Shown: one piece after another, positions 1-64,000 of the stretch
How the letters are laid out: each line of letters begins with the position of its first letter
How positions within the stretch are numbered: the stretch's first letter is position 1
Source: Brevundimonas pondensis
Lineage (GTDB): Bacteria; Pseudomonadota; Alphaproteobacteria; Caulobacterales; Caulobacteraceae
NCBI RefSeq assembly: GCF_017487345.1
Contig: NZ_CP062006.1
Span: forward strand, 186,001-250,000
Reading direction: 5' to 3'
Length of the DNA stretch: 64,000 nucleotides
Made by a program: the position numbers and the translations under genes
Notes under the pieces: model-generated
The model's database searches: none
Told to the model about the DNA's origin: nothing
The model's input: only the letters and a program-made list of their open reading frames with translations

Positions 1-359
1 TGTACCGCAAGTCAGGACCAGGTCGCGTCTTCGTACTTGCTCCACCGCCGCCAAAGGAAGACGATGAGTTTGTCAGAACCAAATCTGAAAGCTTGTTTCG
101 CGATAATGGCATAGAAGAAGCTGGGGTCACCCCAGCTATCGTGCGTCTAAAGCTATGGGCCGTTCAGGTACGTATGATGCGCGAGATATTTGCGCCTCTC
201 AAGATTGACGTAATTGCTCCACCTGCCAAAGCTCTAACTGCGGTCGGTTTCCTGGCGCCCGAATTTTACGGCAAGGACGCCACCCACGCGAATAAGGAAT
301 ATGGGGAAATGGTCCTCAACTTGCTCGACATGGTGTTGCCTAGAAAGCCAATCGCATGA
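1..359 (+). CDS. SGNH-type hydrolase, C-terminal part (5' end outside window)
   Basis: The frame is open from the first bases of the window, with codons starting at base 3, so this is the C-terminal end of a longer protein. The visible part ends in a block with the sequence KDATHANKEYG. This has the D-x-x-H spacing of the catalytic Asp-His pair in block V of SGNH/GDSL hydrolases. The stop overlaps the next start as ATGA at 356-359, so it is translationally coupled to the GSCFA gene. It is probably an esterase or acyltransferase acting on a glycan or surface polymer. The family is inferred from one motif because the nucleophile block lies outside the window. Confidence 0.55.
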   Translation, partial: YRKSGPGRVFVLAPPPPKEDDEFVRTKSESLFRDNGIEEAGVTPAIVRLKLWAVQVRMMREIFAPLKIDVIAPPAKALTAVGFLAPEFYGKDATHANKEYGEMVLNLLDMVLPRKPIA

Positions 360-1426
360 GCGTTCATCCCTACAAGAACCTTCCTGACAAGGCCTTTTGG
401 AAGCGTTCGGTCGGATCGGTAGCACCCGGAGAGATTGACCCGGTTGGACGCTTTGATTTGAAGATCCACCCCGAGACCAAAGTCGCTACGGCTGGAAGTT
501 GCTTTGCTCAACATATTGCCCGCCATCTGAAAGCCAGCGGTTTCTGTTATTATGTAGCTGAACAAGCTCATCCCCTCATTCCGTTCGACGTCGCTGCGGC
601 TCAGAATTACGGCCTTTTTTCCGCACGATACGGGAACATCTACACTGCCCGACAACTCCTTCAGTTGATCCAACGAGCTGTAGGATCATTCACTCCGAGT
701 GATGATGTGTGGGTCGCGGGCGACGGCTCCTTCATTGACCCGTTCAGGCCCTCGACCCAGCCGGGAGGCTATATATCCGAAGGAGAAATGCTGGCTGACC
801 GCGATCAGCATTTGCGCATGGTGCGCGAAATGTTCGCCAATTTAGATGTCTTCGTCTTTACCCTCGGCTTGACTGAGGGGTGGGTTTCAAAGGCGGATGG
901 CGCGGCCTACCCGATCGCGCCTGGTGTCGAAGGCGGCACCTTCAATCCCGATCTGTATGCCTTCATTAATTACGGCGTCGACGACGTCCTGGGTGACATG
1001 AACGCCTTCCTTGATCACCTGCGTCTTCTAAATCCGGCCGCCAAGGTGATACTCACCGTATCTCCGGTCCCGCTGGCTGCGACAGCTGAACCTGACCAGC
1101 ACGTTCTTTCCGCCACCACATACTCCAAATCGGTGTTGCGGGTCGTAGCAGAAATGCTGACCAAGCAGCATCGGAACGTGCATTACTTCCCATCCTTCGA
1201 GATCATCACCAGCATGGCATCGCGAGGAGCCTACTACGCCCCCGACCTCCGCAATGTGACGGAGGAGGGCGTCTTGCACGTTATGCGGACTTTCCTACGC
1301 CACGCGACTGGAGTAGCGGCGGCTACGCCCGCATCTCAAAAGGACGTTCCTCAGCCTGAGGATTTTATCGAGCGCTCCAGCAAAATTGCTGAGGCGCTGT
1401 GCGACGAGGAAAAACTTGACACCTGA
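356..1426 (+). CDS. GSCFA domain protein
   Basis: A 356-residue protein carrying the family-naming motif AGSCFAQHIARHL, with GSCFA at residues 47-51. The serine of this motif is the presumed nucleophile of an SGNH-like hydrolase fold. Later segments such as FTLGLTEGW and LTVSPVPL fit the remaining conserved blocks. GSCFA proteins are poorly characterised and are often found with glycan synthesis or modification genes. It overlaps the upstream SGNH-type gene by four bases, so the two probably act together on one substrate. It sits at the border of a prophage remnant, which suggests cargo or lysogenic-conversion origin (inference). No signal peptide is visible. Confidence 0.85.
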   Translation: MSVHPYKNLPDKAFWKRSVGSVAPGEIDPVGRFDLKIHPETKVATAGSCFAQHIARHLKASGFCYYVAEQAHPLIPFDVAAAQNYGLFSARYGNIYTARQLLQLIQRAVGSFTPSDDVWVAGDGSFIDPFRPSTQPGGYISEGEMLADRDQHLRMVREMFANLDVFVFTLGLTEGWVSKADGAAYPIAPGVEGGTFNPDLYAFINYGVDDVLGDMNAFLDHLRLLNPAAKVILTVSPVPLAATAEPDQHVLSATTYSKSVLRVVAEMLTKQHRNVHYFPSFEIITSMASRGAYYAPDLRNVTEEGVLHVMRTFLRHATGVAAATPASQKDVPQPEDFIERSSKIAEALCDEEKLDT

Positions 1427-1637
1427 CCACCTGAAACATTTTGAGGAAGAGGTAGATGTCGAGGCCCAACGCCTGTGTTGTGGTTCGGTTTGTTCTGCCC
1501 TGACAGGACCATATGCCGACGGGAACTGTACCCGATTTTGTCACAGCTATTGGAACGCGGCCGAGAAGATCGTTAGCGAGCGCATCAAGGCCGCCAAAGA
1601 CGAGATGCCTGATTGGCTCAATAAGGCAGGAACCTAG
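1416..1637 (+). CDS. small cysteine-rich hypothetical protein
   Basis: A frame of about 73 codons overlaps the end of the GSCFA gene by 11 bases. The TTG at 1416 is preceded by GAGGA at a suitable distance and is the best start in the frame. An earlier TTG at 1386 lacks such a site. The product contains several cysteines, including CCGSVC, and an amphipathic C-terminus. No family is recognised. The tight overlap suggests a third member of the SGNH-GSCFA operon, but a chance frame in high-GC DNA is not excluded. Confidence 0.4.
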   Translation: MTPDHLKHFEEEVDVEAQRLCCGSVCSALTGPYADGNCTRFCHSYWNAAEKIVSERIKAAKDEMPDWLNKAGT

Positions 1638-1655
1638 TATCTTTTTGCCGCGGCC

Positions 1656-1874
1656 CTAGGGGACGTATCGAAGGGAGCACGAGCTAACTATGAAGTCCAA
1701 AGCGCCTTCTCGATCCTGATAGACATTGAACCGAACGCGGTCGTTTTTCTCCAGGCGAACCCGAACACCCATTTCGACGGCGATGTAGCTCATCAAGGTC
1801 AGCTCGTCTGGACCGAACATTGGAACGGCCGAAGCGCCATCGTTTGATGACGCCTTGTTGCCGGTGATCGTCAT
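1656..1874 (-). CDS. hypothetical protein downstream of phage LamG-like gene
   Basis: A short minus-strand frame follows the LamG-like gene in the same direction. The ATG at 1874 gives 72 residues and has an AAAGG-like site before it; a TTG at 1922 would add 16 residues but lacks a ribosome-binding site. The C-terminal half (MGVRVRLEKNDRVRFNVYQDREG) alternates like a beta sheet. It is read as a small tail-associated or lysis-region protein only because of its position. No family is recognised. Confidence 0.4.
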   Translation of the reverse strand: MTITGNKASSNDGASAVPMFGPDELTLMSYIAVEMGVRVRLEKNDRVRFNVYQDREGALDFIVSSCSLRYVP

Positions 1875-1951
1875 GCCTTTGGGAAACGGCTTCAGTGGAG
1901 ATGAGCTGCTATTGCGGTCCAAGCGGCTGGATAGGTGACGAACCGGGTTCG

Positions 1952-2656
1952 TCAGAGAATGGCGACGCGGCCCGAAAGGCCGGTGCGCAGGCTCTGGTAG
2001 ATTTCCAGCCGCTCGCGGTCGGTCAGCATGCGATCATAGATGGCCAGGTAGGCGATATCGAACGTCAGGCCGCCAACACCGAGATCTGGGGCGACGATGA
2101 AGTTCTGGCCCCCGCGGCTCCCGCCATTGGCTTGACTGCCTGAGTTGGAGCCGAAGCCGGTTCCGGCCGCGCCGACGGACAGGTTCGAAACCGTTCCGAA
2201 CGCGCCCCAGCCGAAGCCGCAGCGAAAGTCGGTCTCGCCGGATGTGAGCGAGACGCTCGCGGCCTCGGGCGGGTTGGCGTTCAGGCTGTTGTTGAACCGC
2301 CACTCGTGGTTGGCGTGCGCCAGGATGAACCCCGCCAGGGGCGTTCCGTTGCTCATCACCGCCTCGCCGACGCCGCCGATGCTGCGCATGACAGCGACCA
2401 CGGTCATATCGCGCATGGAGGACGCAACGCCCGTGTCCATGTTTTGGCCCGAGGTGTTGGTGAACCGTGCCCAGTTGGGGCTCCACGTCGGCGCGCCGTT
2501 GACGGTCGCTAGCTTGCCGCGCTGCGCCAGATTGCGACGCGAGGCCGCCGCGTCGCCGCCGAACACGAACTCACCTACCATGCCGTCGCGGTTGGGGTTC
2601 AGGATGGCGCTGACCGGCCGGGCGAAGGCGGCCGAAGGAGAGCGAAGAGCGGTCAC
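1952..2656 (-). CDS. phage structural protein with LamG/concanavalin-like domain
   Basis: A 234-residue protein whose C-terminus, ending in TFDIAYLAIYDRMLTDRER and then LEIYQSLRTGL, is the typical end of LamG-like (concanavalin lectin fold) domains in phage tail and appendage proteins. The start is taken as the GTG at 2656, which overlaps the upstream stop as GTGA. This coupling implies one late operon with the truncated gene at 2653-3307. The likely role is a tail tip or fibre protein that binds glycan. It appears intact although its operon partner is cut. Confidence 0.65.
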   Translation of the reverse strand: MTALRSPSAAFARPVSAILNPNRDGMVGEFVFGGDAAASRRNLAQRGKLATVNGAPTWSPNWARFTNTSGQNMDTGVASSMRDMTVVAVMRSIGGVGEAVMSNGTPLAGFILAHANHEWRFNNSLNANPPEAASVSLTSGETDFRCGFGWGAFGTVSNLSVGAAGTGFGSNSGSQANGGSRGGQNFIVAPDLGVGGLTFDIAYLAIYDRMLTDRERLEIYQSLRTGLSGRVAIL

Positions 2657-3307
2657 GACAGCACCTTTTCGAACAGGGCGCACCAGTTGTGCATGGGATG
2701 GTTCAGGCCGGCGGGGTCGAAGACGATCACATCGCCCTGGCTGTCCCTCAGGTTGCCCCCGCCGACGCCAGTCGCGGCGAAGCCGTAGCGCAGCTTGGCC
2801 CCGGCTGCCGGGGCCGTCGCGGCGGTGATGGTGACGGTGTCCCGCCCCGTCACGTTCACGCGGTCGATGGCGATGGCCGCCCCGGCCGCCGTGACCAGGC
2901 TGAACCCGGCGCTGGCGACAGAGGCGAACGCCATGGTGTCGATCTTCAGCGCGCCGACCGGGTTGAACCGGACGGTCAGCAGCTTGCCCTGACGGCGGAT
3001 CGACAGCGGCTTCAGCGGCGCGAACGCCTGCCGGTCCACCACCTTCCGCTTCATCGCCAGCCCGTAATAGGCGCCGCGGATCTTGTTGCCCTGCGCGTTG
3101 TAGTGCGGCGTGTCCGACGACTTCGGCAGGAAATAGGCCGGGCAGGCCAGGACGAAGTTCGGATCGGCCTCCGACAGCTCCAGCATGGCCAGATCGGCCC
3201 AGGGATAGTCGGTCGCTTCATAGTTCCCGGCCCAACCCGGCTGAGCCATGACGCACAGCACGTCCTCGGCCTGACCGGTCACCGACTTGGCGTAGGTGTC
3301 GATGGCG
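2653..3307 (-). pseudogene. phage tail-associated SGNH hydrolase, 5'-truncated
   Basis: The C-terminal two thirds of a phage structural hydrolase. It contains DTPHYNAQGNKIRGAYYGLAM, a block V D-x-x-H motif, then a beta-rich region and the terminal FDPAGLNHPMHNWCALFEK seen in phage sialate-esterase-like tail proteins. Protein-like sequence begins at AIDTYAKSV, around 3307. Farther upstream the frame continues only as arginine-rich antisense of a helicase gene. The 5' end has therefore been lost at a junction, and no start codon belonging to this gene remains. Confidence 0.6.
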
Positions 3308-4193
3308 GGCCATCGAAGCCACCGCCCGCAAGGCCGCCGAGCGCGCCCGAGACACTTCTGATGCTTCGGGCGACGAAATCCTGGGCGACATGGAGCGCGA
3401 GAGCGCGGAGATCGCCGAGACCAGCAGCATCGAGACGGCATGGATCGACGCGGGCGACATGCTCGACCAGGCCATCGCCATCGCCCGGGCCCGTGACGGC
3501 GCCGTCAACTATCCGATCGGTCTCCAGTCGGTGGACGAGAAGCTGCGTGGCCTGAACGCGGGCGAGGTGACGGTCATCGCCGGCTGGACCGGAATGGGCA
3601 AGACCGTGGCCGGGATGCAGGTCGCGAAGGGCTGCGCCTCCGTCGGCCTGGGGGTGGCGTACTTCTCCCTGGAGATGTCCGAGGTGCCGATGGCCATGCG
3701 GATGGCCTGCGACGTCGTCTATGACCGAACCGCCGCGGCGTATGGCGGCGTGACGTCCAACATCACAATCGACCGCGCCATCGCCGGTGACCTGAAGCCC
3801 CACGAGTGGGAGCGCCTAAACGAAGCGCGGGCGACCATCCGGCGCTGGCCGATCTCCTATGACATGCGCCCGAACCTGACCGTCGCCCAGATCCAGGCGG
3901 CGGTGGTGCGCCTGCATAGGGTGTGGAAGCGCCAGGGCATTAGGCCCGGCCCGGTCATCGTAGACCACATCGGCAAGGTGAAGCCCTCGCAGGAGCGGCG
4001 CGGCAACGTGACCGCAGAGACCAGAGACGTATCGAATGACCTGAACGCCATGGCCAAGCGCCTGGGCGTCCCGGTGGTGATCCTGTCGCAACTGAACCGC
4101 ACCGTCGATCAAGGCCCGTCCAAGGACAAGCGCCCGACCCTGTCGAGCGTGAAAGACTCCGGCGCCGTGGTTGAGGACGCCCGCCAACGTGCC
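3308..4193 (+). pseudogene. DnaB-like replicative helicase fragment (phage), truncated at both ends
   Basis: The frame is open from about 3308, and the first residues (AIEATARKAAERARD) look like the linker preceding the helicase domain. The RecA-like core follows, with Walker A in AGWTGMGKT, FSLEMS, VIVDHIGKV (Walker B position) and VVILSQLNR. The N-terminal primase-binding domain is missing because the sequence abuts the opposite-strand tail gene. After VKDSGAVVEDA the frame ends in unlike sequence, so the C-terminal motif is lost as well. The ATG at 3390 is not a convincing original start. It is a relic of a phage replication module. Confidence 0.65.
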
Positions 4194-4341
4194 CTTCTAT
4201 GTCCGCATCGAGCGGGCGACCGGCGACATCCTGATCTTGCCGAGCGACAGCCTTCCGGCGCAGCCTGCGCCCGAGAGCGCCAATGACGACGCCGATCTCG
4301 ACCGTGAACTGGCCGAGTGGGACGAGAAGCGGAAGGGATAG
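4183..4341 (+). pseudogene. C-terminal remnant in a second frame behind the helicase fragment
   Basis: Where the helicase frame loses sense, another frame shows ordinary coding sequence. It begins ANVPFYVRIERATGDILILP and continues through an acidic, proline-containing tail to TAG at 4339-4341, three bases before the integrase GTG. It could be the helicase C-terminus displaced by a single-base frameshift near 4183, or the end of another gene joined by deletion. Its sequence does not resemble a usual helicase C-terminus, so the second reading is slightly favoured. Confidence 0.4.
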
Positions 4342-4344
4342 CCC

Positions 4345-5421
4345 GTGGCCGCCAAGGTCAAACTGGATTCGGTTTACCGGGTCGTCGCCAAGAGCGGCGC
4401 CGTCTATCTCTATGCCTGGAAGGGTAAAGGAGCGCCGCGGCTGCACGCCGAGCCGGGCTCCGCCGCCTTCGTCGAAGAGCTGGCCGCCGCGCTGGCGACC
4501 AGGAAGACCGGCGACAAGTCCAAGATGCTCAGCCTGACGCACATGTGGTTCGCGTCGGACGCCTGGACCAAGCCCCGCGAAAAGGGCGGGATGGCCGACA
4601 GCACCAAGAAGAACTGGAAGCCGTTCGTGAAGGCGATCCAGAACCACTTCGGGCCGCTGCGCATCGCCCAATTCGACCGCGCTACCACCATCCGCCCCCA
4701 CATCAAGCGCTGGCTCGACAAGAACTGGTCAGACCACCCCAGGCAGGCGGACATGGCCAAGCAGGTGTTGTCGGCCCTGCTGACCTACGCCGTCGACAAC
4801 GACATGCTGACGTCGAACCCCTGCATCGGCATGAAGAACCGCTATTCCAGCAACCGTGCTGATCGGATCTGGACGCCCGAGCATCTGATGGCCCTTGCCG
4901 AGAAGGCGCCGGCGCACGTCATGTTCGCTGCCCGCCTCGCCGCCCTGACCGGACTGCGCCAAGGCGACCTTTTGCGCCTTTCGTGGGGCCACATCAGCGA
5001 TCTGGCTATCGACCTCCCGTCGACCAGCAAGACCGGCAAGGGCGCGCTGATCCCGATGTACGGCGAGCTGAGCGCGCTGCTGAAGGAAATCCCCAAGGTC
5101 TCGACCATCGTCCTGACGAATAGCGACGGACTGCCTTGGAAGACCGGCTTCGGCTCAAGCTGGAACAAGGCGCTGATCGCCGCGAAGCTGAACGGCGCCG
5201 ATCTTCACTTCCACGACTTCCGAGGCACGGCCGCCACGCGGATGTATCTGGCCGGCCTTTCGAAGCGCGAGATCGCGGAGGCCACCGCCTGGGACGAGGA
5301 GAGCGTCGACCGCATTATCCGGCGCTACGTGACCCGAGACGCGCTGCTCCGCGAACGCATCGCGAAGCTGGATCAGAACGGCCGCAGAACGGAAACGGAA
5401 AAAAGTGCAGAAAAAAGCTGA
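4345..5421 (+). CDS. tyrosine integrase of the tRNA-Gly element
   Basis: A 358-residue tyrosine recombinase that would insert and excise an element at the neighbouring tRNA-Gly. Visible catalytic residues are Arg205 in LTGLRQGDLLRLSW, a lysine near 229-232, His290 and Arg293 in HFHDFRGTAATRM, and Tyr328 in IIRRYV. The position usually filled by the second His/Trp reads Trp316 (ATAWDEES). The SAM-like core-binding domain covers about residues 75-170. The start is GTG at 4345. The gene ends about 20 bases from the tRNA 3' end, the usual phage/island arrangement. It looks intact, but much of its element is degraded. Confidence 0.88.
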   Translation: MAAKVKLDSVYRVVAKSGAVYLYAWKGKGAPRLHAEPGSAAFVEELAAALATRKTGDKSKMLSLTHMWFASDAWTKPREKGGMADSTKKNWKPFVKAIQNHFGPLRIAQFDRATTIRPHIKRWLDKNWSDHPRQADMAKQVLSALLTYAVDNDMLTSNPCIGMKNRYSSNRADRIWTPEHLMALAEKAPAHVMFAARLAALTGLRQGDLLRLSWGHISDLAIDLPSTSKTGKGALIPMYGELSALLKEIPKVSTIVLTNSDGLPWKTGFGSSWNKALIAAKLNGADLHFHDFRGTAATRMYLAGLSKREIAEATAWDEESVDRIIRRYVTRDALLRERIAKLDQNGRRTETEKSAEKS

Positions 5422-5435
5422 CCTGAAAATCAGCT
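5416..5435 (+). terminator. hairpin at the integrase stop codon
   Basis: AGCTGA at 5416-5421 and TCAGCT at 5430-5435 form a six-base inverted repeat around an eight-base loop, preceded by an A run. The left arm contains the integrase TGA. It may end integrase transcription, though no clear T tract follows, so it is weak. Confidence 0.35.
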
Positions 5436-5441
5436 AAGTGT

Positions 5442-5516
5442 TGGAGCGGCCGGCGGGAATCGAACCCGCGACATTCAGCTTGGGAAGCTGACGTTCTACC
5501 TCTGAACTACGGCCGC
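5442..5516 (-). tRNA. tRNA-Gly(CCC)
   Basis: Read on the minus strand, this is a full 75-base cloverleaf with an encoded CCA end. The acceptor GCGGCCG pairs with CGGCCGC, the D arm is GTTC/GAAC, the anticodon stem TCAGC/GCTGA closes the loop TTCCCAA (anticodon CCC), and the T arm is GCGGG/CCCGC with loop TTCGATT. Its 3' end faces the integrase at 4345-5421, so it is the probable attachment gene of the degraded left element. No second copy of the 3' end was seen in positions 1-5435. Confidence 0.95.
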
Positions 5517-5711
5517 ATTGCTGGACCCGCGAGCGACGCCGGAGGGCGATCCTTCGCAAGCAGCGAAAGCCCTGTCTATCCGGTCGTCCAGCCACGCTCA
5601 AGACGGGCGGATCCACAAGAGGGCGCGATCCTCGTATTTCAACCTATGCGTTTATCTTGGTTTAATGATGCTCGTTATACGATAGGGACGAAAACAAGAT
5701 GAGGCTCGTTC

Positions 5712-6134
5712 ATGAAGCGGCTCGGTCTTCTTTCTCGCCTTCGGCATGACCGGCGCGGCGTGGCGGCGATCGAGTTCGCCATGGTCGCGCCGCTGCTGAT
5801 CCTCCTGATGTCTGGGCTGCTGATCTACGGCAGCTGGTTCTGGATGGCCCATTCTGTCCAGTCTCTGGCGTCCGAGGGCGCGCGCGCCGCGATCGCCGGA
5901 CTGGACCGCGCGGAGCGTGAACAACTCGCGGTCGACTTTGTCACCGCCCAGGTCGGTGACCTGGGGCTACGGCCGGAGCAAGCGAGCGTCAGCGTGGACG
6001 CAGCCGGTTCGGCCATCCGCGTGACAGTCGCCTATGACGCCGCCGATCATCCGCTGATGGCGCTGTCAGGTCTTGTCCCATCGCCCCCGCGGATCATTCG
6101 CCGCACGGCGGTGGTGCGCCTGGGAGGTTACTGA
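5712..6134 (+). CDS. TadE-like pilus-associated protein
   Basis: A 140-residue protein with a basic N-terminus followed by RRGVAAIEFAMVAPLLILLM. This is the TadE/prepilin-like motif, in which a conserved Glu sits inside the single membrane helix. The remaining 110 residues are periplasmic. TadE-family pseudopilins are accessory factors of Flp/Tad type IVc pili. One base separates its stop from the next start, so it is co-transcribed with the TadG-like gene. The rest of the tad cluster is absent here. Confidence 0.8.
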   Translation: MKRLGLLSRLRHDRRGVAAIEFAMVAPLLILLMSGLLIYGSWFWMAHSVQSLASEGARAAIAGLDRAEREQLAVDFVTAQVGDLGLRPEQASVSVDAAGSAIRVTVAYDAADHPLMALSGLVPSPPRIIRRTAVVRLGGY

Positions 6135-6135
6135 C

Positions 6136-7761
6136 ATGGTCGTCCGGCGCTGGACTGGCGACGAACGAGGCGGGATCGCGATCATGACCGCCGTCTTCGG
6201 CGCGGTGATCTGTGTCCTTGCAGCGCTGGCCGTCGATTTGGGCTCGGTGATGCTGAAGGCGCGGCAGGTGCAGGGCGCGGCGGATCTGTCGGCCATGGCG
6301 GCGGCCCATGACTTGTCGCATGCCGAGGCTGCGGCGCGCGCCACCGCCTCGGCCAATCTGGCCGAGGTTCAGGCGGTCAGCGTGGTCAAGGGCGCCTATG
6401 TCGCCGATGCGCGCATCGCCCCGGCAGACCGCTTCAGCCCCGGGGTGCTCGAGCCCAACGCCGCTCGGGTCGAGGTGACGGCCCCTGCGCCGCTTTTCTT
6501 CGGACGGCTCATCATGCAGCGGGACGCCGTCGCGGTGCGCCGCAGCGCCGTCGCGGCCATTCCGGGCGGGCGCCCCCAGGCCATGTTTTCGATCGGGTCC
6601 CGTCTGGCCAGCCTGGACGGGGGGCTGGCCAACGCCTTGCTGTCAGGGCTGCTGGGGTCGAACATCTCGCTGACGGTCATGGATTATCGCGCCCTGGCCG
6701 GCGCCCAGGTCAACCTGCTGCAGTTCTCCGACGCCCTGGCTGCGGACCTTGGTCTGACCGCCGGCGACTATGACGCTCTTCTGGAGCAGGAAGTGACGGT
6801 CGGCCGTGCGCTGAAGGTTCTCGAAGCGGTCGCCGGCGCGGACGCCAAAAGCGCCCTCAGCAAGCTGACGCGCGCGCCGATCGACGCCAGGCTGAAGCTG
6901 AAGGATCTGATTGGCGTTGAAGCCGACGCTCGCCACGGACTGCGTGAGGCGCTGAACGCCAATGTCTCGGCAATGGATCTCATCATGGCCTCTCTCGAGA
7001 CGGCCAACGGCGATCGCCAGGTGGCGCTGGATCTGGGCGCGCGCGCCGGATTGGCGGACCTGGATATCATGCTGGCCATCGGGGAGCGGCCGAACAAGTC
7101 GCCGTGGCTGACAATCACCAGCAAGGACGAGCCCATTATTCGCACGGCCCAGGCGCGTATCTACCTGAAGGCGACGACGTCTCAGGCCCTGGCGGGTCTG
7201 GCCCAGGTGAAGTTGCCGATCCTGGTGGAGGCCGCCGCGTCGGAGGCGCGTCTGAAGCGGATAGACTGCGGCGCGGCGACGACTGTGACCCTGGCCGTTC
7301 GCCCGGGCGTGGCGCGTGCGCGCGTGGGCGTGATTGACGAGGCGAAACTGAAGAACTTCAAAACGCCCCTGACCAGTTCGCCCGCCACCCTGGTCTCGGT
7401 GTTGAACCTTGTCACCCTCAAGGCTCATGCCGACCTGGAAATCGCCGATCCGGACTGGACGGACGTGACCTTCAGTCAAGCCGACATCGACATGCAAAAG
7501 ACCCGAACAGCGCGGTCGCGCCATTTCGTCAACGGCCTTGTCGTCAGCCTTCTGCAGAGGCTGGAGGTCAGCTTGCTGGGGCTGGATCTGGGCGGGTTGG
7601 TTCAGGCGGTCGGCGTGCTTCTGACGCCGCTGGGGCCGGTTCTGGACGGAATTATCCAGCCGCTGCTGGACCTGCTGGGGCTCAGGCTGGGCGAGGCGGA
7701 CGTGCGCGTACATGGCGTGCAGTGCCCGACACAGGGGCGTACGCCTGTTCTGGTGCGATAG
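6136..7761 (+). CDS. TadG-like protein (Tad pilus/DUF2134-type)
   Basis: A protein of about 541 residues with the TadG-type N-terminus RRWTGDERGGIAIMTAVFGA and one membrane helix (about residues 12-35). A conserved segment with KARQVQGAADLSAMAAAHDL follows. The long periplasmic part is rich in Ala, Leu and Val, with many leucine-rich stretches near the C-terminus. The start is ATG 6136, directly after the TadE stop; a longer in-frame extension would overlap tadE and was not used. Such proteins are thought to anchor or support Flp pili. The pair without pilin or ATPase genes may be a stand-alone set. Confidence 0.75.
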   Translation: MVVRRWTGDERGGIAIMTAVFGAVICVLAALAVDLGSVMLKARQVQGAADLSAMAAAHDLSHAEAAARATASANLAEVQAVSVVKGAYVADARIAPADRFSPGVLEPNAARVEVTAPAPLFFGRLIMQRDAVAVRRSAVAAIPGGRPQAMFSIGSRLASLDGGLANALLSGLLGSNISLTVMDYRALAGAQVNLLQFSDALAADLGLTAGDYDALLEQEVTVGRALKVLEAVAGADAKSALSKLTRAPIDARLKLKDLIGVEADARHGLREALNANVSAMDLIMASLETANGDRQVALDLGARAGLADLDIMLAIGERPNKSPWLTITSKDEPIIRTAQARIYLKATTSQALAGLAQVKLPILVEAAASEARLKRIDCGAATTVTLAVRPGVARARVGVIDEAKLKNFKTPLTSSPATLVSVLNLVTLKAHADLEIADPDWTDVTFSQADIDMQKTRTARSRHFVNGLVVSLLQRLEVSLLGLDLGGLVQAVGVLLTPLGPVLDGIIQPLLDLLGLRLGEADVRVHGVQCPTQGRTPVLVR

Positions 7762-7766
7762 GCCGG

Positions 7767-7784
7767 GGCCGGGGCGCCCCGGCC
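7767..7784. terminator. GC-rich palindrome between converging genes
   Basis: GGCCGGGGC is followed directly by GCCCCGGCC, a perfect 18-base palindrome between the TadG-like gene and the oppositely oriented M23 peptidase gene. The position suits transcription stop for both, but there is no loop or T tract, so its action as a terminator is uncertain. Confidence 0.3.
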
Positions 7785-7785
7785 G

Positions 7786-9141
7786 TCAGCCCTCGATCGA
7801 GCGCAGACCCGAGACGGCGGCCTGCTGCACTACAGGGCGACGTTGGCCGCCGGCGGCGATAATGCGGTCGATGCGGGCCTTTTCGGCGCGGAAAGCGGCC
7901 AGATCGGCGCCCGCCAGGACGGTGCCTTCCTGCGTTTTGATGCCGGACGGATTGATCCGCTGGCCGTTACGCCAGATTTCGTAGTGCAGGTGCGGGCCGG
8001 TCGAGGCGCCGGTCGAGCCGACATAGGCGACGACCTGACCCTGGGACACGCGCTGACCGGCGCGGATGCCCGAGCCATAGCGCGACAGGTGGCCGTAGCC
8101 GCTTTCCAGGCCGTTGGCATGGCGAATGCGCAGCCAGTTGCCGTAACCGCCCCAGCGACGCGCCTCGACGACCACGCCGTCGGCGGGCGCCACGATGGGC
8201 GTGCCGGTGGTGGCGGCGAAGTCCATGCCCTGGTGCATCTTGCGATAACCCGAGATGGGGTGGGTGCGGACGCCGAAGTTCGAGCTGACACGGCGGAAGC
8301 TGGTCAGCGGCGTGCGCATCATGGCGGTGCGCGTATTCTTGCCGGTGGCGTCGAAATACTCGGCCGTCTTCGCGCCGGGGCGCTGATAACGATAGAAGGC
8401 GTGGCCCTTCAGCTCGGCGTAGAGCAGTTCGCCGGTCTCCACCGTGCGACCGGCCTCGGTCACGGAGCGGTCGAAGACCAGGGTGAACTCGTCGGTGGCG
8501 CGCACGTCGCGCTGCATGTCGAACTTGTGCGCGAACAGCTGGCTGGCGCGGCGGACGACCGCCGAGGTGGCGCCCAGTTCGCGGGCGCTGGCCGACAGGG
8601 AGCGCTGGACCTTGTCATTGGCGACGACGGTTTCGTGGGTCACCTTTTCGTCGAGGGCGCGCAGACGAAGCGCGCCGTCGAAGCTGCGCGACACGGTCAG
8701 CTGGCTGGCTGGGCCGGTGCGCATGGTCAGGCCGATCAGGCGAGCGTCGCCCCGGCCGCCGCGCGGCTTGGAGACGGCGGTCTCGAATTTCAGGCCGGCC
8801 CGCATGTCCTTGAGGTCGAAGGCGCTGGCGATGGTGGCGGCGACGGCGCTGGCTTCCTCGGCGCCGATGCCTGTGCGGCGCACGGCCTGCTCAAAGGTCT
8901 CGCCACGACGGATTTGTACAGGAATGGCTTCGGGGGCCGTCAGACCGGCCGGTGCGCCGGCGGCGGCGTAGGCCTGGGTCTCAAGATAGGCGATCTGCTC
9001 GCTTGTCAGCGCGGGAACTTCCTCGGCGCGGACGGGTTCATAGGCCTGACCGGCCATCAGGGCGATGGTCACGGCGGCGGCCGTCGTCAGGAAATACGGC
9101 GCAAGCCGCATGGGCTGGCGGCGCGGATCGAACTGAGCCAT
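7786..9141 (-). CDS. M23 family metallopeptidase (murein DD-endopeptidase type)
   Basis: A 451-residue exported protein with an N-terminal hydrophobic segment (residues 13-32). The middle region contains the MepM/ShyA-like domain that precedes the catalytic part. The C-terminal LytM domain has the zinc ligands HQGMD (His and Asp) and HLHYE, with SNFGVRTHPISG and GYGHLS between. It would cleave peptidoglycan cross-links in the periplasm during wall growth or division. The final 60 residues form a basic tail after the domain. It is transcribed away from ydbH across a 330-base divergent region. Confidence 0.9.
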   Translation of the reverse strand: MAQFDPRRQPMRLAPYFLTTAAAVTIALMAGQAYEPVRAEEVPALTSEQIAYLETQAYAAAGAPAGLTAPEAIPVQIRRGETFEQAVRRTGIGAEEASAVAATIASAFDLKDMRAGLKFETAVSKPRGGRGDARLIGLTMRTGPASQLTVSRSFDGALRLRALDEKVTHETVVANDKVQRSLSASARELGATSAVVRRASQLFAHKFDMQRDVRATDEFTLVFDRSVTEAGRTVETGELLYAELKGHAFYRYQRPGAKTAEYFDATGKNTRTAMMRTPLTSFRRVSSNFGVRTHPISGYRKMHQGMDFAATTGTPIVAPADGVVVEARRWGGYGNWLRIRHANGLESGYGHLSRYGSGIRAGQRVSQGQVVAYVGSTGASTGPHLHYEIWRNGQRINPSGIKTQEGTVLAGADLAAFRAEKARIDRIIAAGGQRRPVVQQAAVSGLRSIEG

Positions 9142-9471
9142 CGGTCCCCGGCAATCGACGACGCCCTACTGGCGCCAAACCATTCGAATCATGGATCACG
9201 CCCGGGTCCCCCCAAACGCGAAGCGAGCGATATAGCCCGTCCGTCCCATCTTGGGAAGCGCGTAGGTTACAATTGGTTAACTTGGCCGGGTGCAAGTCAA
9301 GTATTCCACTGTTTTTCCTGAATCCTCGGCGGACAATGGCCCTTTTCTCGCCTTGCTTGACTGAACAGTGACTGCCGCGCCACGCATCAGTGTTCATACA
9401 GTCACGCCTGTCCTTGCAGCGCGATCTGTGGCGTTGTTACGCCTTCATTCGACGACGGACCGCCGAGCGCC
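9142..9471. other. 330-base divergent intergenic region
   Basis: This region separates the M23 gene (minus) from the ydbH-like gene (plus) and should hold promoters for both. A relatively AT-rich stretch with GGTTACAATTGGTTAACTTGG lies near 9265-9290 and is the most promoter-like part. No clear consensus boxes, small gene or RNA structure could be assigned. Confidence 0.5.
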
Positions 9472-12400
9472 TTGACCGACGAGACCCCTGCCTCAAAGCC
9501 CGCCCGCCGCCGTGCGCGCTCCGCCGTCCGGACGGCCTTGGCCGTTGTCCTGATCGGTCTGGCTCTTTTGGTCCTTCTGGCCGCCGCCCTCTATCTTAAC
9601 CGCCGCGCCGCCGCGCGCGAACTTCTGGTCGGATGGCTGGATCGCAAGGGCATCGACGCCGATGTCGAGGTGGATCGACTGGAAGTGGACGGCTTCGTCG
9701 GCAAGATCAGCATTGGCGACCCGCGCAATCCCGACTTCAAGGTCGAACGGGTCGAGGTGGATTACGCCCTGGGCATGCCTTGGTCGAAGGCCGGCCTGGG
9801 CGTGACGCCCAGTCGCATCCGCCTGGTTCGACCGCTGGCGCGCGCCAGCTGGAAGAAGGGCAAGCTGTCGCTGGGTTCGCTCGACCCGTTGGTCGAGGAG
9901 TTCATGGGCAAGCCGCCGCGTCCCGACAGCCGCGCTCCCCTGGTCGTCGTCGAGGGCGGCCGCGCGCGCATCGACACCGAATACGGCCCCGTTCAGGTTC
10001 TGGCGGATGCGCGGATCGACAACAGCAAGCTGATGCGGCTGAACGCCCGCCTGCCCGCCGCTTCGCTGAAGAGCGGCGACGTGGAGGCGCGTGGTCTGAG
10101 CGCGATCGTGGATCTGACCACCACGGGCGATCGCGTGGCGCTTAAGGTCGAGGCCGCCGCTGATGATTTCGCTCTGGCCGACGCCAGCGGGTCGGCGGCG
10201 AAGCTGAGCCTGACCGGCGATCTGCCCTATCCCGACCTGAAGACGCGTCGCGGCGACGGGCGCGCGGTCATCGCCGCCCACCTGACCGCTGACGCCCTGG
10301 CGGCAGGCGGCGTCGAGGGGCGGCAGGCCGACGCGACGCTGGACTTCGACGGCGTGACCGAAGGCTGGCTGGAAGCCTTCCGAGTCTCAGGCAAGGGACA
10401 GGCGCGTGTGCGGGCGAGGAGGATGGCGGGTCAGGGGTTCGAGGCGCGCGGCGTCGACCTGGCCCTGAGTCGCGCGGACATCGCCGCAAGTGAGGGGGAG
10501 CGCGGCCTGGAATGGCGCATCGGTTCCCCCGCTGTCGTTCGCCTCGAGAGCGGCGCCATGGGGCAGACCCGGCTGGGTCAGGCGGTGCTGGCCTCATCCG
10601 GACTGACGGCGGGCGGGCGTGGAGACGCCTTCGAAGTGCAGGGCCCTCTGGCCCTGACGGCCGGACGGCTGAGTTCCGGCGACCTGACGCTGAGCGACGC
10701 CCGCGGCCGTCTGGCGCTGGACGTGGTGCGCGACAGCGTGACCCGGATCACGGCCCAGGGCGCGCTGTCCGCCGCGCGCACCGCCTGGTCCGGCCTCGGC
10801 GCCCCGGCAAGGGATGATCTGCCGGAAGTGGCCGAGTTGAAGCGCGCCCTGGGCGCCTTCGCCATCGACGCTCCCGGCGTCCGGTTCGCCACCGGCAATG
10901 CGGGCACCGAGCTGACGCTGACGCGGCCGGCCACGGCGCGCCCCGCCAACGGCGGTCTTCTGACCTTCTCGCCGGCGAAGACGCCCCTGTTCGCGGCTGA
11001 GCCGGATCAGGCCGGCGGCGGCGCCCTCAGCATCGCTTCACAACGCGGCGGCGGCCTGCCCGAGGCCCGGATCGACGTGCCGTCGTGGAGCCTGACACGC
11101 GGCGGTTTCCGCGCCGTGGTGGACGGTCAGGCGGCGCTGGACTTCGGCCCGGCGCGCAACATCGCCCTGTCGACCAGGGGCGAGTTGGCCTCCGACGGCG
11201 GGCGACTGACCTATGCGACGGGCGACTGCATCCCCCTCAGCGTCGCCAAGCTGGAGCTGGGCGAGAACGACGTGACCGATATCGCCGGCCGTTTCTGCCC
11301 GGCCGACGCCCCCCTGATCACGGTCGTGGACGGAAGTTGGCGCGCGCAGGGGGCCCTGACAGACGTCGGCGCCACCGCCCCCTTCCTGGCCATGCGCTTC
11401 TCCGACGCCCAGGGGCGACTGGTCGTGGACGGAAAGCCCGCTGGCCTGTCGATGACGGCGAGCGTGACGCGCGCCCTGGCGTCCGACACGACTGATCCCC
11501 TGCGCTTCCTGCCGCTGACCGCGGTCGGCGAGGCGCGGCTGGCCAATGACGTCTGGAGCGGCGGGTTCGACCTGACCCGTCTGGAGCAAGCCATCGGCCG
11601 CATCGACCTGCGCCACGATGGAAAGGCCGAGGCGGGCGGCGTGACCATCAGCGCCCCGAATCTCTTCTTTACCGCCCAGGGGCTGCAGCCCGACGATCTC
11701 AGCCCCTTGGCCGGTGACTACCTGAAGTCGCCTGTCGAGGGCTCGGCCGGCTTCGAGGGGCGCTTTGACTGGACCCCGAGCACGACCTCCAGCTCCGGCG
11801 TCGCCACCATCACCGAGCTCGACTTCACCAGCCCGGCTGGCAAGGTGCAGGGGCTGAAGGGTCGCGTCGAGTTCACAAGCCTGACGCCGCTGATCACCGC
11901 CCCGGATCAGGTGCTGACGGTGAACCGACTGGAGACGGTCACCCCGTTGACCGATCTGGAGCTGCGCTTCGCCCTGGACGAGAAGGCGCTGAACCTGGCG
12001 GGTGGTCAGATCCAGGCGGCGGGCGGGCGTATCAGCATCGAGCCTTTCAACATTCCCCTGACGCCAGGCGAGGCCTGGGGCGGGGTGATCGTGGTCGAGC
12101 AGGTGCAGCTGAACGAGCTGATGAAGAGCGCCAACCTGCAGGATAAGGCCGAGCTGGATTCCGTGGTGTCCGGTCGCCTGCCTTTCACCTTCGCGCCCGA
12201 TACGGGCTGGCGCATCGTCGGCGGCGTGCTGACCGCCGTTCGGCCGGGCCGTCTGTCGATCAAGCCCGAGGTCTTCGACGATCTGGCGGCGGGCGGCGGG
12301 GCCGCCGACGGCGCGCCCCTGCCGCCCAACACCATGCAGGATCTGGCCTATCAGGCCATGCAGGACCTTGCGATCAGCGGCCTGTCCGCCGAGGTCAACA

Positions 12401-12636
12401 GCCTGGATGGTGGTCGCCTGGGGGTCCGGTTCCATATCAACGGCCGGCACGATCCGCCCGAGCGCGAACAGCTGCGTCTGAGCTGGATGGAGCTGATCCG
12501 TCGCGACTTCCTGAACAAGAAGCTGAATCTGCCGTCCGACACGCCGATCGACCTGACGCTGGACACGACCTGGAACGCCAATGAGATCGTCTCGGACCTG
12601 ATGGAATACGCCCGTCGCGGCGAAACGCCGGATTGA
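9472..12636 (+). CDS. ydbH: YdbH-family intermembrane transport/envelope protein
   Basis: A protein of about 1054 residues with a short cytoplasmic N-terminus, one membrane anchor (about residues 22-42) and a very long beta-rich periplasmic body. Repeated amphipathic strands and a conserved C-terminal dicarboxylate-transport-type domain end in ...DLMEYARRGE. YdbH is an AsmA-like bridge protein, known in E. coli to work with YnbE in phospholipid transport between membranes. Assignment is strengthened by the next two genes, which are YnbE-like and YdbL-like. TTG at 9472 is the likely start, giving MTDETPASKPARRRARS before the anchor. No frameshifts are seen. Confidence 0.82.
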   Translation: MTDETPASKPARRRARSAVRTALAVVLIGLALLVLLAAALYLNRRAAARELLVGWLDRKGIDADVEVDRLEVDGFVGKISIGDPRNPDFKVERVEVDYALGMPWSKAGLGVTPSRIRLVRPLARASWKKGKLSLGSLDPLVEEFMGKPPRPDSRAPLVVVEGGRARIDTEYGPVQVLADARIDNSKLMRLNARLPAASLKSGDVEARGLSAIVDLTTTGDRVALKVEAAADDFALADASGSAAKLSLTGDLPYPDLKTRRGDGRAVIAAHLTADALAAGGVEGRQADATLDFDGVTEGWLEAFRVSGKGQARVRARRMAGQGFEARGVDLALSRADIAASEGERGLEWRIGSPAVVRLESGAMGQTRLGQAVLASSGLTAGGRGDAFEVQGPLALTAGRLSSGDLTLSDARGRLALDVVRDSVTRITAQGALSAARTAWSGLGAPARDDLPEVAELKRALGAFAIDAPGVRFATGNAGTELTLTRPATARPANGGLLTFSPAKTPLFAAEPDQAGGGALSIASQRGGGLPEARIDVPSWSLTRGGFRAVVDGQAALDFGPARNIALSTRGELASDGGRLTYATGDCIPLSVAKLELGENDVTDIAGRFCPADAPLITVVDGSWRAQGALTDVGATAPFLAMRFSDAQGRLVVDGKPAGLSMTASVTRALASDTTDPLRFLPLTAVGEARLANDVWSGGFDLTRLEQAIGRIDLRHDGKAEAGGVTISAPNLFFTAQGLQPDDLSPLAGDYLKSPVEGSAGFEGRFDWTPSTTSSSGVATITELDFTSPAGKVQGLKGRVEFTSLTPLITAPDQVLTVNRLETVTPLTDLELRFALDEKALNLAGGQIQAAGGRISIEPFNIPLTPGEAWGGVIVVEQVQLNELMKSANLQDKAELDSVVSGRLPFTFAPDTGWRIVGGVLTAVRPGRLSIKPEVFDDLAAGGGAADGAPLPPNTMQDLAYQAMQDLAISGLSAEVNSLDGGRLGVRFHINGRHDPPEREQLRLSWMELIRRDFLNKKLNLPSDTPIDLTLDTTWNANEIVSDLMEYARRGETPD

Positions 12637-12731
12637 CCCTTGAGATACCGCGCCGCTTTGTTCAGAACCCGTTCACGCGCCGTGGCGTTAGATCGTCACG
12701 ACTTCAACCGCCGCCTTCGGAGATCGGCCTC

Positions 12732-12917
12732 ATGATCAGCAAGCGTCAGATCGCCCTGCTCGGCCTCGCCGCCGTCAGCGTCGCCGCGTGCGCGCCCACG
12801 GTGAACATCAAATTCAGCGAACCGCTGCAGATCTACGCCAAGCTGGACGCCGACATCCGCATCAAGCTCGACCAGGAACTGCAGAACCTCCTGCGCGAAA
12901 ACCCCAACCTGTTCTGA
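12732..12917 (+). CDS. ynbE: YnbE-family outer-membrane lipoprotein
   Basis: A 61-residue lipoprotein. The signal sequence ends in a lipobox-like VAACAP, and the mature part contains PLQIYAKLDADIRIKLDQEL, the conserved YnbE core. In E. coli YnbE forms the outer-membrane end of the YdbH bridge. The ATG at 12732 follows a CGGAG site; earlier in-frame starts would run through the intergenic region and were rejected. It lies 95 bases after ydbH and 20 bases before ydbL. Confidence 0.88.
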   Translation: MISKRQIALLGLAAVSVAACAPTVNIKFSEPLQIYAKLDADIRIKLDQELQNLLRENPNLF

Positions 12918-12937
12918 CCGAAAGAAAGGGGCTGAAC

Positions 12938-13297
12938 ATGAACCATCGCAAGCTCTTCGTCGCCGTCGCCGCTGTCGCCGCCCTGGGCGTGGCCGCCGGC
13001 GCCGCCGTGGCCCAGACCGCCTCGCAAAAGGCCCTGGTCGACCAGGCCAAGGCCGCAGGATCGGTCGGCGAGCAGGCCGACGGCTTCCTCGGCGTGCGCA
13101 CCTCGGTGAACGCCGACACCCAGGCCGCCGTCAGCGCCACCAACGCCGGCCGCCGCCAGGCCTATGCCCGCAGCGCCGCCGACGCCGGCACCTCGGCCGA
13201 TGTGGCCGGCGCCCGGATGTTCGAAACCCAGCTGCTGCCGCGCATCAGCTCGGGCCAGTGGTACAAGAACGCCGCGGGCCAGTGGGTCCAGCGTTGA
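12938..13297 (+). CDS. ydbL: YdbL-family periplasmic protein (DUF1318)
   Basis: A 119-residue exported protein with a signal peptide ending AAVAQT. The mature part has the YdbL core: ALVDQAKAAGSVGEQADGFLG, a repeated NA/GR helix, then ISSGQWYKNAAGQWVQ at the C-terminus. YdbL is encoded with YdbH and YnbE in proteobacteria and modulates that bridge. The ATG at 12938 is preceded by AAGGGG. The three genes form one envelope operon. Confidence 0.85.
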   Translation: MNHRKLFVAVAAVAALGVAAGAAVAQTASQKALVDQAKAAGSVGEQADGFLGVRTSVNADTQAAVSATNAGRRQAYARSAADAGTSADVAGARMFETQLLPRISSGQWYKNAAGQWVQR

Positions 13298-13306
13298 TCT
13301 GACGCG

Positions 13307-13606
13307 ATGAAAAGACCCCGGGTCGAAGGTCGAGCAGGGCGCTTCCTGCTGGCCCTCGGCCTGGCGGTCGTCATCGCCGCCGTCGTCACCCTCGGTCTGG
13401 CCGGATACTGGCGACTGATCGGCGGCGGTCCCATGTCCGTTCACGGCTGGATCGCCATGGGACTGGGCGTGCTGGGCACGGTCGGTCTGGCCGGACTGCT
13501 GATGAGTCTGGCCTTCAGGTCGGATCGCGAGGGTTGGGACGATCAAGTCGATAATCGACTGGACCCCGGCCGGGACGAAGCCGAAGACAACGACACCCTC
13601 TATTAG
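13307..13606 (+). CDS. small two-helix membrane protein
   Basis: A 99-residue protein with two hydrophobic helices (about residues 13-35 and 45-68) and an acidic C-terminal tail ending in DTLY. It starts nine bases after the ydbL stop, so it is probably the last gene of the ydbH operon. Its last four bases overlap the end of the converging methyltransferase gene. No family is recognised. Confidence 0.7.
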   Translation: MKRPRVEGRAGRFLLALGLAVVIAAVVTLGLAGYWRLIGGGPMSVHGWIAMGLGVLGTVGLAGLLMSLAFRSDREGWDDQVDNRLDPGRDEAEDNDTLY

Positions 13607-14760
13607 GCGGCTACCGCGCCGTCATCCGTGACGCCCAGCGCCGGTTCGAACAACTGCCGCGTCAGGGCCTCGACCACCGGCACGGCGACCGCATCCCCCA
13701 TCAGCTTCAGGGCCGCGCTTTCGCTGGTCGGCAGCCGATAGTCGTCCGACACCCCCATCAGCCGCGCCGCCTCGCGTCCCGTCAGGCGGCGCATGCTCGC
13801 CCGGCCCTTGTCGCAGATCAGCACATACTGCCGCGACGAGCCGCCCGAGGGCGTGCGCAGACAACCCCCCAGACCATCGAAGCGCAGCTCAAGCCGCTGA
13901 TGCTTGACCCCGTCCAGGGTCCGCACCCGGCGGAAGGCGGCGCCGACGCGGCGCTCGCCCGAGGCCAGGACCGCGTCCAGCCGCGCCCGGTGCAGCGGCG
14001 ACAGCATGGCCAGCAAGGCCTTGGTCTGAGCCCTGGTGAAGACCGGAACCCTGGCCTCCAGCACGGTGGACAGGTCCAGATTGCGACGCGGCGGCGGGGT
14101 CAGGGCCCACCAGGCCCAGTTGGCCCGCACGCTTTCGGAAAGGCGGGCGTGGGCGGCGATCAGGCGTGGCGTGTGGAAAGGACCGCTCGGCGTGGCGACG
14201 GTCGGCCCCTCGACCTCGCGCATGGCGATGACGAACAGGCGCGGCCGCGACTGGGGCAGCCAGAGGGCCGCGTCCATCTCCAGCGCGCCGACGCGATAGC
14301 CGGCCTCGACCATGGCGGCGCAGACGGCCTCGAAGTCGGCTCCCTCGCCGGAGGTCAACAAACCGGCGACGTTCTCGATGACGATGATGCGCGGCGCGCG
14401 GCCCTCAAGGTCGAGCCCCTGCATCAGCTTCCAGAAGCCCCAGAAGGCGCCCGAGCGCACGGCCTTCAGCCCGCCGCGCGCGCCCGCCAGACTGACGTCC
14501 TGACAGGGCGACGAGGCCCAGCACAGGTCCGGCGTTCCGGGAATCTCGGCAGGCGTCAGATCCCAGACGTCGCCCTCGGCCAGCAGGGTCCCGGCGTGGT
14601 TGGCGCGGAAGGCGCGGGCCTTCATTGGGTCGATGTCGTTGGCGAAGACCGTGCCGAACCCGGCACGCCCGCTGGACAGGCCCAGGCCTGCCAGACCGCC
14701 CCCCGCGAAGAACTCGCAGGCGGTGAGGGGAGCAGAGGCGGAGGCGACGCGATTCGTCAT
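13603..14760 (-). CDS. DNA (cytosine-5-)-methyltransferase, apparently orphan
   Basis: A 385-residue C5 methylase. Motif I is CEFFAGGGLAGLGL (residues 15-28), the catalytic Cys86 lies in ASSPCQDVSLAG, motif VI is IENVAGL (128-134) and motif VIII is LPQSRPRLFVIA (168-179). The C-terminal motifs include LTGREAARLMG and MGDAVAVPV. The target-recognition region is about residues 200-310. ATG 14760 is chosen because it leads straight into the fold, while longer starts add random-looking sequence. No restriction endonuclease, vsr or second methylase is beside it. Target sequence is unknown. Confidence 0.9.
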   Translation of the reverse strand: MTNRVASASAPLTACEFFAGGGLAGLGLSSGRAGFGTVFANDIDPMKARAFRANHAGTLLAEGDVWDLTPAEIPGTPDLCWASSPCQDVSLAGARGGLKAVRSGAFWGFWKLMQGLDLEGRAPRIIVIENVAGLLTSGEGADFEAVCAAMVEAGYRVGALEMDAALWLPQSRPRLFVIAMREVEGPTVATPSGPFHTPRLIAAHARLSESVRANWAWWALTPPPRRNLDLSTVLEARVPVFTRAQTKALLAMLSPLHRARLDAVLASGERRVGAAFRRVRTLDGVKHQRLELRFDGLGGCLRTPSGGSSRQYVLICDKGRASMRRLTGREAARLMGVSDDYRLPTSESAALKLMGDAVAVPVVEALTRQLFEPALGVTDDGAVAA

Positions 14761-14857
14761 GGCGGGCACCATAGCGCAGCGCGATGCGTTTGGCGCCTGC
14801 CCTTGACCGCAGATCGCGCCTGCGGTTCCTGAGAATCGACCTGAAACGGAGCCCGTC

Positions 14858-15316
14858 ATGCGCATCGCAACCCTTGTCGCCCCCCTGTTTGTGGCGACGA
14901 CCGCTCTCGCCGCCTGCTCGCAGCCGGTGGCCGAAAAGGCGCCCGCCGCCCCGGCCGAGGTTCGCACCCTGGCCGGGGTCGATCTGGATCAGCCGCTGCG
15001 GGTGATGGGCACGGAGCCCTTCTGGGCCGTCGAGATCACGCCTGCGGGCCTGACCTATTCGGGCGTCGACCGCCCCGAGCAAAAGGCCGCCAACCCTGGC
15101 CCGGCGTTACAGGGCGCCGTCGCCGTCTGGACCGCCGAGACCGAGGCCAAGACCCCTCTGGTCGTCACCCTGGCGGCCACCGACTGCTCCGACGGCATGA
15201 GCGACCGCACCTACCCCCTGACCGCCAGGGTCGAGATCGGCGGCGAGAGCCTGACCGGCTGCGCCGCCGCCGTCGCCGCCATCGATAAGGCGGGTGAAAG
15301 CGGACGGGTCGAGTAG
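14858..15316 (+). CDS. COG3650-like lipoprotein
   Basis: A 152-residue lipoprotein. The signal peptide ends LAACSQP, followed by an Ala/Pro-rich linker. The globular part has RVMGTEPFWAVEITPAGL and, near the C-terminus, CSDGMSDRTYPL...TGCAA, a pair of cysteines that could form a disulfide. The arrangement matches small predicted membrane-attached proteins of the COG3650 type, function unknown. A GGAG site precedes ATG 14858. It is divergent from the methyltransferase. Confidence 0.7.
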   Translation: MRIATLVAPLFVATTALAACSQPVAEKAPAAPAEVRTLAGVDLDQPLRVMGTEPFWAVEITPAGLTYSGVDRPEQKAANPGPALQGAVAVWTAETEAKTPLVVTLAATDCSDGMSDRTYPLTARVEIGGESLTGCAAAVAAIDKAGESGRVE

Positions 15317-15449
15317 GTCTCGCCTATCCCGCTCACTTCGGCGGGGGGGAGGGGATGAGTGTAAAGGGCGTTTTCTTGGCGCCAGTCTTGCTGCTGAGGC
15401 TTCAGGCCGCTTGACGCTTCCCAAAGCGGCGCTCTTTCATGGTGGCCGC

Positions 15450-16577
15450 ATGACCCCGACGCCTGTCGATCTTCGCCCATTGACCGCCCTGCGGTTCATG
15501 GCCGCGCTGTGGGTGGTCTTCTACACCTTCTGGCCCAACCTGAACGTCGGCTTCCTGCCGAATCTGGCGGCCAAGGGCTATCTGGGCGTCGAGCTCTTCT
15601 TCGTCCTGTCGGGCTTCATCCTCAGCCACGTCTATCTCCACGCCTTCGCGGAAAAGCGGTTCTCCTATCGGGGCTTCCTGTGGGCGCGGATCGCGCGGGT
15701 CTATCCGCTGCATGTCTTCACCCTGCTGGGGGTTATGGCGCTTGGCCTGGCCGCCGTGGCCGTGGGCATGAGCATCGACGACAGTGTCCTCAGCTGGAAG
15801 ACCCTGCCCGCCCACCTGCTGATGGTTCACGCCTGGGGCTTCGCCGGGGAGGCCGGCTGGAACCACCCCTCCTGGTCGATTTCGGCCGAATGGTTCGCCT
15901 ACCTGGCCTTTCCCCTGTTCGCCCTGGCGGCCTGGCCGTTGCGCCGGCGTCCCTGGGTGGCGGCGGCAGGGGCGGCGGTCTTCCTGATGGGTCTGTACGC
16001 GGCGTTCGAGCGTTTCGCGGGCTTCCCCCTGACCGAGGCCACCTTCCGCTGGGGCGCATTGCGGATCGTGCCCTGTTTCGCCTACGGCTGCGCCCTCTAT
16101 CTGGTCTATCGACGGGCGCCCCTTCCTCGGGCGGGGCTGCTGGCCCTGCTGGCCGCTCTCGTCATGGTCGCCTCGGCCTCAGTCATGGCCTGGGACGCGA
16201 TCACGGTTCTGGCCGCCGGCCTGCTGATCCTGGCCCTGGCCTCCATCCCGGCCGGCAAGGCCGGCTGGCTGGGGTCGAAGCCGGCCGTCTACCTCGGCGA
16301 GATCAGCTATTCGGTCTACATGGTCTGCGCCCCCTGGCAGATTCTGGCGGTCAATCTGGCCGCTCGGGCGACCGGGGCGGAGGACAAGCGTCTTCACGTT
16401 CTCGTGTGGATGGGGATCATTCTGGGTCTGATCGCCGCCGCCGCCGCCACCTACCATCTGGTCGAACGCCCGGCCCGGAAGGCCCTGCGCGGAATGGCCG
16501 AACGGCGACGCCCGCCTGTGGATCACACGGCGAAACAGTCGGAAACGGTTCTTCAACCTTCGGACACTATCGTCTAA
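15450..16577 (+). CDS. acyltransferase-3 family membrane protein with altered His motif
   Basis: A 375-residue protein with about ten membrane helices. Family landmarks are LTALRFMAALWVV at the N-terminus, GVELFFVLSGF (residues 48-58), ISAEWFAYLAFPL and GEISYSVYMV. Such enzymes add acyl groups to sugars or lipids at the membrane. The R-x10-H motif of helix 1 reads Arg15 ... Thr26 (VFYTFWPN), so the usual His is missing. This may change or abolish activity. ATG 15450 is preferred over upstream starts that would add non-membrane, basic sequence. Confidence 0.8.
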   Translation: MTPTPVDLRPLTALRFMAALWVVFYTFWPNLNVGFLPNLAAKGYLGVELFFVLSGFILSHVYLHAFAEKRFSYRGFLWARIARVYPLHVFTLLGVMALGLAAVAVGMSIDDSVLSWKTLPAHLLMVHAWGFAGEAGWNHPSWSISAEWFAYLAFPLFALAAWPLRRRPWVAAAGAAVFLMGLYAAFERFAGFPLTEATFRWGALRIVPCFAYGCALYLVYRRAPLPRAGLLALLAALVMVASASVMAWDAITVLAAGLLILALASIPAGKAGWLGSKPAVYLGEISYSVYMVCAPWQILAVNLAARATGAEDKRLHVLVWMGIILGLIAAAAATYHLVERPARKALRGMAERRRPPVDHTAKQSETVLQPSDTIV

Positions 16578-16611
16578 GGCTTGGTCCGCGTTTTAGTCGG
16601 GAGCACGCCAG

Positions 16612-17142
16612 ATGATGAAACGGCTCACAGCCGCCGCGGTTGCGGCGACCCTCGGGTTCTTTGCGATCGGCCCCGCGCCGGCCAAGGCTGACGACCCTTA
16701 CTGGCAGTGCGTGACCTTCGCCCGCATGTTCTCGGGCATCAACATCTTCGGCGACGCCTGGACCTGGTGGCGCCAGGCCGTCGACAAGTTCCGCACCGGC
16801 CGCGCCCCGGAAACCGGCTCGGTGCTGGTCTTCCAGCCCACCGGCCGCATGGACAAGGGCCATGTCGCCGTCGTTTCCGACATCCTGACCGACCGCGTCA
16901 TCCGCGTGACCCACGCCAACTGGGGCGGCAGCCGCGGCAAGGTCGAGGAAAACGTCACCGTGGTGGACGTGTCCCCGGCCGGCGACTGGAGCCGGGTCAA
17001 GGTCTGGTACAACCCGATCAACGCCCTGGGCACCACCGTCTATCCGACCTACGGCTTTGTCTACAAAGGCGCCCGCGACGCCTTTGACAACGGTCGCCAG
17101 ATGGCCGCCGCCGCCGCGAACGAGCCCCGCGCCGCCAACTGA
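16612..17142 (+). CDS. exported CHAP-domain protein
   Basis: A 176-residue protein with a signal peptide ending near PAKADDPY. The CHAP-type Cys33 lies in WQCVTFARMFSG and His84 in DKGHVAVV, with TGSVLVFQPT between, the usual order of a NlpC/P60-related cysteine amidase fold. It is probably a cell-wall hydrolase or a wall-binding relative. ATG ATG at 16612-16617 follows GGGAG. It stands alone between the acyltransferase and kynA. Confidence 0.8.
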   Translation: MMKRLTAAAVAATLGFFAIGPAPAKADDPYWQCVTFARMFSGINIFGDAWTWWRQAVDKFRTGRAPETGSVLVFQPTGRMDKGHVAVVSDILTDRVIRVTHANWGGSRGKVEENVTVVDVSPAGDWSRVKVWYNPINALGTTVYPTYGFVYKGARDAFDNGRQMAAAAANEPRAAN

Positions 17143-17197
17143 TTGTTCCGTCGCTTCCGGGCTGGCTCTTCGGGCCTGATCCGGCGATAGGTGGCGG

Positions 17198-18043
17198 ATG
17201 ACCGACGCAAATAACGACATTCGCGGCCACGCGATCGAGACCGCCAAGCACGAGCCGACCGGCATCACCTATGCTGGCTATCTGTCGCTCGACGACCTGC
17301 TGAGCGCCCAGCACCCGCGCTCGGACCAGCATGACGAGATGCTGTTCGTCATCATCCACCAGACCAAGGAACTGTGGCTCAAGCAGATCCTGCACGAGAT
17401 GGCCCTGGCCCAGAGCCTGATCCGCGCCGGTGACCTGGTGCCCGCCTACAAGAGCCTGGCCCGCGTCAGCCGCATCCAGTCGGTCATGACCCAGAGCTGG
17501 GACATCCTGGCCACCATGACGCCCTCGGACTATCTGAAATTCCGCGGCGATCTGGGCGCCAGCTCCGGCTTCCAGAGCGACCAGTTCCGCCGTCTGGAGA
17601 CCATGCTGGGCCTGAAGGACCCGCGCTTCCTGCGCTTCCACGTCGAACGGCCCGAGGCTCATGCGGCGCTGGAAGCCGCGATGGCCGCCCCCAGCCTCTA
17701 TGACGACGCCCTGCGCCAGCTGTCGCTGGCCGGCCTGCCCGTCCCCGCCGAGGTGCTGAACCGCGACGTCAGCCAGACCTATGAGCCGTCAGAAGGCGTC
17801 GAGGCCGCCTGGTTGGAGGTCTACCGCGACACCGAGCGCTGGTGGCCGTTGTATCAACTGGCCGAGAAGCTGGTCGATCTGGACGACGCCCTGCTGACCT
17901 GGCGTCACAAGCACGTGGTGACGGTCGAGCGTATCATCGGCCGTCGTCAGGGCACCGGCGGCACCGACGGGGTGGGCTATCTGGTCGAGACGTTGAAGCG
18001 TCGGTGCTTCCCGGAACTCTGGTCGCTGCGCACGAAACTCTGA
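17198..18043 (+). CDS. kynA: tryptophan 2,3-dioxygenase
   Basis: A 281-residue heme dioxygenase opening the indole ring of L-tryptophan to N-formylkynurenine, the first step of the kynurenine pathway. Visible features are FVIIHQTKELWLKQ (His54, residues 50-63), YLKFRGDLGASSGFQS (about 112-127), WRHKHVVTVERIIG with the probable axial His239, and GTGGTDGVGYL (252-262). Length and order match bacterial TDO. Kynurenine formamidase and kynureninase genes are not adjacent. Confidence 0.95.
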   Translation: MTDANNDIRGHAIETAKHEPTGITYAGYLSLDDLLSAQHPRSDQHDEMLFVIIHQTKELWLKQILHEMALAQSLIRAGDLVPAYKSLARVSRIQSVMTQSWDILATMTPSDYLKFRGDLGASSGFQSDQFRRLETMLGLKDPRFLRFHVERPEAHAALEAAMAAPSLYDDALRQLSLAGLPVPAEVLNRDVSQTYEPSEGVEAAWLEVYRDTERWWPLYQLAEKLVDLDDALLTWRHKHVVTVERIIGRRQGTGGTDGVGYLVETLKRRCFPELWSLRTKL

Positions 18044-18100
18044 TCTGGCAACCTTCGCTGCTGGCGCGGGTTTCACCTGGGTCAGCCACGGAGGTTTCTG

Positions 18101-18586
18101 GTGAGCAACCCCAACAGTCATGACATCAAGGTTCTGAACGGTCTGGCCGAGGGCCTGATCGACAGCGCGGACGGCTATGCCGAGGCGGCGGTCGAAACTG
18201 CGGACTTGCGCTATCGCGACCTCTTCCTGCGTCGCAGCGAGGAACGACGCCAGGTCGCGGCCGACCTGCAGACGGCGGTGCGCGGCATGGGCGGCCACCC
18301 CGAGGACGAGGGTTCGATCCTGGCCAAGGCCCAGCGCGCCTTCATGGACATCAAGCACGCCCTGATGCGGGACGAGGCCTCGGTCGTCGGCTCGATCGAG
18401 AGCGGCGAGGCGCATCTGCAGGCCCGGTTCGACCGCGCCCTCAGCGATGAGGCCCTGTCGGCCACCACCCGCGAGACCATCCGTCGGGCCCATGCCGCCG
18501 TCCGAACCGGCCAAGACGAGATGCACGTCCTGAGGCGCAGCCTCGAAGGCCGGCAGGATGCGGACAATCCATTGTATCCGCAGTAG
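18101..18586 (+). CDS. PA2169-like four-helix-bundle protein (DUF2383)
   Basis: A 161-residue helical protein starting at GTG 18101 behind a strong GGAGG. The order (LNGLAEGLIDSADGYAEAAV, a paired RDLFLRRSEERRQVAADLQ helix, RAFMDIKHALM and RRAHAAVRTGQDEM) fits the DUF2383 ferritin-like family. These proteins are of unknown role and often linked to stress. It is followed by a converging rplS gene with a shared hairpin. Confidence 0.78.
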   Translation: MSNPNSHDIKVLNGLAEGLIDSADGYAEAAVETADLRYRDLFLRRSEERRQVAADLQTAVRGMGGHPEDEGSILAKAQRAFMDIKHALMRDEASVVGSIESGEAHLQARFDRALSDEALSATTRETIRRAHAAVRTGQDEMHVLRRSLEGRQDADNPLYPQ

Positions 18587-18662
18587 GGCGTGAGAATCTC
18601 CCTCCCCTTCATGGGGGGCGGCTCAAGCAGTGCGGCGCGCGCTAGCGCACCAGGAATGACAA

Positions 18663-18688
18663 AGGCCCCGGCGTTTCCGCCGGGGCCT
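18663..18688 (-). terminator. hairpin terminator for rplS
   Basis: AGGCCCCGGCG and CGCCGGGGCCT form a perfect 11-base stem with the loop TTTC. On the minus strand it is followed by TTTGTCATT. It lies 33 bases after the rplS stop and ends the trmD-rplS transcript. It may also stop readthrough from the DUF2383 gene. Confidence 0.8.
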
Positions 18689-18720
18689 CAATCATGATCA
18701 GCGCAGAGCTGAAGCCTGGA

Positions 18721-19143
18721 TTAAGCCTCGTCGCCCTTGTCGGCCGAACCGGTGACGGGCACAGCGGCGCCCTTGTTCGGACGGGCCGTCTGACGCTCGG
18801 CGATACGGGCCGACTTGCCGCGACGGTCGCGCAGGTAATAGAGCTTGGCGCGACGGACGACGCCGCGACGCTTCACTTCGATGGATTCGATGTTCGGCGA
18901 CAGGATCGGGAAGCGACGCTCCACGCCTTCACCGAAGGAAATCTTGCGGACCGTGAAGGTCTCGTTGATGCCGCCGCTGTCGCGGGCGATGCAGACGCCT
19001 TCAAACGCCTGAACGCGCTCACGCTCGCCTTCCTTGATCTTCACGTTGACGCGCAGGGTGTCGCCCGGCTGGAAGTTCGGGATGGTCTTGCCTTCGAGCA
19101 GGCGGGCTTTTTCTTCGGCAGCGAGTTGCTGGACGATATTCAT
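18721..19143 (-). CDS. rplS: 50S ribosomal protein L19
   Basis: A 140-residue protein with the L19 signature: [30 protein letters not shown], then [20 protein letters not shown] and [16 protein letters not shown]. It sits at the 30S-50S interface of the ribosome. The ATG at 19143 lies one base after the trmD stop codon and gives normal length. The C-terminal tail beyond RIAER is about 25 residues. The trmD-rplS order is conserved in bacteria. Confidence 0.97.
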
Positions 19144-19144
19144 T

Positions 19145-19897
19145 CTATTCTCCTCGGGCTTTTGCGCCCTTTGCCTTTGATTTGGCGGAGCCAGGCTCCG
19201 CAGTCGTCTTTGCAAGATGCGCCGCCCAGAGGTCCGGACGCCGTTCCCGCGTAGTCTCTTCCCGCTGCGCCTCTCGCCATTGCGCGATCTTCTTGTGATC
19301 GCCTGACAGCAGCACCTCGGGAATGTCGTGCCCCTCGAACGTCCGCGGTCGCGTGTATTGCGGGTGTTCCAGAAGACCGTCCTCAAAGCTCTCGGACGAC
19401 AGGCTTTCAGCCGCGCCGAGAACACCGGGGACCAGTCGTACGCACGCCTCGATCGCCACCATGGCCGCCGCCTCGCCACCGGCGAGGACCGCGTTTCCGA
19501 CGGAAATCTCCTCGAACCCTCGGGCGTCGAGCACCCGCTGGTCCACCCCCTCGAAACGACCGCAAAGCACGACGATTCCGTCGGCCTTGGCCCATTCCTT
19601 CACTCGCGCCTGCGTCAGGGGTCGACCGCGTGCGCTCATGTACAAAAGCGGCCGAGGCGGGCCTTCCAGACTATCCAAAGCCCGAGCCACCACGTCCGCT
19701 TTCAGCACCTGACCAGGACCGCCACCCGCGGGGGTGTCGTCCAGGAAGCCGCGCTTATCTTCGGAAAACGCGCGAATGTCCAGCGTCTGCAGGTCCCACA
19801 GCCCCTTCTCGCGCCAGGCGGTGCCGATCAGCGACACGCCGAGCGGCCCGGGAAAGGCCTCGGGGAACATGGTCAGGACGGTGGCGGTAAAGGGCAT
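19145..19897 (-). CDS. trmD: tRNA (guanine-N1)-methyltransferase
   Basis: A 250-residue SPOUT methylase making m1G37 in tRNAs. It contains [18 protein letters not shown], the trefoil-knot region [16 protein letters not shown] and [32 protein letters not shown], and [20 protein letters not shown]. The C-terminal helical domain has [15 protein letters not shown] basic Lys/Ala tail of about 20 residues ends the protein. It is co-transcribed with rplS. Confidence 0.97.
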
Positions 19898-19935
19898 GGC
19901 GGCCCTTTACCGCTCAAACGCCCCAAACGCGAGCC

Positions 19936-21777
19936 TCAGGCGACCGGCTTGCCGCCGCCCGCCGCGATCCAGGCGTTGACCTGATCGGCCAGCACGTCCA
20001 GCGGCACCGAGCCGGAGCCGAGGACCACGGCGTGGAAGTCCTTGATGTCGAACCTGTCGCCCAGCGTCGCCTCGGCCTTGGCGCGCAGCTCCTCGATCTT
20101 CAACTCGCCGATCTTGTAGCTGGTCGCCTGGCCGGGGTTGGTGATGTAGCGCTCGACCTCCTTGCCGATGTCGCGTTCCGACAGCAGCGAGTTCTGGCGG
20201 AAATAGTCCATCGCCTGTTCGCGGCTCCAGCGCTTGGCGTGCAGGCCGGTGTCGGTGACCAGACGCACCGCGCGCCACAGTTCGGTCGAGAGGCGGCCGA
20301 AGTCGGAATAGGGGTCCTGATAGAAGCCCATCTCCTTGCCCAGTTGTTCGGCGTACAGGCCCCAGCCCTCGGCGTAGGCGCCGTAGCCGCCGAAGCGGCG
20401 GAAGCGCGGCAGGCCCTCGATCTCCTGGGCGTAGGCGATCTGGAAGTGATGGCCCGGCGCGCCCTCATGATAGCTGATGCCCTCGATCTGGGGCTTCAGC
20501 ACCTGGGTCATGTCCGACAGGTTGACGTAGTAGATGCCGGGACGCGAACCGTCGGGCGCAGGGGCGTTATAGAAGGCGATCGAGGCCGTCGCTTCACGGA
20601 ACGGCTCGACAGCGCGGACCTCCAGCGCGGCCTTGGGCAGGTTGGAGAACCACTGCGGCGCCACCGCCATCACCTGGGCGATGAAGGCGCGGGCGTCGGT
20701 CAGATACTGCTCCTTGCCTTCCGGCGTGTTCGGATATTGGAAGCGCGGATCGGTCTTCAGGAAGGCGAAGAAGTCCTGCAACGAGCCCTCAAATCCGACC
20801 CTGGTCTTGATGACCTCCATCTCGCGCTGGATGCGAGCCACCTCGTCCAGACCGATCTGGTGAATCTGGTCGGCGGTCAGGTCGGTCGTGGTCGAGAGCT
20901 GCAGGCGAGCGTTGTAGTAGGCCTCGCCATTCGGCAGCCGCCAGACGCCCGCGTCGCTGTCGGCCAGCGGCCGGACCTCGGTCAGGGCGTTCAGGACATT
21001 GTCGAAGCCGCGCTTGTAGGGACCGGTCAGGGCGGCGCGGGCCGAGGCCAGCAGCCGGTCCTTGGTCGCCTGATCGGTATCCAGCGCGGCGACCTTTTTC
21101 TGGAAGTCGGCCCAGACAGGGTTGTCCGCGCCGCCGTCGAAGGGCGCGCCGGTGATGACGTTGCGGGTGTTCTCGATCGAGGGCTCGAAGACGAAGCGCG
21201 GCGAGACCACGCCCTCGGCGGCGCGCGCCTTCAGCGTCGTCGCCACCTGGCCCATGTAGCGCTCGGCCTCGGTGATGCGCGAGACATAGGCCTCGGCGTC
21301 CGAGACGCTGCTGATACGATGGTTGTTGATCAGGAAGACCGGCAGGCTGGTGGTCGGGTTGCCGTTGGCGGCGAACTGGAAATTCCAGTCGCGCCACTGG
21401 TTTGACAGGCGCGCCTGCTGCACCCCGTATTCGAACAGGCGCCAGGACATCCTGCTCTGATTGCTGAGCTTCGACGAATCGAAGTCGGCCTTCATCTGCG
21501 CCAGTTGCGCCTCTTGCAGCGCCAAAGAGCGCGCGGCGGCGGCGTCGGAGACGTCGTCCAGCTTGTCGTAGTCGGTCTTGAGGCCCAGCGACGTCATCTG
21601 CTGCGGGCTGAGCGCGATCCGTTCCTGGAAGGCCTGCTCGAAGAAGGCGTTGAGGCGCGCATCCTCGCTTTGCGCCTGCGACGAGGCGGCGACAGGTGCG
21701 ACGGTCTGGGCCATGGCGGCGGGCGCCACGGCGCAAAGCGCCAGAACGGCGACGGACGAAATCAGAAAACGACGCAT
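19936..21777 (-). CDS. DUF885 family exported protein (putative metallopeptidase)
   Basis: A 613-residue protein with a signal peptide ending in AAMAQT. The DUF885 body is helical and contains GISYHEGAPGHHFQIAYAQ, a zinc-binding HEGxPGHH-type motif, followed by YAEGWGLYAEQLGKE with the likely third ligand. Its function is probably periplasmic peptide hydrolysis, as for other DUF885 proteins. ATG 21777 is used, since an earlier start only adds residues before the signal peptide. A second protein with this motif is at 31271-32554. Confidence 0.85.
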   Translation of the reverse strand: MRRFLISSVAVLALCAVAPAAMAQTVAPVAASSQAQSEDARLNAFFEQAFQERIALSPQQMTSLGLKTDYDKLDDVSDAAAARSLALQEAQLAQMKADFDSSKLSNQSRMSWRLFEYGVQQARLSNQWRDWNFQFAANGNPTTSLPVFLINNHRISSVSDAEAYVSRITEAERYMGQVATTLKARAAEGVVSPRFVFEPSIENTRNVITGAPFDGGADNPVWADFQKKVAALDTDQATKDRLLASARAALTGPYKRGFDNVLNALTEVRPLADSDAGVWRLPNGEAYYNARLQLSTTTDLTADQIHQIGLDEVARIQREMEVIKTRVGFEGSLQDFFAFLKTDPRFQYPNTPEGKEQYLTDARAFIAQVMAVAPQWFSNLPKAALEVRAVEPFREATASIAFYNAPAPDGSRPGIYYVNLSDMTQVLKPQIEGISYHEGAPGHHFQIAYAQEIEGLPRFRRFGGYGAYAEGWGLYAEQLGKEMGFYQDPYSDFGRLSTELWRAVRLVTDTGLHAKRWSREQAMDYFRQNSLLSERDIGKEVERYITNPGQATSYKIGELKIEELRAKAEATLGDRFDIKDFHAVVLGSGSVPLDVLADQVNAWIAAGGGKPVA

Positions 21778-21861
21778 GAAACCCCCTCGGAACTGCGAGG
21801 CGGCACTGTTCCCCCTCACGGCGTCGGGCGCAAGTCGCCGGACGCCGCAGGGAGAGAGGCG

Positions 21862-23526
21862 TCAGGCGCCGCGCAGGTCGGTGATGGTGCGGCCCGGCGC
21901 GATCTGCTCGGCGTCGGTGATGAGGTGGATCAACGCCGGACGACCGCCCGCCGCCGCTTCCCGCGCCGCCGCCAGAGCCGCCGGGAAGTCCGCTGTCGCC
22001 TCGCAGCGCACGGCGAAGGCGTCGAAGGCCTCGGCGTATTTGACGAAATCGGGGTTCTTCAGTTCGGTGGCGATGACGCGGGCGGGGTATTCCCGCTCCT
22101 GGTGCATGCGGATGGTGCCGAAGGTGCCGTTGTCCACGACCACCACGATGACGCCGAGGCCGTACTGGGCGGCGGTGGCCATCTCGTTGGCGCTCATCAT
22201 GAAGTCGCCGTCGCCCGCGATGCAGACCACTTCGCGCGACGGATGGACCACCTTGGCCCCCAGCGCCGCCGGATAGCCGTAGCCCATGGCGCCCGAGGTC
22301 GGGGCCAACTGGGTGCGACGGGCCTGATGGCGATGGAAGCGGTGCAGCCAGGCGGCGAAATTGCCCGCGCCATTGGTCAGGATGGCATCCTCGGGCAGGA
22401 CCTCGGCCAGATGGGCGATGACCTCGCTCATGTTCACCGCGCTCTTCACCTCGATGGGCGAGGAGAAGGTCATGAAATCGGCGTGGGCGGTCGCGCCCTG
22501 CTCGTTCCAGGTCCGGCCCGGATCGATGGCCGACAGGGCCAGGGCCGCCAGGGAATTGTCGGAGGCGGCGGCCAGGGCGGGCGCCCAGACGCGGCCCAGT
22601 TCTTCCGCCCCCGGATGGATATGGATCAGGGTCTCGGCGGTCTTCGCGCGATCCAGCAGGGTGTAGCCCTGGGTCGGGTTCTCCCCCATGCGGGCGCCGA
22701 TCACCAGCAGCAGGTCGGCGTCCTTGACCCGTGCGACCAGTTTCGGGTTCGGGCCGAGGCCGAGGTCGCCCGCATAGCCCGGATGATCGTTGCGGATCAG
22801 ATCCTTGCGACGGAAAGACAGGGCGACGGGCAGGCCCAGCCGCTCGGCCCAACCGGAGATGGCGTCAGTGGCGGCGTCGGTCCAGCCCGAGCCGCCGAGG
22901 ATCAGCATGGGGCGCTCGGCCTTGGCCAGACGCGCCTTCACCTGCTCCACGAAGGCCGGGTCCAGCGCGGCCTTGGCGGCGACCACGGGCCGCACCGGGG
23001 CAGGGCCGCCGGCGTCATGCAGGATGTTCTCGGGCAGGGCCACGACCACCGGGCCCATGCGGCCCTGCAGGGCCGTGGCGAAGGCGCGCTCGACCACCTC
23101 GACGGTGCGTTCCGGGCTTTCGATCTCGGTCGCCCACTTGGCCAGTCCGCCGAAGACCTCGCGGTAGTCGACCTCCTGGAAGGCGCCGCGGCCCCGGTCG
23201 CTCAGGGCGATCTGGCCGACGAACAGGATCATCGGCGTGGAGTCCTGATGCGCCGTGTGCACGCCGATCGAGGCGTGGGTCGCGCCCGGTCCGCGCGTGA
23301 CCATGCAGACGCCCGGCTTGCCGGTCAGCTTGCCATAGGCCTCGGCCATGTTGGCGGCGCCGGCCTCGTGGCGGCACACGATGACCTCAATCTTGTCGCG
23401 CACGTCGGCCAGGGCGTCGAGCACGGCGAGATAGCTCTCGCCCGGCACACAGAAGACCTTGTCGACCCCGTTCATCACGAGGGTGTCGACCAGACGGCGG
23501 GCGGCGGTGTCGGGAGCTTGCGTCAT
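21862..23526 (-). CDS. thiamine pyrophosphate-dependent enzyme, acetolactate synthase-like
   Basis: A 554-residue protein with three domains of the TPP-enzyme family. The N-terminal PYR domain includes VFCVPGESYLAVLDAL and CRHEAGAANMAEAYG, where Glu is the cofactor activator. The central domain has PMLILGGSGW. The C-terminal PP domain has GDGDFMMSANEMATA (Mg-TPP motif) and VVVDNGTFGTIRMHQ. It decarboxylates a 2-keto acid or similar substrate. No small regulatory subunit gene is beside it, so it is more likely a catabolic or unassigned enzyme than IlvB. ATG 23526 begins MTQAPDTAARR. Confidence 0.85.
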   Translation of the reverse strand: MTQAPDTAARRLVDTLVMNGVDKVFCVPGESYLAVLDALADVRDKIEVIVCRHEAGAANMAEAYGKLTGKPGVCMVTRGPGATHASIGVHTAHQDSTPMILFVGQIALSDRGRGAFQEVDYREVFGGLAKWATEIESPERTVEVVERAFATALQGRMGPVVVALPENILHDAGGPAPVRPVVAAKAALDPAFVEQVKARLAKAERPMLILGGSGWTDAATDAISGWAERLGLPVALSFRRKDLIRNDHPGYAGDLGLGPNPKLVARVKDADLLLVIGARMGENPTQGYTLLDRAKTAETLIHIHPGAEELGRVWAPALAAASDNSLAALALSAIDPGRTWNEQGATAHADFMTFSSPIEVKSAVNMSEVIAHLAEVLPEDAILTNGAGNFAAWLHRFHRHQARRTQLAPTSGAMGYGYPAALGAKVVHPSREVVCIAGDGDFMMSANEMATAAQYGLGVIVVVVDNGTFGTIRMHQEREYPARVIATELKNPDFVKYAEAFDAFAVRCEATADFPAALAAAREAAAGGRPALIHLITDAEQIAPGRTITDLRGA

Positions 23527-23625
23527 GGTTTCGCCGTTAGCAGATTGAAGGATGAATTGGCCATGCAACCTTGTGGCCAAGCTTCACGTTGAAGCGCTCA
23601 ATCGCCTTTTCTCGGGGAAATCTCC

Positions 23626-23763
23626 ATGCGCAAGCTCATCGCTCTCGGCGTCATCGCCGCCGCCCTGGCCACCGCCGCCTGCAACACCGTCGCCGGCGTC
23701 GGCCGCGATCTGGAAGCCGCAGGTCAGGCCGTGACCTCCAGCTCCAACTCGGCCCGCAACTAA
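23626..23763 (+). CDS. entericidin-like small lipoprotein
   Basis: A 45-residue protein with a signal peptide MRKLIALGVIAAALATAAC and lipobox, then NTVAGVGRDLEAAGQAVTS. The mature part has the typical glycine-rich amphipathic helix of EcnA/EcnB entericidins, lipoprotein peptides found widely in alphaproteobacteria. A GGGGAAA site precedes the ATG. Toxin or antidote action is not shown here. Confidence 0.8.
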   Translation: MRKLIALGVIAAALATAACNTVAGVGRDLEAAGQAVTSSSNSARN

Positions 23764-23860
23764 GGGCCGCGCCGTCGGCGGGTTTGCGATCGTTTGCGAT
23801 CCCGCCACAAAAGCGTAGCCTCGTTCCCTCAGACTGCCGGCTTCAACTCGGAGAACGACC

Positions 23861-24265
23861 ATGGGACTTCTGGATAATGTGCTCGGCGGCCTCGGCGACG
23901 ACGCTGCGGGCGGCCTCTCCGACCTGCTGAAGGGTCAGGGCGGCGTCGGGGGTCTGGTCGAGAAGTTCGGCCAGAACGGCCTGGGCGACGTCGCGGCCTC
24001 ATGGATCGGCAAGGGCGGCAACGCCGGGATTTCGGCCGAGCAGATCGCCTCGGTGCTCGGCTCCGGCCCCATCGCCGACTTCGCCGCCAAACTGGGCATT
24101 TCACCTGAACAGGCCAGCGAGACCCTCGCCGGCCTGCTGCCTGAAGCCGTCGACCGTCTGACCCCGAATGGTTCGGCCGAGGGCGCCGACGACCTGCTGG
24201 GCGGCCTGCTGAACAATCTGCCGGGCGGCATCGGCGGCGCCCTGGGCGGTCTGTTCAAGCGCTAG
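23861..24265 (+). CDS. YidB-family protein (DUF937)
   Basis: A 134-residue glycine- and leucine-rich protein beginning MGLLDNVLGGLGDDAAGG. It contains GISAEQIASVLGSGPIADFAAKLGISPEQASETLAGLLPE and a Gly/Leu-rich C-terminal tail, the pattern of the YidB/DUF937 family. Function is unknown. Its stop is three bases from the converging truA stop. It is in a short run of small genes, separately from the TPP enzyme gene. Confidence 0.85.
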   Translation: MGLLDNVLGGLGDDAAGGLSDLLKGQGGVGGLVEKFGQNGLGDVAASWIGKGGNAGISAEQIASVLGSGPIADFAAKLGISPEQASETLAGLLPEAVDRLTPNGSAEGADDLLGGLLNNLPGGIGGALGGLFKR

Positions 24266-24268
24266 GCT

Positions 24269-25018
24269 TCAGGCCTCGGTCTCATAGGTGACGCCCGTCA
24301 GATAGAGACCGTCTGACGGCGCCACCGGACCGCATTGCGCGCGGTCCTTGGCGGCCAGGGCGTCCGCCAGATCAGATACGCTCCAGCGGCCCAGACCGAC
24401 CTCGGCCAGACTGCCGGCCATCGAGCGCACCTGACGGTGCAGGAAGCTGCGCGCCTCGAACACCAGATGCACTTCTTCGCCGACACGGCTGACGCGCGCC
24501 ACGTCCAGAGTCTTGACCGGACTGGCCGACTGGCACTGGGCGTCGCGGAAGGTGGTGAAGTCGTGCAGGCCGATCAGGGCCTGCGCCGCCGCATGCATGG
24601 CCTCGGCGTCCAGCGGCTTCTTGACGTGCCAGACCCGGCCCCGGTCCAACGCCGGACGGCCGGGACGGTTGAGGATGCGATACAGATATTTGCGCCCATT
24701 GGCGGTGAAGCGGGCGTGCCAGTCGTCGCTGACCGGGGCGCAGTCCAGCACCGCCACCGCCTCGTGCATCAGATGGGCGTTCAGGGCGTTCATCACCGTC
24801 CGCGCCGGCCACTCCTTGTCCAGATCGACATGGCAGGTCTGGCCCGTGGCGTGGACGCCGGTGTCGGTGCGCCCGGCGGCGGCGATGCGCACGGTCTGGC
24901 CGGAAAAGGCCGTCACCGCCGTCTCGATCGCGCCCTGCACCGTCGGCTGGCCTGCCTGGGCTTGAAAGCCGTTGTAAGCTGATCCGTCGTACTCGACCGT
25001 GAAGCGGTAGCGGGGCAT
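24269..25018 (-). CDS. truA: tRNA pseudouridine(38-40) synthase
   Basis: A 249-residue enzyme forming pseudouridine in the anticodon arm. The N-terminus is RYRFTVEYDGSAYNGFQAQ, the catalytic Asp lies in AAGRTDTGVHATGQ, and RSFLHRQVRSMAGSLAEVG is the conserved C-terminal block. The start ATG overlaps the fmt stop as TGATG. It is the last gene of the def-(71 aa)-fmt-truA operon. Confidence 0.97.
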   Translation of the reverse strand: MPRYRFTVEYDGSAYNGFQAQAGQPTVQGAIETAVTAFSGQTVRIAAAGRTDTGVHATGQTCHVDLDKEWPARTVMNALNAHLMHEAVAVLDCAPVSDDWHARFTANGRKYLYRILNRPGRPALDRGRVWHVKKPLDAEAMHAAAQALIGLHDFTTFRDAQCQSASPVKTLDVARVSRVGEEVHLVFEARSFLHRQVRSMAGSLAEVGLGRWSVSDLADALAAKDRAQCGPVAPSDGLYLTGVTYETEA

Positions 25019-25947
25019 CAGCCGAGCTGGGTTCCGGCTGGAACCGGGAAGCCGCGCAGCATTTCATCCGCCGACTGCGCGGCCTTGCCGGGGCGCTGCA
25101 CGCGGGGCAGGCGCACCGCGCCGGTTCCGCAGGCCACCGTCAAGGCGTCGTCCAGCACCTGTCCGGGCTCGCCTTCGCCCTCGGCCAGCGCCGACATCAG
25201 CGCCTTGATCCGCACCGGCTCGCCCTCGGCCTCGACCTCGAACCAGGCGCCGGGGAAGGGCGACAGGCCGCGGATGTGGGCGTCCACCTCGGCGGCGGAA
25301 CGGGTCCAGTCGATGCGGGCCTCGGCGGGGGTGATCTTCTTGGCGTAGGTCGCTTCGCCCGTTTGCTCGGTCTCGGTGAAGCCGCCGCGCTCGATGGCGG
25401 CCAGGGCCCGGGGCCACAGGGCGGCGCCCAGATGCGCCATGCGCTCGGTCAACGAAGCGGCGGTGTCGTCGGGATAGATGTCCATGACCTCGGACAGGAT
25501 GATCGCGCCCTCGTCCAGGCCCTCGCTCATTCGCATGATCTGGGCGCCGGTCTGACGGTCGCCGGCCATGATGGCGCGCTGGATCGGGGCGGCCCCACGC
25601 CAGCGCGGCAGCAGCGAACCGTGCAGGTTGAAGCAGCCCAGACGGGGCGCCTCCAGCACCTCGGGCTTGAGGATCTGGCCGTAGGCGACGACGCAGGCGG
25701 CGTCGAGATCCAGGCTGCGGAAGGTGTCGATGGCCTCCGGCGACTTCATGCTCTCGGGCGTGAAGACCGGCAGGCCCATGGCCTCGGCGAAGGCGTGAAC
25801 CGGCGACGGCGTCAGCTTCTGACCCCGGCCCTTGGGGCGCGGCGGCTGCGAATAGACGGCGACGATCTCGTGTCCCGAGGCGATCAGCTCGGCCAGTGAC
25901 GGCACGGCGAAGTCGGGAGTTCCCATGAAGGCTAGGCGCATGGCCAC
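25018..25947 (-). CDS. fmt: methionyl-tRNA formyltransferase
   Basis: A 309-residue enzyme that formylates initiator Met-tRNA. The start is [21 protein letters not shown]. The formyltransferase core has [19 protein letters not shown], a catalytic block [21 protein letters not shown] and [10 protein letters not shown]. The C-terminal domain has [15 protein letters not shown]. Its product is deformylated by the peptide deformylase two genes upstream. Confidence 0.97.
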
Positions 25948-25968
25948 GCCTTTAGACCGTGGGGCGGA

Positions 25969-26184
25969 TTACATCCAGCGCGTATAGACGCCGCCGCCCT
26001 CGTCCCACTCGCCGCCCGCATCCAGGGCGTCGTCGAAATCGAGCAGACGGTCCAGCAGCAGACCCGCCACCACGCCGACGGCGGCGACGGCGACAATGGT
26101 GGCCAGGCTGGCCGCGCCCACCTTCTGGTTGCGGGTCAGGCGGCGACGGCCGCGCGGGTCGATGATCGTGGTCTTGCGGGCCAT
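25969..26184 (-). CDS. 71-residue membrane protein between def and fmt
   Basis: A small protein with a basic N-terminus ([20 protein letters not shown]), one helix of about residues 23-45 (SLATIVAVAAVGVVAGLLLD) and an acidic Asp/Gly-rich tail ending VYTRWM. Its ATG overlaps the def stop as TGATG and its stop lies 21 bases before fmt. It is thus translated within the start-methionine operon. No family is recognised; a role tied to ribosomes at the membrane is speculative. Confidence 0.75.
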   Translation of the reverse strand: MARKTTIIDPRGRRRLTRNQKVGAASLATIVAVAAVGVVAGLLLDRLLDFDDALDAGGEWDEGGGVYTRWM

Positions 26185-26765
26185 CAGGCGGCGAGCCTTG
26201 CGTTCTTCTTGACCTTGGCGACGGCGCGTTCGCGACGCAGGCGCGACAGGTGGTCGATGAACAGGACGCCGTTCAGGTGATCCAGTTCGTGCTGGAAGCA
26301 GACGGCGTAGAGACCCTCGATCTCTTCCTCGATCTGCTGGCCCGAGTAATCCAGATAGCGGACGCGGATGCGGGCCGGACGCTCGACGGCGTCGTAATAG
26401 TCGGGCACCGACAGGCAGCCTTCTTCGTAGGCGTACATCTCGTCCGAGGCCCAGATCACCTCCGGATTGACGAAGAAGCGCGGGTTGCGACGGGCCAGTT
26501 GCAGGTCCTCGCTTTCCTCGGCCTCGGGGTCTTCCGACGCGCCCTCGACCGGCTTGTCGCCCAGGTCCATGACCACGACGCGCTTCAGCTCGCCGATCTG
26601 TGCGGCGGCCAGGCCGATGCCCGGCGCGGCGTACATGGTCTCCAGCATGTCGTCCATGAGGGCGCGCAGCGCGTCGGTCACGCCGCCCTCGACGGGGGGA
26701 GAGACGGCCTTGAGGATCGCCAGGTCGGCGGCGTTATCGATGGTGAGGATGCGACGAATAGCCAT
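26184..26765 (-). CDS. def: peptide deformylase
   Basis: A 193-residue metalloenzyme that removes formyl groups from nascent chains. All three motifs are present: [10 protein letters not shown] (about residues 50-59), [13 protein letters not shown] with the Cys ligand, and [15 protein letters not shown] with the HExxH ligands. An acidic insertion ([16 protein letters not shown]) sits between motifs 1 and 2. It is the first gene of the operon with fmt and truA. Confidence 0.97.
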
Positions 26766-26858
26766 GGCCCGCAGGTAGGGTGCGAAGCCTCGAACGTCAA
26801 GAATTACCGAGTGCGGCGCTTGGTCTTGTCCCGGCGCCGCACCCGTATGCGAAGAGGC

Positions 26859-27266
26859 TCACACCGCCGGCAGGGCGCGCGGCTTGCGGTCGGAATCGAT
26901 GGCGACATAGGTGAAGACGCCCTCGGTCACGCGCACCGACTGGGCCTCGGGCTGACCGCGCGAGCGCTTCCACGCCTCGACGTGGACGCGGATCGAGGTG
27001 CGGCCGGCGTGGACGACTCGAGCGTAGATCGACACCTCGTCGCCGACGGAGACCGGCTGGTGGAAGACCATGCCGTCCAGGGCCACGGTGGCGCAGCGGC
27101 CGTTGGCGCGCTCGAAGGCCGGGGTGGCGCCCGCAAGGTCCATCTGGGCCAGCAGCCACCCGCCGAAGATGTCGCCTTCGGGGTTGGTGTCGGCGGGCAT
27201 GGCGATGACGCGGCCCACGGGCTGGCCTTCGGGAAGCTGGGCGGGGATTTTGTCGACGTCGGTCAT
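26859..27266 (-). CDS. acyl-CoA thioesterase (YciA-like hotdog fold)
   Basis: A 135-residue single hotdog domain with VIAMPADTNPEGDIFGGWLLAQMDLAGA, containing the Asp/Asn and GGW motif of YciA-type thioesterases. Beta strands DEVSIYARVVHAGRTSIRVHVEAW follow. It would hydrolyse acyl-CoA in the cytoplasm. It lies upstream of def on the same strand with a 93-base gap, so it may have its own promoter. Confidence 0.88.
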   Translation of the reverse strand: MTDVDKIPAQLPEGQPVGRVIAMPADTNPEGDIFGGWLLAQMDLAGATPAFERANGRCATVALDGMVFHQPVSVGDEVSIYARVVHAGRTSIRVHVEAWKRSRGQPEAQSVRVTEGVFTYVAIDSDRKPRALPAV

Positions 27267-27338
27267 CGGGGCCTTGGAAGTCTTGGGGAGGAGAACCTTC
27301 CCATGCGCCTCGGGATGGGCTGCATCAAGGCCACGCGC

Positions 27339-28598
27339 CTATCCGCGCGGCCGTAACCGATCCATCAGGCCCTGAAGCCCCTGTCGTTCCGCCACGGGCG
27401 AACGCCACAACTCGCCCGCCCGCGCCCGCTCGCGCGCGGCGTCGAACAGACGCTGCATCGTGGCGGTGTCGAAACTCAGCATGCCGCCCTGGTCTGGCGC
27501 GTCGGGGATGGAGGCGACGCTGATCGGCAAGCCCTGCGCCGCGCAGAAGGTCGTCGCCGTCCCCAGAGCCTGCCGATAGGAAAACCGCAGCATGGCGTCG
27601 AAGCTGCGGGTCAGCACCGCCGCCACATTCGGCGCCGTGGTGCGCGGCTCGGGCTCCAGCACCATATTGACCAGGACATGCACCCGTCCGCGATGCAGCC
27701 GTCGCCCCAGCCGGTTCCAGCGCAGCAGGCCTTCAGGCATCAGGAACAGGGGCGCAGCGACCCCGCCGTCCACGTGCATCTCTTCAAACTTGTCGCCGTC
27801 GACCTCGCAAGGGAAACGGCGCGGGGGGAACAGGCCTGGCAGGCTGGCGGAGGCGGCCAGAACCTCGCGGAACAGATCCACGGCCTTCACGCCGCCATGC
27901 GAAGCGATGGCCCCCATGTCCCAGATGCACGATCGCTGGCTGTCCAGATCGGTCGTCGCCACCAGCAGGCGCCGGCCGCGCGCGTGCTCGGCGGCCACGG
28001 CGTCGATCAAAGCCTCGTCGACGAAGGGATGGATCAGGGCGTCCAGGGCCTCGCCGCGGAACAGACCCCCGGTGAAACTGGAGGCCAGTTGGCGCAGGCT
28101 CAACAGGTCGGCGGCGTGACCGCCGACATAGGCGTCGGCCAGACGCTCGTCCCAGTCCGGTCCCAGGAAGGCGAAGGGCGCGATCAGGGCGCCGGTGCTG
28201 ACCCCTGTGACCAGGGCGAACTCGGGCCTCAGTCCGGCTTCCGTCAGGCCGACCAGCGCCCCCGCGCCATAGGCCCCGCCCGCTGCGCCGCCAGAGATGG
28301 CGAGCATGTCGAACCGCCCGGAGACCCAGCCCGAGCGGGGCAATGACAGCCGGTCCGCCGCCGCCTCCAGCGAGGTCTCGGCCTGCTCAATGCTCAACCG
28401 GATGTCGGCAAAGCCCGCTATCCGTCCCTTGCCGGACGGCGGTGCTGGCAATCGCCCCTTGGGCAGGCGTCGGACGGGAAGGACGGGTTCGCTCACACAG
28501 GCTTCATCGGATGCGGCGTCGCTCTGGTCAAATAACGAGGCCCGAACCTGTCGCCGCACCCCAAAGGTAACCGGTTTCCATATGTTCTGAATAATCAT
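27339..28598 (-). CDS. patatin-like phospholipase
   Basis: A 419-residue protein. The patatin domain begins at about residue 100 with the oxyanion loop LAISGGAAGGAYGAGALVGL. The nucleophile is Ser in VTGVSTGALIAP and the catalytic Asp lies in HVDGGVAAPLF. The N-terminal 90 residues are Pro/Arg-rich and variable. It would hydrolyse lipid acyl chains. The in-frame ATG at 28598 is preferred over a TTG five codons upstream, though neither has a clear ribosome-binding site. It is divergent from the GH95 gene. Confidence 0.85.
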   Translation of the reverse strand: MIIQNIWKPVTFGVRRQVRASLFDQSDAASDEACVSEPVLPVRRLPKGRLPAPPSGKGRIAGFADIRLSIEQAETSLEAAADRLSLPRSGWVSGRFDMLAISGGAAGGAYGAGALVGLTEAGLRPEFALVTGVSTGALIAPFAFLGPDWDERLADAYVGGHAADLLSLRQLASSFTGGLFRGEALDALIHPFVDEALIDAVAAEHARGRRLLVATTDLDSQRSCIWDMGAIASHGGVKAVDLFREVLAASASLPGLFPPRRFPCEVDGDKFEEMHVDGGVAAPLFLMPEGLLRWNRLGRRLHRGRVHVLVNMVLEPEPRTTAPNVAAVLTRSFDAMLRFSYRQALGTATTFCAAQGLPISVASIPDAPDQGGMLSFDTATMQRLFDAARERARAGELWRSPVAERQGLQGLMDRLRPRG

Positions 28599-28668
28599 AC
28601 TAATCGTGCTCAAGGGCGGTGTCGCCCCATGGATCGTGAGCCAATCGCGGCATCAGGCAGGAGTGGAA

Positions 28669-31020
28669 ATGCCTTCGAACCCCGTGGCGCTGTCGCGCCG
28701 TCGTTTGCTGATGGCTTCGGCCGCGGCCGCCGGTCTGGCCGCCTCGCCGCCCGTGGTTCAGGCCCAGGCCTTCGCGCCCCTGCCGCGCACCGGCGATGAA
28801 GGCGAGCTCAAGCTCTGGTATCGCAACCCGGCTGAGGCCTGGGTCGAGGCCCTGCCCGTCGGCAATGGGCGGCTGGGGGCCATGATCTTCGGCGGCGTGG
28901 CGCGAGAACGCCTGCAACTGAACGAGGACACCCTGTGGGCCGGCGGCCCCTATGATCCGTCCAGCCCCGAAGCCCTCAAGGTCCTGCCCGAGGTTCGGCG
29001 GCTGATCTTCGACGGCCGCTATCCCGAGGCCCAGAATCTGGCCCAGGCAGGGATGATGGCCAGGCCCATCCGGCAGATGTCCTATCAGACCATCGGCGAC
29101 CTGATGCTGAGCTTCGGGGTGTCCTCGGCCTCCAGCGGCTATCGCCGTGATCTCGATCTGGACCAGGCGATCGCCACTACGGAATACCGCCAGGACGGCG
29201 TCGCCTATCGCCGCGAGGTGTTCGCGTCACGGCCCGACGACGTGGTGGTGATGCGTCTGAGCGCCGACCGACCGGGCGCCTTGAGTTTTGAAGCGGCCTT
29301 CGAGACGCCCCAGGCCGCCGACGCCGCCGTGCATGACGGCGACCTGATCCTGAGCGGCCGCAACGGCTCGCAGTTCGACGTGCCTGCCGCCCTCACATTC
29401 GAGACCCGCGTCCGGGTGATCACGCGTGGCGGCCTGACCCGGGCGGACGGCAAGGCCTTGAGGGTCGAAGGCGCGGACGAGGTCCTGTTGCTCGTCGCCG
29501 CCGCCACCAGCCATGTCGGCCCCAGGGACGTCAGCGGCGACCCGCGGGCCCGAACCCTGGCGACCTTGCAACAGGTTACGCCCGACTTCGACCAGTTGAA
29601 GGCTCGTCACCTGGCCGACTATCAGCCTCTGTTCCGGCGCGTCAGCTTCGCCGTCGGCGCGACCGAGGCGGCCCTGCAACCCACCGATCAGCGCGTATCG
29701 AAATCCCAGACCCTGGACGACCCGGCCCTGGCCGCCCTCTATTTCCAGTACGGGCGCTATCTGCTGCTGTCCTGCTCGCGACCGGGAACGCAGCCCGCCA
29801 ATCTTCAGGGGTTGTGGAACGACAAGACCAGTCCGCCCTGGGGGTCGAAATACACGATCAACATCAACACCGAGATGAACTACTGGCCCGCTGAGCCCCT
29901 GGCCATGCAGGAGTGCGTCGAACCCCTGATCACCATGGTCAGGCAGATGGCCGAGACCGGGGCCGTCACCGCCCGCGTCAACTATGGCGCGCGGGGTTGG
30001 GTCTGCCATCACAACACCGACCTGTGGCGCGCCACGGCCCCCATCGACGGCGCCCGGTTCGGCCTGTGGCCCATGGGCGGCGCCTGGCTGTGCGAGCACC
30101 TGTGGGACCACTACGACTATGGTCGAGACAAGGCCTATCTGGCCGAGGTCTATCCGGTGATGAAGGGGGCGGCGCAGTTCTTCCTCGACACCCTGGTCGA
30201 CCATCCGGACGGCTCGGGCCTGGTCACCTGTCCGTCCCTGTCTCCCGAAAACCTGCATCCGTTCGGGGCTTCGGTCTGCGCCGGTCCCGCCATGGACAGC
30301 CAGATCCTGCGCGACCTGTTCGCCCATGTGGCCGAGGCCTCGCAGATCCTGCGCAAGGACGCCGCCTTCCGCCGCGAAGTGCTGGCCGCCCGCGCCCGCC
30401 TGCCCGCCGACCGTATCGGCAAGGCCGGCCAGCTTCAGGAATGGCTGCAGGACTGGGACATGGAGGCGCCCGAGCCGCACCACCGCCATGTCTCCCATCT
30501 CTATGGTCTCTTCCCCAGCTGGCAGATGTCGCGGCGCGACACGCCCGATCTGGCCCGCGCGGCGCGAAAGTCGCTGGAGCTGCGCGGCGACCTGTCTACC
30601 GGCTGGGCCATCGGCTGGCGCATCAACCTGTGGGCGCGGTTGGGGGAGGGCGACCGCACCCATGATGTGCTCAAGCTGTTGCTGAGCCCCGAGCGCACCT
30701 ATCCTAACCTGTTCGACGCCCACCCGCCCTTCCAGATTGACGGCAATTTCGGGGGGACCAACGGCATGGCCGAGATGATCGTCCAGTCACGGCCTGGAGA
30801 GATTGAACTTCTGCCCGCCCTGCCTTCGGCCTGGCCGCGCGGCTGGTTGAAAGGCGTTCGTGCGCGCGGCGGCTTGACGCTGGATGTCGAATGGGACGCG
30901 GGACGCCCGACACGCATCCGTCTCCGTGGCCCTGTCGGCGCCGAGACCCGCCTCCGTTTTGCTTCTATCGTGCAGGGCGGGCGAGTCCCGGCAAGCGGCG
31001 AGCTTGTGGCGACGTTCTGA
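28669..31020 (+). CDS. glycoside hydrolase family 95 (alpha-L-fucosidase type)
   Basis: A 783-residue exported enzyme. The start has a Tat-type signal, [18 protein letters not shown]. The N-terminal beta domain contains [20 protein letters not shown] and [10 protein letters not shown]. The (alpha/alpha)6 barrel includes [20 protein letters not shown], the GH95 active-site segment with two Asn near a catalytic Glu region, and [18 protein letters not shown]-terminal part has [16 protein letters not shown]. It would release alpha-L-fucose or galactose from glycans in the periplasm. ATG 28669 follows AGGAG. No sugar importer is adjacent. Confidence 0.9.
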
Positions 31021-31047
31021 GTTCAGTCAGGATGGCAGGGAAGAAGA

Positions 31048-31124
31048 TGGCGCACCCGACAGGATTCGAACCTGTGACCTCTGCCTTCGGAGGGCAGCAC
31101 TCTATCCAGCTGAGCTACGGGTGC
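31048..31124 (-). tRNA. tRNA-Arg(CCG)
   Basis: A 77-base cloverleaf with encoded CCA on the minus strand. The acceptor GCACCCG pairs with CGGGTGC, the anticodon stem CTGCC/GGCAG closes the loop CTCCGAA (anticodon CCG), and the T arm is ACAGG/CCTGT. It lies 27 bases after the GH95 stop on the other strand. No integrated element is visible beside it. Confidence 0.95.
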
Positions 31125-31270
31125 GTCTGCGGCTCTAGAGCCGGACGGCGGTGCTTACAGCATGGGCCGGGCCGCCTCAATCCCTGAATCTCGACGGCAC
31201 GCCTTCTTGGGCGCGGCTTGGCTCAAGAGCCGCGAAGGCCTAGCCTCGCGGTCGGAGAGAGGGAGTTTCC

Positions 31271-32554
31271 ATGCGCGTTTCCACCATCGCCGCCCTGACG
31301 GCCGCCGCCCTTCTGACCGCCTGCGCCAGCGCGCCGAAACCTGCGGCGGACAGCCTGGACATGGTGGGGCGCGACTATGTCGCCCTGACGCTGGAGATCG
31401 GCGAACGCGAGCCAGGCTATGTCGACGCCTATTACGGCCCGGCGGAATGGGCTGAGGCGGCCAAGGCCCATCCGCGTGGCCTGCCCCAACTGGCCGAAGG
31501 CGCCGCCGCCCTGAGCCGACGACTGGAGGCCCTGCCCACCGCCGGTCTGGACGCCCAGAGCCGGCAACGTCGCGCCTATCTGTCGGCCCACGTCTCGGCG
31601 GCCTCGGCGCGGCTGCGGATGCTGCAGGGCGAGAAAATGAGCTTCGCCGACGAGGCCGAGGCCCTGTTCGGCGTGCGGCCGGAGCTGCGGCCCCTGTCGT
31701 CCTATGATCCCGTGCTGGCGCGCATCGACGCCCTGGTCCCCGGCGAAGGACCGCTGGCCGACCGGGTCGCCGCCTTCCGCGCCCGCTACGTCATTCCCAA
31801 GGATCGGTTGGAGCCGGTGATGCGGGCCGCCATCAACGAGTGCAAGGCGCGCACCGAGCGGCACATGACCCTGCCCGCCAACGAGACCTTCACCCTGGAG
31901 TTCGTCAACAACAAGCCATGGTCGGGCTACAACTGGTACAAGGGGAACGCCTTCAGCCTGATCCAGGTGAACACCGACCTGCCCATTTTCATCGACCGCG
32001 CCGTCGATCTGGGCTGCCACGAGGGCTATCCCGGCCACCACGTCTACAACGCCCTGCTGGAACAGACCTTCGTGAAGCAGAAGGGCTGGGTCGAGATGAG
32101 CGTCTATCCCCTGTTCAGCCCTATGTCCTTCATCGCCGAGGGCAGCGCCAACTACGGCATCGACCTGGCCTTCCCCGGTCATGAGCGCACCGATTTCGAG
32201 AAGCGCGTCCTCTATCCCCTGGCCGGGCTGGACCCCGCGACAGCCGAAGCCCAGACGCAGCTTTTGGCCCTGACGCGTGAATTGGCGCGGGCGGAATACA
32301 CCGTGGCCGACGCCTATCTGGCCGGTCGGATCGACCGCGAGACGGCGCTGGACCAACTGCAGAAATACAGCCTGGTGGCGCGCGACCGGGCCAACCAGCG
32401 CCTCACCTTCATCGAGACCTACCGCTCCTACATCATCAACTACGGGCTGGGTCGCGACATGGTGCAGGCCTGGGTCGAAGATCAGGGGCCGGATCATTGG
32501 GCCACGACCGAGCGGCTGCTGGCCAGCCAGACCCTTCCGGTCGATCTGGACTAG
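31271..32554 (+). CDS. lipoprotein of the DUF885/HEGxPGHH peptidase type
   Basis: A 427-residue protein with a lipoprotein signal (LLTACASAP). The catalytic-type motif is LGCHEGYPGHHVYNALL, the same HEGxxGHH pattern as the DUF885 protein at 19936-21777. A later FIAEGSANYGIDLAF supplies a candidate third ligand. The N-terminal half is helical. It is probably an envelope zinc peptidase. A good GAGAGAGGGAG site precedes ATG 31271. Confidence 0.75.
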   Translation: MRVSTIAALTAAALLTACASAPKPAADSLDMVGRDYVALTLEIGEREPGYVDAYYGPAEWAEAAKAHPRGLPQLAEGAAALSRRLEALPTAGLDAQSRQRRAYLSAHVSAASARLRMLQGEKMSFADEAEALFGVRPELRPLSSYDPVLARIDALVPGEGPLADRVAAFRARYVIPKDRLEPVMRAAINECKARTERHMTLPANETFTLEFVNNKPWSGYNWYKGNAFSLIQVNTDLPIFIDRAVDLGCHEGYPGHHVYNALLEQTFVKQKGWVEMSVYPLFSPMSFIAEGSANYGIDLAFPGHERTDFEKRVLYPLAGLDPATAEAQTQLLALTRELARAEYTVADAYLAGRIDRETALDQLQKYSLVARDRANQRLTFIETYRSYIINYGLGRDMVQAWVEDQGPDHWATTERLLASQTLPVDLD

Positions 32555-32624
32555 CGCCGCCAGGCAACCCCCTTCGCGCAATTGCGTTTACCGCCAAGGT
32601 TCAACGCAAGAAGGGGGACATCCC

Positions 32625-32930
32625 ATGCGCATCCGTATCCTGACGATCGCCGCCGCCTCGGCCCTGGCGCTCGGCGCCGCCGCCTGCACCCAGGCCGAGC
32701 AGAACAAGGCCGAGGCCAATGTCGATGCGGCGGGCGACAAGGCGGCCGAGGTCGCGGCCCAGACTGGCGAAGTGGTCGAGTCCGGCGCCATGAAGGCGGC
32801 TCAGGCTGTCGAGGAAGGCGCCGGCAAGGTCGCTGACAAGCTGGAAGACAAGCAGGCTCAGGCCGCCGCCGAAGGCCGCCCCGGCGCCGTCGATCCAGCC
32901 ACGGACACCCGCGTTCCGGCCAAGAACTGA
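32625..32930 (+). CDS. small Ala/Glu/Lys-rich lipoprotein
   Basis: A 101-residue protein whose signal ends in GAAACTQAEQ, a lipobox. The mature part is a low-complexity amphipathic helix with repeated AGDKAAEVAA and EEGAGKVADKLEDK units, ending in VPAKN. Such LEA-like or YtxH-like helices are seen in stress lipoproteins, but no exact family is claimed. It is followed by the converging queG gene. Confidence 0.7.
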   Translation: MRIRILTIAAASALALGAAACTQAEQNKAEANVDAAGDKAAEVAAQTGEVVESGAMKAAQAVEEGAGKVADKLEDKQAQAAAEGRPGAVDPATDTRVPAKN

Positions 32931-32955
32931 CCGAAAGGCCTTCCCCTTTTCCGCA

Positions 32956-34071
32956 TCAGGGAAGGGGGGACCATTCGCGGCGGACGCCCGCATCCTCCTC
33001 ACGCGCCAGCCCTATGTCGCGCAGCTGCGAGAATCGGGCGGGGGACAGCCGCGACAGGGCCCACGCCGCCGCCCCGCGCACCACGGGCGCCGGATCGTCC
33101 AGCAGGGCCTCGACCGGGGCGATCAGTTCGGCGTCGTCGGAGTTCCCCGCCGCATAGAGGACGTTGCGGATGAACCGGTCCCGCCCGATGCGCTTGACCG
33201 GGCTCTTGGTGAACAGGGCGCGAAACGCCGTATCGTCCAGCGCCAGCAGGTCGGCCAGCCTCGGCCCCTTCAGGGCGTCGCGGGCGTGCAGACGGGCTTC
33301 CGACGCCCCTTGCGCGAACTTGTTCCACGGACAGGCGCCCAGACAGTCGTCGCAGCCATAGATGCGCGGCCCCGCCGCGATGCGGAACTCGATCGGCCAG
33401 GGCTCGGCATACTCGATGGTCAGATAGGACAGGCAGCGCCGCGCATCGATCTGGAAGGGCGCAGGAAAGGCGTTCGTCGGGCAGGCGTCCAGGCAGGCGG
33501 TGCAGCGGCCGCAATGCTCGGTCTCCGGCTCATCCGGTTCGATCTCGGCGGCGGTCAGGATGACGCCGAGGAAGAGCCAATTGCCGTGGGTGCGGCTCAG
33601 CAGATTGGTGTGCTTGCCCTGCCAGCCCAGACCGGCGCGCTGGGCCAGGGGCTTCTCCATCAGGGGAGCGGTGTCGACGAAGACCTTCACGTCTTGCCCC
33701 AACCGGGCGGCCATCTGTCCGGCCAGGATCTTCAGCCGCCCCTTGATGACCTCGTGATAGTCGTCGCCGCGCGCATAGACGGAGATATAGCCCGCCGACC
33801 TGTCCTGTAGTTCCGGCAGGGGATCGGCCTCGGGGCCGTAGTTCATGCCCAGGACGATGGCGGTCTTCGCCCCGTCCCACATGGCGGTGGGGTGGGCGCG
33901 GCGCTCCAGCGTCGTCTCCATCCAGCCCATGTCGCCGTGACGCCCGGCCTCGACGAAGTGGGCCAGCTTCTCGCCCGCGCTCCAGGGTTCGCTGGCCGAG
34001 GCGAAGCGGCACACGCCGAAGCCCAGCTCGGCGGCGCGTTGTCGGATGAAGATGCGGGGATCGGCCGCCAT
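32956..34071 (-). CDS. queG: epoxyqueuosine reductase
   Basis: A 371-residue cobalamin- and iron-sulfur-dependent enzyme that finishes queuosine in tRNA. It has the two 4Fe-4S motifs CGRCTACLDACPTNAF and CDDCLGACPWNKFA, the cobalamin-domain region VFVDTAPLMEKPLAQRAGLGWQGKH, and a C-terminal HEAT-like segment (DDPAPVVRGAAAWALSRL). Length is normal. It lies 25 bases downstream of the GST gene on the same strand. Confidence 0.97.
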   Translation of the reverse strand: MAADPRIFIRQRAAELGFGVCRFASASEPWSAGEKLAHFVEAGRHGDMGWMETTLERRAHPTAMWDGAKTAIVLGMNYGPEADPLPELQDRSAGYISVYARGDDYHEVIKGRLKILAGQMAARLGQDVKVFVDTAPLMEKPLAQRAGLGWQGKHTNLLSRTHGNWLFLGVILTAAEIEPDEPETEHCGRCTACLDACPTNAFPAPFQIDARRCLSYLTIEYAEPWPIEFRIAAGPRIYGCDDCLGACPWNKFAQGASEARLHARDALKGPRLADLLALDDTAFRALFTKSPVKRIGRDRFIRNVLYAAGNSDDAELIAPVEALLDDPAPVVRGAAAWALSRLSPARFSQLRDIGLAREEDAGVRREWSPLP

Positions 34072-34096
34072 GACGGGGCCTTTGCCCCTGTTAGCC

Positions 34097-34783
34097 TCAG
34101 AAGTCGAGGTCGGCGTACCAGGTGGCCGGATGGACGCCTGGGAAACGGTCGCTCAACAGCGTCCGGAAACAGGGGCGCGACTTCAGCTTGGAGTACCAGG
34201 TCTTCAGCGACGGATAGGAGGCCCAGGTGATCTCGCCGAAATAGTCCAGCACCGACAGGTGGCCCGCCGCGATCAGATCGGCCTGGCTGAGCCGGCGCCC
34301 GGCCAGCCATTCGCGCCCGGCGGCCAGACCTTCCAGCATGGCCAGATGAACGCGCAGGGCGTCGCGGCCCTCGCGCAGCATCCGCGCCTCGGGCGGGCCG
34401 AGGCGCAGCAGGGGCTTCTCCATCCGCTCGTGCAGCAGGACAGCGTCCACCTCGTCGATGAAACGGCGGTTGAACCAGGTCGCCAGGCGCCGCGCCTCGG
34501 CGCGCTCGCCGATGTCGGCGGGCATCAGGACGTCGCCCTTGGAGCGGTCCTCGATCCAGCCGAGGATGGCGTCGGTTTCGCACAGGGTCAGGGTCTTGCC
34601 CTTTTCCGTCACCGTCAGAACCGGGGGCATGCCGGAGGGATTGAGGTCGAAGAGCGGGCAGTCCTCTTCCCACGGCTTGACCAGTTCTTCGCCGAAATCG
34701 ACGCGCGCCTCGCCCAGCGCCAGACGCGCCGTGCGCGAGCCGGGGTGGAAGGCGAAATGATAGAGGACGGCGGGCGCGGACAT
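34097..34783 (-). CDS. glutathione S-transferase family protein
   Basis: A 228-residue protein with an N-terminal thioredoxin-like domain (VLYHFAFHPGSRTARLAL, GMPPVLTVTE, LCETDAILGWIED) and a C-terminal all-helical domain with LAGRRLSQADLIAAGHLSVLDYFG. The Ser in HPGSRTARL is the candidate glutathione-activating residue. Its substrate is unknown. ATG 34783 follows GGTGGAG; a second ATG four codons upstream is possible. It is probably co-transcribed with queG. Confidence 0.85.
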   Translation of the reverse strand: MSAPAVLYHFAFHPGSRTARLALGEARVDFGEELVKPWEEDCPLFDLNPSGMPPVLTVTEKGKTLTLCETDAILGWIEDRSKGDVLMPADIGERAEARRLATWFNRRFIDEVDAVLLHERMEKPLLRLGPPEARMLREGRDALRVHLAMLEGLAAGREWLAGRRLSQADLIAAGHLSVLDYFGEITWASYPSLKTWYSKLKSRPCFRTLLSDRFPGVHPATWYADLDF

Positions 34784-34843
34784 TGCTCCACCCATGCGCC
34801 CGTGCTCGTTAAGGCTCCGTTTACCGCGACGCCCGGTCGCAGG

Positions 34844-35797
34844 TCAGGACCAGGGGCCTGATTGGTTCGGCTGCGGCTCGACGGCGTCGTCGGACGACGT
34901 TGCATGGACTTCCGCACGGCCGCGCGGGTCGGCGTGGATCAGGATGTCGGCGTGGGGGAAGGCGGCCTGGATGCGTTGCTCGGCCTCGACCACGATGGCG
35001 TGGGCCGCCTCCAGCGTCAGCTGCGGATCCAGATCGACGTGCATCTGCACCATCAGCACCTGCCCGGCCATGCGGGTGCGAAGTTGGTGCAGACCAGAGA
35101 TACGGGGATCGGACAGGACGGCGGCGGTGATGGCGACCCGGTCCTCCTCGGGCCCTGCATGATCCAGCAGATGGTCTGCCGATTCGCGCAACAACGAGAT
35201 GGCTCCCCAGAACAGCCAGACCGCCACGACCAGACCGGCCGCCGCGTCCAGCCCCGGCGCGCCCAGATAGGCGCCCGAGATCACCCCGATCAGCACCACC
35301 ACATTGGCGGCCAGGTCGGCGGCGTAATGGGCGCGGTCGCCGGCCACGGCCAGGGAGGCGGTTTTCTTCAAGGCCTGTGTCTGCATCCAAACCAGCCAAA
35401 GGGTGACGGCGATGGAGACCACGACCACCCCGACGGCCCAGCCGCCCGCCACGACCGGCCGGGGATCGAAGATGCGCTGCACCGCCTCCCAGCCGATGAA
35501 GACGGCCGAGGCGAAGATCAGCCCCGCCTGCACAAGGCCCGCCAGGGCCTCGGCCTTGCCGTGACCATAGCGATGCTCGGGGTCGGCGGGAGCGGCCGCC
35601 CAGCGGACGGCGAAGAAGGTGGCCAGCGACGCGATCAGGTCCAGCGAGGAATCCGCCAGGGTCGCCAGGATCGACACCGAGCCCGAGGCGCCGAGCGCAA
35701 AGGCCTTCATCACAATCAGGATGGTGGCCGTCCCCACCGACAGGGTGGTGATCCGGCGGGTCGTAGCGTGAGCGTCGTCGAGGGTGGAGGCGGTCAT
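34844..35797 (-). CDS. cation diffusion facilitator (FieF-like) metal transporter
   Basis: A 317-residue transporter with six helices. Metal sites are in helix 2 ([18 protein letters not shown], the two Asp), the [14 protein letters not shown] block and helix 5 ([16 protein letters not shown], His and Asp). A C-terminal cytoplasmic domain of about 90 residues ends with [12 protein letters not shown]. It exports Zn, Fe or Mn against protons. ATG 35797 begins [12 protein letters not shown]; longer starts add unlikely basic sequence. The uppP gene is divergent. Confidence 0.9.
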
Positions 35798-35912
35798 CCC
35801 CGCCCTTGTCGCGCAAAACCGCGCATCCGCCAATGGCGGCGTCTTGTCCGGGGCGCTAAGGAGAAGGCGTGCCCGGCGCGGACGAACCGTCGCCGGTCGA
35901 GACGGAGTTTCC

Positions 35913-36719
35913 ATGGCGGACTGGCTGACGGCGATCCTTTTGGGTCTGGTCGAGGGATTGACCGAGTTCATTCCGGTGTCGTCCACCGGGCACCTGCTGC
36001 TGCTGGGGCATTTCCTCGGCTTCGAAAGCACCGGTAAGACGTTCGAGATCGTCATCCAGCTGGGCGCCCTGCTGGCCATCATCAGCGTCTATTTCAAGCG
36101 GCTGTGGACCCTGGCGACGCGCTGGCCCTTCGATCCGGCGGCGCGGCGGTTTCTGATCGGTCTGATCGTGGCCTTCCTGCCGGCGGCGGTGATCGGCTTC
36201 TTCGCCTACGGCTTCATCAAGACGGTGCTGTTCGAGACGCCGCTGGTCATCTGCATCGCCCTGATCGTCGGAGGTCTGCTGCTGCTGTGGCTGGATCGGG
36301 TGGACAAGTTCCCGGTCTATCTGGACGCGGACCGCTATCCGATGCGGATCTATTTCCTGATCGGCCTGTTCCAGTGCCTGGCCATGATCCCCGGCGTGTC
36401 GCGCTCGGGCGCCACCATCGCGGGCGGCCTGTTGCTGAAGACCGACAAGCGCTCGGCCGCCGAGTTCAGCTTCTTCCTGGCCCTGCCGACCATGGGGGCG
36501 GCGGTGGCCTATGACCTGTTCAAGAACCGCGACGTGCTGGACTTCAGCGACTTCGGCCTGATCGCGGTGGGTTTCGTCGCCGCCTTCCTGACGGCTCTGG
36601 TGGTGGTGCGCTTCCTGCTGGACTTCGTGTCGAAGCGCGGTTTCGGCCCCTTCGCCTGGTGGCGGATCGTGGTGGGCGTGGCGGGCATCGTCGGACTGGC
36701 GGTGACGGGCGCGCTGTAA
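35913..36719 (+). CDS. uppP: undecaprenyl-diphosphate phosphatase
   Basis: A 268-residue membrane enzyme recycling undecaprenyl diphosphate for peptidoglycan synthesis, also linked to bacitracin resistance. It has the BacA signatures [17 protein letters not shown] (residues 14-30) and [20 protein letters not shown]. About eight helices are seen. GGAG precedes ATG 35913. A perfect hairpin follows 17 bases after the stop. Confidence 0.97.
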
Positions 36720-36735
36720 GCCCCCCTGCATTGCA

Positions 36736-36783
36736 GCCAAGAAAAACCCCTCGGGACACGGGTCCCGAGGGGTTTTTCTTGGC
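36736..36783. terminator. bidirectional terminator with 22-bp stem
   Basis: GCCAAGAAAAACCCCTCGGG... at 36736-36757 pairs perfectly with 36762-36783 around a four-base loop. The stem contains an A run on one side and a T run on the other, so each strand reads as a GC hairpin followed by T residues. It sits between the converging uppP and NDUFA9-like genes and can end both transcripts. Confidence 0.93.
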
Positions 36784-36793
36784 TAGGCCGATC

Positions 36794-37768
36794 TCAGGCG
36801 GCGGCGGGGCTTTCGGCGTACTGACCGCCGACGCGGTAGCGGAACAGGTAACCCGGCGCGATGGCTTCCAGGCCGGTGGGCTCGACGCCCAGCGCGGCCA
36901 GACCCTCGGCGCTCGGCGAGACGACGTTGTCGCTCTCCAGCAGCAGGACCTGATCCTTCGTCAGGGCCGGCTTCAGGCCGATCGCCGCGGGGATCTGCGC
37001 CAGCGACCCCAGGATGCGGGCGGCGAAGAAGGGCACGGGGACCAGGAAGCGGTCGCGGTTGGTTTCGCGCAGGATGAACTTGAGGATGTCCTCGAAGGTC
37101 CAGACCGACGGCCCGCCCAGTTCGAAGGTCTTGCCCTCGGCTTCCGGGGCGACGGTGGCGCGGGCCACGGCCTCAGCCACGTCGCCGACATAGACCGGCT
37201 GGAACTTCGTCACGCCGCCGCCGATCAGCGGCAGGGCGGGCGACCAGGTCGCCATGGCGGCGAACTTGTTCAGGAAGGCGTCGTCCGAACCGAAGATGAC
37301 CGAGGGGCGGATGACCACGGCGCCGGGGAAGGCGGCGCGCACGGCGGCCTCGGCGGCGCCCTTGGTGCGGGCGTAGGCGGCCTTGCCGTTCACGTCGGCG
37401 CCCAGGGCCGACATGTGGGTCAGGCGCTGGACGCCCGCGGCCTTGGCGGCCTCGGCGACATTGACGGCGCCTTGGACATGCAGGGCCTCGAACTTGCGGC
37501 CGCCGGTTTCGAACAGGATGCCGACCAGGTTGATCACGGCGTCGGCGCCCTTGATCGCCTCGGCGACGGCGGCCTTGTCGGTGATGTCGCAACGGACGGT
37601 CTGGATCTGGCCGACGTCGCCGGCCATGCGCAGTTCATAGGCGAGCGCAGGCTTGCGCACGGCGACGCGCACGCGCCAGCCGCGCTTGGCCAGGGCTCGC
37701 ACCACCTGGGTTCCGACAAAGCCCGAGCCGCCGAAAACGGTGACCAGTCCGGGGGCGAAATCAGCCAT
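36794..37768 (-). CDS. NAD(P)-binding NDUFA9-like protein
   Basis: A 324-residue Rossmann-fold protein. VTVFGGSGFVGTQVVRAL (residues 9-26) is the dinucleotide-binding loop. Landmarks are HMSALGADVNGKAAYARTKG, an SDR-like Tyr-x3-Lys-like segment (YARTK), and IRPSVIFGSDDAFLNKF. The order fits the complex I NDUFA9 subunit-like/atypical SDR proteins of alphaproteobacteria. ATG 37768 is used; upstream extension is improbable. No nuo gene is near, so complex I attachment is not shown. Confidence 0.82.
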   Translation of the reverse strand: MADFAPGLVTVFGGSGFVGTQVVRALAKRGWRVRVAVRKPALAYELRMAGDVGQIQTVRCDITDKAAVAEAIKGADAVINLVGILFETGGRKFEALHVQGAVNVAEAAKAAGVQRLTHMSALGADVNGKAAYARTKGAAEAAVRAAFPGAVVIRPSVIFGSDDAFLNKFAAMATWSPALPLIGGGVTKFQPVYVGDVAEAVARATVAPEAEGKTFELGGPSVWTFEDILKFILRETNRDRFLVPVPFFAARILGSLAQIPAAIGLKPALTKDQVLLLESDNVVSPSAEGLAALGVEPTGLEAIAPGYLFRYRVGGQYAESPAAA

Positions 37769-37882
37769 CTGAGCGCTCCAACGCCAAACCCGGCCGCAGG
37801 CGGGCGACCGGAGAAGAATTCCATGGGCGGGGCTTAACCGATGCGCCGCCCCGCCGCAACGCACAGGGCCGGGAGAAGGGCC

Positions 37883-39550
37883 TTAGTCGGCGCGATAGAC
37901 CACCTGTCCGTCCACCACGGTCAGAACCGCATGGCCCTTGGGAATGTCGGCGGCGGGCACGGTCATCAGATCGATATTGAAGGCGCTGAAGTCCGCCCGC
38001 TTGCCGACCTCGATGGTGCCCAGCTCCTTCTCGCGGAAGCTGGCGTAGGCGGGCCACAGGGTGAACATCTTCAGCGCCGTCGCCCGATCCACGGCCTCGT
38101 TGGGGCGCCAGTCCGGCCCCTGGAAGCCGTTCAGGTCGCGCCGCGCCACGGCGGCGTAGAACTCGATCAGGGGATCGCCGCGCTCGACCGGGGCGTCCGA
38201 GCCGCCCACCACGATGACGCCGCGATCCACCAGGGTATGCCAGGCGTAGGCCCCGTCCAGCCGCGCGTCGCCTAGACGGTCGGCGGCGAAATGCAGGTCG
38301 CCGATGGCGTGGCTGGGCTGCATCGAGGCGATGATCGGCAGCTCGTCGAAGTAGTGATAGTCGGCGGGTCGGATGATCTGGGCGTGTTCGATGCGCCAGC
38401 GCGGGTCGGCCAGCTTCCACTCCGATTTCGGCACGGACCGCAGGGCCTCCTCGTACCAGGCGGCGACGTCGTGATTGCCCTGGTCGCCGATGGCGTGGGT
38501 GGCGATCTGGATGCCGGTGCGCAGGGCCTCCTGATACAGGGGCATGACCGCCTCGCGCGACGCCAGCATCAGGCCGGACGTGTCGGGGCGGTCCGAATAG
38601 GGCTCGAACAGCTTGGCCCCGCGCGAACCCAGGGCGCCGTCGGCGTAGAACTTGATCGCCCGGGTGATGATGCGCCCGTCGCCCGCGTCGCGCGGCCCGC
38701 TGGCCATCAGGGCGCGGGCGTCGCCCATGTCGATGCTGTTATAGACCCGCAACGGCGCCTCGCCGTCGCGCGCCATCGCCTCCATCAGCGGCACGTCCTT
38801 CCAAGGCGCGCTCATGAAGTGGACGCCGGTCCAGCCGTAGCGGGCGTAGACGTCAAAGCCCGCGCGATAGGCCGCGCGCGTCGCCGCCGCGTCGGCCTGC
38901 GGCGTCAGCGGCTCGACCAGCACCATGGCCCCGTCGACCAATAGGCCGGTCGGCTGGCCGTTCGTGTCTTTCAGGATCTCGCCGCCCGAGGGGGCGGGCG
39001 TCGTCGCATCGACCTTGGCGGCGCTCAGCGCGGCGCTGGAGACCGCGACCGCATGGCCGTCGGCGCGGCTCAGCAAGACCACCCGGCCCGGCGCGGCGGC
39101 GTCCAGATCGGCGGCGGTCAAGAAGCGTTTCTCGGGCCAGTGGGTTTCGATCCAGCCGCGCCCGATGATGACGCCCTCGGGGTGAACTCTGGCCCAGTCG
39201 CTCAGTCTCTGCATGGCCTCGACGACCGAGGCCGAGCCTTCCAGGTTCAGCGTCATCTCGCGCCAGCCTATGCCGTCCAGATGGGCGTGGCCGTCGGTGA
39301 AGCCGGGGAAGAGGGTCGCGCCCTTCAGGTCGATGACCTGCATGTCGGCGGGGCCCGCCACTGCCGTTTCAGCGCCCACTGACATGATCCTTCCGTCACG
39401 GACGACCACCTGCTCGGCGGTCGGCTGGGCCGGGTCGCCCGTGTAGATGGTCCCGCCATGGATCAGCAGGTTCTGGGCGAAGGCGGCGGGCGCGGCGGCG
39501 ACCATCAGGCCTGCAGCCAGCGGAAGGGCCTTCATCAGGGGGCGGATCAT
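37883..39550 (-). CDS. exported amidohydrolase (YtcJ-like)
   Basis: A 555-residue metal-dependent hydrolase. A signal peptide ends AAFAQN. LFPGFTDGHAHLDGIG holds the HxH metal ligands, with later motifs QIATHAIGDQGNHDVA, RIEHAQIIRPADY and GSDAPVERGDPL with Asp. The C-terminus returns to the beta sandwich (GKRADFSAFNID). Substrates of YtcJ-like proteins are unknown. ATG 39550 is followed by a second Met. Confidence 0.88.
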   Translation of the reverse strand: MIRPLMKALPLAAGLMVAAAPAAFAQNLLIHGGTIYTGDPAQPTAEQVVVRDGRIMSVGAETAVAGPADMQVIDLKGATLFPGFTDGHAHLDGIGWREMTLNLEGSASVVEAMQRLSDWARVHPEGVIIGRGWIETHWPEKRFLTAADLDAAAPGRVVLLSRADGHAVAVSSAALSAAKVDATTPAPSGGEILKDTNGQPTGLLVDGAMVLVEPLTPQADAAATRAAYRAGFDVYARYGWTGVHFMSAPWKDVPLMEAMARDGEAPLRVYNSIDMGDARALMASGPRDAGDGRIITRAIKFYADGALGSRGAKLFEPYSDRPDTSGLMLASREAVMPLYQEALRTGIQIATHAIGDQGNHDVAAWYEEALRSVPKSEWKLADPRWRIEHAQIIRPADYHYFDELPIIASMQPSHAIGDLHFAADRLGDARLDGAYAWHTLVDRGVIVVGGSDAPVERGDPLIEFYAAVARRDLNGFQGPDWRPNEAVDRATALKMFTLWPAYASFREKELGTIEVGKRADFSAFNIDLMTVPAADIPKGHAVLTVVDGQVVYRAD

Positions 39551-39603
39551 GGGCGTCCTCCAACGGCAACGCAGAACATGGACGAAATGTCGCTCATGGA
39601 CAT

Positions 39604-39879
39604 TCAGTCGTCGTGAGCCTGAACGAGCCAACCTTCTTGTGTCAGCTCCGACAGATGACTTCGGGGCGTCTTGAGCATCGCTTCGCCGAGGTCGGACTGA
39701 TCATCGACTATGTGGTGGATGTGCACCGGTCGCATCGTGGCGCCCTCAGGAGAATGATCATATTCCCCGCATGTGAGTTGCCACATGCCGTCAGAGTGAT
39801 GAACGATCAGACGAATTGGGCGATCCGAGGCTATGACGTGGTCACAGGCCAGGACTAAAGGCGACGTTTCGTCCGTCAT
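39604..39879 (-). CDS. hypothetical 91-residue protein
   Basis: A small protein beginning MTDETSPLVLACDHVIASD, with His/Asp-rich GEYDHSPEGATMRPVHIHHI and a final LTQEGWLVQAHDD. Base composition is lower in GC than its neighbours. No family is recognised, although its layout recalls small immunity- or sensor-type domains. It is divergent from the DUF488 gene. Confidence 0.55.
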   Translation of the reverse strand: MTDETSPLVLACDHVIASDRPIRLIVHHSDGMWQLTCGEYDHSPEGATMRPVHIHHIVDDQSDLGEAMLKTPRSHLSELTQEGWLVQAHDD

Positions 39880-39969
39880 GTTTTCTCCCCAAACGCGCTG
39901 TGCGCCGTGCCGTCCAGAGAGCTTGCTGCAGAGCTTGGCGTCAAGCGATCCTGCGCGCATCATCGCCGT

Positions 39970-40401
39970 ATGAAGCTATTCACCATCGGCTATGAAGGCT
40001 CCACCCAGCCCCAGGTCATCGACCGGCTGAAGGCGGCGGACGTCGAGCTGGTCGCCGACGTGCGCGCCGTGGCCTCGTCCCGCATCGCGGGCTTCTCCAA
40101 GACGGTGCTGGGCGAGAGCCTGAAGGCCGAGGGGCTGGACTATCTGCAACTGCGGGCGCTGGGGACGCCCAAGGCCGGGCGCGATGCGGCGCGTAAGGGC
40201 GACGTGGCGACCATGCACGCCATCTTCAACGCCCACATGCAGGAACCCGACGCCGAGGCCGCCTTCCAGCAGCTGCGTCATGTGGCGGGGGAGAAACGCA
40301 TCGCCCTGCTGTGTTTCGAGGCCGAGGCCTGCGGCTGCCACCGGGCCGTCCTCGCTGACAGGCTGGCCCGCGAGGACGGCGTCGAGGTGGTGAACCTCTA
40401 G
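39970..40401 (+). CDS. DUF488 family protein
   Basis: A 143-residue protein with FTIGYEGSTQPQVIDRLKAA at the N-terminus, VADVRAVASSRIAGFSK, and a C-terminal CFEAEACGCHRAVLADRLA with closely spaced Cys and His. These match the DUF488 family, whose function is unknown. ATG 39970 is chosen because an earlier start adds a sequence unlike the family. It converges on the M1 peptidase gene with only three bases between stops. Confidence 0.85.
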   Translation: MKLFTIGYEGSTQPQVIDRLKAADVELVADVRAVASSRIAGFSKTVLGESLKAEGLDYLQLRALGTPKAGRDAARKGDVATMHAIFNAHMQEPDAEAAFQQLRHVAGEKRIALLCFEAEACGCHRAVLADRLAREDGVEVVNL

Positions 40402-40404
40402 GGG

Positions 40405-42369
40405 TTACGGACGGCCCACCAGCTGATCCACCGAGCCCGACGTGACCGGGTGATAGAGCGGCCGCGCCTTGGCGTAGATGCGCGTGGCGTTGGCCCGGCC
40501 CCAGTCGCCTTCGTTCCACAGGGTCTGGAACAGGGGCAGGACGAATTTGCGACGGCCTTGGCTGGTCAGGAAGCGGTCGGCCGTGGCGACGGCGGGCTCA
40601 TAACGGTGCGCCAGGGCGATCTGCAGCCAGGCGAAGGTCAGCTCGGCGTTGCCCTCATTGGCCAGGTTCAGCGTCTTCTCCAGATCGGCCAGTTGCGCCG
40701 TCGTCAGCCAGTCGGCGCCGGCCTTCAGACCCTCGGGACGCCAGGCCAGGAAGCGCTGGCGCTGCTGGGTGTTCCAGCTCTGCCAGTCGACGGCCGAGGC
40801 CGGACCCTTGTCGGCGAAGAAGGCCTTGGCCTGTTGGTCGACCGCCTCGAAGGCGTGCGACACCGGCGGCACCCAGTTCGACGGCATGCCCGGCTTGTAT
40901 ATCCAGTTCTCTAGCTGCAGTTGCGCCTCCAGCGCTGCATCGCCCTTGATCAGGTTTTCGCGGATGTCGGCCAGGAAGCCCACGTCGGTCATGGGCTGGA
41001 AGGCGTGACGGTCGAAATAGCCGCGCAGCCAGGCGTCGAAGGTCTCGCGCCCCACGATGCGCTCGATGGTGCGCAGCATGGCCGCGCCCTTCTCATAGGG
41101 CACGCCCGACAGGCCGTCGTCGGGATCGCGCCCGGTCAGGTCGATGTGCAGCTTGGTGTCGTCCGGCGCGGTGGTCGCCAGTTCCGCCGACAGCTCGCCC
41201 CAGCCGAGAACCTGCTCCTGCATGGCGCGGTCGCGCCCATACAGAGCCTCCATGATCCGGTTCTCGAAATAGACGGTGGTGCCTTCGTTCAGCCAGATGT
41301 CCGACCACGTCGCGTTGGTCACCAGATTGCCGGACCAGCTGTGCGCCAGCTCGTGCGCCACCAGCGAGACCAGCGACTGATCCCCGGCGATGATGGTCGG
41401 GGTGGCGAAGGTCAGGCGCGGGTTCTCCATCCCGCCGAAGGGGAAGCTGGGCGGCAGGACCAGCAGGTCGTAGCGGCCCCAGCGATAGGGGCCGTAAAGG
41501 GCCTCGGCGGCGTCCACCATGCGCGGGGTCGAGACCAGCTCGGCGCGGGCGGCCTCCAGTCGGCTGGGCTCGGTCCAGACGCCGGTGCGGCCGTCGAAGG
41601 AGGCGAAGGCGATGTCGCCGATGGCGATGGCCATCAGATAGGGCGGGATCGGGCGATCCATGTCGAAGCGCCAGGCCTTCTGGCCAGCGGCGGCGGCCTC
41701 GCCGGTCGGCGTCAGGTGCTCGGCGGACATGACCACGGTCAGGTCGGCGGGGGCGACCACGCGCGCCGAATAGGTCTGGCGGATGCCGGGGCTGTCCTGC
41801 GTCGGCACCCAGGTGCGGGTCAGGATGGCCTGGCCCTGGCTGAACAGATAGGGCTTCTGGCCGCCCGCGGTCTGCTGCGGGCTGAGCCATTGCAGGGCCG
41901 CCGCGTCGGGGCGGGTGGAATAGTCGACGACGACCTTCTGGACCTCGGTCCCGGCGAAGGCGGGCAGGTGGACCGTCAGGGCCTGACCCTTGATGACGTC
42001 GATGGCGCCCAGCTCATAGCGCAGCGGGCGGCCCTGCGCGTCGCGCACGCCGCGGATGTTCAGGTTCTTGGTGTCCAGCACCACCTCGGTCGCGCCGACG
42101 CGGCCGGTGACGTCCAGCGTCGCCGACCCCGACAGGGTCTTGCTCGCGAAGTCGGCGGTCAGGTCCAGGGCGACATGGCCGACCCGCGCCTCGGCCGGAC
42201 GAGCGTTGGAGTGGATGTCGTTGGCGTAGGCGAAGGCGGGCGTCGCAGGCGTGGCGGCGGGCGCGGTCATGTCCGATCCTCCGGGCGCGGTGGCGCAGGC
42301 GCCGAGGGAAGAGACAAAGGCGGCGGCGAGGGCGAGGGCGGAAACCTGCCCAACCAGCTTCAGGGTCAT
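40405..42369 (-). CDS. M1 family metallopeptidase (lipoprotein)
   Basis: A 654-residue aminopeptidase of the leukotriene-A4-hydrolase-like group. A lipoprotein signal ends LGACATAP. The exopeptidase motif is FGGMENPRLTFATP, zinc ligands are in VAHELAHSWSGNLV and the following WLNEGTTVYFENRI. A C-terminal helical domain follows. It acts in the envelope on short peptides. It is alone in its transcript; the MFS gene downstream follows after 52 bases. Confidence 0.93.
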   Translation of the reverse strand: MTLKLVGQVSALALAAAFVSSLGACATAPGGSDMTAPAATPATPAFAYANDIHSNARPAEARVGHVALDLTADFASKTLSGSATLDVTGRVGATEVVLDTKNLNIRGVRDAQGRPLRYELGAIDVIKGQALTVHLPAFAGTEVQKVVVDYSTRPDAAALQWLSPQQTAGGQKPYLFSQGQAILTRTWVPTQDSPGIRQTYSARVVAPADLTVVMSAEHLTPTGEAAAAGQKAWRFDMDRPIPPYLMAIAIGDIAFASFDGRTGVWTEPSRLEAARAELVSTPRMVDAAEALYGPYRWGRYDLLVLPPSFPFGGMENPRLTFATPTIIAGDQSLVSLVAHELAHSWSGNLVTNATWSDIWLNEGTTVYFENRIMEALYGRDRAMQEQVLGWGELSAELATTAPDDTKLHIDLTGRDPDDGLSGVPYEKGAAMLRTIERIVGRETFDAWLRGYFDRHAFQPMTDVGFLADIRENLIKGDAALEAQLQLENWIYKPGMPSNWVPPVSHAFEAVDQQAKAFFADKGPASAVDWQSWNTQQRQRFLAWRPEGLKAGADWLTTAQLADLEKTLNLANEGNAELTFAWLQIALAHRYEPAVATADRFLTSQGRRKFVLPLFQTLWNEGDWGRANATRIYAKARPLYHPVTSGSVDQLVGRP

Positions 42370-42421
42370 CGAACGCTCCGTATTCAGATGCGCCCGAAAA
42401 GGCTCCCTTCGCCCCGAAAGA

Positions 42422-43678
42422 TCAAGCCTTGGCTGCAGCCGGCGGCAGATGGTGCGCCTTGAACAGCCGTCCCTTCTCGGCGACCAGAACCAGCAGCAGG
42501 GCGACGAAGCCCAGGGCCGCGAAACCGACCGTCATCGGCACGGTGGTGCCGTCGAAATGCTGGCCGATCCAGAAGCCCAGCAGGGCCCCGCCGATGGTCG
42601 AGATGAAGCCCTGGGCCGAGGCGGCCGTTCCGGCGATATGGCCCATGGGCTCCATGGCCATGGAGCCGAAGTTGCCGGCGATGAAGCCGAAGCAGAACAT
42701 CTTGCAGGCCTGGAAAGCGGCGAAGACCCACAGGCTGTCATGCCCCGTATAGGCGACGATGGCGTGCAGGACGCTGAAACCGATGAAGCCGAACAGGGCC
42801 GTATGGGCGATCAGGCGCGAGCCCAGCTTCTCGACCATCCGCGAGTTCAGCACCGAGGCCAGGGCGATGCCGCCCGCCACCAGGGCGAAGACGGTGGTGA
42901 ACAGGCCCGGAGACTTGAACACGTCGAAGAAGATCTGCTGCGACGAGTTGATGAAGGCGAACAGGGCGCCGCTGATCGCCGTCATGGCCAGGGTGTAGCC
43001 CATGCCGATGCGACTGCTCAGGGCCTGACCAAAGGCCCCGGCGATGCGCTTTACGTTGATCGGCATGCGGTCTTCGGGATGCAGGGTCTCGGGCAGGCGC
43101 AGGGCGGCCCACAGCAGGAAGGACCCGCCGAACAGGGCGAAGAAGCCGAAGATCCAGCGCCAGGGCGCCACCAGCATGATCAGCTGCCCGACCGTGGGGG
43201 CCAGAATGGGCACGCCGAGGAAGACCAGGAAGCTCAATGACATGACCCGCGCCATGGTCCGACCCGAATAGCGGTCGCGCACGATGGAGACGGCCAGCAC
43301 CCGCGTCGCCGCTGAACCCAGACCCATGCCGATGCGCGACAGGATCAGCCACTCGAACGAATGGGCGAAGGCGGCCAGAATGCTGAAGCCGACATAGAGG
43401 CCGATGCCGATGAACAGGATGGGCCGACGCCCGAAGCGGTCCGCCAGGGGGCCGTAAAACAGCTGGGCGCCGCCAAAGCCCAGCAGATAGGCGGTGATCA
43501 CCCACTGACGCGTGTTCTCGTTGACCACGCCCAGGTCTTCGCCGATGTGCGGCAGGGCCGGCAGCATGGCGTCGATGGCCAGGGCGTTCATCGCCATCAT
43601 GACGGCGATCAGGCAGACGAATTCGGCGAACCCCGGCCCCTTGGGGGCGGCGGTTGTACTGGGCGGGGTGCTGGTCAT
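42422..43678 (-). CDS. Bcr/CflA-family MFS drug transporter
   Basis: A 418-residue transporter with twelve helices. The family motifs are present: IDAMLPALPHIGEDLG in helix 1, FYGPLADRFGRRPILFIG (motif A), and RIGMGLGSAATRVLAVSIVRDRY. It would export drugs or small molecules with proton antiport. It lies between the HlyD gene and the M1 peptidase gene but has its own 71-base upstream gap. The start is ATG 43678. Confidence 0.92.
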   Translation of the reverse strand: MTSTPPSTTAAPKGPGFAEFVCLIAVMMAMNALAIDAMLPALPHIGEDLGVVNENTRQWVITAYLLGFGGAQLFYGPLADRFGRRPILFIGIGLYVGFSILAAFAHSFEWLILSRIGMGLGSAATRVLAVSIVRDRYSGRTMARVMSLSFLVFLGVPILAPTVGQLIMLVAPWRWIFGFFALFGGSFLLWAALRLPETLHPEDRMPINVKRIAGAFGQALSSRIGMGYTLAMTAISGALFAFINSSQQIFFDVFKSPGLFTTVFALVAGGIALASVLNSRMVEKLGSRLIAHTALFGFIGFSVLHAIVAYTGHDSLWVFAAFQACKMFCFGFIAGNFGSMAMEPMGHIAGTAASAQGFISTIGGALLGFWIGQHFDGTTVPMTVGFAALGFVALLLVLVAEKGRLFKAHHLPPAAAKA

Positions 43679-43749
43679 CGGGACCAGATGCGGGCTGCGT
43701 CAGCCTGACGCAACCCTCAAGCTGGATGAAGTTTTCGCGTCGGCGCGGT

Positions 43750-44772
43750 TCAGCGGACGTCGCGCACGTCGATCCGGGCCGTCACCGACATGCCGGGGGC
43801 CAGTCGCGTCGCCGCTTCCTGACCGGGATCAATCGAGACGCGCACCGGGATGCGCTGGGCCACCTTGGTGAAGTTGCCGGTGGCGTTGTCGGGGCGGATG
43901 ACGCTGAACTCGGACCCGGCGGCGGGCGAGATGCGTTCGACCCTGCCCTTCAGTTTGGCCCCGCCCAGGGCGTCGACGGCGATCTCGACCGGCTGGCCGA
44001 CACGGACGTCGCGCATCTGGGTCTCCTTCATATTGGCCGTGACCCAGACCACGTCGGGGACCAGGGCCGTCAGCTGCGTGCCGACCGCGACCTGCTGGCC
44101 GACGCGAACCGCGACCTCGCCCAGGCGACCGGCGCGCGGGGCGGTGATGCGGGTGTTGTCGAGATCGATCTGGGCCAGACGCACCTGGGCCTGGGCGTTC
44201 TCGACGGCGGCCTCCAGCGAGCCGCGCCCGACCACGGCCGAGGTGACGCCGGTCTGGGCCACGCCCTCGGCGGCGCGGGCGGCGGCCAGTTGCGCCTCGG
44301 CGGCGCGCAGGGCGTTCTGGGCGACATCCACCTGGGCCTGGGCCACCCAGCCGCCGGCGAACAGGGTGCGCACGCGCTGGGCGTCGGCGCGGGCTTTCGT
44401 CACGGCAGATTCAGCCCCGGCGATGGAGGCGCGGGTCTGGGCGACCGAGCCGCGGGCCGAGGCCTGACTCTGGGTCGAGTTGGCCAGGGCCGCTTCGGCC
44501 GAATGCAGGGCCGCTTTCGCCTGATCCAGCCGCTGGCGATAGATGCGGTCGTCCACGGTGGCCAGAAGCTGGCCCTGTTGCACGGTCTGGAAGTCCTGGA
44601 CCTCGACCGCGGTCACATAGCCGCTGACCTGGGGGCTGATGACCGTCACCTGGCCGCGTACATAGGCGTTGTCGGTGACTTGCGGCCCGCCGTCGAAGGG
44701 CGGCAGGCGCCAGGCGTGCAACACCAGACCGACCCCGACCAAGGCGATCAGGGCCAGCACCACGCTGATCAT
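43750..44772 (-). CDS. HlyD-family efflux adaptor (EmrA-like), start region disrupted
   Basis: A membrane fusion protein with one N-terminal helix, a lipoyl-like region (AYVRGQVTVISPQVSGYVTAVEVQDFQTVQQGQ), a long coiled-coil hairpin and the DNTRITAPRAGRLGEV barrel half. It links the EmrB-like pump to an outer-membrane channel. The only in-frame start is ATG 44772, just before the helix. Upstream the same frame has a Pro/Ala-rich protein-like leader running back to the EmrB stop but with no start codon. A sensible ATG at 44879 (MTDATPPP) is out of frame by one base, near C runs. Either a frameshift or internal start applies. Confidence 0.82.
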   Translation of the reverse strand: MISVVLALIALVGVGLVLHAWRLPPFDGGPQVTDNAYVRGQVTVISPQVSGYVTAVEVQDFQTVQQGQLLATVDDRIYRQRLDQAKAALHSAEAALANSTQSQASARGSVAQTRASIAGAESAVTKARADAQRVRTLFAGGWVAQAQVDVAQNALRAAEAQLAAARAAEGVAQTGVTSAVVGRGSLEAAVENAQAQVRLAQIDLDNTRITAPRAGRLGEVAVRVGQQVAVGTQLTALVPDVVWVTANMKETQMRDVRVGQPVEIAVDALGGAKLKGRVERISPAAGSEFSVIRPDNATGNFTKVAQRIPVRVSIDPGQEAATRLAPGMSVTARIDVRDVR

Positions 44773-44892
44773 GACGCGGCGGCCGCTGGACGGCTGGGGC
44801 GCGGACGCGGGCGGGGGCGGCGGGGCAGCCGGAGCAGGAGCGGCGGGGGCTTGAGCGGGGGCGGGGTGGCGTCGGTCATGGTCGGGTCCGGG

Positions 44893-46578
44893 TCATTCGA
44901 CAGCGGCGGCAGCGGCGGCCTGGGCCGCCTCGCGGTGGGCGGCGCGGCGCGCCTCGATACGGGGGCGATAGTGGTTCACGGCGACCCAGACGGCGCCGAC
45001 GGCGGCGGCGGCGGCGATCAGCAGGAAGACGTCGTTATAGGCCAGGACCTGGGCCTGCTGGCTGATCTGCTGTTGCAGCAGCTTCAGCGCCAGGGCCTGC
45101 CTCTGGGCCGCGTCGCCGACGGTGTGGGCGTAGGCCCCACCCAGTTGCTGCAGCCGCAGCACCACCTCGGGATCGCCCATGTCGATGTGGGCGCTCAACT
45201 GGTTGGAGTGAAACTTCTCGCGCAGGGTCTGGATGGTGCCGACCAGGGCCGAGCCCATCAGGCCGCCGATGTTCTGGCCGATCGAAAAGACGACGATGAA
45301 GCTGACCATGTGCTTGCCTCCGCCCTGCAGCACCTTGCCGAAGCCGATGATCATGGTCGGGCCGATGAAGAAGGCGGCGGCGAACCCCAGCAGGGCCTGG
45401 CTGAAGTAGAGGTTGGCCGGGCGCGTCAGCACCGTGGCGTGGCTGTCCATGAAGGCGCCGACGGCGATCAGGACCAGGGCGATGGAGATGGGCTTCCACA
45501 GCTTGGTCGGGTTCAGGGTGAAGGCGCTGGTCAGGGTCCCCGCCGCCGTGGCGAACAGCATGACCCAGAACAGGCTGTGCATCTGCTCGTAGCCCAGGCC
45601 CATCTGCTGCAGGAAGCCGACCGCGCCGGTCGTCTGTTCCGACAGGACGATCCGCACCAGCAGGATGGCCAATAGCAGTCGCACGATGTCGCCGCCGGCC
45701 AGCCACTTCAGGTCGATCAGCGGATTGGCGCGATTGTATTCGATGATGACGGCGGCGGTCAGTAGCACCAGGGCCCCGATCAGGGCCAGGCCGATCCACG
45801 GCGCCTCGGTCCACCAGACGATCCGTCCCAGTCCCAGGACGGCGGTCAGCAGGGCCACCCCCGGCGCGAACAGGGCGAAGGTGACGAAGTCCAGCCTCTC
45901 GAAGGTCTTCACCCGCTGCGACGGCGGCATCTTCAGCGCGAAGACGGCGGGCAGGGCGACCAGCACCAGGCCCAGGTCGAACATGTAGACCGCCCGCCAC
46001 AGGTCGCGATCCAGCAGATAGCCGACCCCCAGCCGCGCCAGGGGAATGGCCAGGCTGGACAGGCCGACGCCGATGATGATGCCCTTCAGCCGGTGCTGCG
46101 CCGGGAAGGCCTGGATGATGTAGAGGATGCCGAGCGTCGACATGCCCGCCGCCGCGATGCCGGCGATGCCGCGCACCACTAGGGTCGAGCCGTAGTCCTC
46201 TAGAAACAGGTGGGCGGTCGCGGTGGCCAGGAAGACCATCAGGATGATCTCGGTGAACAGCCGCAGCCCGTACTGCATCCTGAACTTGACCAGCAGCAGG
46301 TTCATGCAGGCGTTGGTCATGACGAAGACGACCGGCAGCCAGGACGCCTCGGTCGTGGTTACCCCCAGCGAGCCGGCCAGCAGCGGGATGTTGGCCGTCA
46401 CCGCCGCATTGCCCAGGCTGCCGGTCAGGGCCACCAGAACCCCTACGCAGGCATAGGCCCAGCGCATCGGCGTTGAATGATCGGGCGTGGCGGGCGAGCC
46501 GGGCAGGGCCGGCCGCTCGTGCGGCTTCAGCGTCGCCAGATACTCGTCCCAGGGCAGGTCCCAGTTGCGGCGGCTCAT
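44893..46578 (-). CDS. DHA2-family MFS efflux pump (EmrB-like)
   Basis: A 561-residue transporter with fourteen helices. SGSL-type segments such as ALTGSLGNAAVTANIPLLAGSLGV, PVVFVMTNACMNLLL and LLDRDLWRAVYMFDLG fit EmrB. The C-terminal tail is Ala-rich (AAQAAAAAAVE). It would export drugs with the downstream HlyD protein. ATG 46578 overlaps the TetR stop by four bases (ATGA), so regulator and pump are one operon. Confidence 0.9.
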   Translation of the reverse strand: MSRRNWDLPWDEYLATLKPHERPALPGSPATPDHSTPMRWAYACVGVLVALTGSLGNAAVTANIPLLAGSLGVTTTEASWLPVVFVMTNACMNLLLVKFRMQYGLRLFTEIILMVFLATATAHLFLEDYGSTLVVRGIAGIAAAGMSTLGILYIIQAFPAQHRLKGIIIGVGLSSLAIPLARLGVGYLLDRDLWRAVYMFDLGLVLVALPAVFALKMPPSQRVKTFERLDFVTFALFAPGVALLTAVLGLGRIVWWTEAPWIGLALIGALVLLTAAVIIEYNRANPLIDLKWLAGGDIVRLLLAILLVRIVLSEQTTGAVGFLQQMGLGYEQMHSLFWVMLFATAAGTLTSAFTLNPTKLWKPISIALVLIAVGAFMDSHATVLTRPANLYFSQALLGFAAAFFIGPTMIIGFGKVLQGGGKHMVSFIVVFSIGQNIGGLMGSALVGTIQTLREKFHSNQLSAHIDMGDPEVVLRLQQLGGAYAHTVGDAAQRQALALKLLQQQISQQAQVLAYNDVFLLIAAAAAVGAVWVAVNHYRPRIEARRAAHREAAQAAAAAAVE

Positions 46579-47135
46579 GCGGCGCGCCCCTGAGGTTTCA
46601 CCGCGTCCAGCACCAGCTCCAGCGCGCGGCGGCTCAACTGATCCCTGTCCGCGACCCCGACGGTGCGCGACGGCGCCCCCAGCATCAGGGCCAGGACGCG
46701 GGTGTCCTCCACGCTCAGGTCGGGCCGCACCCGGCCGGCGGCTTGCGACACCGCCAGGGCCTCGGCGCCCGCCCGCTTCAGGCCGTGGCGGATCGGGGCC
46801 AGGGCCTCGTCCTTCAGGTCGCGGATGGCGCCGGCCAGGCCCGCGCTCTGGATCATCAACTCGACCATCTGGCCGAGGAACCACAGGAAGACCTCGGGGT
46901 CGTCGAGGCGCGCCTGGGTGCGTTCGTGCAGGTCGTCGATCTGACCGACGAAGACCGCCAGGGCCAGTTCGGAACGGTCGGCGAAGTTGCGATATAGCGT
47001 CGCCCGTCCCACGCCCGCCTGCTCGGCGATGACGTGCAGCGGCGTCTCCAGCCCGTCGCGCGCAAAGGCCTCTGCGGCGGCCTTCAGCAAGGCCTCGCGG
47101 CGTTCGGCGGCGTCTTTTCTCAGAGGACGGGTCAT
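46575..47135 (-). CDS. TetR-family transcriptional regulator
   Basis: A 186-residue repressor with the N-terminal HTH (REALLKAAAEAFARDGLETPLHVIAEQAGVGRATLYRNFADRSEL) and a ligand-binding C-terminal domain. It is the first gene of the efflux operon. The palindrome 15 bases upstream of its ATG at 47135 is the likely operator, so it probably represses itself and the pump genes. Confidence 0.92.
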   Translation of the reverse strand: MTRPLRKDAAERREALLKAAAEAFARDGLETPLHVIAEQAGVGRATLYRNFADRSELALAVFVGQIDDLHERTQARLDDPEVFLWFLGQMVELMIQSAGLAGAIRDLKDEALAPIRHGLKRAGAEALAVSQAAGRVRPDLSVEDTRVLALMLGAPSRTVGVADRDQLSRRALELVLDAVKPQGRAA

Positions 47136-47149
47136 GAAGATCGCCAAGT

Positions 47150-47163
47150 GGACACTTGTGTCC
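47150..47163 (-). promoter_or_regulatory. probable TetR operator
   Basis: GGACAC-TT-GTGTCC is a perfect six-base inverted repeat with a two-base spacer, extended by AAG/CTT on the two sides. It lies just upstream of the TetR start and would overlap its promoter. This size and symmetry fit TetR-family operators. Confidence 0.7.
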
Positions 47164-47336
47164 GCTTAATCAAGTGCGGCCGGACTCATTCTTTGTTTCA
47201 GCCCATGTCGCGTGGCGCAGGGGCGCGTAACATCCCTCCTCGCGAACGGAATGCGCCAGAACGGCCAAGGCTGCGTTCCGGTCGATGACGATGTCAGGAA
47301 ATGAAGGGATGGCGCCGATCGGCGCTCATCCAGACG

Positions 47337-47394
47337 TGGTGCGGGTGGCCGGGCTCGAACCGGCACTCCTCTCGGAACAGGATTTTGAATCCAG
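47337..47394 (-). repeat. attachment site: displaced 3' part of tRNA-Leu(CAA)
   Basis: Read on the minus strand, this has the anticodon loop TTCAAAA (anticodon CAA), a long variable arm (TTCC-GAGA-GGAG), the T arm GCCGG/CCGGC with TTCGAGC and an acceptor 3' half ending in CCA. The D arm and 5' acceptor half are absent and the integrase coding end takes their place. Part of the anticodon stem mismatches, which suggests the crossover core starts about there. It is the displaced copy made when an element integrates into a tRNA 3' end; the complete tRNA should lie at the other end, beyond 64000. Confidence 0.85.
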
Positions 47395-47395
47395 T

Positions 47396-48499
47396 TCAGA
47401 CGGCCTTCAAGACCTTGCTTTTCCGTGTCTTTTTAGCTGGCTCTGCCTCTGGTGTGGCGTATACGTGCCGCAACGTTCGGCGCAGGTCATCCCGCGAGGT
47501 GTGAGCGTAGCGCATGGTGGAGGCGATAGCCTCATGACCAAGCAGCTCCTTAACGGCGGCCAGATTGCCCCCTGATTGCCGCAGGAGCGTGGTCCCTGCG
47601 TGGTGGCGAGCGTCGTGGACCGCGCGCACGTCGGTCAGGCCCGCGCGCTTCAGGGCCACCCCGGAGGCCGACTGGAAGCCGCGCCAGTGGATCGGCGTCA
47701 GCGACCCGTCGCGCATCTCCCTGAACCACACAGTGTCCAGTCCCGCTGCAACCGCTCGGCCGGCGCGCGCCCGCATCTCGGCGGCGTCCTCAGGTATGAG
47801 GGTAATGACCTGGGGTCCGTTCTTGCGGTCGCGGGTGTATATGTCGTCACCGTGCATGGCCGACAGCGGGAAGAAGGCCTCTTTCAACCGGACGCCATAG
47901 CGCAGGATGAAATGCAGCAGCGGGCGGTGCCAGACGGGCAGGTTGGCCTCCCATGCCGCGATCTCCTCATCGGAGAAGAACCGCACCCGTTCTCGAGGCT
48001 CGGACAATCGCAGGTCGGACCAGGGGATTTCCTTGACGGTGGCCTCCAGATTGCGCCGGGCGTAGTTCAGGATCGGCCGCAACGTCGAGTCTATCATGTC
48101 CCGGTTGACGGTGCTGTTGGACGGGTAGGCCTTGCTCTCGACCCTGTTCTTGCCGCGCAGGATGGGCTCCACGCGACGGGCATTGATCGCCGCCGTGATG
48201 TGCCGCGCCCCAATCTCCCCAACCAGCACATTCTGGCCCATGTGGCGCAGCATGATCTCAATGCGCAGGGCCGTGGTCTTGGCTGACTTCTTGTCGGCGC
48301 CCTTGGCCTGAAACCAGAGGTCGGTCGCCTCCTCTAGCGTGAGGGATTGGTGAAGACCTCCCACGAGCGCTTTCCGGTGTTCCCGCTTCTCGATGGTGAG
48401 GGCGTCTTCCTTGAGGCGCGCGCCGGTCGAGCCACGGAACCGTTCGCCCCGAACCGTGAAATCATACCACCAGATTTCGCCTCGCTTGAAGACGGACAA
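47396..48499 (-). CDS. int: tyrosine integrase of the tRNA-Leu prophage
   Basis: A 367-residue recombinase. Catalytic residues are Arg204 (RYGVRLKEAF), Lys226, His296 and Arg299 (AVHDARHHAGTTLL), His322 (LLGHEAIASTM) and Tyr331 (RYAHTS). A core-binding domain covers residues 55-160. The start is TTG 48499 preceded by GGAGG, inside the excisionase reading frame. The stop is at the displaced tRNA-Leu fragment, giving the standard int-att order. It is the last gene of the long leftward operon and appears intact. Confidence 0.95.
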   Translation of the reverse strand: MSVFKRGEIWWYDFTVRGERFRGSTGARLKEDALTIEKREHRKALVGGLHQSLTLEEATDLWFQAKGADKKSAKTTALRIEIMLRHMGQNVLVGEIGARHITAAINARRVEPILRGKNRVESKAYPSNSTVNRDMIDSTLRPILNYARRNLEATVKEIPWSDLRLSEPRERVRFFSDEEIAAWEANLPVWHRPLLHFILRYGVRLKEAFFPLSAMHGDDIYTRDRKNGPQVITLIPEDAAEMRARAGRAVAAGLDTVWFREMRDGSLTPIHWRGFQSASGVALKRAGLTDVRAVHDARHHAGTTLLRQSGGNLAAVKELLGHEAIASTMRYAHTSRDDLRRTLRHVYATPEAEPAKKTRKSKVLKAV

Positions 48500-48675
48500 G
48501 TCATAGCCTCCAGATAGGCGTTCAGGTCATCGCGGCGCACGCGCCAGGTTCTGCCGATCTTCCCGGCCCGCAGGGAACCATTGGCGATCAGGCCACGCAA
48601 GGTGTGTTCTCCTAACTGAAGGACACGACAAACTTGGTCGAAGGTCAGGACGGGGCTTTCAGCGGCGGCGCTCAT
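48334..48675 (-). CDS. excisionase-type HTH protein
   Basis: The first 58 residues are an excisionase/AlpA-type winged helix: VLTFDQVCRVLQLGEHTLRGLIANGSLRAGKIGRTWRVRRDDLNAYLEA. They should bind DNA near att and direct excision. The frame then continues without stop for about 55 more codons inside int in another frame; that tail is Ser/Arg-rich and not protein-like. It may be translated as a harmless extension. The ATG overlaps the preceding gene stop as ATGA. Confidence 0.82.
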   Translation of the reverse strand: MSAAAESPVLTFDQVCRVLQLGEHTLRGLIANGSLRAGKIGRTWRVRRDDLNAYLEAMTCPSSSEAKSGGMISRFGANGSVARPARASRKTPSPSRSGNTGKRSWEVFTNPSR

Positions 48676-48929
48676 CGTCCCTCTCCATCAGGGGGCGTGG
48701 TGGGGGTGTTCCTGAACTCGCCGCAGAGATGGCCGCTGGCGGTTAGGTTGGAGGTCGAGCGCGGCAGGAAACAGAAGTCAAAGCCCAGACCCGCCGCCGC
48801 GTCGTGCGATTGGTTCGGCGGCATTCTGATGCACTCTCCGACGCGCGTGTTGATCCACCGCCAGAAGTCGCACCCAGCGCAGCAGGGACCGTGCTTGGCG
48901 TAGAAGGCATCGACGTGCTGCTGGCTCAT
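48672..48929 (-). CDS. small Cys-containing phage protein
   Basis: An 85-residue protein with CCAGCDFWRWINTRVGECI and a later HLCGEF, a spacing suggesting metal binding. It overlaps both neighbours by four bases in the leftward operon. No function is recognised; such Cys-rich small proteins are common in early phage regions. Confidence 0.7.
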   Translation of the reverse strand: MSQQHVDAFYAKHGPCCAGCDFWRWINTRVGECIRMPPNQSHDAAAGLGFDFCFLPRSTSNLTASGHLCGEFRNTPTTPPDGEGR

Positions 48930-49408
48930 CCGCCCTCTCCCTGTGCCTTGGCTTTGAGATTAGGGGAGACTACGCCTGCGGCTTCGTACCCGTGCTGGAT
49001 GGCCCGAAGGATGGAGATGCACAGGGCTAGCGCGGGGGTTGGAGCGTGAAACCAAGGGCGGTCGATGGCTTCGTGGGCGAGAAAGACGCAGGCCGAGCCA
49101 CGACCGTCACCCACCACTTCGACGAACTTGCGCCACCCCGGCAGCACCCTCTCAGCCAGCGCAAGGGCGGCGTCAATGGAGGTGGTGTAGGGCGAGATGT
49201 AGCCCGTGCGCTCATGACGCATGATGTCGTCGGGCTTCATTCGGTACCGCCAGCCCGCGCCGTCGTGTTCAAAAAGCTCGTATCCATTGGACGCCGCCCA
49301 GACGGCCGCATCCAACTCCCGGCTTCCCGCCTCAGCGGCTTCCAGTAGAGCGATGAGGGCTGACATATCCAGCACAGGTATGGAGCCGTCTTCGGCGGAA
49401 TGAACCAT
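48926..49408 (-). CDS. phage protein of unknown function
   Basis: A 160-residue protein with SRELDAAVWAASNGYEL, SIDAALALAERVLPGW and AHEAIDRPWFHAPTPALALCISILRA. Similar Trp-rich proteins with this order are frequent in alphaproteobacterial prophages, but have no known role. The ATG at 49408 overlaps the upstream stop as TGATG; a GTG one codon earlier is also possible. Confidence 0.75.
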   Translation of the reverse strand: MVHSAEDGSIPVLDMSALIALLEAAEAGSRELDAAVWAASNGYELFEHDGAGWRYRMKPDDIMRHERTGYISPYTTSIDAALALAERVLPGWRKFVEVVGDGRGSACVFLAHEAIDRPWFHAPTPALALCISILRAIQHGYEAAGVVSPNLKAKAQGEGG

Positions 49409-49752
49409 CACTCTCCAGCCTCCTTTGCTTGGTTAGGGGCGGACGGGAGGTATCGAGAGATCATGTCGGCCCAAATGCGACGCCGACGGTCAAACGACCG
49501 GCATTCACCACTGACCCTGCCGAAGCGGTCAGCCCCCATCGACATACCGGGCGTGTGGGATTTGCAGGCCCCCTGAAGCATGGCGTTCGTTGGCTCTATC
49601 GGTACCACAACCACGTCGCCTGCCGTCAGATCGCGGAGGGCTGCGGCGGCTAATGCGAGGAGCGTGTTCGTCTGATAGACCTCGCTGTGGTGAGGGTTGG
49701 AACTCAAGAATCCAGCCTCCAGCCGTTCGATGAGCGCGCTATGGTCGGTCAT
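49408..49752 (-). CDS. phage hypothetical protein
   Basis: A 114-residue protein starting MTDHSALIERLEAGF, with a central VVVVPIEPTNAML and a C-terminal RRIWADMISRYLPSAP. It overlaps neighbours by a few bases. The EPTNAML phrase recurs in modified form (VEPTQEMVDRAQE) in the protein at 50787-52163, hinting at a shared small motif. Confidence 0.7.
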   Translation of the reverse strand: MTDHSALIERLEAGFLSSNPHHSEVYQTNTLLALAAAALRDLTAGDVVVVPIEPTNAMLQGACKSHTPGMSMGADRFGRVSGECRSFDRRRRIWADMISRYLPSAPNQAKEAGE

Positions 49753-50354
49753 TGGTCAGCTCCCTGGTTGGCGAGTAGCGCCCGTGCAGTGCGAAGATGG
49801 CCCGCGTCGATACTCATGGCGGCTGGCAGTTCCCAGATGTGATCGTGGTCGCCCGTCTCGTCGTCCAAGCTTTCGGCGGCCTCAGCGAACGGCTCCAACG
49901 CCTTCCGCAACTCGTCGCGCTGGCGCTCGGCTTGGGTGGCTCGTTTTCGGAGCGTCATCGCGTCAGACTCGGCGGCGCAATACGCACTTCTAAGTTCCGT
50001 CATCCTGGCTTCGGCGGATGCGGCGGTAACGAGTGGTTCGACCGTCGCTGTGACCTCGCCTTCGTAGCGGTAGGCCGCCCTGTGACGGGCGTAGTCATCG
50101 TCTGTGGTGAAGGTCTGTTGCGGCAGGATCAAATCCTCAATCATCCACCCCACCACCTCCAGTTCCGCATGATCGCCGGAGCCGGATGCGAGGGCGTTGA
50201 GGATCGCGTCGTTTGGAATAGCCGACATGATGCGCGTCCTATCGACCTCGTGATCTAGGCCGTGGGATGCCCCATATTGCTGAACTAGGTATTCGGCGGC
50301 AGCGTCGAGAACTACAGCCGCCACCTTCTCGCGCGGGGTCATGGGAGGGGTCAT
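49749..50354 (-). CDS. phage hypothetical protein with coiled coil
   Basis: A 201-residue protein. The N-terminal half is globular (AAEYLVQQYGASHGLDHEVDR) and residues 115-165 form a predicted coiled coil with repeated Ala/Arg/Glu (SAYCAAESDAMTLRKRATQA). It ends in DHDHIWELPAAMSIDAGHL. No family is recognised. It is coupled to both neighbours by ATGA-type overlaps. Confidence 0.7.
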   Translation of the reverse strand: MTPPMTPREKVAAVVLDAAAEYLVQQYGASHGLDHEVDRTRIMSAIPNDAILNALASGSGDHAELEVVGWMIEDLILPQQTFTTDDDYARHRAAYRYEGEVTATVEPLVTAASAEARMTELRSAYCAAESDAMTLRKRATQAERQRDELRKALEPFAEAAESLDDETGDHDHIWELPAAMSIDAGHLRTARALLANQGADQ

Positions 50355-50614
50355 TGGGGCTTCCTCACGGCAGCCATGAACTGCGCGAACGGGGCTTTGT
50401 CCGCCGCTTCCTCTAGGGCATAGCGCTCGGCGCCGGCGATCATTGTGTCGATGGTCTCGGCGTTCCCGTTCGCTGCGATGGCGACGGTAAAGCCCAGCCC
50501 ACGCGCCAAGCCCTCGATCATATCGCCCATACGTTCGTGACGGTCAGGGGCCTTGCTGGCAGCGGTAGCTTCCTTGGCCAGCATAGCGGACAGTCTGTCG
50601 TGGAAATCGCTCAC
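50351..50614 (-). CDS. phage hypothetical protein
   Basis: An 87-residue protein beginning at GTG 50614, coupled to the previous stop as GTGA. It includes MIEGLARGLGFTVAIAANG and ends DKAPFAQFMAAVRKPQ. No family is recognised. Confidence 0.65.
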   Translation of the reverse strand: MSDFHDRLSAMLAKEATAASKAPDRHERMGDMIEGLARGLGFTVAIAANGNAETIDTMIAGAERYALEEAADKAPFAQFMAAVRKPQ

Positions 50615-50787
50615 TCCCCGCCCTCCTTATCCGAGGTGCGCGGGCGTCCAGCGGTTTCCCACGCGGAAACGGCCTCAAGCCACTCCTCAGCCTGCTCAAG
50701 CTGGTCCTGCATGTCGCTAGTCTCGGCGTCGATCTGCACGTCAGTCATAGCGTCAAAGTCATTCTGAAACTTGGACCAAGCAGCCAT
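50611..50787 (-). CDS. small acidic phage protein
   Basis: A 58-residue protein, MAAWSKFQNDFDAMTDVQID..., with an acidic helical centre (MQDQLEQAEEWLEAV) and ending DKEGGE. Both ends overlap neighbours (TGATG with the gene at 50787-52163 and GTGA with 50351-50614), which strongly supports it despite its size. Function is unknown. Confidence 0.72.
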   Translation of the reverse strand: MAAWSKFQNDFDAMTDVQIDAETSDMQDQLEQAEEWLEAVSAWETAGRPRTSDKEGGE

Positions 50788-52163
50788 CACTTCGCCCCCT
50801 GTTCGGCTTGCAGGGCGGCGATGGCTAGGCGAAGCCGCGCTGCGGCGGGGTGAACGTGGCCATAGAAGTCGCGTTCGTTCACGTCCTGCTCAAGGTCCTT
50901 CAGTCGGTCGAGCAGGAAGCCAGACGCCTCCACCGCTACCCGCAGCGCGTCGGGGGCGGGGTGGCCTCCAACTCTCGGGTCCGTCGCTACGGCGATGTTC
51001 CACTGGATGAGACTGGCAAGTTTCTTCTTGGCGGTTTCGTAGCTGTCTTCTGCGTCGGCCACTCCAAGGTGCGCGCAGACCATTTCCTCGTCTGCGGCCC
51101 TTAGCCATCCCACCGGCTGCGCGTCCTCGCGGGCTTGCGGCAGGGCGCTGGGATTGCACAGAGATCCGACATAGACGCAGCGGTCGCCATCGCATCCATC
51201 GCACTCAACCTCCCCCGCCTCTGCCGGGGCTTCCAACTGACAAGGATTGCTTGACAGTTCAGCCAGCCGATCAGCTAACTTCCTCGCGTTCTCAGCGTTA
51301 TAGACGTTGGCCCAGTGCGCCCGGTCTTCGCCCTGGGTGTCGCGCGCCGAGAAGTAGCGCGCCGCCTCACGAAGCCAAGCGATCTCGTCATCGAACTTGT
51401 AACGGTCGCTTACATGCGAGGTTGGGGCTTCCTCGCGGGTGACGAGGGCGGCAAGGCGATGCGCGGTCACGTCGAGAGTGACCCACGCCTCGCGGATCAT
51501 GTTCTCTTCGTCCGTCAGGTTCTCAGCGTCGAGATATTTCGGCAGGCCGTAGATCAGTTGCTCGTAGGCCTTATGCAGGTCGGTCGCGATTTTGAACGCA
51601 CCGTCATCCACCGCCCCGCCTTCCGGCTCGCGCGATGGGGCGCGGAGGTGCTCCGGTTCATCATCAGGCGCGAAACCGCAACCGTCGCAGTCATCGCAAG
51701 TTCGGACACAGGCGCTATGCTGGTTCGCGCCTTCCGTGCGGGCCGTTTCTTCGATCTTTCCGGCTCCGCCGCATGTCTGGCATTCAGGAAGTTCGATCTC
51801 AGGATGCGCCGCTACGGCGGCGTCCAAGTCAGCAAACACCTTGTCGGCAGCGGCGAAGGCATCGCCCTGCCGCTTGGTCAGTCCCTCGGGGTCCGCGTTC
51901 CAGTCGTAGCCAGTCAGGCGGGCCGTGGTGGCTGACAGAGCGTCGCGGAGGTAGCGAACGGCGTCATAAGCCCTGATCGTCCGCAGGCCGCGCTCAATCA
52001 GTTCTTCCTCCCCCACCCCGGCGGCTTGGGGAGCGGCGGGGGCGGCTGCGAGCATGGCGGCCCACATGTCGCGAATGTCGGGCCAAAACTCCTGCGCCCG
52101 GTCCACCATTTCTTGCGTCGGCTCAACAGGCACGCTCACCAGCGCGGAGGGGTGGTCGGTCAT
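50787..52163 (-). CDS. large early phage protein with DnaJ-type zinc motif
   Basis: A 458-residue protein of several helical segments. Around residues 150-190 it has CQTCGGAGKIEE followed by CDDCDGCGFAPDDE, the paired CxxC pattern of DnaJ-type zinc fingers. A second Cys group, ECDGCDGDRCVYVGSLC, follows at about 350. The first residues include VEPTQEMVDRAQEFWPD. It may be a mosaic of small phage modules; the role is unknown. It is in the middle of the leftward operon. Confidence 0.72.
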   Translation of the reverse strand: MTDHPSALVSVPVEPTQEMVDRAQEFWPDIRDMWAAMLAAAPAAPQAAGVGEEELIERGLRTIRAYDAVRYLRDALSATTARLTGYDWNADPEGLTKRQGDAFAAADKVFADLDAAVAAHPEIELPECQTCGGAGKIEETARTEGANQHSACVRTCDDCDGCGFAPDDEPEHLRAPSREPEGGAVDDGAFKIATDLHKAYEQLIYGLPKYLDAENLTDEENMIREAWVTLDVTAHRLAALVTREEAPTSHVSDRYKFDDEIAWLREAARYFSARDTQGEDRAHWANVYNAENARKLADRLAELSSNPCQLEAPAEAGEVECDGCDGDRCVYVGSLCNPSALPQAREDAQPVGWLRAADEEMVCAHLGVADAEDSYETAKKKLASLIQWNIAVATDPRVGGHPAPDALRVAVEASGFLLDRLKDLEQDVNERDFYGHVHPAAARLRLAIAALQAEQGAK

Positions 52164-52501
52164 GCTTGCTCTCCCTTCTCGGGGCGGTCACCTGTGGCGC
52201 GGGTTATGGCGTCACGGAGCGCAATGGCCAGCTTGGCCTCTTCCAGCCCGTAAACCGACCGAATGTCTTCCTCCGACAGCCCTACGTAGGGCTCGTGGCT
52301 CTTGATCGCGACAGTCAGCAAATCAGGCGCGGCGGCGATCAGGCGGGCAACGTCCTCGCCTTGACTGTCGGACAGCGTGCAGATGGCCGGTTGCCACGTC
52401 ATTCCGGTTTCGTCTGGGGCACTTACCGATCCCCAGACGACCCAGTCGGAGCTTTCCGACTCCCATGCATAGGTCCACGGCGTATGCTTCACCCCGCTCA
52501 T
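52160..52501 (-). CDS. phage hypothetical protein
   Basis: A 113-residue protein with KHTPWTYAWESESSDWVVWG and EDVARLIAAAPDLLTVAI, the ARLIAAAPDLL phrase being frequent in small phage proteins of unknown role. ATGA-type overlap joins it to both the methylase gene and the gene at 50787-52163. Confidence 0.72.
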   Translation of the reverse strand: MSGVKHTPWTYAWESESSDWVVWGSVSAPDETGMTWQPAICTLSDSQGEDVARLIAAAPDLLTVAIKSHEPYVGLSEEDIRSVYGLEEAKLAIALRDAITRATGDRPEKGEQA

Positions 52502-53340
52502 GCCGCTGCTCCGAAAAGCCCGCGCGAGCGATGAAGACGGCGCTCACCTTGCGGGTTGATCCACAGGACTTCCGTGCGCGCCCTTGCGCCATCAGCTAGG
52601 GCGGCGCGTTCGATGCGGGTCCATCCCGGGAGCGAGTCGTCATAGAGGCTGTGAGGATAGCCGGAGAGCACGACCGCACCCTTCAGACCTCCCAGGAAGG
52701 CCAACAGCTTTCCATGGTCTTCCGCCGTCAGTTCGTGCGCGTAGTCTCCCCCAGCGTCTCGCGTGTCCGGCAGATACGGCGGGTCCACATAGTGCAGGGC
52801 CTCGTCGGTATCGTGCGCCGCCATCACTTCGCAGGCATCCCGGTTTTCGATGGTTACACCGCGCAGACGCTCAACCACGGCCGCCAGGGCTTCGGGGTAG
52901 TTGAACCAGTCGCGCGCGGGCGTGGTGCCGCTCCGATTGCTGTTTGCCCTGAAGCCCGTGGCGCGGTGCGTCCCGTTTCTGCCGAAGCCCATGAAGGATC
53001 TAACGATCAGCTTGCGGGCCTGCTCGACTGCATCATCCGTAGGATCATAAGCCTCGACCTGTTCGGTGCGGGCGAATGGGGTCAAGCGCACGAGGTCGGC
53101 CAGCCGCGCACCGTTTTCAGGGTCGCGCAGGACACGGAACAGGTTCACCACGTCGCAATCGAGGTCGTTGTAAACCTCGGCGTAGGCGCGGGGTTTCCGC
53201 AGAAGCACGGACGCTGCGCCACCGAATGGCTCGACGTAAACGCGGTGGGGCGGGAGGTTCTCGATGATCCACGGCGCAAGCAACCACTTGCCGCCATGCC
53301 AGCGCAAAACCGGGCGCGTCAGTTCAGTGATCACGCTCAT
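52498..53340 (-). CDS. Dam-type DNA adenine-N6 methyltransferase
   Basis: A 280-residue D12-class methylase. Motif X is VLRWHGGKWLLAPWI (residues 11-25), motif I EPFGGAASVLL (37-47), and the catalytic motif IV YVDPPYLPDT (184-193). The target-recognition part lies between. It would methylate adenine in phage DNA, perhaps to avoid host restriction or time gene expression. No cognate endonuclease is encoded nearby. Starts overlap the next gene. Confidence 0.93.
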   Translation of the reverse strand: MSVITELTRPVLRWHGGKWLLAPWIIENLPPHRVYVEPFGGAASVLLRKPRAYAEVYNDLDCDVVNLFRVLRDPENGARLADLVRLTPFARTEQVEAYDPTDDAVEQARKLIVRSFMGFGRNGTHRATGFRANSNRSGTTPARDWFNYPEALAAVVERLRGVTIENRDACEVMAAHDTDEALHYVDPPYLPDTRDAGGDYAHELTAEDHGKLLAFLGGLKGAVVLSGYPHSLYDDSLPGWTRIERAALADGARARTEVLWINPQGERRLHRSRGLFGAAA

Positions 53341-53630
53341 GCCTCACCCCCACGGCGGGAGGCTTGGCGGGACTTGAGCAGCGCCTGAACATTCACGCCG
53401 AGCGGCGTCAGGACCATGTGACCGCAGCGACCGTTCGGGCTGGTGATCTTCAGGTAGAACATCGCCTTGTTGCGCAGGCTGCGCAGGACCGGCGCCGAGC
53501 AGCCGCCAATGTATCCAGCGATGACATGGCGACGCTCGGCCTTGGTAAGCTCGCGAGCAGCGGCCATGACCTGCTTTCCGTCCGGCCGCCAGTCCGCCCC
53601 CGCCTCCAGCACTTCCGTTGGGGTGGTCAT
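53337..53630 (-). CDS. phage hypothetical protein, DNA-binding type possible
   Basis: A 97-residue basic protein beginning [14 protein letters not shown], with [34 protein letters not shown], a helix-rich region resembling a winged helix, and [21 protein letters not shown]. The ATG at 53630 overlaps the previous stop. Function is not known. Confidence 0.68.
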
Positions 53631-54415
53631 GGCTGAACCTCGACCAGCTTGCCGGATTTGGCCTGATACCAAGCGCCGGCCTTGATGCCGTCTTGGCCCA
53701 CGATGCCGCTGGCGATGGAGACGATGGGGCCATTCCAGGTTTCTCGCTCGATCGCGAACAAGGCGTTGCCGTCGGCGCCCATGACGCGACCCTCAAACCC
53801 AGAGGCCATCGCCGCGCCTTGGTCGCCGGTGCTGGACGCCGCGCCTCGGGTGCCGGTGCTGGACGCTGCGCCTCGGGTGCCGGTGCTGGACGCCGCGCCG
53901 TAGTCGCCGGTGCTGGACGCCGCGCCTCGGGTGCCGGTGCTGGACGCTGCGCCTCGGGTGCCGGTGCTGGACGCCGCGCCGTAGTCGCCGGTGCTGGACG
54001 CCGCGCCTTGGTAGCCGGTGCTGGACGCTGCGCCTCGGGTGCCGGTGGCGGTTTCGCCCTCAGGAGTCGAGCGCTCCTGAACCCACTTCACCGCCTCCTG
54101 AACCAGAGCCGAAAGACCGATCTCCTGGCCGACCTTCAGGATTTCCGACGCCGTCTTTTCCCCGTCGTCCGTGTCGGTGGCGCCGGATTGTTCCACCAGG
54201 CAGAAGCGCGTTCCTGCGGGTGGATAGTATCCGAAGACCGCCAGCGGGTGACCGGTGATGGCGTGGAAACCGCCCTCGCAGGCCTTGACCGTTCCCACGT
54301 GGGTGAAGGTCTCGCCAATCGCGAACTGGAAATCGCGGCACTTTAGGTTCTGGTCAAAGGCCTTGATGGCGCGAATGACAGGCGTGGCCTCAGCCGTTTT
54401 CTTCTTGGCAGCCAT
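53627..54415 (-). CDS. DUF7666-like phage protein with GAASSTG repeats
   Basis: A 262-residue protein. The first 110 residues are globular, with [16 protein letters not shown] and [21 protein letters not shown]. Residues from about 125 to 200 are nine-residue repeats of the form GAASSTGxx with xx = TR, YQ, DY or DQ, and a last variant GAAMASG. This is followed by a conserved cap ([16 protein letters not shown] and [17 protein letters not shown]). Such repeats probably form a beta-solenoid; the type occurs in phage early proteins with unknown role. The start ATG is at 54415. Confidence 0.8.
53819..54034 (-). repeat. eight 27-bp in-frame tandem repeats
   Basis: Eight direct units of 27 bp, each encoding nine residues. 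Plus-strand units share the core CCGGTGCTGGACGC, with changes limited to the first six bases and one silent C/T position. The units fall into TCGGGT, GTAGTC and TTGGT types. Near-identity at DNA level suggests recent slippage or unequal crossover. Confidence 0.95.
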
Positions 54416-54417
54416 GT

Positions 54418-54795
54418 TCAGGCCTCCCCGGCCGATTTGAGTTCGTTGATGCGATGTTGAAGGTGAGCCCAGGTGGTCGGGCTTCTGCGTTCGAGGTCCG
54501 CGAGGCCGGAGCCGATCCCGTCGAGCGGGAAGATGACGGTTCGACCGGCGCGCAGGGCCTCGAAGAGCGGGGCCATGTCCGCGTCGATGACGGCGCACTG
54601 GCGGGCCACGTCGGATTCGGTCCAGAAGACGCCGGGCGCCTTGAGGGTGGCGACGCCGACTGCATTCGGCTCATCACGCATCTCGGCTGCCTGACCGCCA
54701 CGACCCCAGCGCTCCTCGTTGTCACCGAAGACGTAGAGGACGGCCGGGTTGGCCTGGAGGTCCGCGCGGTAGATGCGGTGTTGGAGGATCAGCAT
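54418..54795 (-). CDS. DUF7831-like phage protein
   Basis: A 125-residue protein with [37 protein letters not shown] and [13 protein letters not shown], a conserved set known from many phages but of unknown function. The GDN and GGQA segments could form a nucleotide or ADP-ribose pocket, which is speculation. The start is ATG 54795, two bases before the HNH gene stop. Confidence 0.8.
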
Positions 54796-54796
54796 C

Positions 54797-55195
54797 TCAG
54801 CGGGCTCCTGCGGTGGGGGTGGTGCGGGCGCGGACCTTGCCGTCGAACCCACGCGATTTCGTCTTGTCGAACCCAGGGCTCGGGATCGGCTTGCGTGGGC
54901 GGCGCGTGCCGTTCAGGCGAGCCTCGATCCGCTTCACCTTGGCGATGGCCGGCGTATCCCGGTCCGAGGTCTTGGCCTTGGCGCAAGGCTTGCGGAACAG
55001 ATGGCGGTTGGAGAGGTCGTTGGTCCCGCCGAGGGCCAGCGGCACCCGGTGTTCGTCAATGACGCCCTCGCCCATGGGCTGGAGCTTCAAGCCGCAGCCG
55101 CAATCGCACCTGCCCTCCTGGTCGATCATCAACTGACCGAACTCGGCGCGCGTCAGCGGCTTGCGCTTCTCGATGATGACGCGTTCGCGGGTCAT
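54797..55195 (-). CDS. HNH endonuclease-like protein
   Basis: A 132-residue protein with CDCGCGLKLQP, DEHRVPLALGGTNDLSN and HLFRKPCAKAKTSDRD. This gives the HNH order of His-Asn and paired cysteines that hold zinc. It would nick or cut DNA, possibly as part of phage recombination or packaging. The C-terminal 40 residues are basic. Start ATG 55195 overlaps the next gene. Confidence 0.82.
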   Translation of the reverse strand: MTRERVIIEKRKPLTRAEFGQLMIDQEGRCDCGCGLKLQPMGEGVIDEHRVPLALGGTNDLSNRHLFRKPCAKAKTSDRDTPAIAKVKRIEARLNGTRRPRKPIPSPGFDKTKSRGFDGKVRARTTPTAGAR

Positions 55196-55704
55196 GCAGC
55201 CTCCTGCTGGCGCTGGAGGGTGGCGGGCTCGACCTCGATCAGAGCCGCGACGATCTCAAGGATTGCGGTTTTCGAGGCCTGGAACTCGGCCTTGTCCATC
55301 GCGCGGCGCGACTGGCTCTTGGGCTTGAGGACGCGGACGACCGTGTCTGCGACGATGACCACGGCGTAGTCATCGGTCTGCTGCTGGAGCGAGGCGGCGA
55401 GACGGCGGGCCTCGGTCTTGAACATGCAGGCGTAGTCGGTCGTGTCGCAGTAACCGGCCTGGATCAGCGCCCACTTGCGCAGGTGTTCCGGGGTGGGGTG
55501 TTGAGCGGCGAGCGCCTCGGGCAGGCTGGCCCATGCTTCGCGCAGCCACGCGAACTCCTGCCTATGGCTTGGCTCGGAGCGGTCTTCGACGGGGGCTAGC
55601 CGATAGCTCTCCCCGATGCAGTAGGTGGCGTCGGCCTGGCGCTGGAAGCCCTTGCGGACCTGCATCGCTTCGCCGTCCCAGACGAAGGGCAGAGGGGCGC
55701 TCAT
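55192..55704 (-). CDS. phage protein adjacent to bet (conserved, unknown)
   Basis: A 170-residue protein beginning MSAPLPFVWDGEAMQV and containing HLRKWALIQAGYCDTTDYAC and PKSQSRRAMDKAEFQASK. This arrangement is familiar beside annealase genes in alphaproteobacterial phages; the role is unknown. The ATG overlaps the bet stop by four bases. Confidence 0.78.
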   Translation of the reverse strand: MSAPLPFVWDGEAMQVRKGFQRQADATYCIGESYRLAPVEDRSEPSHRQEFAWLREAWASLPEALAAQHPTPEHLRKWALIQAGYCDTTDYACMFKTEARRLAASLQQQTDDYAVVIVADTVVRVLKPKSQSRRAMDKAEFQASKTAILEIVAALIEVEPATLQRQQEAA

Positions 55705-56615
55705 TGCGGCACCGTGTCGAGCGCGCGCCGCTTGGCCTCGATCACCTTCTTGAGCTCCAGGGCATCGCCAGAGGCACGAGCCCAGAACTCTTGCAGGGGC
55801 GCGCGGTTGGCGCCCTCGAACCAGTCGAGCATCTGCATGTCGCCGATCTCGGACACGCGCTCGCAGAGACGGTCATAGACGACGCCAAGTCCGACGCTCT
55901 CCAGCGGGGCGTTCGGGAAGAGCTGGAACAGGATGCCGTTGGCGCCGCCGATGCGGGCAAGCCGCTGATCGCGCTCCTCGGTCGCCACTGCCTCCGATGG
56001 CAGGACCTCGACTAGCTTGGCCTGATCCAGCTCGGCGCCCTCGTAGAGCCCACTCAGGTCTTCGGGGAAGGCCTTGCGCAGCGCCTGGGCCTCGGCGCAC
56101 TTCGCCAGCATGACACGCGGCATGCGGCCCCAGTTGCCGCCGGTGTCCAGCGTCTTTCGCCCGGTCGGCCGGCGTCGCCCATCGTCGCCCTCGCCCCATT
56201 CGTCACTGATCGGCGCGAACTCGTCCCAATAGGCGACGCCCGTGACGGGCTTGTCGTCGATGTAGACCTTCACCAGGGCCTTGGTCAGGCCGAGCGGGTT
56301 CGTCGGCCCTTTGGTTTCGGCGTCGTATTCGAGGACCGGCTCGTTCTCGTCAGGACGATAGCGCCCCGAGCGCGCTGCGATAACCCGAAGGCCGTCGATC
56401 GTGGTGATGATCGACATGCGCCGCTTGTCTGGCTTGTTCTTGTTGAAGACGAGCGGGCTGATCTGCTTGCGGAAGGGGTCGAGCCCCGCGGAGCGCGCCG
56501 CCGCCATGAACAAGTCGAACTCGGCGTCATTGCAGTCGGTGGCGATGGTGCGGCGGATCAGGCTGATTTGCGCGCCTGACAGGGCCGATGTCGGAAGGAT
56601 GGCGACGTTGCTCAT
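55701..56615 (-). CDS. bet: phage recombination annealase (Bet/RecT family)
   Basis: A 304-residue single-strand annealing protein. Family features are FDLFMAAARSAGLDPFRKQI, a central IITTIDGLRVIAARSGRYRP, TKALVKVYIDDKPVTGVAYWDEF and GRMPRVMLAKCAEAQALRKAFP. It pairs complementary strands during phage replication and recombination. No adjacent exonuclease (RecE/exo) gene is recognised, although nearby unknown genes could serve. It shares the leftward operon. Confidence 0.93.
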   Translation of the reverse strand: MSNVAILPTSALSGAQISLIRRTIATDCNDAEFDLFMAAARSAGLDPFRKQISPLVFNKNKPDKRRMSIITTIDGLRVIAARSGRYRPDENEPVLEYDAETKGPTNPLGLTKALVKVYIDDKPVTGVAYWDEFAPISDEWGEGDDGRRRPTGRKTLDTGGNWGRMPRVMLAKCAEAQALRKAFPEDLSGLYEGAELDQAKLVEVLPSEAVATEERDQRLARIGGANGILFQLFPNAPLESVGLGVVYDRLCERVSEIGDMQMLDWFEGANRAPLQEFWARASGDALELKKVIEAKRRALDTVPQ

Positions 56616-57121
56616 TACTTGACCCTCACGGTAAGCGACGGGGGCGCGTTGGACAGGGCAGCGCCGGTCACAGGGCGGCCCTCCTTCAGCGCTGCGGAAA
56701 GGGCTTTGCGGTCCAGCTTCGGCGCGGCGGCGATCCAGAACTCGGCGGGAATGTCCGCCTCGCTGTCGATCCGCAGGGACGCGGCGCGGTTCGCCATCGT
56801 CAGGGTTGCGGTCGGGCGTTCCAGCTTCTTGATCTCGGCCGTCGTCATGGCCTGCTCGATCAGGGCGCGACGCGTATCGACGCGCTTCTGAACACGCGAA
56901 GCTCGCGCATCGAGGTCAGCCATCACCTTGGCCGTGCCTTCGATCAGGGCGCCGTCGTGGGTGTTTTGCTCCAGCAGGGTGTCGATGCACTCGAACAGCG
57001 AGGTCTCGCCCTCGGTCATGTCGAGGATCATGTCCTCATCACCCTGGGCCAGTTGGGCGATGCTCTCGCGGAGGTTCTTGGCTGCGAGGGCTTGGCGCTC
57101 AATGTCGTTGAACTCAGCCAT
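56615..57121 (-). CDS. siphovirus Gp157 family protein
   Basis: A 168-residue helical protein with LLEQNTHDGALIEGTAKVMADLDARASRVQKRVDTRRALIEQAM, and a C-terminal beta segment LERPTATLTMANRAASLRI followed by PAEFWIAAAPKLDRKALSAALKEG. These match Gp157 proteins, found next to annealase genes and linked to early replication. The ATG at 57121 gives the usual length; the earlier TTG is not needed. Confidence 0.9.
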   Translation of the reverse strand: MAEFNDIERQALAAKNLRESIAQLAQGDEDMILDMTEGETSLFECIDTLLEQNTHDGALIEGTAKVMADLDARASRVQKRVDTRRALIEQAMTTAEIKKLERPTATLTMANRAASLRIDSEADIPAEFWIAAAPKLDRKALSAALKEGRPVTGAALSNAPPSLTVRVK

Positions 57122-57323
57122 GAAGGTTCTCCGGGAGATCCATCGCGAACAGCACCCCCTCATCGCCGCAGTAGTCGCAGCAGGCGGTCAGGCGGTTCGC
57201 GCAGTAGGGGCAGGCCACAAGGTCGCCGTGGCGCGGGGCGCGGAATGTCCAGCCAGCCTCCGGAGGCGTGGATTGCGCCACGCCCCCGAAGTCCCTGGCT
57301 GCGGATGAAACTTGAAGGCTCAC
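57114..57323 (-). CDS. small zinc-ribbon phage protein
   Basis: A 69-residue protein starting at GTG 57323, coupled to the upstream stop as GTGA. It carries CPYCANRLTACCDYCGD, a CxxC-CCxxC zinc-ribbon pattern. Its last eight bases overlap the Gp157 start. The role is unknown, perhaps binding DNA. Confidence 0.7.
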   Translation of the reverse strand: MSLQVSSAARDFGGVAQSTPPEAGWTFRAPRHGDLVACPYCANRLTACCDYCGDEGVLFAMDLPENLHG

Positions 57324-57520
57324 GACGCGCTCCAGAGCAGAGCGGCGACAAAGGCCACGAACAGGGTGCAGGCCGAGGCACTGGCGACGTTGCCGATCCA
57401 CCAGCCAGCCGAACGGCGGGGGATGGCGGGGTCAAACGCCCAGCCACGACCGCGCGATTGGTCGGTGGCCTTGGCCTTGCGATAGGTCGGGCTCGCGGCG
57501 GTGAAGGCGTCAACAGTCAT
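57320..57520 (-). CDS. small phage membrane protein
   Basis: A 66-residue protein with a polar first half (MTVDAFTAASPTYRKAKA) and one hydrophobic helix near the C-terminus (NVASASACTLFVAFVAALLW). ATGA and GTGA overlaps join it with its neighbours. No family is recognised. Confidence 0.68.
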   Translation of the reverse strand: MTVDAFTAASPTYRKAKATDQSRGRGWAFDPAIPRRSAGWWIGNVASASACTLFVAFVAALLWSAS

Positions 57521-57933
57521 GCGGCTTTCCTAAGCTTGGCCTGATAGCGGTTCCGTGAGACTTTGGCGCACTTGCGGCAAACCTTTGCGCCTCGATTATT
57601 GATGAGTGTGTTTTCGCGCGAGAAGTTATGGCCTTGCTGGCAAGCTTCTTTCGGCTTGAAGCCAGTTACGCCGTCCCTAATGTTGATCAGGGAGTTTTCC
57701 GATGGGGTCACAAGGCGCAGGTGATCCGGGTTCAAGCAGCGCCGATTGCGGCACTTGTGGTCAATAACCAGGCCGTCCGGGATGGTGCCGTTTGCCATCT
57801 CCCACGAGACACGGTGCGCGAGGGTGCAGCGGTTATTGAGCTTGAACCGCCCATAGCCATTGGCGTCGATGGCTGCCGACCACTCCCAGCAGCCGACGCT
57901 CTTGGAGACCTTGATCCAAAAACGATCGATCAT
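57517..57933 (-). CDS. HNH homing-type endonuclease
   Basis: A 138-residue protein with CWEWSAAIDANGYGRFKLNN, LAHRVSWEMANGTIP, LVIDHKCRNRRCLNPDHLRLV (HNH core with zinc ligands) and a second metal group CQQGHNFSRENT...CRKC. This is the phage HNH endonuclease pattern including a NUMOD-like end. Its sequence is visibly more AT-rich than flanking genes, pointing to recent arrival, although its stop overlaps the next start by four bases. Confidence 0.9.
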   Translation of the reverse strand: MIDRFWIKVSKSVGCWEWSAAIDANGYGRFKLNNRCTLAHRVSWEMANGTIPDGLVIDHKCRNRRCLNPDHLRLVTPSENSLINIRDGVTGFKPKEACQQGHNFSRENTLINNRGAKVCRKCAKVSRNRYQAKLRKAA

Positions 57934-58145
57934 GCGGGAACCCCTTGTTGCTGGGCTTGGCGGGAGGCGCGGATCAGCTCGGCCAAGCGGATGGTGGAGG
58001 CCTCCGCAAACTCGTCGTCGTATCGGAGATCGAGGGCGACAGAGGCGATGACGGCGGCGCGGAACTCAGCCTCGGCGGGCGTGTAGGCCACGCCCCAAGG
58101 GTCGATCACGGAGCCGTTGCGGGCGGTAAAATCGGTGTGGGTCAT
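57930..58145 (-). CDS. small phage hypothetical protein
   Basis: A 71-residue protein, MTHTDFTARNGSVIDPWGVAYTP..., with an AEFRAAVIASVALDLRY helix and a Gln-rich end. It overlaps its neighbours by four bases. No family is recognised. Confidence 0.68.
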   Translation of the reverse strand: MTHTDFTARNGSVIDPWGVAYTPAEAEFRAAVIASVALDLRYDDEFAEASTIRLAELIRASRQAQQQGVPA

Positions 58146-58345
58146 GCCCCAGCCGCCTCGACCATGGAGGCGCGCAGTTCCGTGAACCGCGCCTCCAGCT
58201 TGGCGAACTCGGCCAGAAGGTCGTCGCGGTGATAGTCTGCGCCGCCTCGCTCGTGGGTCAGCCAGTAGACAAGATGTGCAGCGTTAGCCACGGCTTGTGC
58301 GTGCAGCTTGATGTGGACGTATCCAGCGACCGGGAACGCGCTCAT
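58142..58345 (-). CDS. small phage hypothetical protein
   Basis: A 67-residue protein with a hydrophobic N-terminal half (AFPVAGYVHIKLHAQAVANA) and a helical acidic/basic C-terminus. The ATG 58345 overlaps the preceding stop as ATGA, which decides the start over a longer alternative. Role unknown. Confidence 0.65.
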   Translation of the reverse strand: MSAFPVAGYVHIKLHAQAVANAAHLVYWLTHERGGADYHRDDLLAEFAKLEARFTELRASMVEAAGA

Positions 58346-58533
58346 GCCGCTTGCTCCCAGCACTCGCCGTTCATGGCGGACCACAGGGCGCGGTCGAAGG
58401 CGACTTCCTCAGGATTGGTCGGGACCGGGCCGAAAGGAACGGTCAGCGCGTGGTAAGCGGCGCGGGCGGAACCGTAGCGGGCCACTTCAACAGCGACGCG
58501 GGCTTCGGCTTGTGTCTGTGTGGTGCTGGCCAT
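58342..58533 (-). CDS. first gene of the leftward phage operon, hypothetical
   Basis: A 63-residue protein, MASTTQTQAEARVAVEVARYG..., ending ALWSAMNGECWEQAA. It follows the pL-like promoter with a GAGGAG ribosome-binding site before ATG 58533. By position it matches the N/early regulator slot of lambda, but no antiterminator-like Arg-rich motif is seen. Confidence 0.7.
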   Translation of the reverse strand: MASTTQTQAEARVAVEVARYGSARAAYHALTVPFGPVPTNPEEVAFDRALWSAMNGECWEQAA

Positions 58534-58558
58534 GTGGCGCTCCTCAGTTCGTGAGGAG

Positions 58559-58586
58559 AGAATATCGGACGCTCCGATATTGTCAA
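58559..58586 (-). promoter_or_regulatory. leftward early promoter (pL-like)
   Basis: On the minus strand TTGACA (58586-58581) and TATTCT (58564-58559) are separated by 16 bases. The spacer contains the operator palindrome at 58564-58578. This places the first gene start (58533) about 20 bases after the expected transcript start. A repressor bound in the spacer would exclude polymerase. Confidence 0.8.
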
Positions 58587-58600
58587 TCGGTCATTCCGAT
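58564..58600. promoter_or_regulatory. left operator pair (OL-like)
   Basis: Two sites of the form ATCGG-N5-CCGAT: 58564-58578, extended to the perfect palindrome ATATCGGA-CGC-TCCGATAT, and 58586-58600 with spacer TCATT. A further half-site ATCGG lies at 58607-58611. The same motif is repeated at the repressor/Cro junction, so the repressor at 59430-60092 is the likely binder. Confidence 0.85.
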
Positions 58601-58668
58601 ATTTTTATCGGAGGCGCAGCAAGGCCTTGTCGTGTAACCCTGATCGGGCAACGCTCTGGGAGGGTATC

Positions 58669-59010
58669 GTGTTTTTTAGGATCGCGGTCGCTGCGGCGGC
58701 TCTACTGATTGCCGGGTCTGCAGCGGCCCAAGTCAATGTTCGGGGCTACACCCGCTCAGACGGCACCTATGTGGCGCCTCACACCCGCTCATCGCCAGGG
58801 ACCTCGCCGTCTTCCTACGGCTCCACGCCTCGTGCACCTGCTCAAGTTTACGGAGCGGCACCGCAAAGCAGCTCAGCCAATAGCTGCACAGGCCTTTGCT
58901 ATGGCCAGCCGAGCGCCACGACTAACGCGCCCCGCAACACAACGGTGTCTGGATACATCCGCCGGGACGGGACGTATGTGGCTCCATACACGCGCAGCCG
59001 TGGTAATTAG
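58669..59010 (+). CDS. exported phage moron with repeated GYxRxDGTYV motif
   Basis: A 113-residue protein starting at GTG 58669 after GGGAGG. A signal peptide (IAVAAAALLIAGSAAAQ) leads to a mature part with two copies of a motif near both ends: VRGYTRSDGTYVAPHTRS and VSGYIRRDGTYVAPYTRS. Between them lies a Ser/Pro/Ala-rich linker with one Cys pair (NSCTGLC). The DGTYV-type motif is found in small exported bacterial proteins of unknown role. It lies between the left operators and the repressor gene. Confidence 0.78.
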   Translation: MFFRIAVAAAALLIAGSAAAQVNVRGYTRSDGTYVAPHTRSSPGTSPSSYGSTPRAPAQVYGAAPQSSSANSCTGLCYGQPSATTNAPRNTTVSGYIRRDGTYVAPYTRSRGN

Positions 59011-59018
59011 AACCAAGA

Positions 59019-59426
59019 ATGCTCACCTCTATATTGATAGCGGCTGCAATCACGCTGGCTGAGCCAGGGAGTGATTACGAAGGTGTCGAACTTCCACCAA
59101 AGTACTCTGATGTCTTGGTGGGCGACTGGACATACATCGGTGAAGACGTAGATGGCGAGTCATTAGTCCTTGCGCAGCCATTCCGGTTGCGAGGGCGTGT
59201 ATGGGTACGCTTCGAATACGCAAAATCTACGGCTGGCGTGCGGTCAAGCAGGTCTCTAGTTGAGCTGGACTGTTCTCAGTGGCGTTTTCGATGGCTGCAA
59301 TCGGCCCATTTCGCAGGACAGAACCTCACATCTAGCTTGCGCTCTAATGCACAAACGTCAGAGTGGTCTTATGCGGCACCCAACACTATGGCTGAAGCAT
59401 TTCTAAATTATGGCTGCGGTGACTAG
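59019..59426 (+). CDS. exported phage moron, surface-adhesin-E-like
   Basis: A 135-residue protein following eight bases after the previous gene. It has a short N-terminal hydrophobic segment (MLTSILIAAAITLA), then beta-rich sequence with ARVWVRFEYAKS-like and SLVELDCSQWRFRWLQS segments. These resemble the SapE-like (surface-adhesin protein E) domain. It is much less GC-rich than the rest of the window. Its end lies three bases before the converging repressor stop. It may alter the cell surface in lysogens. Confidence 0.65.
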   Translation: MLTSILIAAAITLAEPGSDYEGVELPPKYSDVLVGDWTYIGEDVDGESLVLAQPFRLRGRVWVRFEYAKSTAGVRSSRSLVELDCSQWRFRWLQSAHFAGQNLTSSLRSNAQTSEWSYAAPNTMAEAFLNYGCGD

Positions 59427-59429
59427 TCA

Positions 59430-60092
59430 TCACATCCTACGCGTCACCCAGCGCACCCGACCGATAACCCGAACACGATCCTCGGCCACGCGATATTCGC
59501 CGTGCAGTGGGTTGTCGGACTTCAGCCTTACCTCGCTAGGATCGGTTCCCGGCACGCGCTCCAACCGCTTGCACACCAGCGCGTCGCCATCCCAGACCGC
59601 AAAGACACCAGGCAGGCCTAGGCGTTGGTCGTTCAGATCGATTAGCACGTAGTCGCCACTCGATAGGGTCGGCTCCATGCTGTCGCCAACGACCTCCTGG
59701 ACGGTTGCCTGCGAGGCGCGAACGCCTAGCCGGTCCTCAACCAAGAAACGCGGCAAGGCCCAATGGCGCCGCGTGCTTTCGCGATCCACGACAAAGCCAC
59801 CGCCGGCCGATAACCGCACGTCGTATTCTGGGATGCTGACCGAGTCGGGCAAGTCGGCGTGGACACTGTCTTCCGGCAACTCGTCGGAGACTTCGCCCTC
59901 CTGCGGCTCAAAGAAGCTGCGAGGCCGGTTGAATATCTTGGCGAGCGCGTCGCGATGGACGTGCCAGCTCTGAAGGCCGCCGCGCTCAAGGTCCGATATG
60001 GTCGATTGCCCCACCTTGAGCCGCTCGCCTAGAGCGGCCTGGGTCATGCCGAGACGCTTGCGTTCGGCCTTCAGTTTCAGCCCGAGGTTCAT
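59430..60092 (-). CDS. CI-like repressor with S24 self-cleavage domain
   Basis: A 220-residue repressor. The N-terminal HTH_XRE domain reads LKAERKRLGMTQAALGERLKVGQSTISDLERG (residues 7-38). The C-terminal S24 domain has Ser138 in VVGDSMEPTL and Lys175 in ALVCKRLERV as the cleavage dyad, and an Ala96-Gly97 bond in LSAGGGF as candidate cut site. It should hold the prophage silent and be inactivated after DNA damage. Start ATG 60092 follows an AAGG site. It faces the Cro-like gene across the three operators. Confidence 0.93.
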   Translation of the reverse strand: MNLGLKLKAERKRLGMTQAALGERLKVGQSTISDLERGGLQSWHVHRDALAKIFNRPRSFFEPQEGEVSDELPEDSVHADLPDSVSIPEYDVRLSAGGGFVVDRESTRRHWALPRFLVEDRLGVRASQATVQEVVGDSMEPTLSSGDYVLIDLNDQRLGLPGVFAVWDGDALVCKRLERVPGTDPSEVRLKSDNPLHGEYRVAEDRVRVIGRVRWVTRRM

Positions 60093-60134
60093 CCCGACCT
60101 TATGACCGGAAGAATATCGCCGCGCGCCCGATAA

Positions 60135-60185
60135 ATCGGGGCTTGCGATTATCGGTTCATCCGATATTATCGGGTCATGTCCGAT
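60135..60185. promoter_or_regulatory. right operator triplet (OR-like)
   Basis: Three sites between the repressor and Cro genes. 60135-60149 is ATCGG-GGCTT-GCGAT (one mismatch), 60151-60165 is ATCGG-TTCAT-CCGAT, and 60169-60185 is ATCGG with CCGAT after a seven-base spacer, overlapping the cro ATG. The middle site is the closest to the left-operator consensus. The three-site arrangement resembles lambda OR. Confidence 0.82.
60143..60170 (+). promoter_or_regulatory. rightward early promoter (pR-like)
   Basis: TTGCGA (60143-60148) and TATTAT (60165-60170) are separated by 16 bases, with the operator at 60151-60165 in the spacer. The design is the same as at the leftward promoter. The transcript start is expected near 60177, on the first base of the cro ATG. 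Confidence 0.75.
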
Positions 60186-60407
60186 AACGTCATCGACCAC
60201 CTCACTTCGCCCGAGCGCTTCGGCACCCAAACCCGGCTGGCCGAGGCGGCGGGCGTCAAGCCGCATACGATCAGTGAAAAGCGGCACACCAACAACCTGA
60301 CCCATAGTCAGATGCGGCGCATCCTCGCGGTTGCCCCCGCGATGGGCGTGAAGGTGGGGCCGGGCGACTTCTTCCCCGACTACCACCCGACCCGGCAGCG
60401 GAACTAG
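60177..60407 (+). CDS. Cro-like/YdaS-type repressor
   Basis: A 76-residue HTH protein, MSDNVIDHLTSPERFGTQTRLAEAAGVKPHTISEKRH, with the YdaS/Cro order TRLAEAAGVKPHTISEKR for the recognition helix region. It is the first rightward gene. It probably binds the same operators and turns off the repressor gene during lytic growth. No ribosome-binding site fits before the ATG because the promoter ends there. Confidence 0.85.
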   Translation: MSDNVIDHLTSPERFGTQTRLAEAAGVKPHTISEKRHTNNLTHSQMRRILAVAPAMGVKVGPGDFFPDYHPTRQRN

Positions 60408-60426
60408 CCCAATGTCTGCCGGGGGC

Positions 60427-60897
60427 TCAGTCATCATTATCCATCACACCGCCAACGGGCGCGTGGAAGCCGCATGTATCGCACTTGTGGATGCGAATCC
60501 GCGAATCGACATCGGTCGTCGCCTGGAGAAGGCCCTTGGCCCCCTTGTTGTAACAGGCTGCACAAAGGTTGTGCAGTGGCTGTCCCGCGCGCTCGGCGTT
60601 CTTAAGCGCATAGACCAGAACACCCGGATAGCGCCGCTGCGGCTCGTAGCGTTGAGCCTCGTCGGACCAGTCTTTAAGACGGGCCAACTCCTTGCCGAGG
60701 TCGTCTTTTGCTTGCAGGAGCGCCGCTTTCTCCTCTCGTGCAACGAGGAGTTCGTCATACGCCTTGATCAGCTCTCGCAACAGGTCGGCCTTGACCTGAG
60801 CAAGCGCCGCCCGTCCCTCGATACCGTCAAGGCTTTCGATCAGATCCTTCGCCGTCTTGAGGGCGGAGAGCCCCGCACTGATTTCCGCAATCATCAT
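60427..60897 (-). CDS. phage protein with coiled coil and zinc ribbon
   Basis: A 156-residue protein. The N-terminal 80 residues form a long helix with heptad-like Leu/Ala (LLRELIKAYDELLVAREEKAALLQAKDDLGKELARLKDW). The C-terminal half has CAACYNKGAKGLL and HKCDTCGFHAP, a CxxC...CxxC zinc ribbon. It lies against the rightward direction, converging on cro. Function unknown, perhaps DNA-linked. Confidence 0.78.
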   Translation of the reverse strand: MMIAEISAGLSALKTAKDLIESLDGIEGRAALAQVKADLLRELIKAYDELLVAREEKAALLQAKDDLGKELARLKDWSDEAQRYEPQRRYPGVLVYALKNAERAGQPLHNLCAACYNKGAKGLLQATTDVDSRIRIHKCDTCGFHAPVGGVMDNDD

Positions 60898-60967
60898 TCA
60901 ACCCCCGTTGTAAGCGGCGGGCAGAGTGGGGCCGGTCACGCCTCGGAGTCCAGTCGATGACTGGGTC

Positions 60968-61138
60968 TCAGTACCGAGCGTCGTCGCCTTCCGCTTCGTC
61001 AGCGGTCGCCAGCAGGACTTGTGCGAGGTCGCGGGCTTGCTGCGGTGACAGCTTGGCGAGCGATTCCACGGCGCCGCTCCAGACCCGCAGGATGACGGCG
61101 CCCTCGATGGTGCTGGCTGCAAATCTGACTTCGGCCAT
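60968..61138 (-). CDS. small phage hypothetical protein
   Basis: A 56-residue protein, MAEVRFAASTIEGAVILRVWSG..., with a C-terminal helix SPQQARDLAQVLLATADEAEG. It is encoded on the minus strand upstream of the zinc-ribbon gene. GGAGG lies before the ATG. No family is recognised. Confidence 0.62.
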   Translation of the reverse strand: MAEVRFAASTIEGAVILRVWSGAVESLAKLSPQQARDLAQVLLATADEAEGDDARY

Positions 61139-61157
61139 GGCGATCCCTCCGGTTGGT

Positions 61158-61400
61158 TCACGCTCTCACCGCCGGGCCAGTGAGTCCAGCCTTGGCGCGG
61201 TACGCCCTCGCGACCCGGCGCAGGCTTTCCGCCACCTTGGGCTCGGACTGATCGGCCAGGGCTTCGCACCGCGCCGCGCCAGCCGCCCATTCGGCTGCAC
61301 TGATGCGGGAGGCGGGCAGGGGCTCACGGCTCGCCGTCCGCGACTGAAAGCAAACAAAGATCACATCGCCGCCCGTCGCGGCCTCTCGCTGTCTGTCCAT
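61158..61400 (-). CDS. small phage hypothetical protein
   Basis: An 80-residue protein with SAAEWAAGAARCEALADQSE and KVAESLRRVARAYRAKAG helices. The start ATG 61400 and following codons look coding, although a later internal start is possible. It is the first of three minus-strand genes between cro and the CII-like gene. Confidence 0.5.
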   Translation of the reverse strand: MDRQREAATGGDVIFVCFQSRTASREPLPASRISAAEWAAGAARCEALADQSEPKVAESLRRVARAYRAKAGLTGPAVRA

Positions 61401-61477
61401 GGCGCTGTTGTGCGCCGGGCAACGGCAAAGCTCACCGAAACAATCACCTTGGAACGTTACCAGAACAGGAAGACCAC

Positions 61478-61900
61478 ATGAGCGTGCCTGTCATCAAGGC
61501 GCTGACCAAGCGCATCCGTAAGCGCATCGGCTCGTCGGAGCTGGCGGCTATGGCCTGCGGCCTATCGAACAAGGGCGCGTGGAGCCTCTACGAGAGCGAG
61601 AACCACCCCGATACGACCCTGCCGCTCCACCGCTTTCTTGAGTGCGCCAATGACGCCGAGAAGCAGGCGCTCATTGATCTGATCCGGCTGGCGATGGAGG
61701 GGGATGACGTACCCGAGTGCGCCAACACCGAGGCGAGCGAGACGACCGAGGCCGCAGCCGATCTGCAACGCGCCGTTCGGGAAGCTCTGCGCGACGGCAC
61801 CCTGACCCCGATGGAGCGCCGCACGATCACCGAGCAGGCCATGACGGTGAAGGCCAACGCGGACGACGTGATCCAGGCTGTGCACGGGGGGGCGAAATGA
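61478..61900 (+). CDS. CII-like phage regulatory protein
   Basis: A 140-residue protein with an N-terminal HTH-like region (VIKALTKRIRKRIGSSELAAMACGLSNKGAWSLYESENHPD) and a helical C-terminus (DLQRAVREALRDGTLTPMERRTI). The order fits phage CII-type regulators of alphaproteobacteria. It would activate lysogeny promoters or control replication genes. It starts the second rightward group; the stop overlaps the next ATG. Confidence 0.78.
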   Translation: MSVPVIKALTKRIRKRIGSSELAAMACGLSNKGAWSLYESENHPDTTLPLHRFLECANDAEKQALIDLIRLAMEGDDVPECANTEASETTEAAADLQRAVREALRDGTLTPMERRTITEQAMTVKANADDVIQAVHGGAK

Positions 61901-62226
61901 CCCCGAAGCAAGCCGAGTGCTTAGCCGTCATCAAGCGCATGACCTTCAACGGCGTCCCTCCGTCATACGAGGAGATCATGCGCGAGATGGGGCTGACAAG
62001 TAAGGCTCCGGTTCACCGGATGATCCATGCGCTCAAGGATCGTGGCGTCATCGCGATGTCCCCGGATAAGGCGCGGACAATCACTGTGCGCGACGAACAT
62101 GCAGAAGCGATCCCGTTCGACCTGATGGCTGAAGCTGTCGCGGACCTCATTGCGCGGGGAAGGCGTGTATATCCGGCTCAAATCCGCAAGGTGCTGGTGC
62201 AGACCTACGCTGGGGCCGCGCAATGA
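61897..62226 (+). CDS. LexA-N-like winged-helix DNA-binding protein
   Basis: A 109-residue protein with LAVIKRMTFNGVPPSYEEIMREMGLTSKAPVHRMIHALKDRGVI. It is a LexA-type winged helix without the S24 peptidase half. ATG 61897 overlaps the previous stop by four bases. It could modulate SOS-linked promoters in host or phage (inference). Confidence 0.82.
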   Translation: MTPKQAECLAVIKRMTFNGVPPSYEEIMREMGLTSKAPVHRMIHALKDRGVIAMSPDKARTITVRDEHAEAIPFDLMAEAVADLIARGRRVYPAQIRKVLVQTYAGAAQ

Positions 62227-62378
62227 TCGCCTGCGCCCTCGCCCGCCTCCACAGCGCAGTCCTATTCCTGTCGGGCAAGGACAGTCTCCTGCGTGGGCAG
62301 AATCCGACCGCCATCGTTCCGCCGATTGTTCATCCCGCCGCCGACAACGTCGTGACGTTCAAGGGGCGGGGCAAGTGA
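62223..62378 (+). CDS. short phage hypothetical protein
   Basis: A 51-residue protein, MIACALARLHSAVLFLSGKD..., ending VVTFKGRGK. Starts and stops overlap both neighbours by four bases, supporting translation. Role unknown. Confidence 0.58.
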   Translation: MIACALARLHSAVLFLSGKDSLLRGQNPTAIVPPIVHPAADNVVTFKGRGK

Positions 62379-62605
62379 AGCGCCTCCCCGACATGTTCGG
62401 CTTCCGCAAAGCCCGCGCGGCCCTGCGTCTTCATGAGGCCAATCGCGCGTTCATCAAAGCTCGCGCTGACCGCCTTCGCGCCGAGATCCGCCGGGACACT
62501 CGCGCCATGCACGCAACGGGTACCGCGCTTCGCAAGGCCCGCACCGAACAGGTCGCGGCTGAGCTGGCCTACGCCGCCGTCACCTCCAAACCCCTTCACG
62601 CCTGA
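62375..62605 (+). CDS. small basic coiled-coil phage protein
   Basis: A 76-residue helical protein from GTG 62375, with RKARAALRLHEANRAFIKARADRLRAEIRRDTRAMHA and further helix to the end. It is very rich in Arg and Ala. Overlaps the previous stop as GTGA. No family is recognised. Confidence 0.68.
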   Translation: MKRLPDMFGFRKARAALRLHEANRAFIKARADRLRAEIRRDTRAMHATGTALRKARTEQVAAELAYAAVTSKPLHA

Positions 62606-62618
62606 ACCGAGAGAACCC

Positions 62619-62891
62619 ATGACTGATACCGAATTCGACCCTGCCTCCGACGTTCTGACAGCAGCAGCACAGGGGCGCCTGCGCTCCATCATCGAACGGC
62701 TGGAGCGGCTGGAGGAGGACAAAGACGCCATCCTCATCGACATGAAGGAGGTCTTCGCCGAGGCCAAGGGCGATGGCTACGACGTCAAAGTCCTCCGCAA
62801 GGTGCTGCGCCTGCGCAAGCAGGACCGCGCCAAGCGTCAGGAAGAGGAGGCTATCCTCGACCTCTACCTCGTCGCCCTGGGTGAGGTCTGA
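62619..62891 (+). CDS. DUF2312 protein, GapR-like
   Basis: A 90-residue protein with AAAQGRLRSIIERLERLEEDKDAILIDMKEVFAEAKGDGYDVKVLRKVLRLRKQDRAKRQEEEAILDLYLVALGEV. This covers the whole DUF2312 family, whose Caulobacter member GapR binds overtwisted DNA and aids replication and segregation. A phage copy might act at its own replicating DNA. GAGA precedes the ATG. It sits two bases before ssb. Confidence 0.92.
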   Translation: MTDTEFDPASDVLTAAAQGRLRSIIERLERLEEDKDAILIDMKEVFAEAKGDGYDVKVLRKVLRLRKQDRAKRQEEEAILDLYLVALGEV

Positions 62892-62893
62892 TC

Positions 62894-63367
62894 ATGGCCG
62901 GCTCCGTCAACAAGGTCATCCTCGTCGGCAATCTGGGCCGCGACCCGGAAATCCGCACGCTGAACAGCGGCGACCGTGTCGCCAACCTGCGCATCGCCAC
63001 CTCCGAAAGCTGGCGCGACAAGGCGTCGGGCGAGCGCAAGGAAAAGACCGAATGGCACGCGGTCGTCGTGTTCAACGAGCACATCGTCAAGACCTGCGAG
63101 AACTACCTCAAGAAGGGCTCGACCATCTACGTCGAGGGATCGCTCCAGACCCGCAAATACACAGACGCTCAGGGCGTCGAGAAATATTCGACTGAGATCG
63201 TCCTGCAGAAGTTCAACGGCGTCCTGACCATGCTTGGCGGCAAGCCGCAGGGTGAGGGCGAGCGCAGCCAGGTCGATGATTATTCGTCCGGCTTCTCCTC
63301 GGGTGGCGCCAACAAGCCGTCAGGTCCGCGCGAAAGCTACGACCTGAACGACTCAATTCCATTTTGA
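62894..63367 (+). CDS. ssb: single-stranded DNA-binding protein
   Basis: A 157-residue OB-fold protein beginning VNKVILVGNLGRDPEIRTLNSGDRVANLRIATSESW. EKTEWHAVVVFNEHIVKTC and KKGSTIYVEGSLQTRKYTD follow. The C-terminal tip DLNDSIPF is the usual acidic interaction tail. It serves phage replication with the annealase. Start ATG 62894. Confidence 0.96.
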   Translation: MAGSVNKVILVGNLGRDPEIRTLNSGDRVANLRIATSESWRDKASGERKEKTEWHAVVVFNEHIVKTCENYLKKGSTIYVEGSLQTRKYTDAQGVEKYSTEIVLQKFNGVLTMLGGKPQGEGERSQVDDYSSGFSSGGANKPSGPRESYDLNDSIPF

Positions 63368-63381
63368 GGGCGCGGGCCGTC

Positions 63382-63825
63382 ATGTCGAAGCAATGCAGCC
63401 AGTGCTCCCAGACCAAGACTCTGGACGAGTTCTACAAGCAGCCTGAATCCCGAGGTAGCGGCCATATCTCCAAGTGCAGGGTTTGCACGACGGCCAACGT
63501 CAGGGCGCATCGCCGCTTAAATGATAGCGTCCGGGAATACGACCGCCGCCGTGGATCGCGCCAGACCATTGAGAAGGCCCGCGAGTGGCGCGAGGCTCAC
63601 CCGGACGCTTACCGGGCGCATAACGCCGTCAACAACGCGGTGCGCGACGGGCGTCTAACCAAAGAGCCATGCCTGTTCTGCGGCGAGGCCAAGGTTCACG
63701 GCCATCACCAGGACTACAGCAAGCCTCTCGACGTGATCTGGCTTTGCCCGCGCTGCCATCACCGCCTTCACGCGAACTTCCCCGAAACTGCCGCCCATGA
63801 GCCCGAACATCGGAGGGCCGCATGA
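63382..63825 (+). CDS. phage HNH-like zinc protein
   Basis: A 147-residue protein. The N-terminus has CSQCSQTKTLDEFYKQPESRG...CRVC, a zinc-ribbon pattern, and the C-terminus has CLFCGEAKVHGHHQDYSKPLDVIWLCPRCHHRLHANF, an HNH-like double-zinc core. It would act on DNA in the early region. ATG 63382 follows a GCGGG stretch; an earlier TTG is less likely. Confidence 0.78.
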   Translation: MSKQCSQCSQTKTLDEFYKQPESRGSGHISKCRVCTTANVRAHRRLNDSVREYDRRRGSRQTIEKAREWREAHPDAYRAHNAVNNAVRDGRLTKEPCLFCGEAKVHGHHQDYSKPLDVIWLCPRCHHRLHANFPETAAHEPEHRRAA

Positions 63826-63974
63826 TCGTCAACGTCCTGACCTGCACCCTTCGCCGGGATGATCAGTATCTGATCACCTACAAGGTCGGCGGCGCTGTCC
63901 AGTCGGCCCTGTCCGCTACGCCGATCAAGGCCGGGACCGACGTTCGCATCCGGGACGGCCGGGTGGTCGCATGA
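63822..63974 (+). CDS. short phage hypothetical protein
   Basis: A 50-residue protein, MIVNVLTCTLRRDDQYLITYKVGG..., ending RIRDGRVVA. It overlaps both neighbours by four bases. Short beta-rich; role unknown. Confidence 0.6.
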   Translation: MIVNVLTCTLRRDDQYLITYKVGGAVQSALSATPIKAGTDVRIRDGRVVA

Positions 63975-64000
63975 TCACCGTCATCCTTCCCTACCCGCCC
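63971..64000 (+). CDS. start of probable RusA-type Holliday junction resolvase
   Basis: Only ten codons are visible, MITVILPYPP. The phrase LPYPP at this position is typical of RusA-family resolvases, which begin similarly and lie near ssb in phages. The ATG overlaps the previous stop. Identification is weak because the rest is outside the window. Confidence 0.4.
   Translation, partial: MITVILPYPP

Follow-up and report, generated by a model that had tools for sequence, protein, structure and literature searches.

The lysis-lysogeny switch of phage lambda has an S24 repressor, a divergent Cro, and one operator sequence with a site at both early promoters. Recombination genes lie to its left, and a CII-like gene and the late genes lie to its right. 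Rhizobium phage 16-3, an alphaproteobacterial temperate phage, has operators with the half-site ACAA/TTGT. Its C repressor acts on operators of different geometry, according to the title of a paper cited in PMC3694467. The telomere phages PY54, N15, and phiKO2 also have a CI/Cro switch, but they are linear plasmid prophages. PY54 has one operator site. According to a passage in PMC4488713, RACE showed its cI and cro transcripts to be leaderless.

The Brevundimonas pondensis prophage locus described here shares the lambda features listed above, with a CII-like gene that is a weak match. It differs from lambda in its half-site (ATCGG/CCGAT), in a right operator (OR) of four sites with two spacings, in a cro gene predicted to be leaderless, and in cargo genes between the left operator (OL) and the repressor gene that, by eye, mostly read towards the repressor gene. 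Its half-site is also not that of 16-3, which it resembles in having sites of more than one geometry, as reported for the 16-3 operators, and in coming from an alphaproteobacterial temperate phage. With the telomere phages it shares the CI/Cro pair, and PY54 provides a precedent for a leaderless cro, but neither the single operator site of PY54 nor the linear plasmid lifestyle of the three has a counterpart here.

Our main conclusion is that the locus is probably a lambda-type lysis-lysogeny switch, in which an OL pair and a four-site OR cover the early promoters PL and PR and a probable repressor promoter, PRM. We put the probability of this at roughly 0.85. The ATCGG/CCGAT half-site is found at both early promoters, beside an S24 repressor and a Cro-like gene. 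A broader proposal is that the 5- and 7-base spacings divide the operators between CI and Cro and that, in addition, PL starts inside a covarying hairpin that holds a Shine-Dalgarno sequence. That both parts hold together is doubtful. No earlier report of either layer was found in the open-licence literature searched.

The prophage and its probable switch

The window, which is the whole 64,000-nucleotide stretch analysed, contains the left end of a temperate, lambda-type prophage that appears to be intact. Its attL (47337..47394) is a 58-bp exact direct repeat, and the attR copy (genome 275001-275058) is inside a tRNA-Leu(caa) gene. With these repeats as bounds, the prophage is 41.7 kb long. 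The integrase gene (47396..48499, minus strand; PHROG phrog_1, E 1.5e-30) adjoins attL. The leftward operon encodes HNH, Gam-like, and RecT proteins, the last being a single-strand annealing protein (55701..56615, minus strand; Pfam PF03837; phrog_2780). The rightward arm encodes SSB, RusA, terminase, portal, major head protein, and endolysin. An earlier note on this DNA had proposed a prophage, and the integrase, att repeats, RecT/Gam operon, and terminase, portal, head, and endolysin genes bear this out. There is also a weak match to a CII-like regulator (61478..61900, plus strand; phrog_101, E 4.6e-6; Phage_CP76, 21.4 bits, below the cut-off of 26).

The CI-type repressor (59430..60092, minus strand; 220 aa) has both an N-terminal helix-turn-helix (HTH_3) and a C-terminal Peptidase_S24 domain (PF00717). 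Across a 35-row alignment, G97, S138, and K175 never vary, and A96 is nearly invariant. An Ala-Gly pair together with such a Ser and Lys is the pattern of self-cleaving repressors. The structure model (pLDDT 85.1, pTM 0.58) matches the lambda, 186, and LexA repressors. In phage records, 302 entries match the repressor, all below 60% identity. The divergent Cro-like gene (60177..60407, plus strand) encodes 76 aa. Its product had no Pfam match and no match among phage records, and its PHROG repressor match was weak (phrog_35, E 6.4e-4). The model (pLDDT 85.6) is small, all-helical, and HTH-like, with five helices. Among the Foldseek rows for it are a chain of the TP901-1 CI-MOR complex, Xfaso1 Cro, and P22 Cro, none with E below 0.001. 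Named relatives of the repressor and Cro are few. They include proteins from Brevundimonas, Phenylobacterium, and Caulobacter, and the outliers carry the labels Kiloniella and Janthinobacterium.

Both early promoters claimed in the earlier note are present with 16-base spacers: PL (58559..58586, minus strand; TTGACA-16-TATTCT) fits the consensus at 10 of 12 positions, and PR (60143..60170, plus strand; TTGCGA-16-TATTAT) fits it at 9 of 12. The 2.1-kb region from 58400 to 60500 has 3 promoter-like matches, compared with 0.8 in shuffles. A probable PRM -10 box (TATTCT, 60111..60116, minus strand), which the promoter scan did not report, was seen by eye and has no good -35. Transcription start sites were predicted solely from -10 boxes. 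The A of the cro ATG is seven bases beyond the PR -10, which is the predicted +1, and the cro mRNA would therefore be leaderless. The repressor gene, unlike the predicted leaderless cro, has a Shine-Dalgarno-like AAGG leader (by eye).

The same note had listed five operator sites, and all are where it placed them, including one in each promoter spacer. At OL there are two exact ATCGG-N5-CCGAT sites, both with 5-base spacers. One (58564..58578) is within the PL spacer and has counterparts in relatives, and the other (58586..58600) adjoins the PL -35 with a one-base overlap. At OR, an N5 site with one mismatch (60135..60149; GCGAT) overlaps the PR -35 and is just upstream of PRM, an exact N5 site (60151..60165) is within the PR spacer, and an exact N7 site (60169..60185) spans the predicted PR +1 and the cro ATG. 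However, these sites do not flank both genes, as had been suggested: the right group is located between the repressor gene and cro, and it extends over the cro start codon. The call of a switch stands, but five sites do not complete it. A spacer scan of the prophage found an extra site over the probable repressor promoter, ATCGC-N7-CCGAT with one mismatch (60116..60132), which is at the same position in relatives. Therefore, OR is a four-site array with the order N7-N5-N5-N7 and with centres at 60124, 60142, 60158, and 60177.

From left to right, the OR sites could repress PRM, activate PRM while blocking the PR -35, block PR, and block the cro start. The first touches the PRM -10 and covers bases upstream of it. 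The second is centred about 39 bp upstream of the PRM start predicted by eye. The canonical position for a class II activator is -41.5, and activation of PRM is uncertain because of this difference. In the mechanism that we propose, a repressor dimer would read the half-sites through its QSxxS recognition helix. It would shut both early promoters from the N5 sites that lie in their spacers, and from 60135-60149 it would help its own PRM, which lacks a good -35. Cro would act at the N7 sites, over PRM and the leaderless cro start, and would silence the repressor gene first and its own gene afterwards. Induction would follow DNA damage, through RecA-stimulated self-cleavage of the repressor at Ala96-Gly97.

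The allocation of N7 sites to Cro and N5 sites to CI is a tentative part of this mechanism, and rather less likely than not. A single repressor might instead bind both kinds of site, with spacing tuning its affinity, and we give this only a little less than an even chance. The half-site is common to N5 and N7 sites, and the 16-3 C repressor is a reported case of one protein with sites of different geometry, as far as the cited title goes. However, the N7 sites are at PRM and the cro start, whereas the N5 sites are at the PR -35 and spacer. This has the look of a division of labour, although it is a matter of position only. If the spacing code for CI and Cro is real, repressors as little as 30% identical could be exchanged around fixed operators and a conserved Cro.

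Operators in related phages

A repressor search of viral contigs found 21 loci. Loci L030-L043, whose repressors are 60-81% identical to the one here, were picked by repressor homology and without use of the motif. They have sites at both OR and OL, with the exception of L040, which ends before OL. Half-sites are kept in these related contigs and spacers drift. Across 11 distinct OR sequences, mean conservation was 96% in half-site columns and 76% in spacer columns (permutation P 3e-5), and part of this conservation is that of promoter sequence. Four near repeats (L031, L037, L039, and L040) were excluded from this figure, from the leader counts below, and from a set of 15 OR regions, and L025 was excluded from the 11 sequences. 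With at most one mismatch, the cro-start N7 site and the PR-spacer N5 site were each found in 14 of the 15 regions, the PRM-side N7 site in 12, and the PR -35 N5 site in 11; 9/15 regions had all four. Neither N7 site is present in L025/L090, and the PRM-side N7 site is absent from the L084 OR region. These gaps count against the allocation of N7 sites to Cro.

More distant phages, including L084-L087, were retrieved by scanning for the OL pattern. Their repressors are 47% (L085), 41% (L084), 39% (L090), and 30% (L086, aligned over residues 1-176) identical to the one here, and all keep the operators. Their QSxxS recognition helices read QSVISEIE (L085), QSVVSNWE (L084 and L090), and QSVVSEME (L086). 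In L087, which was matched over part of the S24 domain only, the OL pair is present, one of its sites having a mismatch, and there is an additional N5 site. The L082 sequence available is too short to show a repressor. In contrast, L044-L046 have an S24 domain that is 67-71% identical but a different HTH, and the operator array is absent. L046 has one stray one-mismatch site, and the L044 PL spacer contains GTCGGAAATCTCCGAC, a related but different palindrome. Repressors with a QSxxS helix keep the sites and those with another HTH lack the array, so the operator code appears to follow the HTH of the repressor and not its S24 domain. The earlier note had proposed an operator specificity belonging to this phage. 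The code is indeed distinct, but judged by these sequences it is common to a wider phage group and not private to this prophage. This predicts cross-immunity among phages whose repressors are only 30-47% identical, whereas a repressor and its operators are usually taken to diverge in step. The switch comes with natural domain-swap controls, in temperate phages whose hosts are probably Caulobacteraceae.

The two regulators differ in which relatives they resemble most. The CI described here shares 80-81% identity with the CI proteins of L030, L032, and L033, but for Cro the identity to these three is only 55-66%. For seven contigs of the L034-L043 group the figures are reversed, with CI at 61-62% and Cro at 83-86%. 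In L025, which is the same prophage as L090, CI is 40% and Cro 80% identical. The pattern suggests that CI and Cro have been exchanged around the operators, with a breakpoint near OR, which a common operator code would permit.

Two cargo genes lie between OL and the repressor gene. The first (58627..59010, plus strand; 127 aa) has a signal-peptide-like start by eye and a similar open reading frame in L032. It had no Pfam or PADLOC match and is putatively a small secreted protein. The second (59019..59426, plus strand; 135 aa) is Adhesin_E-like (PF16747, E 3.2e-9). In the window and ten relatives, this interval holds 0.34-4.0 kb of unlike genes, and the open reading frame next to OL reads towards the repressor gene in 10 of the 11 by eye, L033 being the exception. 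A selection of the relatives' open reading frames was searched, and it included Hint-domain proteins (L030 and L036), an M78 peptidase (L035), a KilA-N protein with a BstA-like C terminus (L041), and a PDC-S42 candidate defence protein (L034).

The inverted repeat at the PL start

The first gene of the PL operon (58342..58533, minus strand; 63 aa; no Pfam or PHROG match) is preceded by an inverted repeat, CTCCTCA-N5-TGAGGAG with the loop CGAAC (58540..58558, minus strand). The repeat abuts the PL -10 and spans the predicted PL start at 58552, from -6 to +13, so that six of the seven bases of the 5' arm are upstream of +1. The first PL gene has its Shine-Dalgarno-like run within the 3' arm. We suggest, with about even odds, that this is a hairpin that mutes the early genes in read-through RNA. 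RNA coming from upstream, by read-through from the repressor promoter in a lysogen, would fold the hairpin and hide the Shine-Dalgarno sequence of the first early gene. RNA initiated at PL would lack most of the 5' arm, would not form the hairpin, and would be translated. If this layer is real, the read-through from the repressor promoter would be translationally silent in the lysogen, while PL mRNA would be translated.

Read-through is possible because the repressor gene points to OL and the sole terminator-like match on the PL strand between 58400 and 60500, which is within the repressor gene, is weak. Just before OL, L082 carries what looks by eye like a terminator, a GC hairpin with a T run. 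This would stop read-through and so speaks against it in L082, or else it shows that upstream transcription needed stopping. Rfam had no match between 58300 and 60600.

The arrangement recurs in relatives. The PL motif was found in 18 of 22 loci scanned, and the 18 gave 17 distinct leaders. The proportion is not a frequency, because six of the loci (L082-L087) entered the set through the PL pattern. Each of the 17 leaders has a stem (5 to 10 pairs) beginning at or beside the -10, and all have a Shine-Dalgarno-like purine run within, or at most 2 bases from, the 3' arm. In a base-shuffle test (P 0.05), 13 of the 17 pass individually; L033, L036, L042, and L084 fail. Among 14 distinct stems (L044 included), two to four pair types occur at each of the six loop-proximal pairs. 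These were counted by script from the listed stems because MAFFT misplaced the hairpin arms.

The repeat might instead be a DNA site for another dimeric regulator, with no RNA hairpin. A repeat from -6 to +13 is at a typical position for a repressor, but we consider this unlikely: a protein site should keep its sequence, whereas the arms differ among the 14 distinct stems and keep their complementarity, and the purine run stays in or next to the 3' arm in every leader. More improbable still is that the repeat arises incidentally, from a pyrimidine-rich discriminator and a purine-rich Shine-Dalgarno sequence. Left arms are mostly C/T-rich and right arms G/A-rich, and adequate control promoters were not found. 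In a stricter scan, a stem was at most 1 base from the -10 in 14/14 OL promoters caught, and only two other promoters passed the control filter, with scores of 4.0 and 3.4. The first of these is itself a PL (L044), and two are too few to serve as a hairpin control. However, swapping arms between phages keeps their composition, yet it lowered the mean stem score from 6.94 for native arms to 5.20, and 0 of 20,000 permutations reached the native total (related leaders are not independent in this comparison).

The proposed muting hairpin has a parallel in phage T4. A passage in PMC3014915 describes how longer transcripts of T4 gene e hide its ribosome-binding site, and how RNA from the proximal late promoters starts without the 5' portion of the structure. 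The leaders of gene e, soc, 49, and I-TevI are alike in this hiding of the ribosome-binding site in longer upstream transcripts, as far as that passage goes, and the PL leader would join them. By sequence and predicted start, PL has the gene e type of layout, in which the hairpin pairs the Shine-Dalgarno sequence and the promoter starts RNA inside the 5' arm. T4 is a lytic phage that uses this for early and late timing, whereas the PL hairpin would distinguish lysogenic read-through from PL mRNA. Should the hairpin function in this way, it would extend the T4 translation trick to the silencing of leaky early mRNA in a lysogen.

Operator-like sites in the prophage and in genomes

The sites were compared with 200 first-order Markov versions of the prophage. 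Four sites (N5 or N7, at most one mismatch) start within 60 bp, whereas the simulations reached a maximum of 2. The prophage has 3 exact N5 sites, compared with a simulated mean of 0.115 and maximum of 1. Over the whole window, N5 sites with at most one mismatch numbered 5 against 4.19 expected, a count that is not significant by itself. The rest of the prophage also has five stray N5/N7 sites with one mismatch. The genome (3,550,773 bases) has 11 exact N5 sites, of which 3 are at the switch locus. By eye, the exact genome matches L020, L021, and L022 have no promoter of this kind. When A/T was added on both flanks (WATCGG-N5-CCGATW), 3 sites were found in the 3.55-Mb genome, all at the switch locus. 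The earlier note had called for a genome scan and held that finding the motif widely would count against a switch. Because the A/T-flanked site is confined to the locus, that objection does not apply. We give very little probability to the reading that the switch sites are palindromes arisen by chance, in an XRE regulator locus that is defective or unrelated. In its favour, the genome has 49 places with an exact site and a spacer of N4-N8. Against it are the clustering beyond simulations, the confinement of A/T-flanked N5 sites to the locus, and the conservation of the sites in L030-L043, chosen by repressor homology.

Two matches outside the prophage were considered and rejected. One is an exact N7 site at genome 2526789, at the start of a gene that we take to be PmbA/TldE-like. 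The pattern ATCGGNNCATGTCCGAT occurs in 18 of 150 genomes searched, including its own, and the 18 non-phage places listed encode the same kind of N terminus. We regard this site as host sequence and coincidence and not as a host-regulon target, because only G051 among the 17 other genomes has a repressor match. The other, L063, was the single match when genome contigs were searched with the OR core, and it is within a coding region (pyrE-like by eye) of an unrelated MAG. The OL pattern itself is rare in genomes, occurring in 2 of 131 of the genus and in 1 of 398 sampled across the order, namely the genome described here.

Cargo between the repressor and OL

Viral contigs with related repressors (L030 to L043) carry a variable cargo slot of 0.34 to 4.0 kb that separates the repressor from OL and is filled with unlike genes. 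Among others, these include matches to the BstA, PDC-S42 and capP-like peptidase models of a defence library. The slot lies at 58627-59426 in the window. At PL of L044 (L044:11595), a relative with a different repressor helix-turn-helix, the short hairpin at the start is retained (CTCC-ATCGAAC-GGAG), and the promoter spacer holds a different palindrome.

Other prophage genes

The interval that separates cro from the CII-like gene (60427-61400) holds three minus-strand ORFs, opposed to the direction of PR, one of which (60427-60897) matches phrog_1244. A small protein encoded at 61897-62226 matches the phrog_362 transcriptional repressor (E = 1.1e-7); by eye, its DNA-binding domain appears to be LexA-type. 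The prophage also encodes a predicted DNA methyltransferase (52498-53340; phrog_56, E = 1.3e-61).

A host gene start resembling PR/cro

An exact ATCGG-N7-CCGAT site covers the ATG of a host gene, presumably PmbA/TldE-like, elsewhere in the genome (C1:2526789-2526805, or L016:9790-9806). This start also has TTGCGA followed, after 16 bases, by the -10-like CCATAT, and on visual inspection its geometry is identical to that of the phage PR/cro start. The pattern was present in 18 of the 150 genomes searched.
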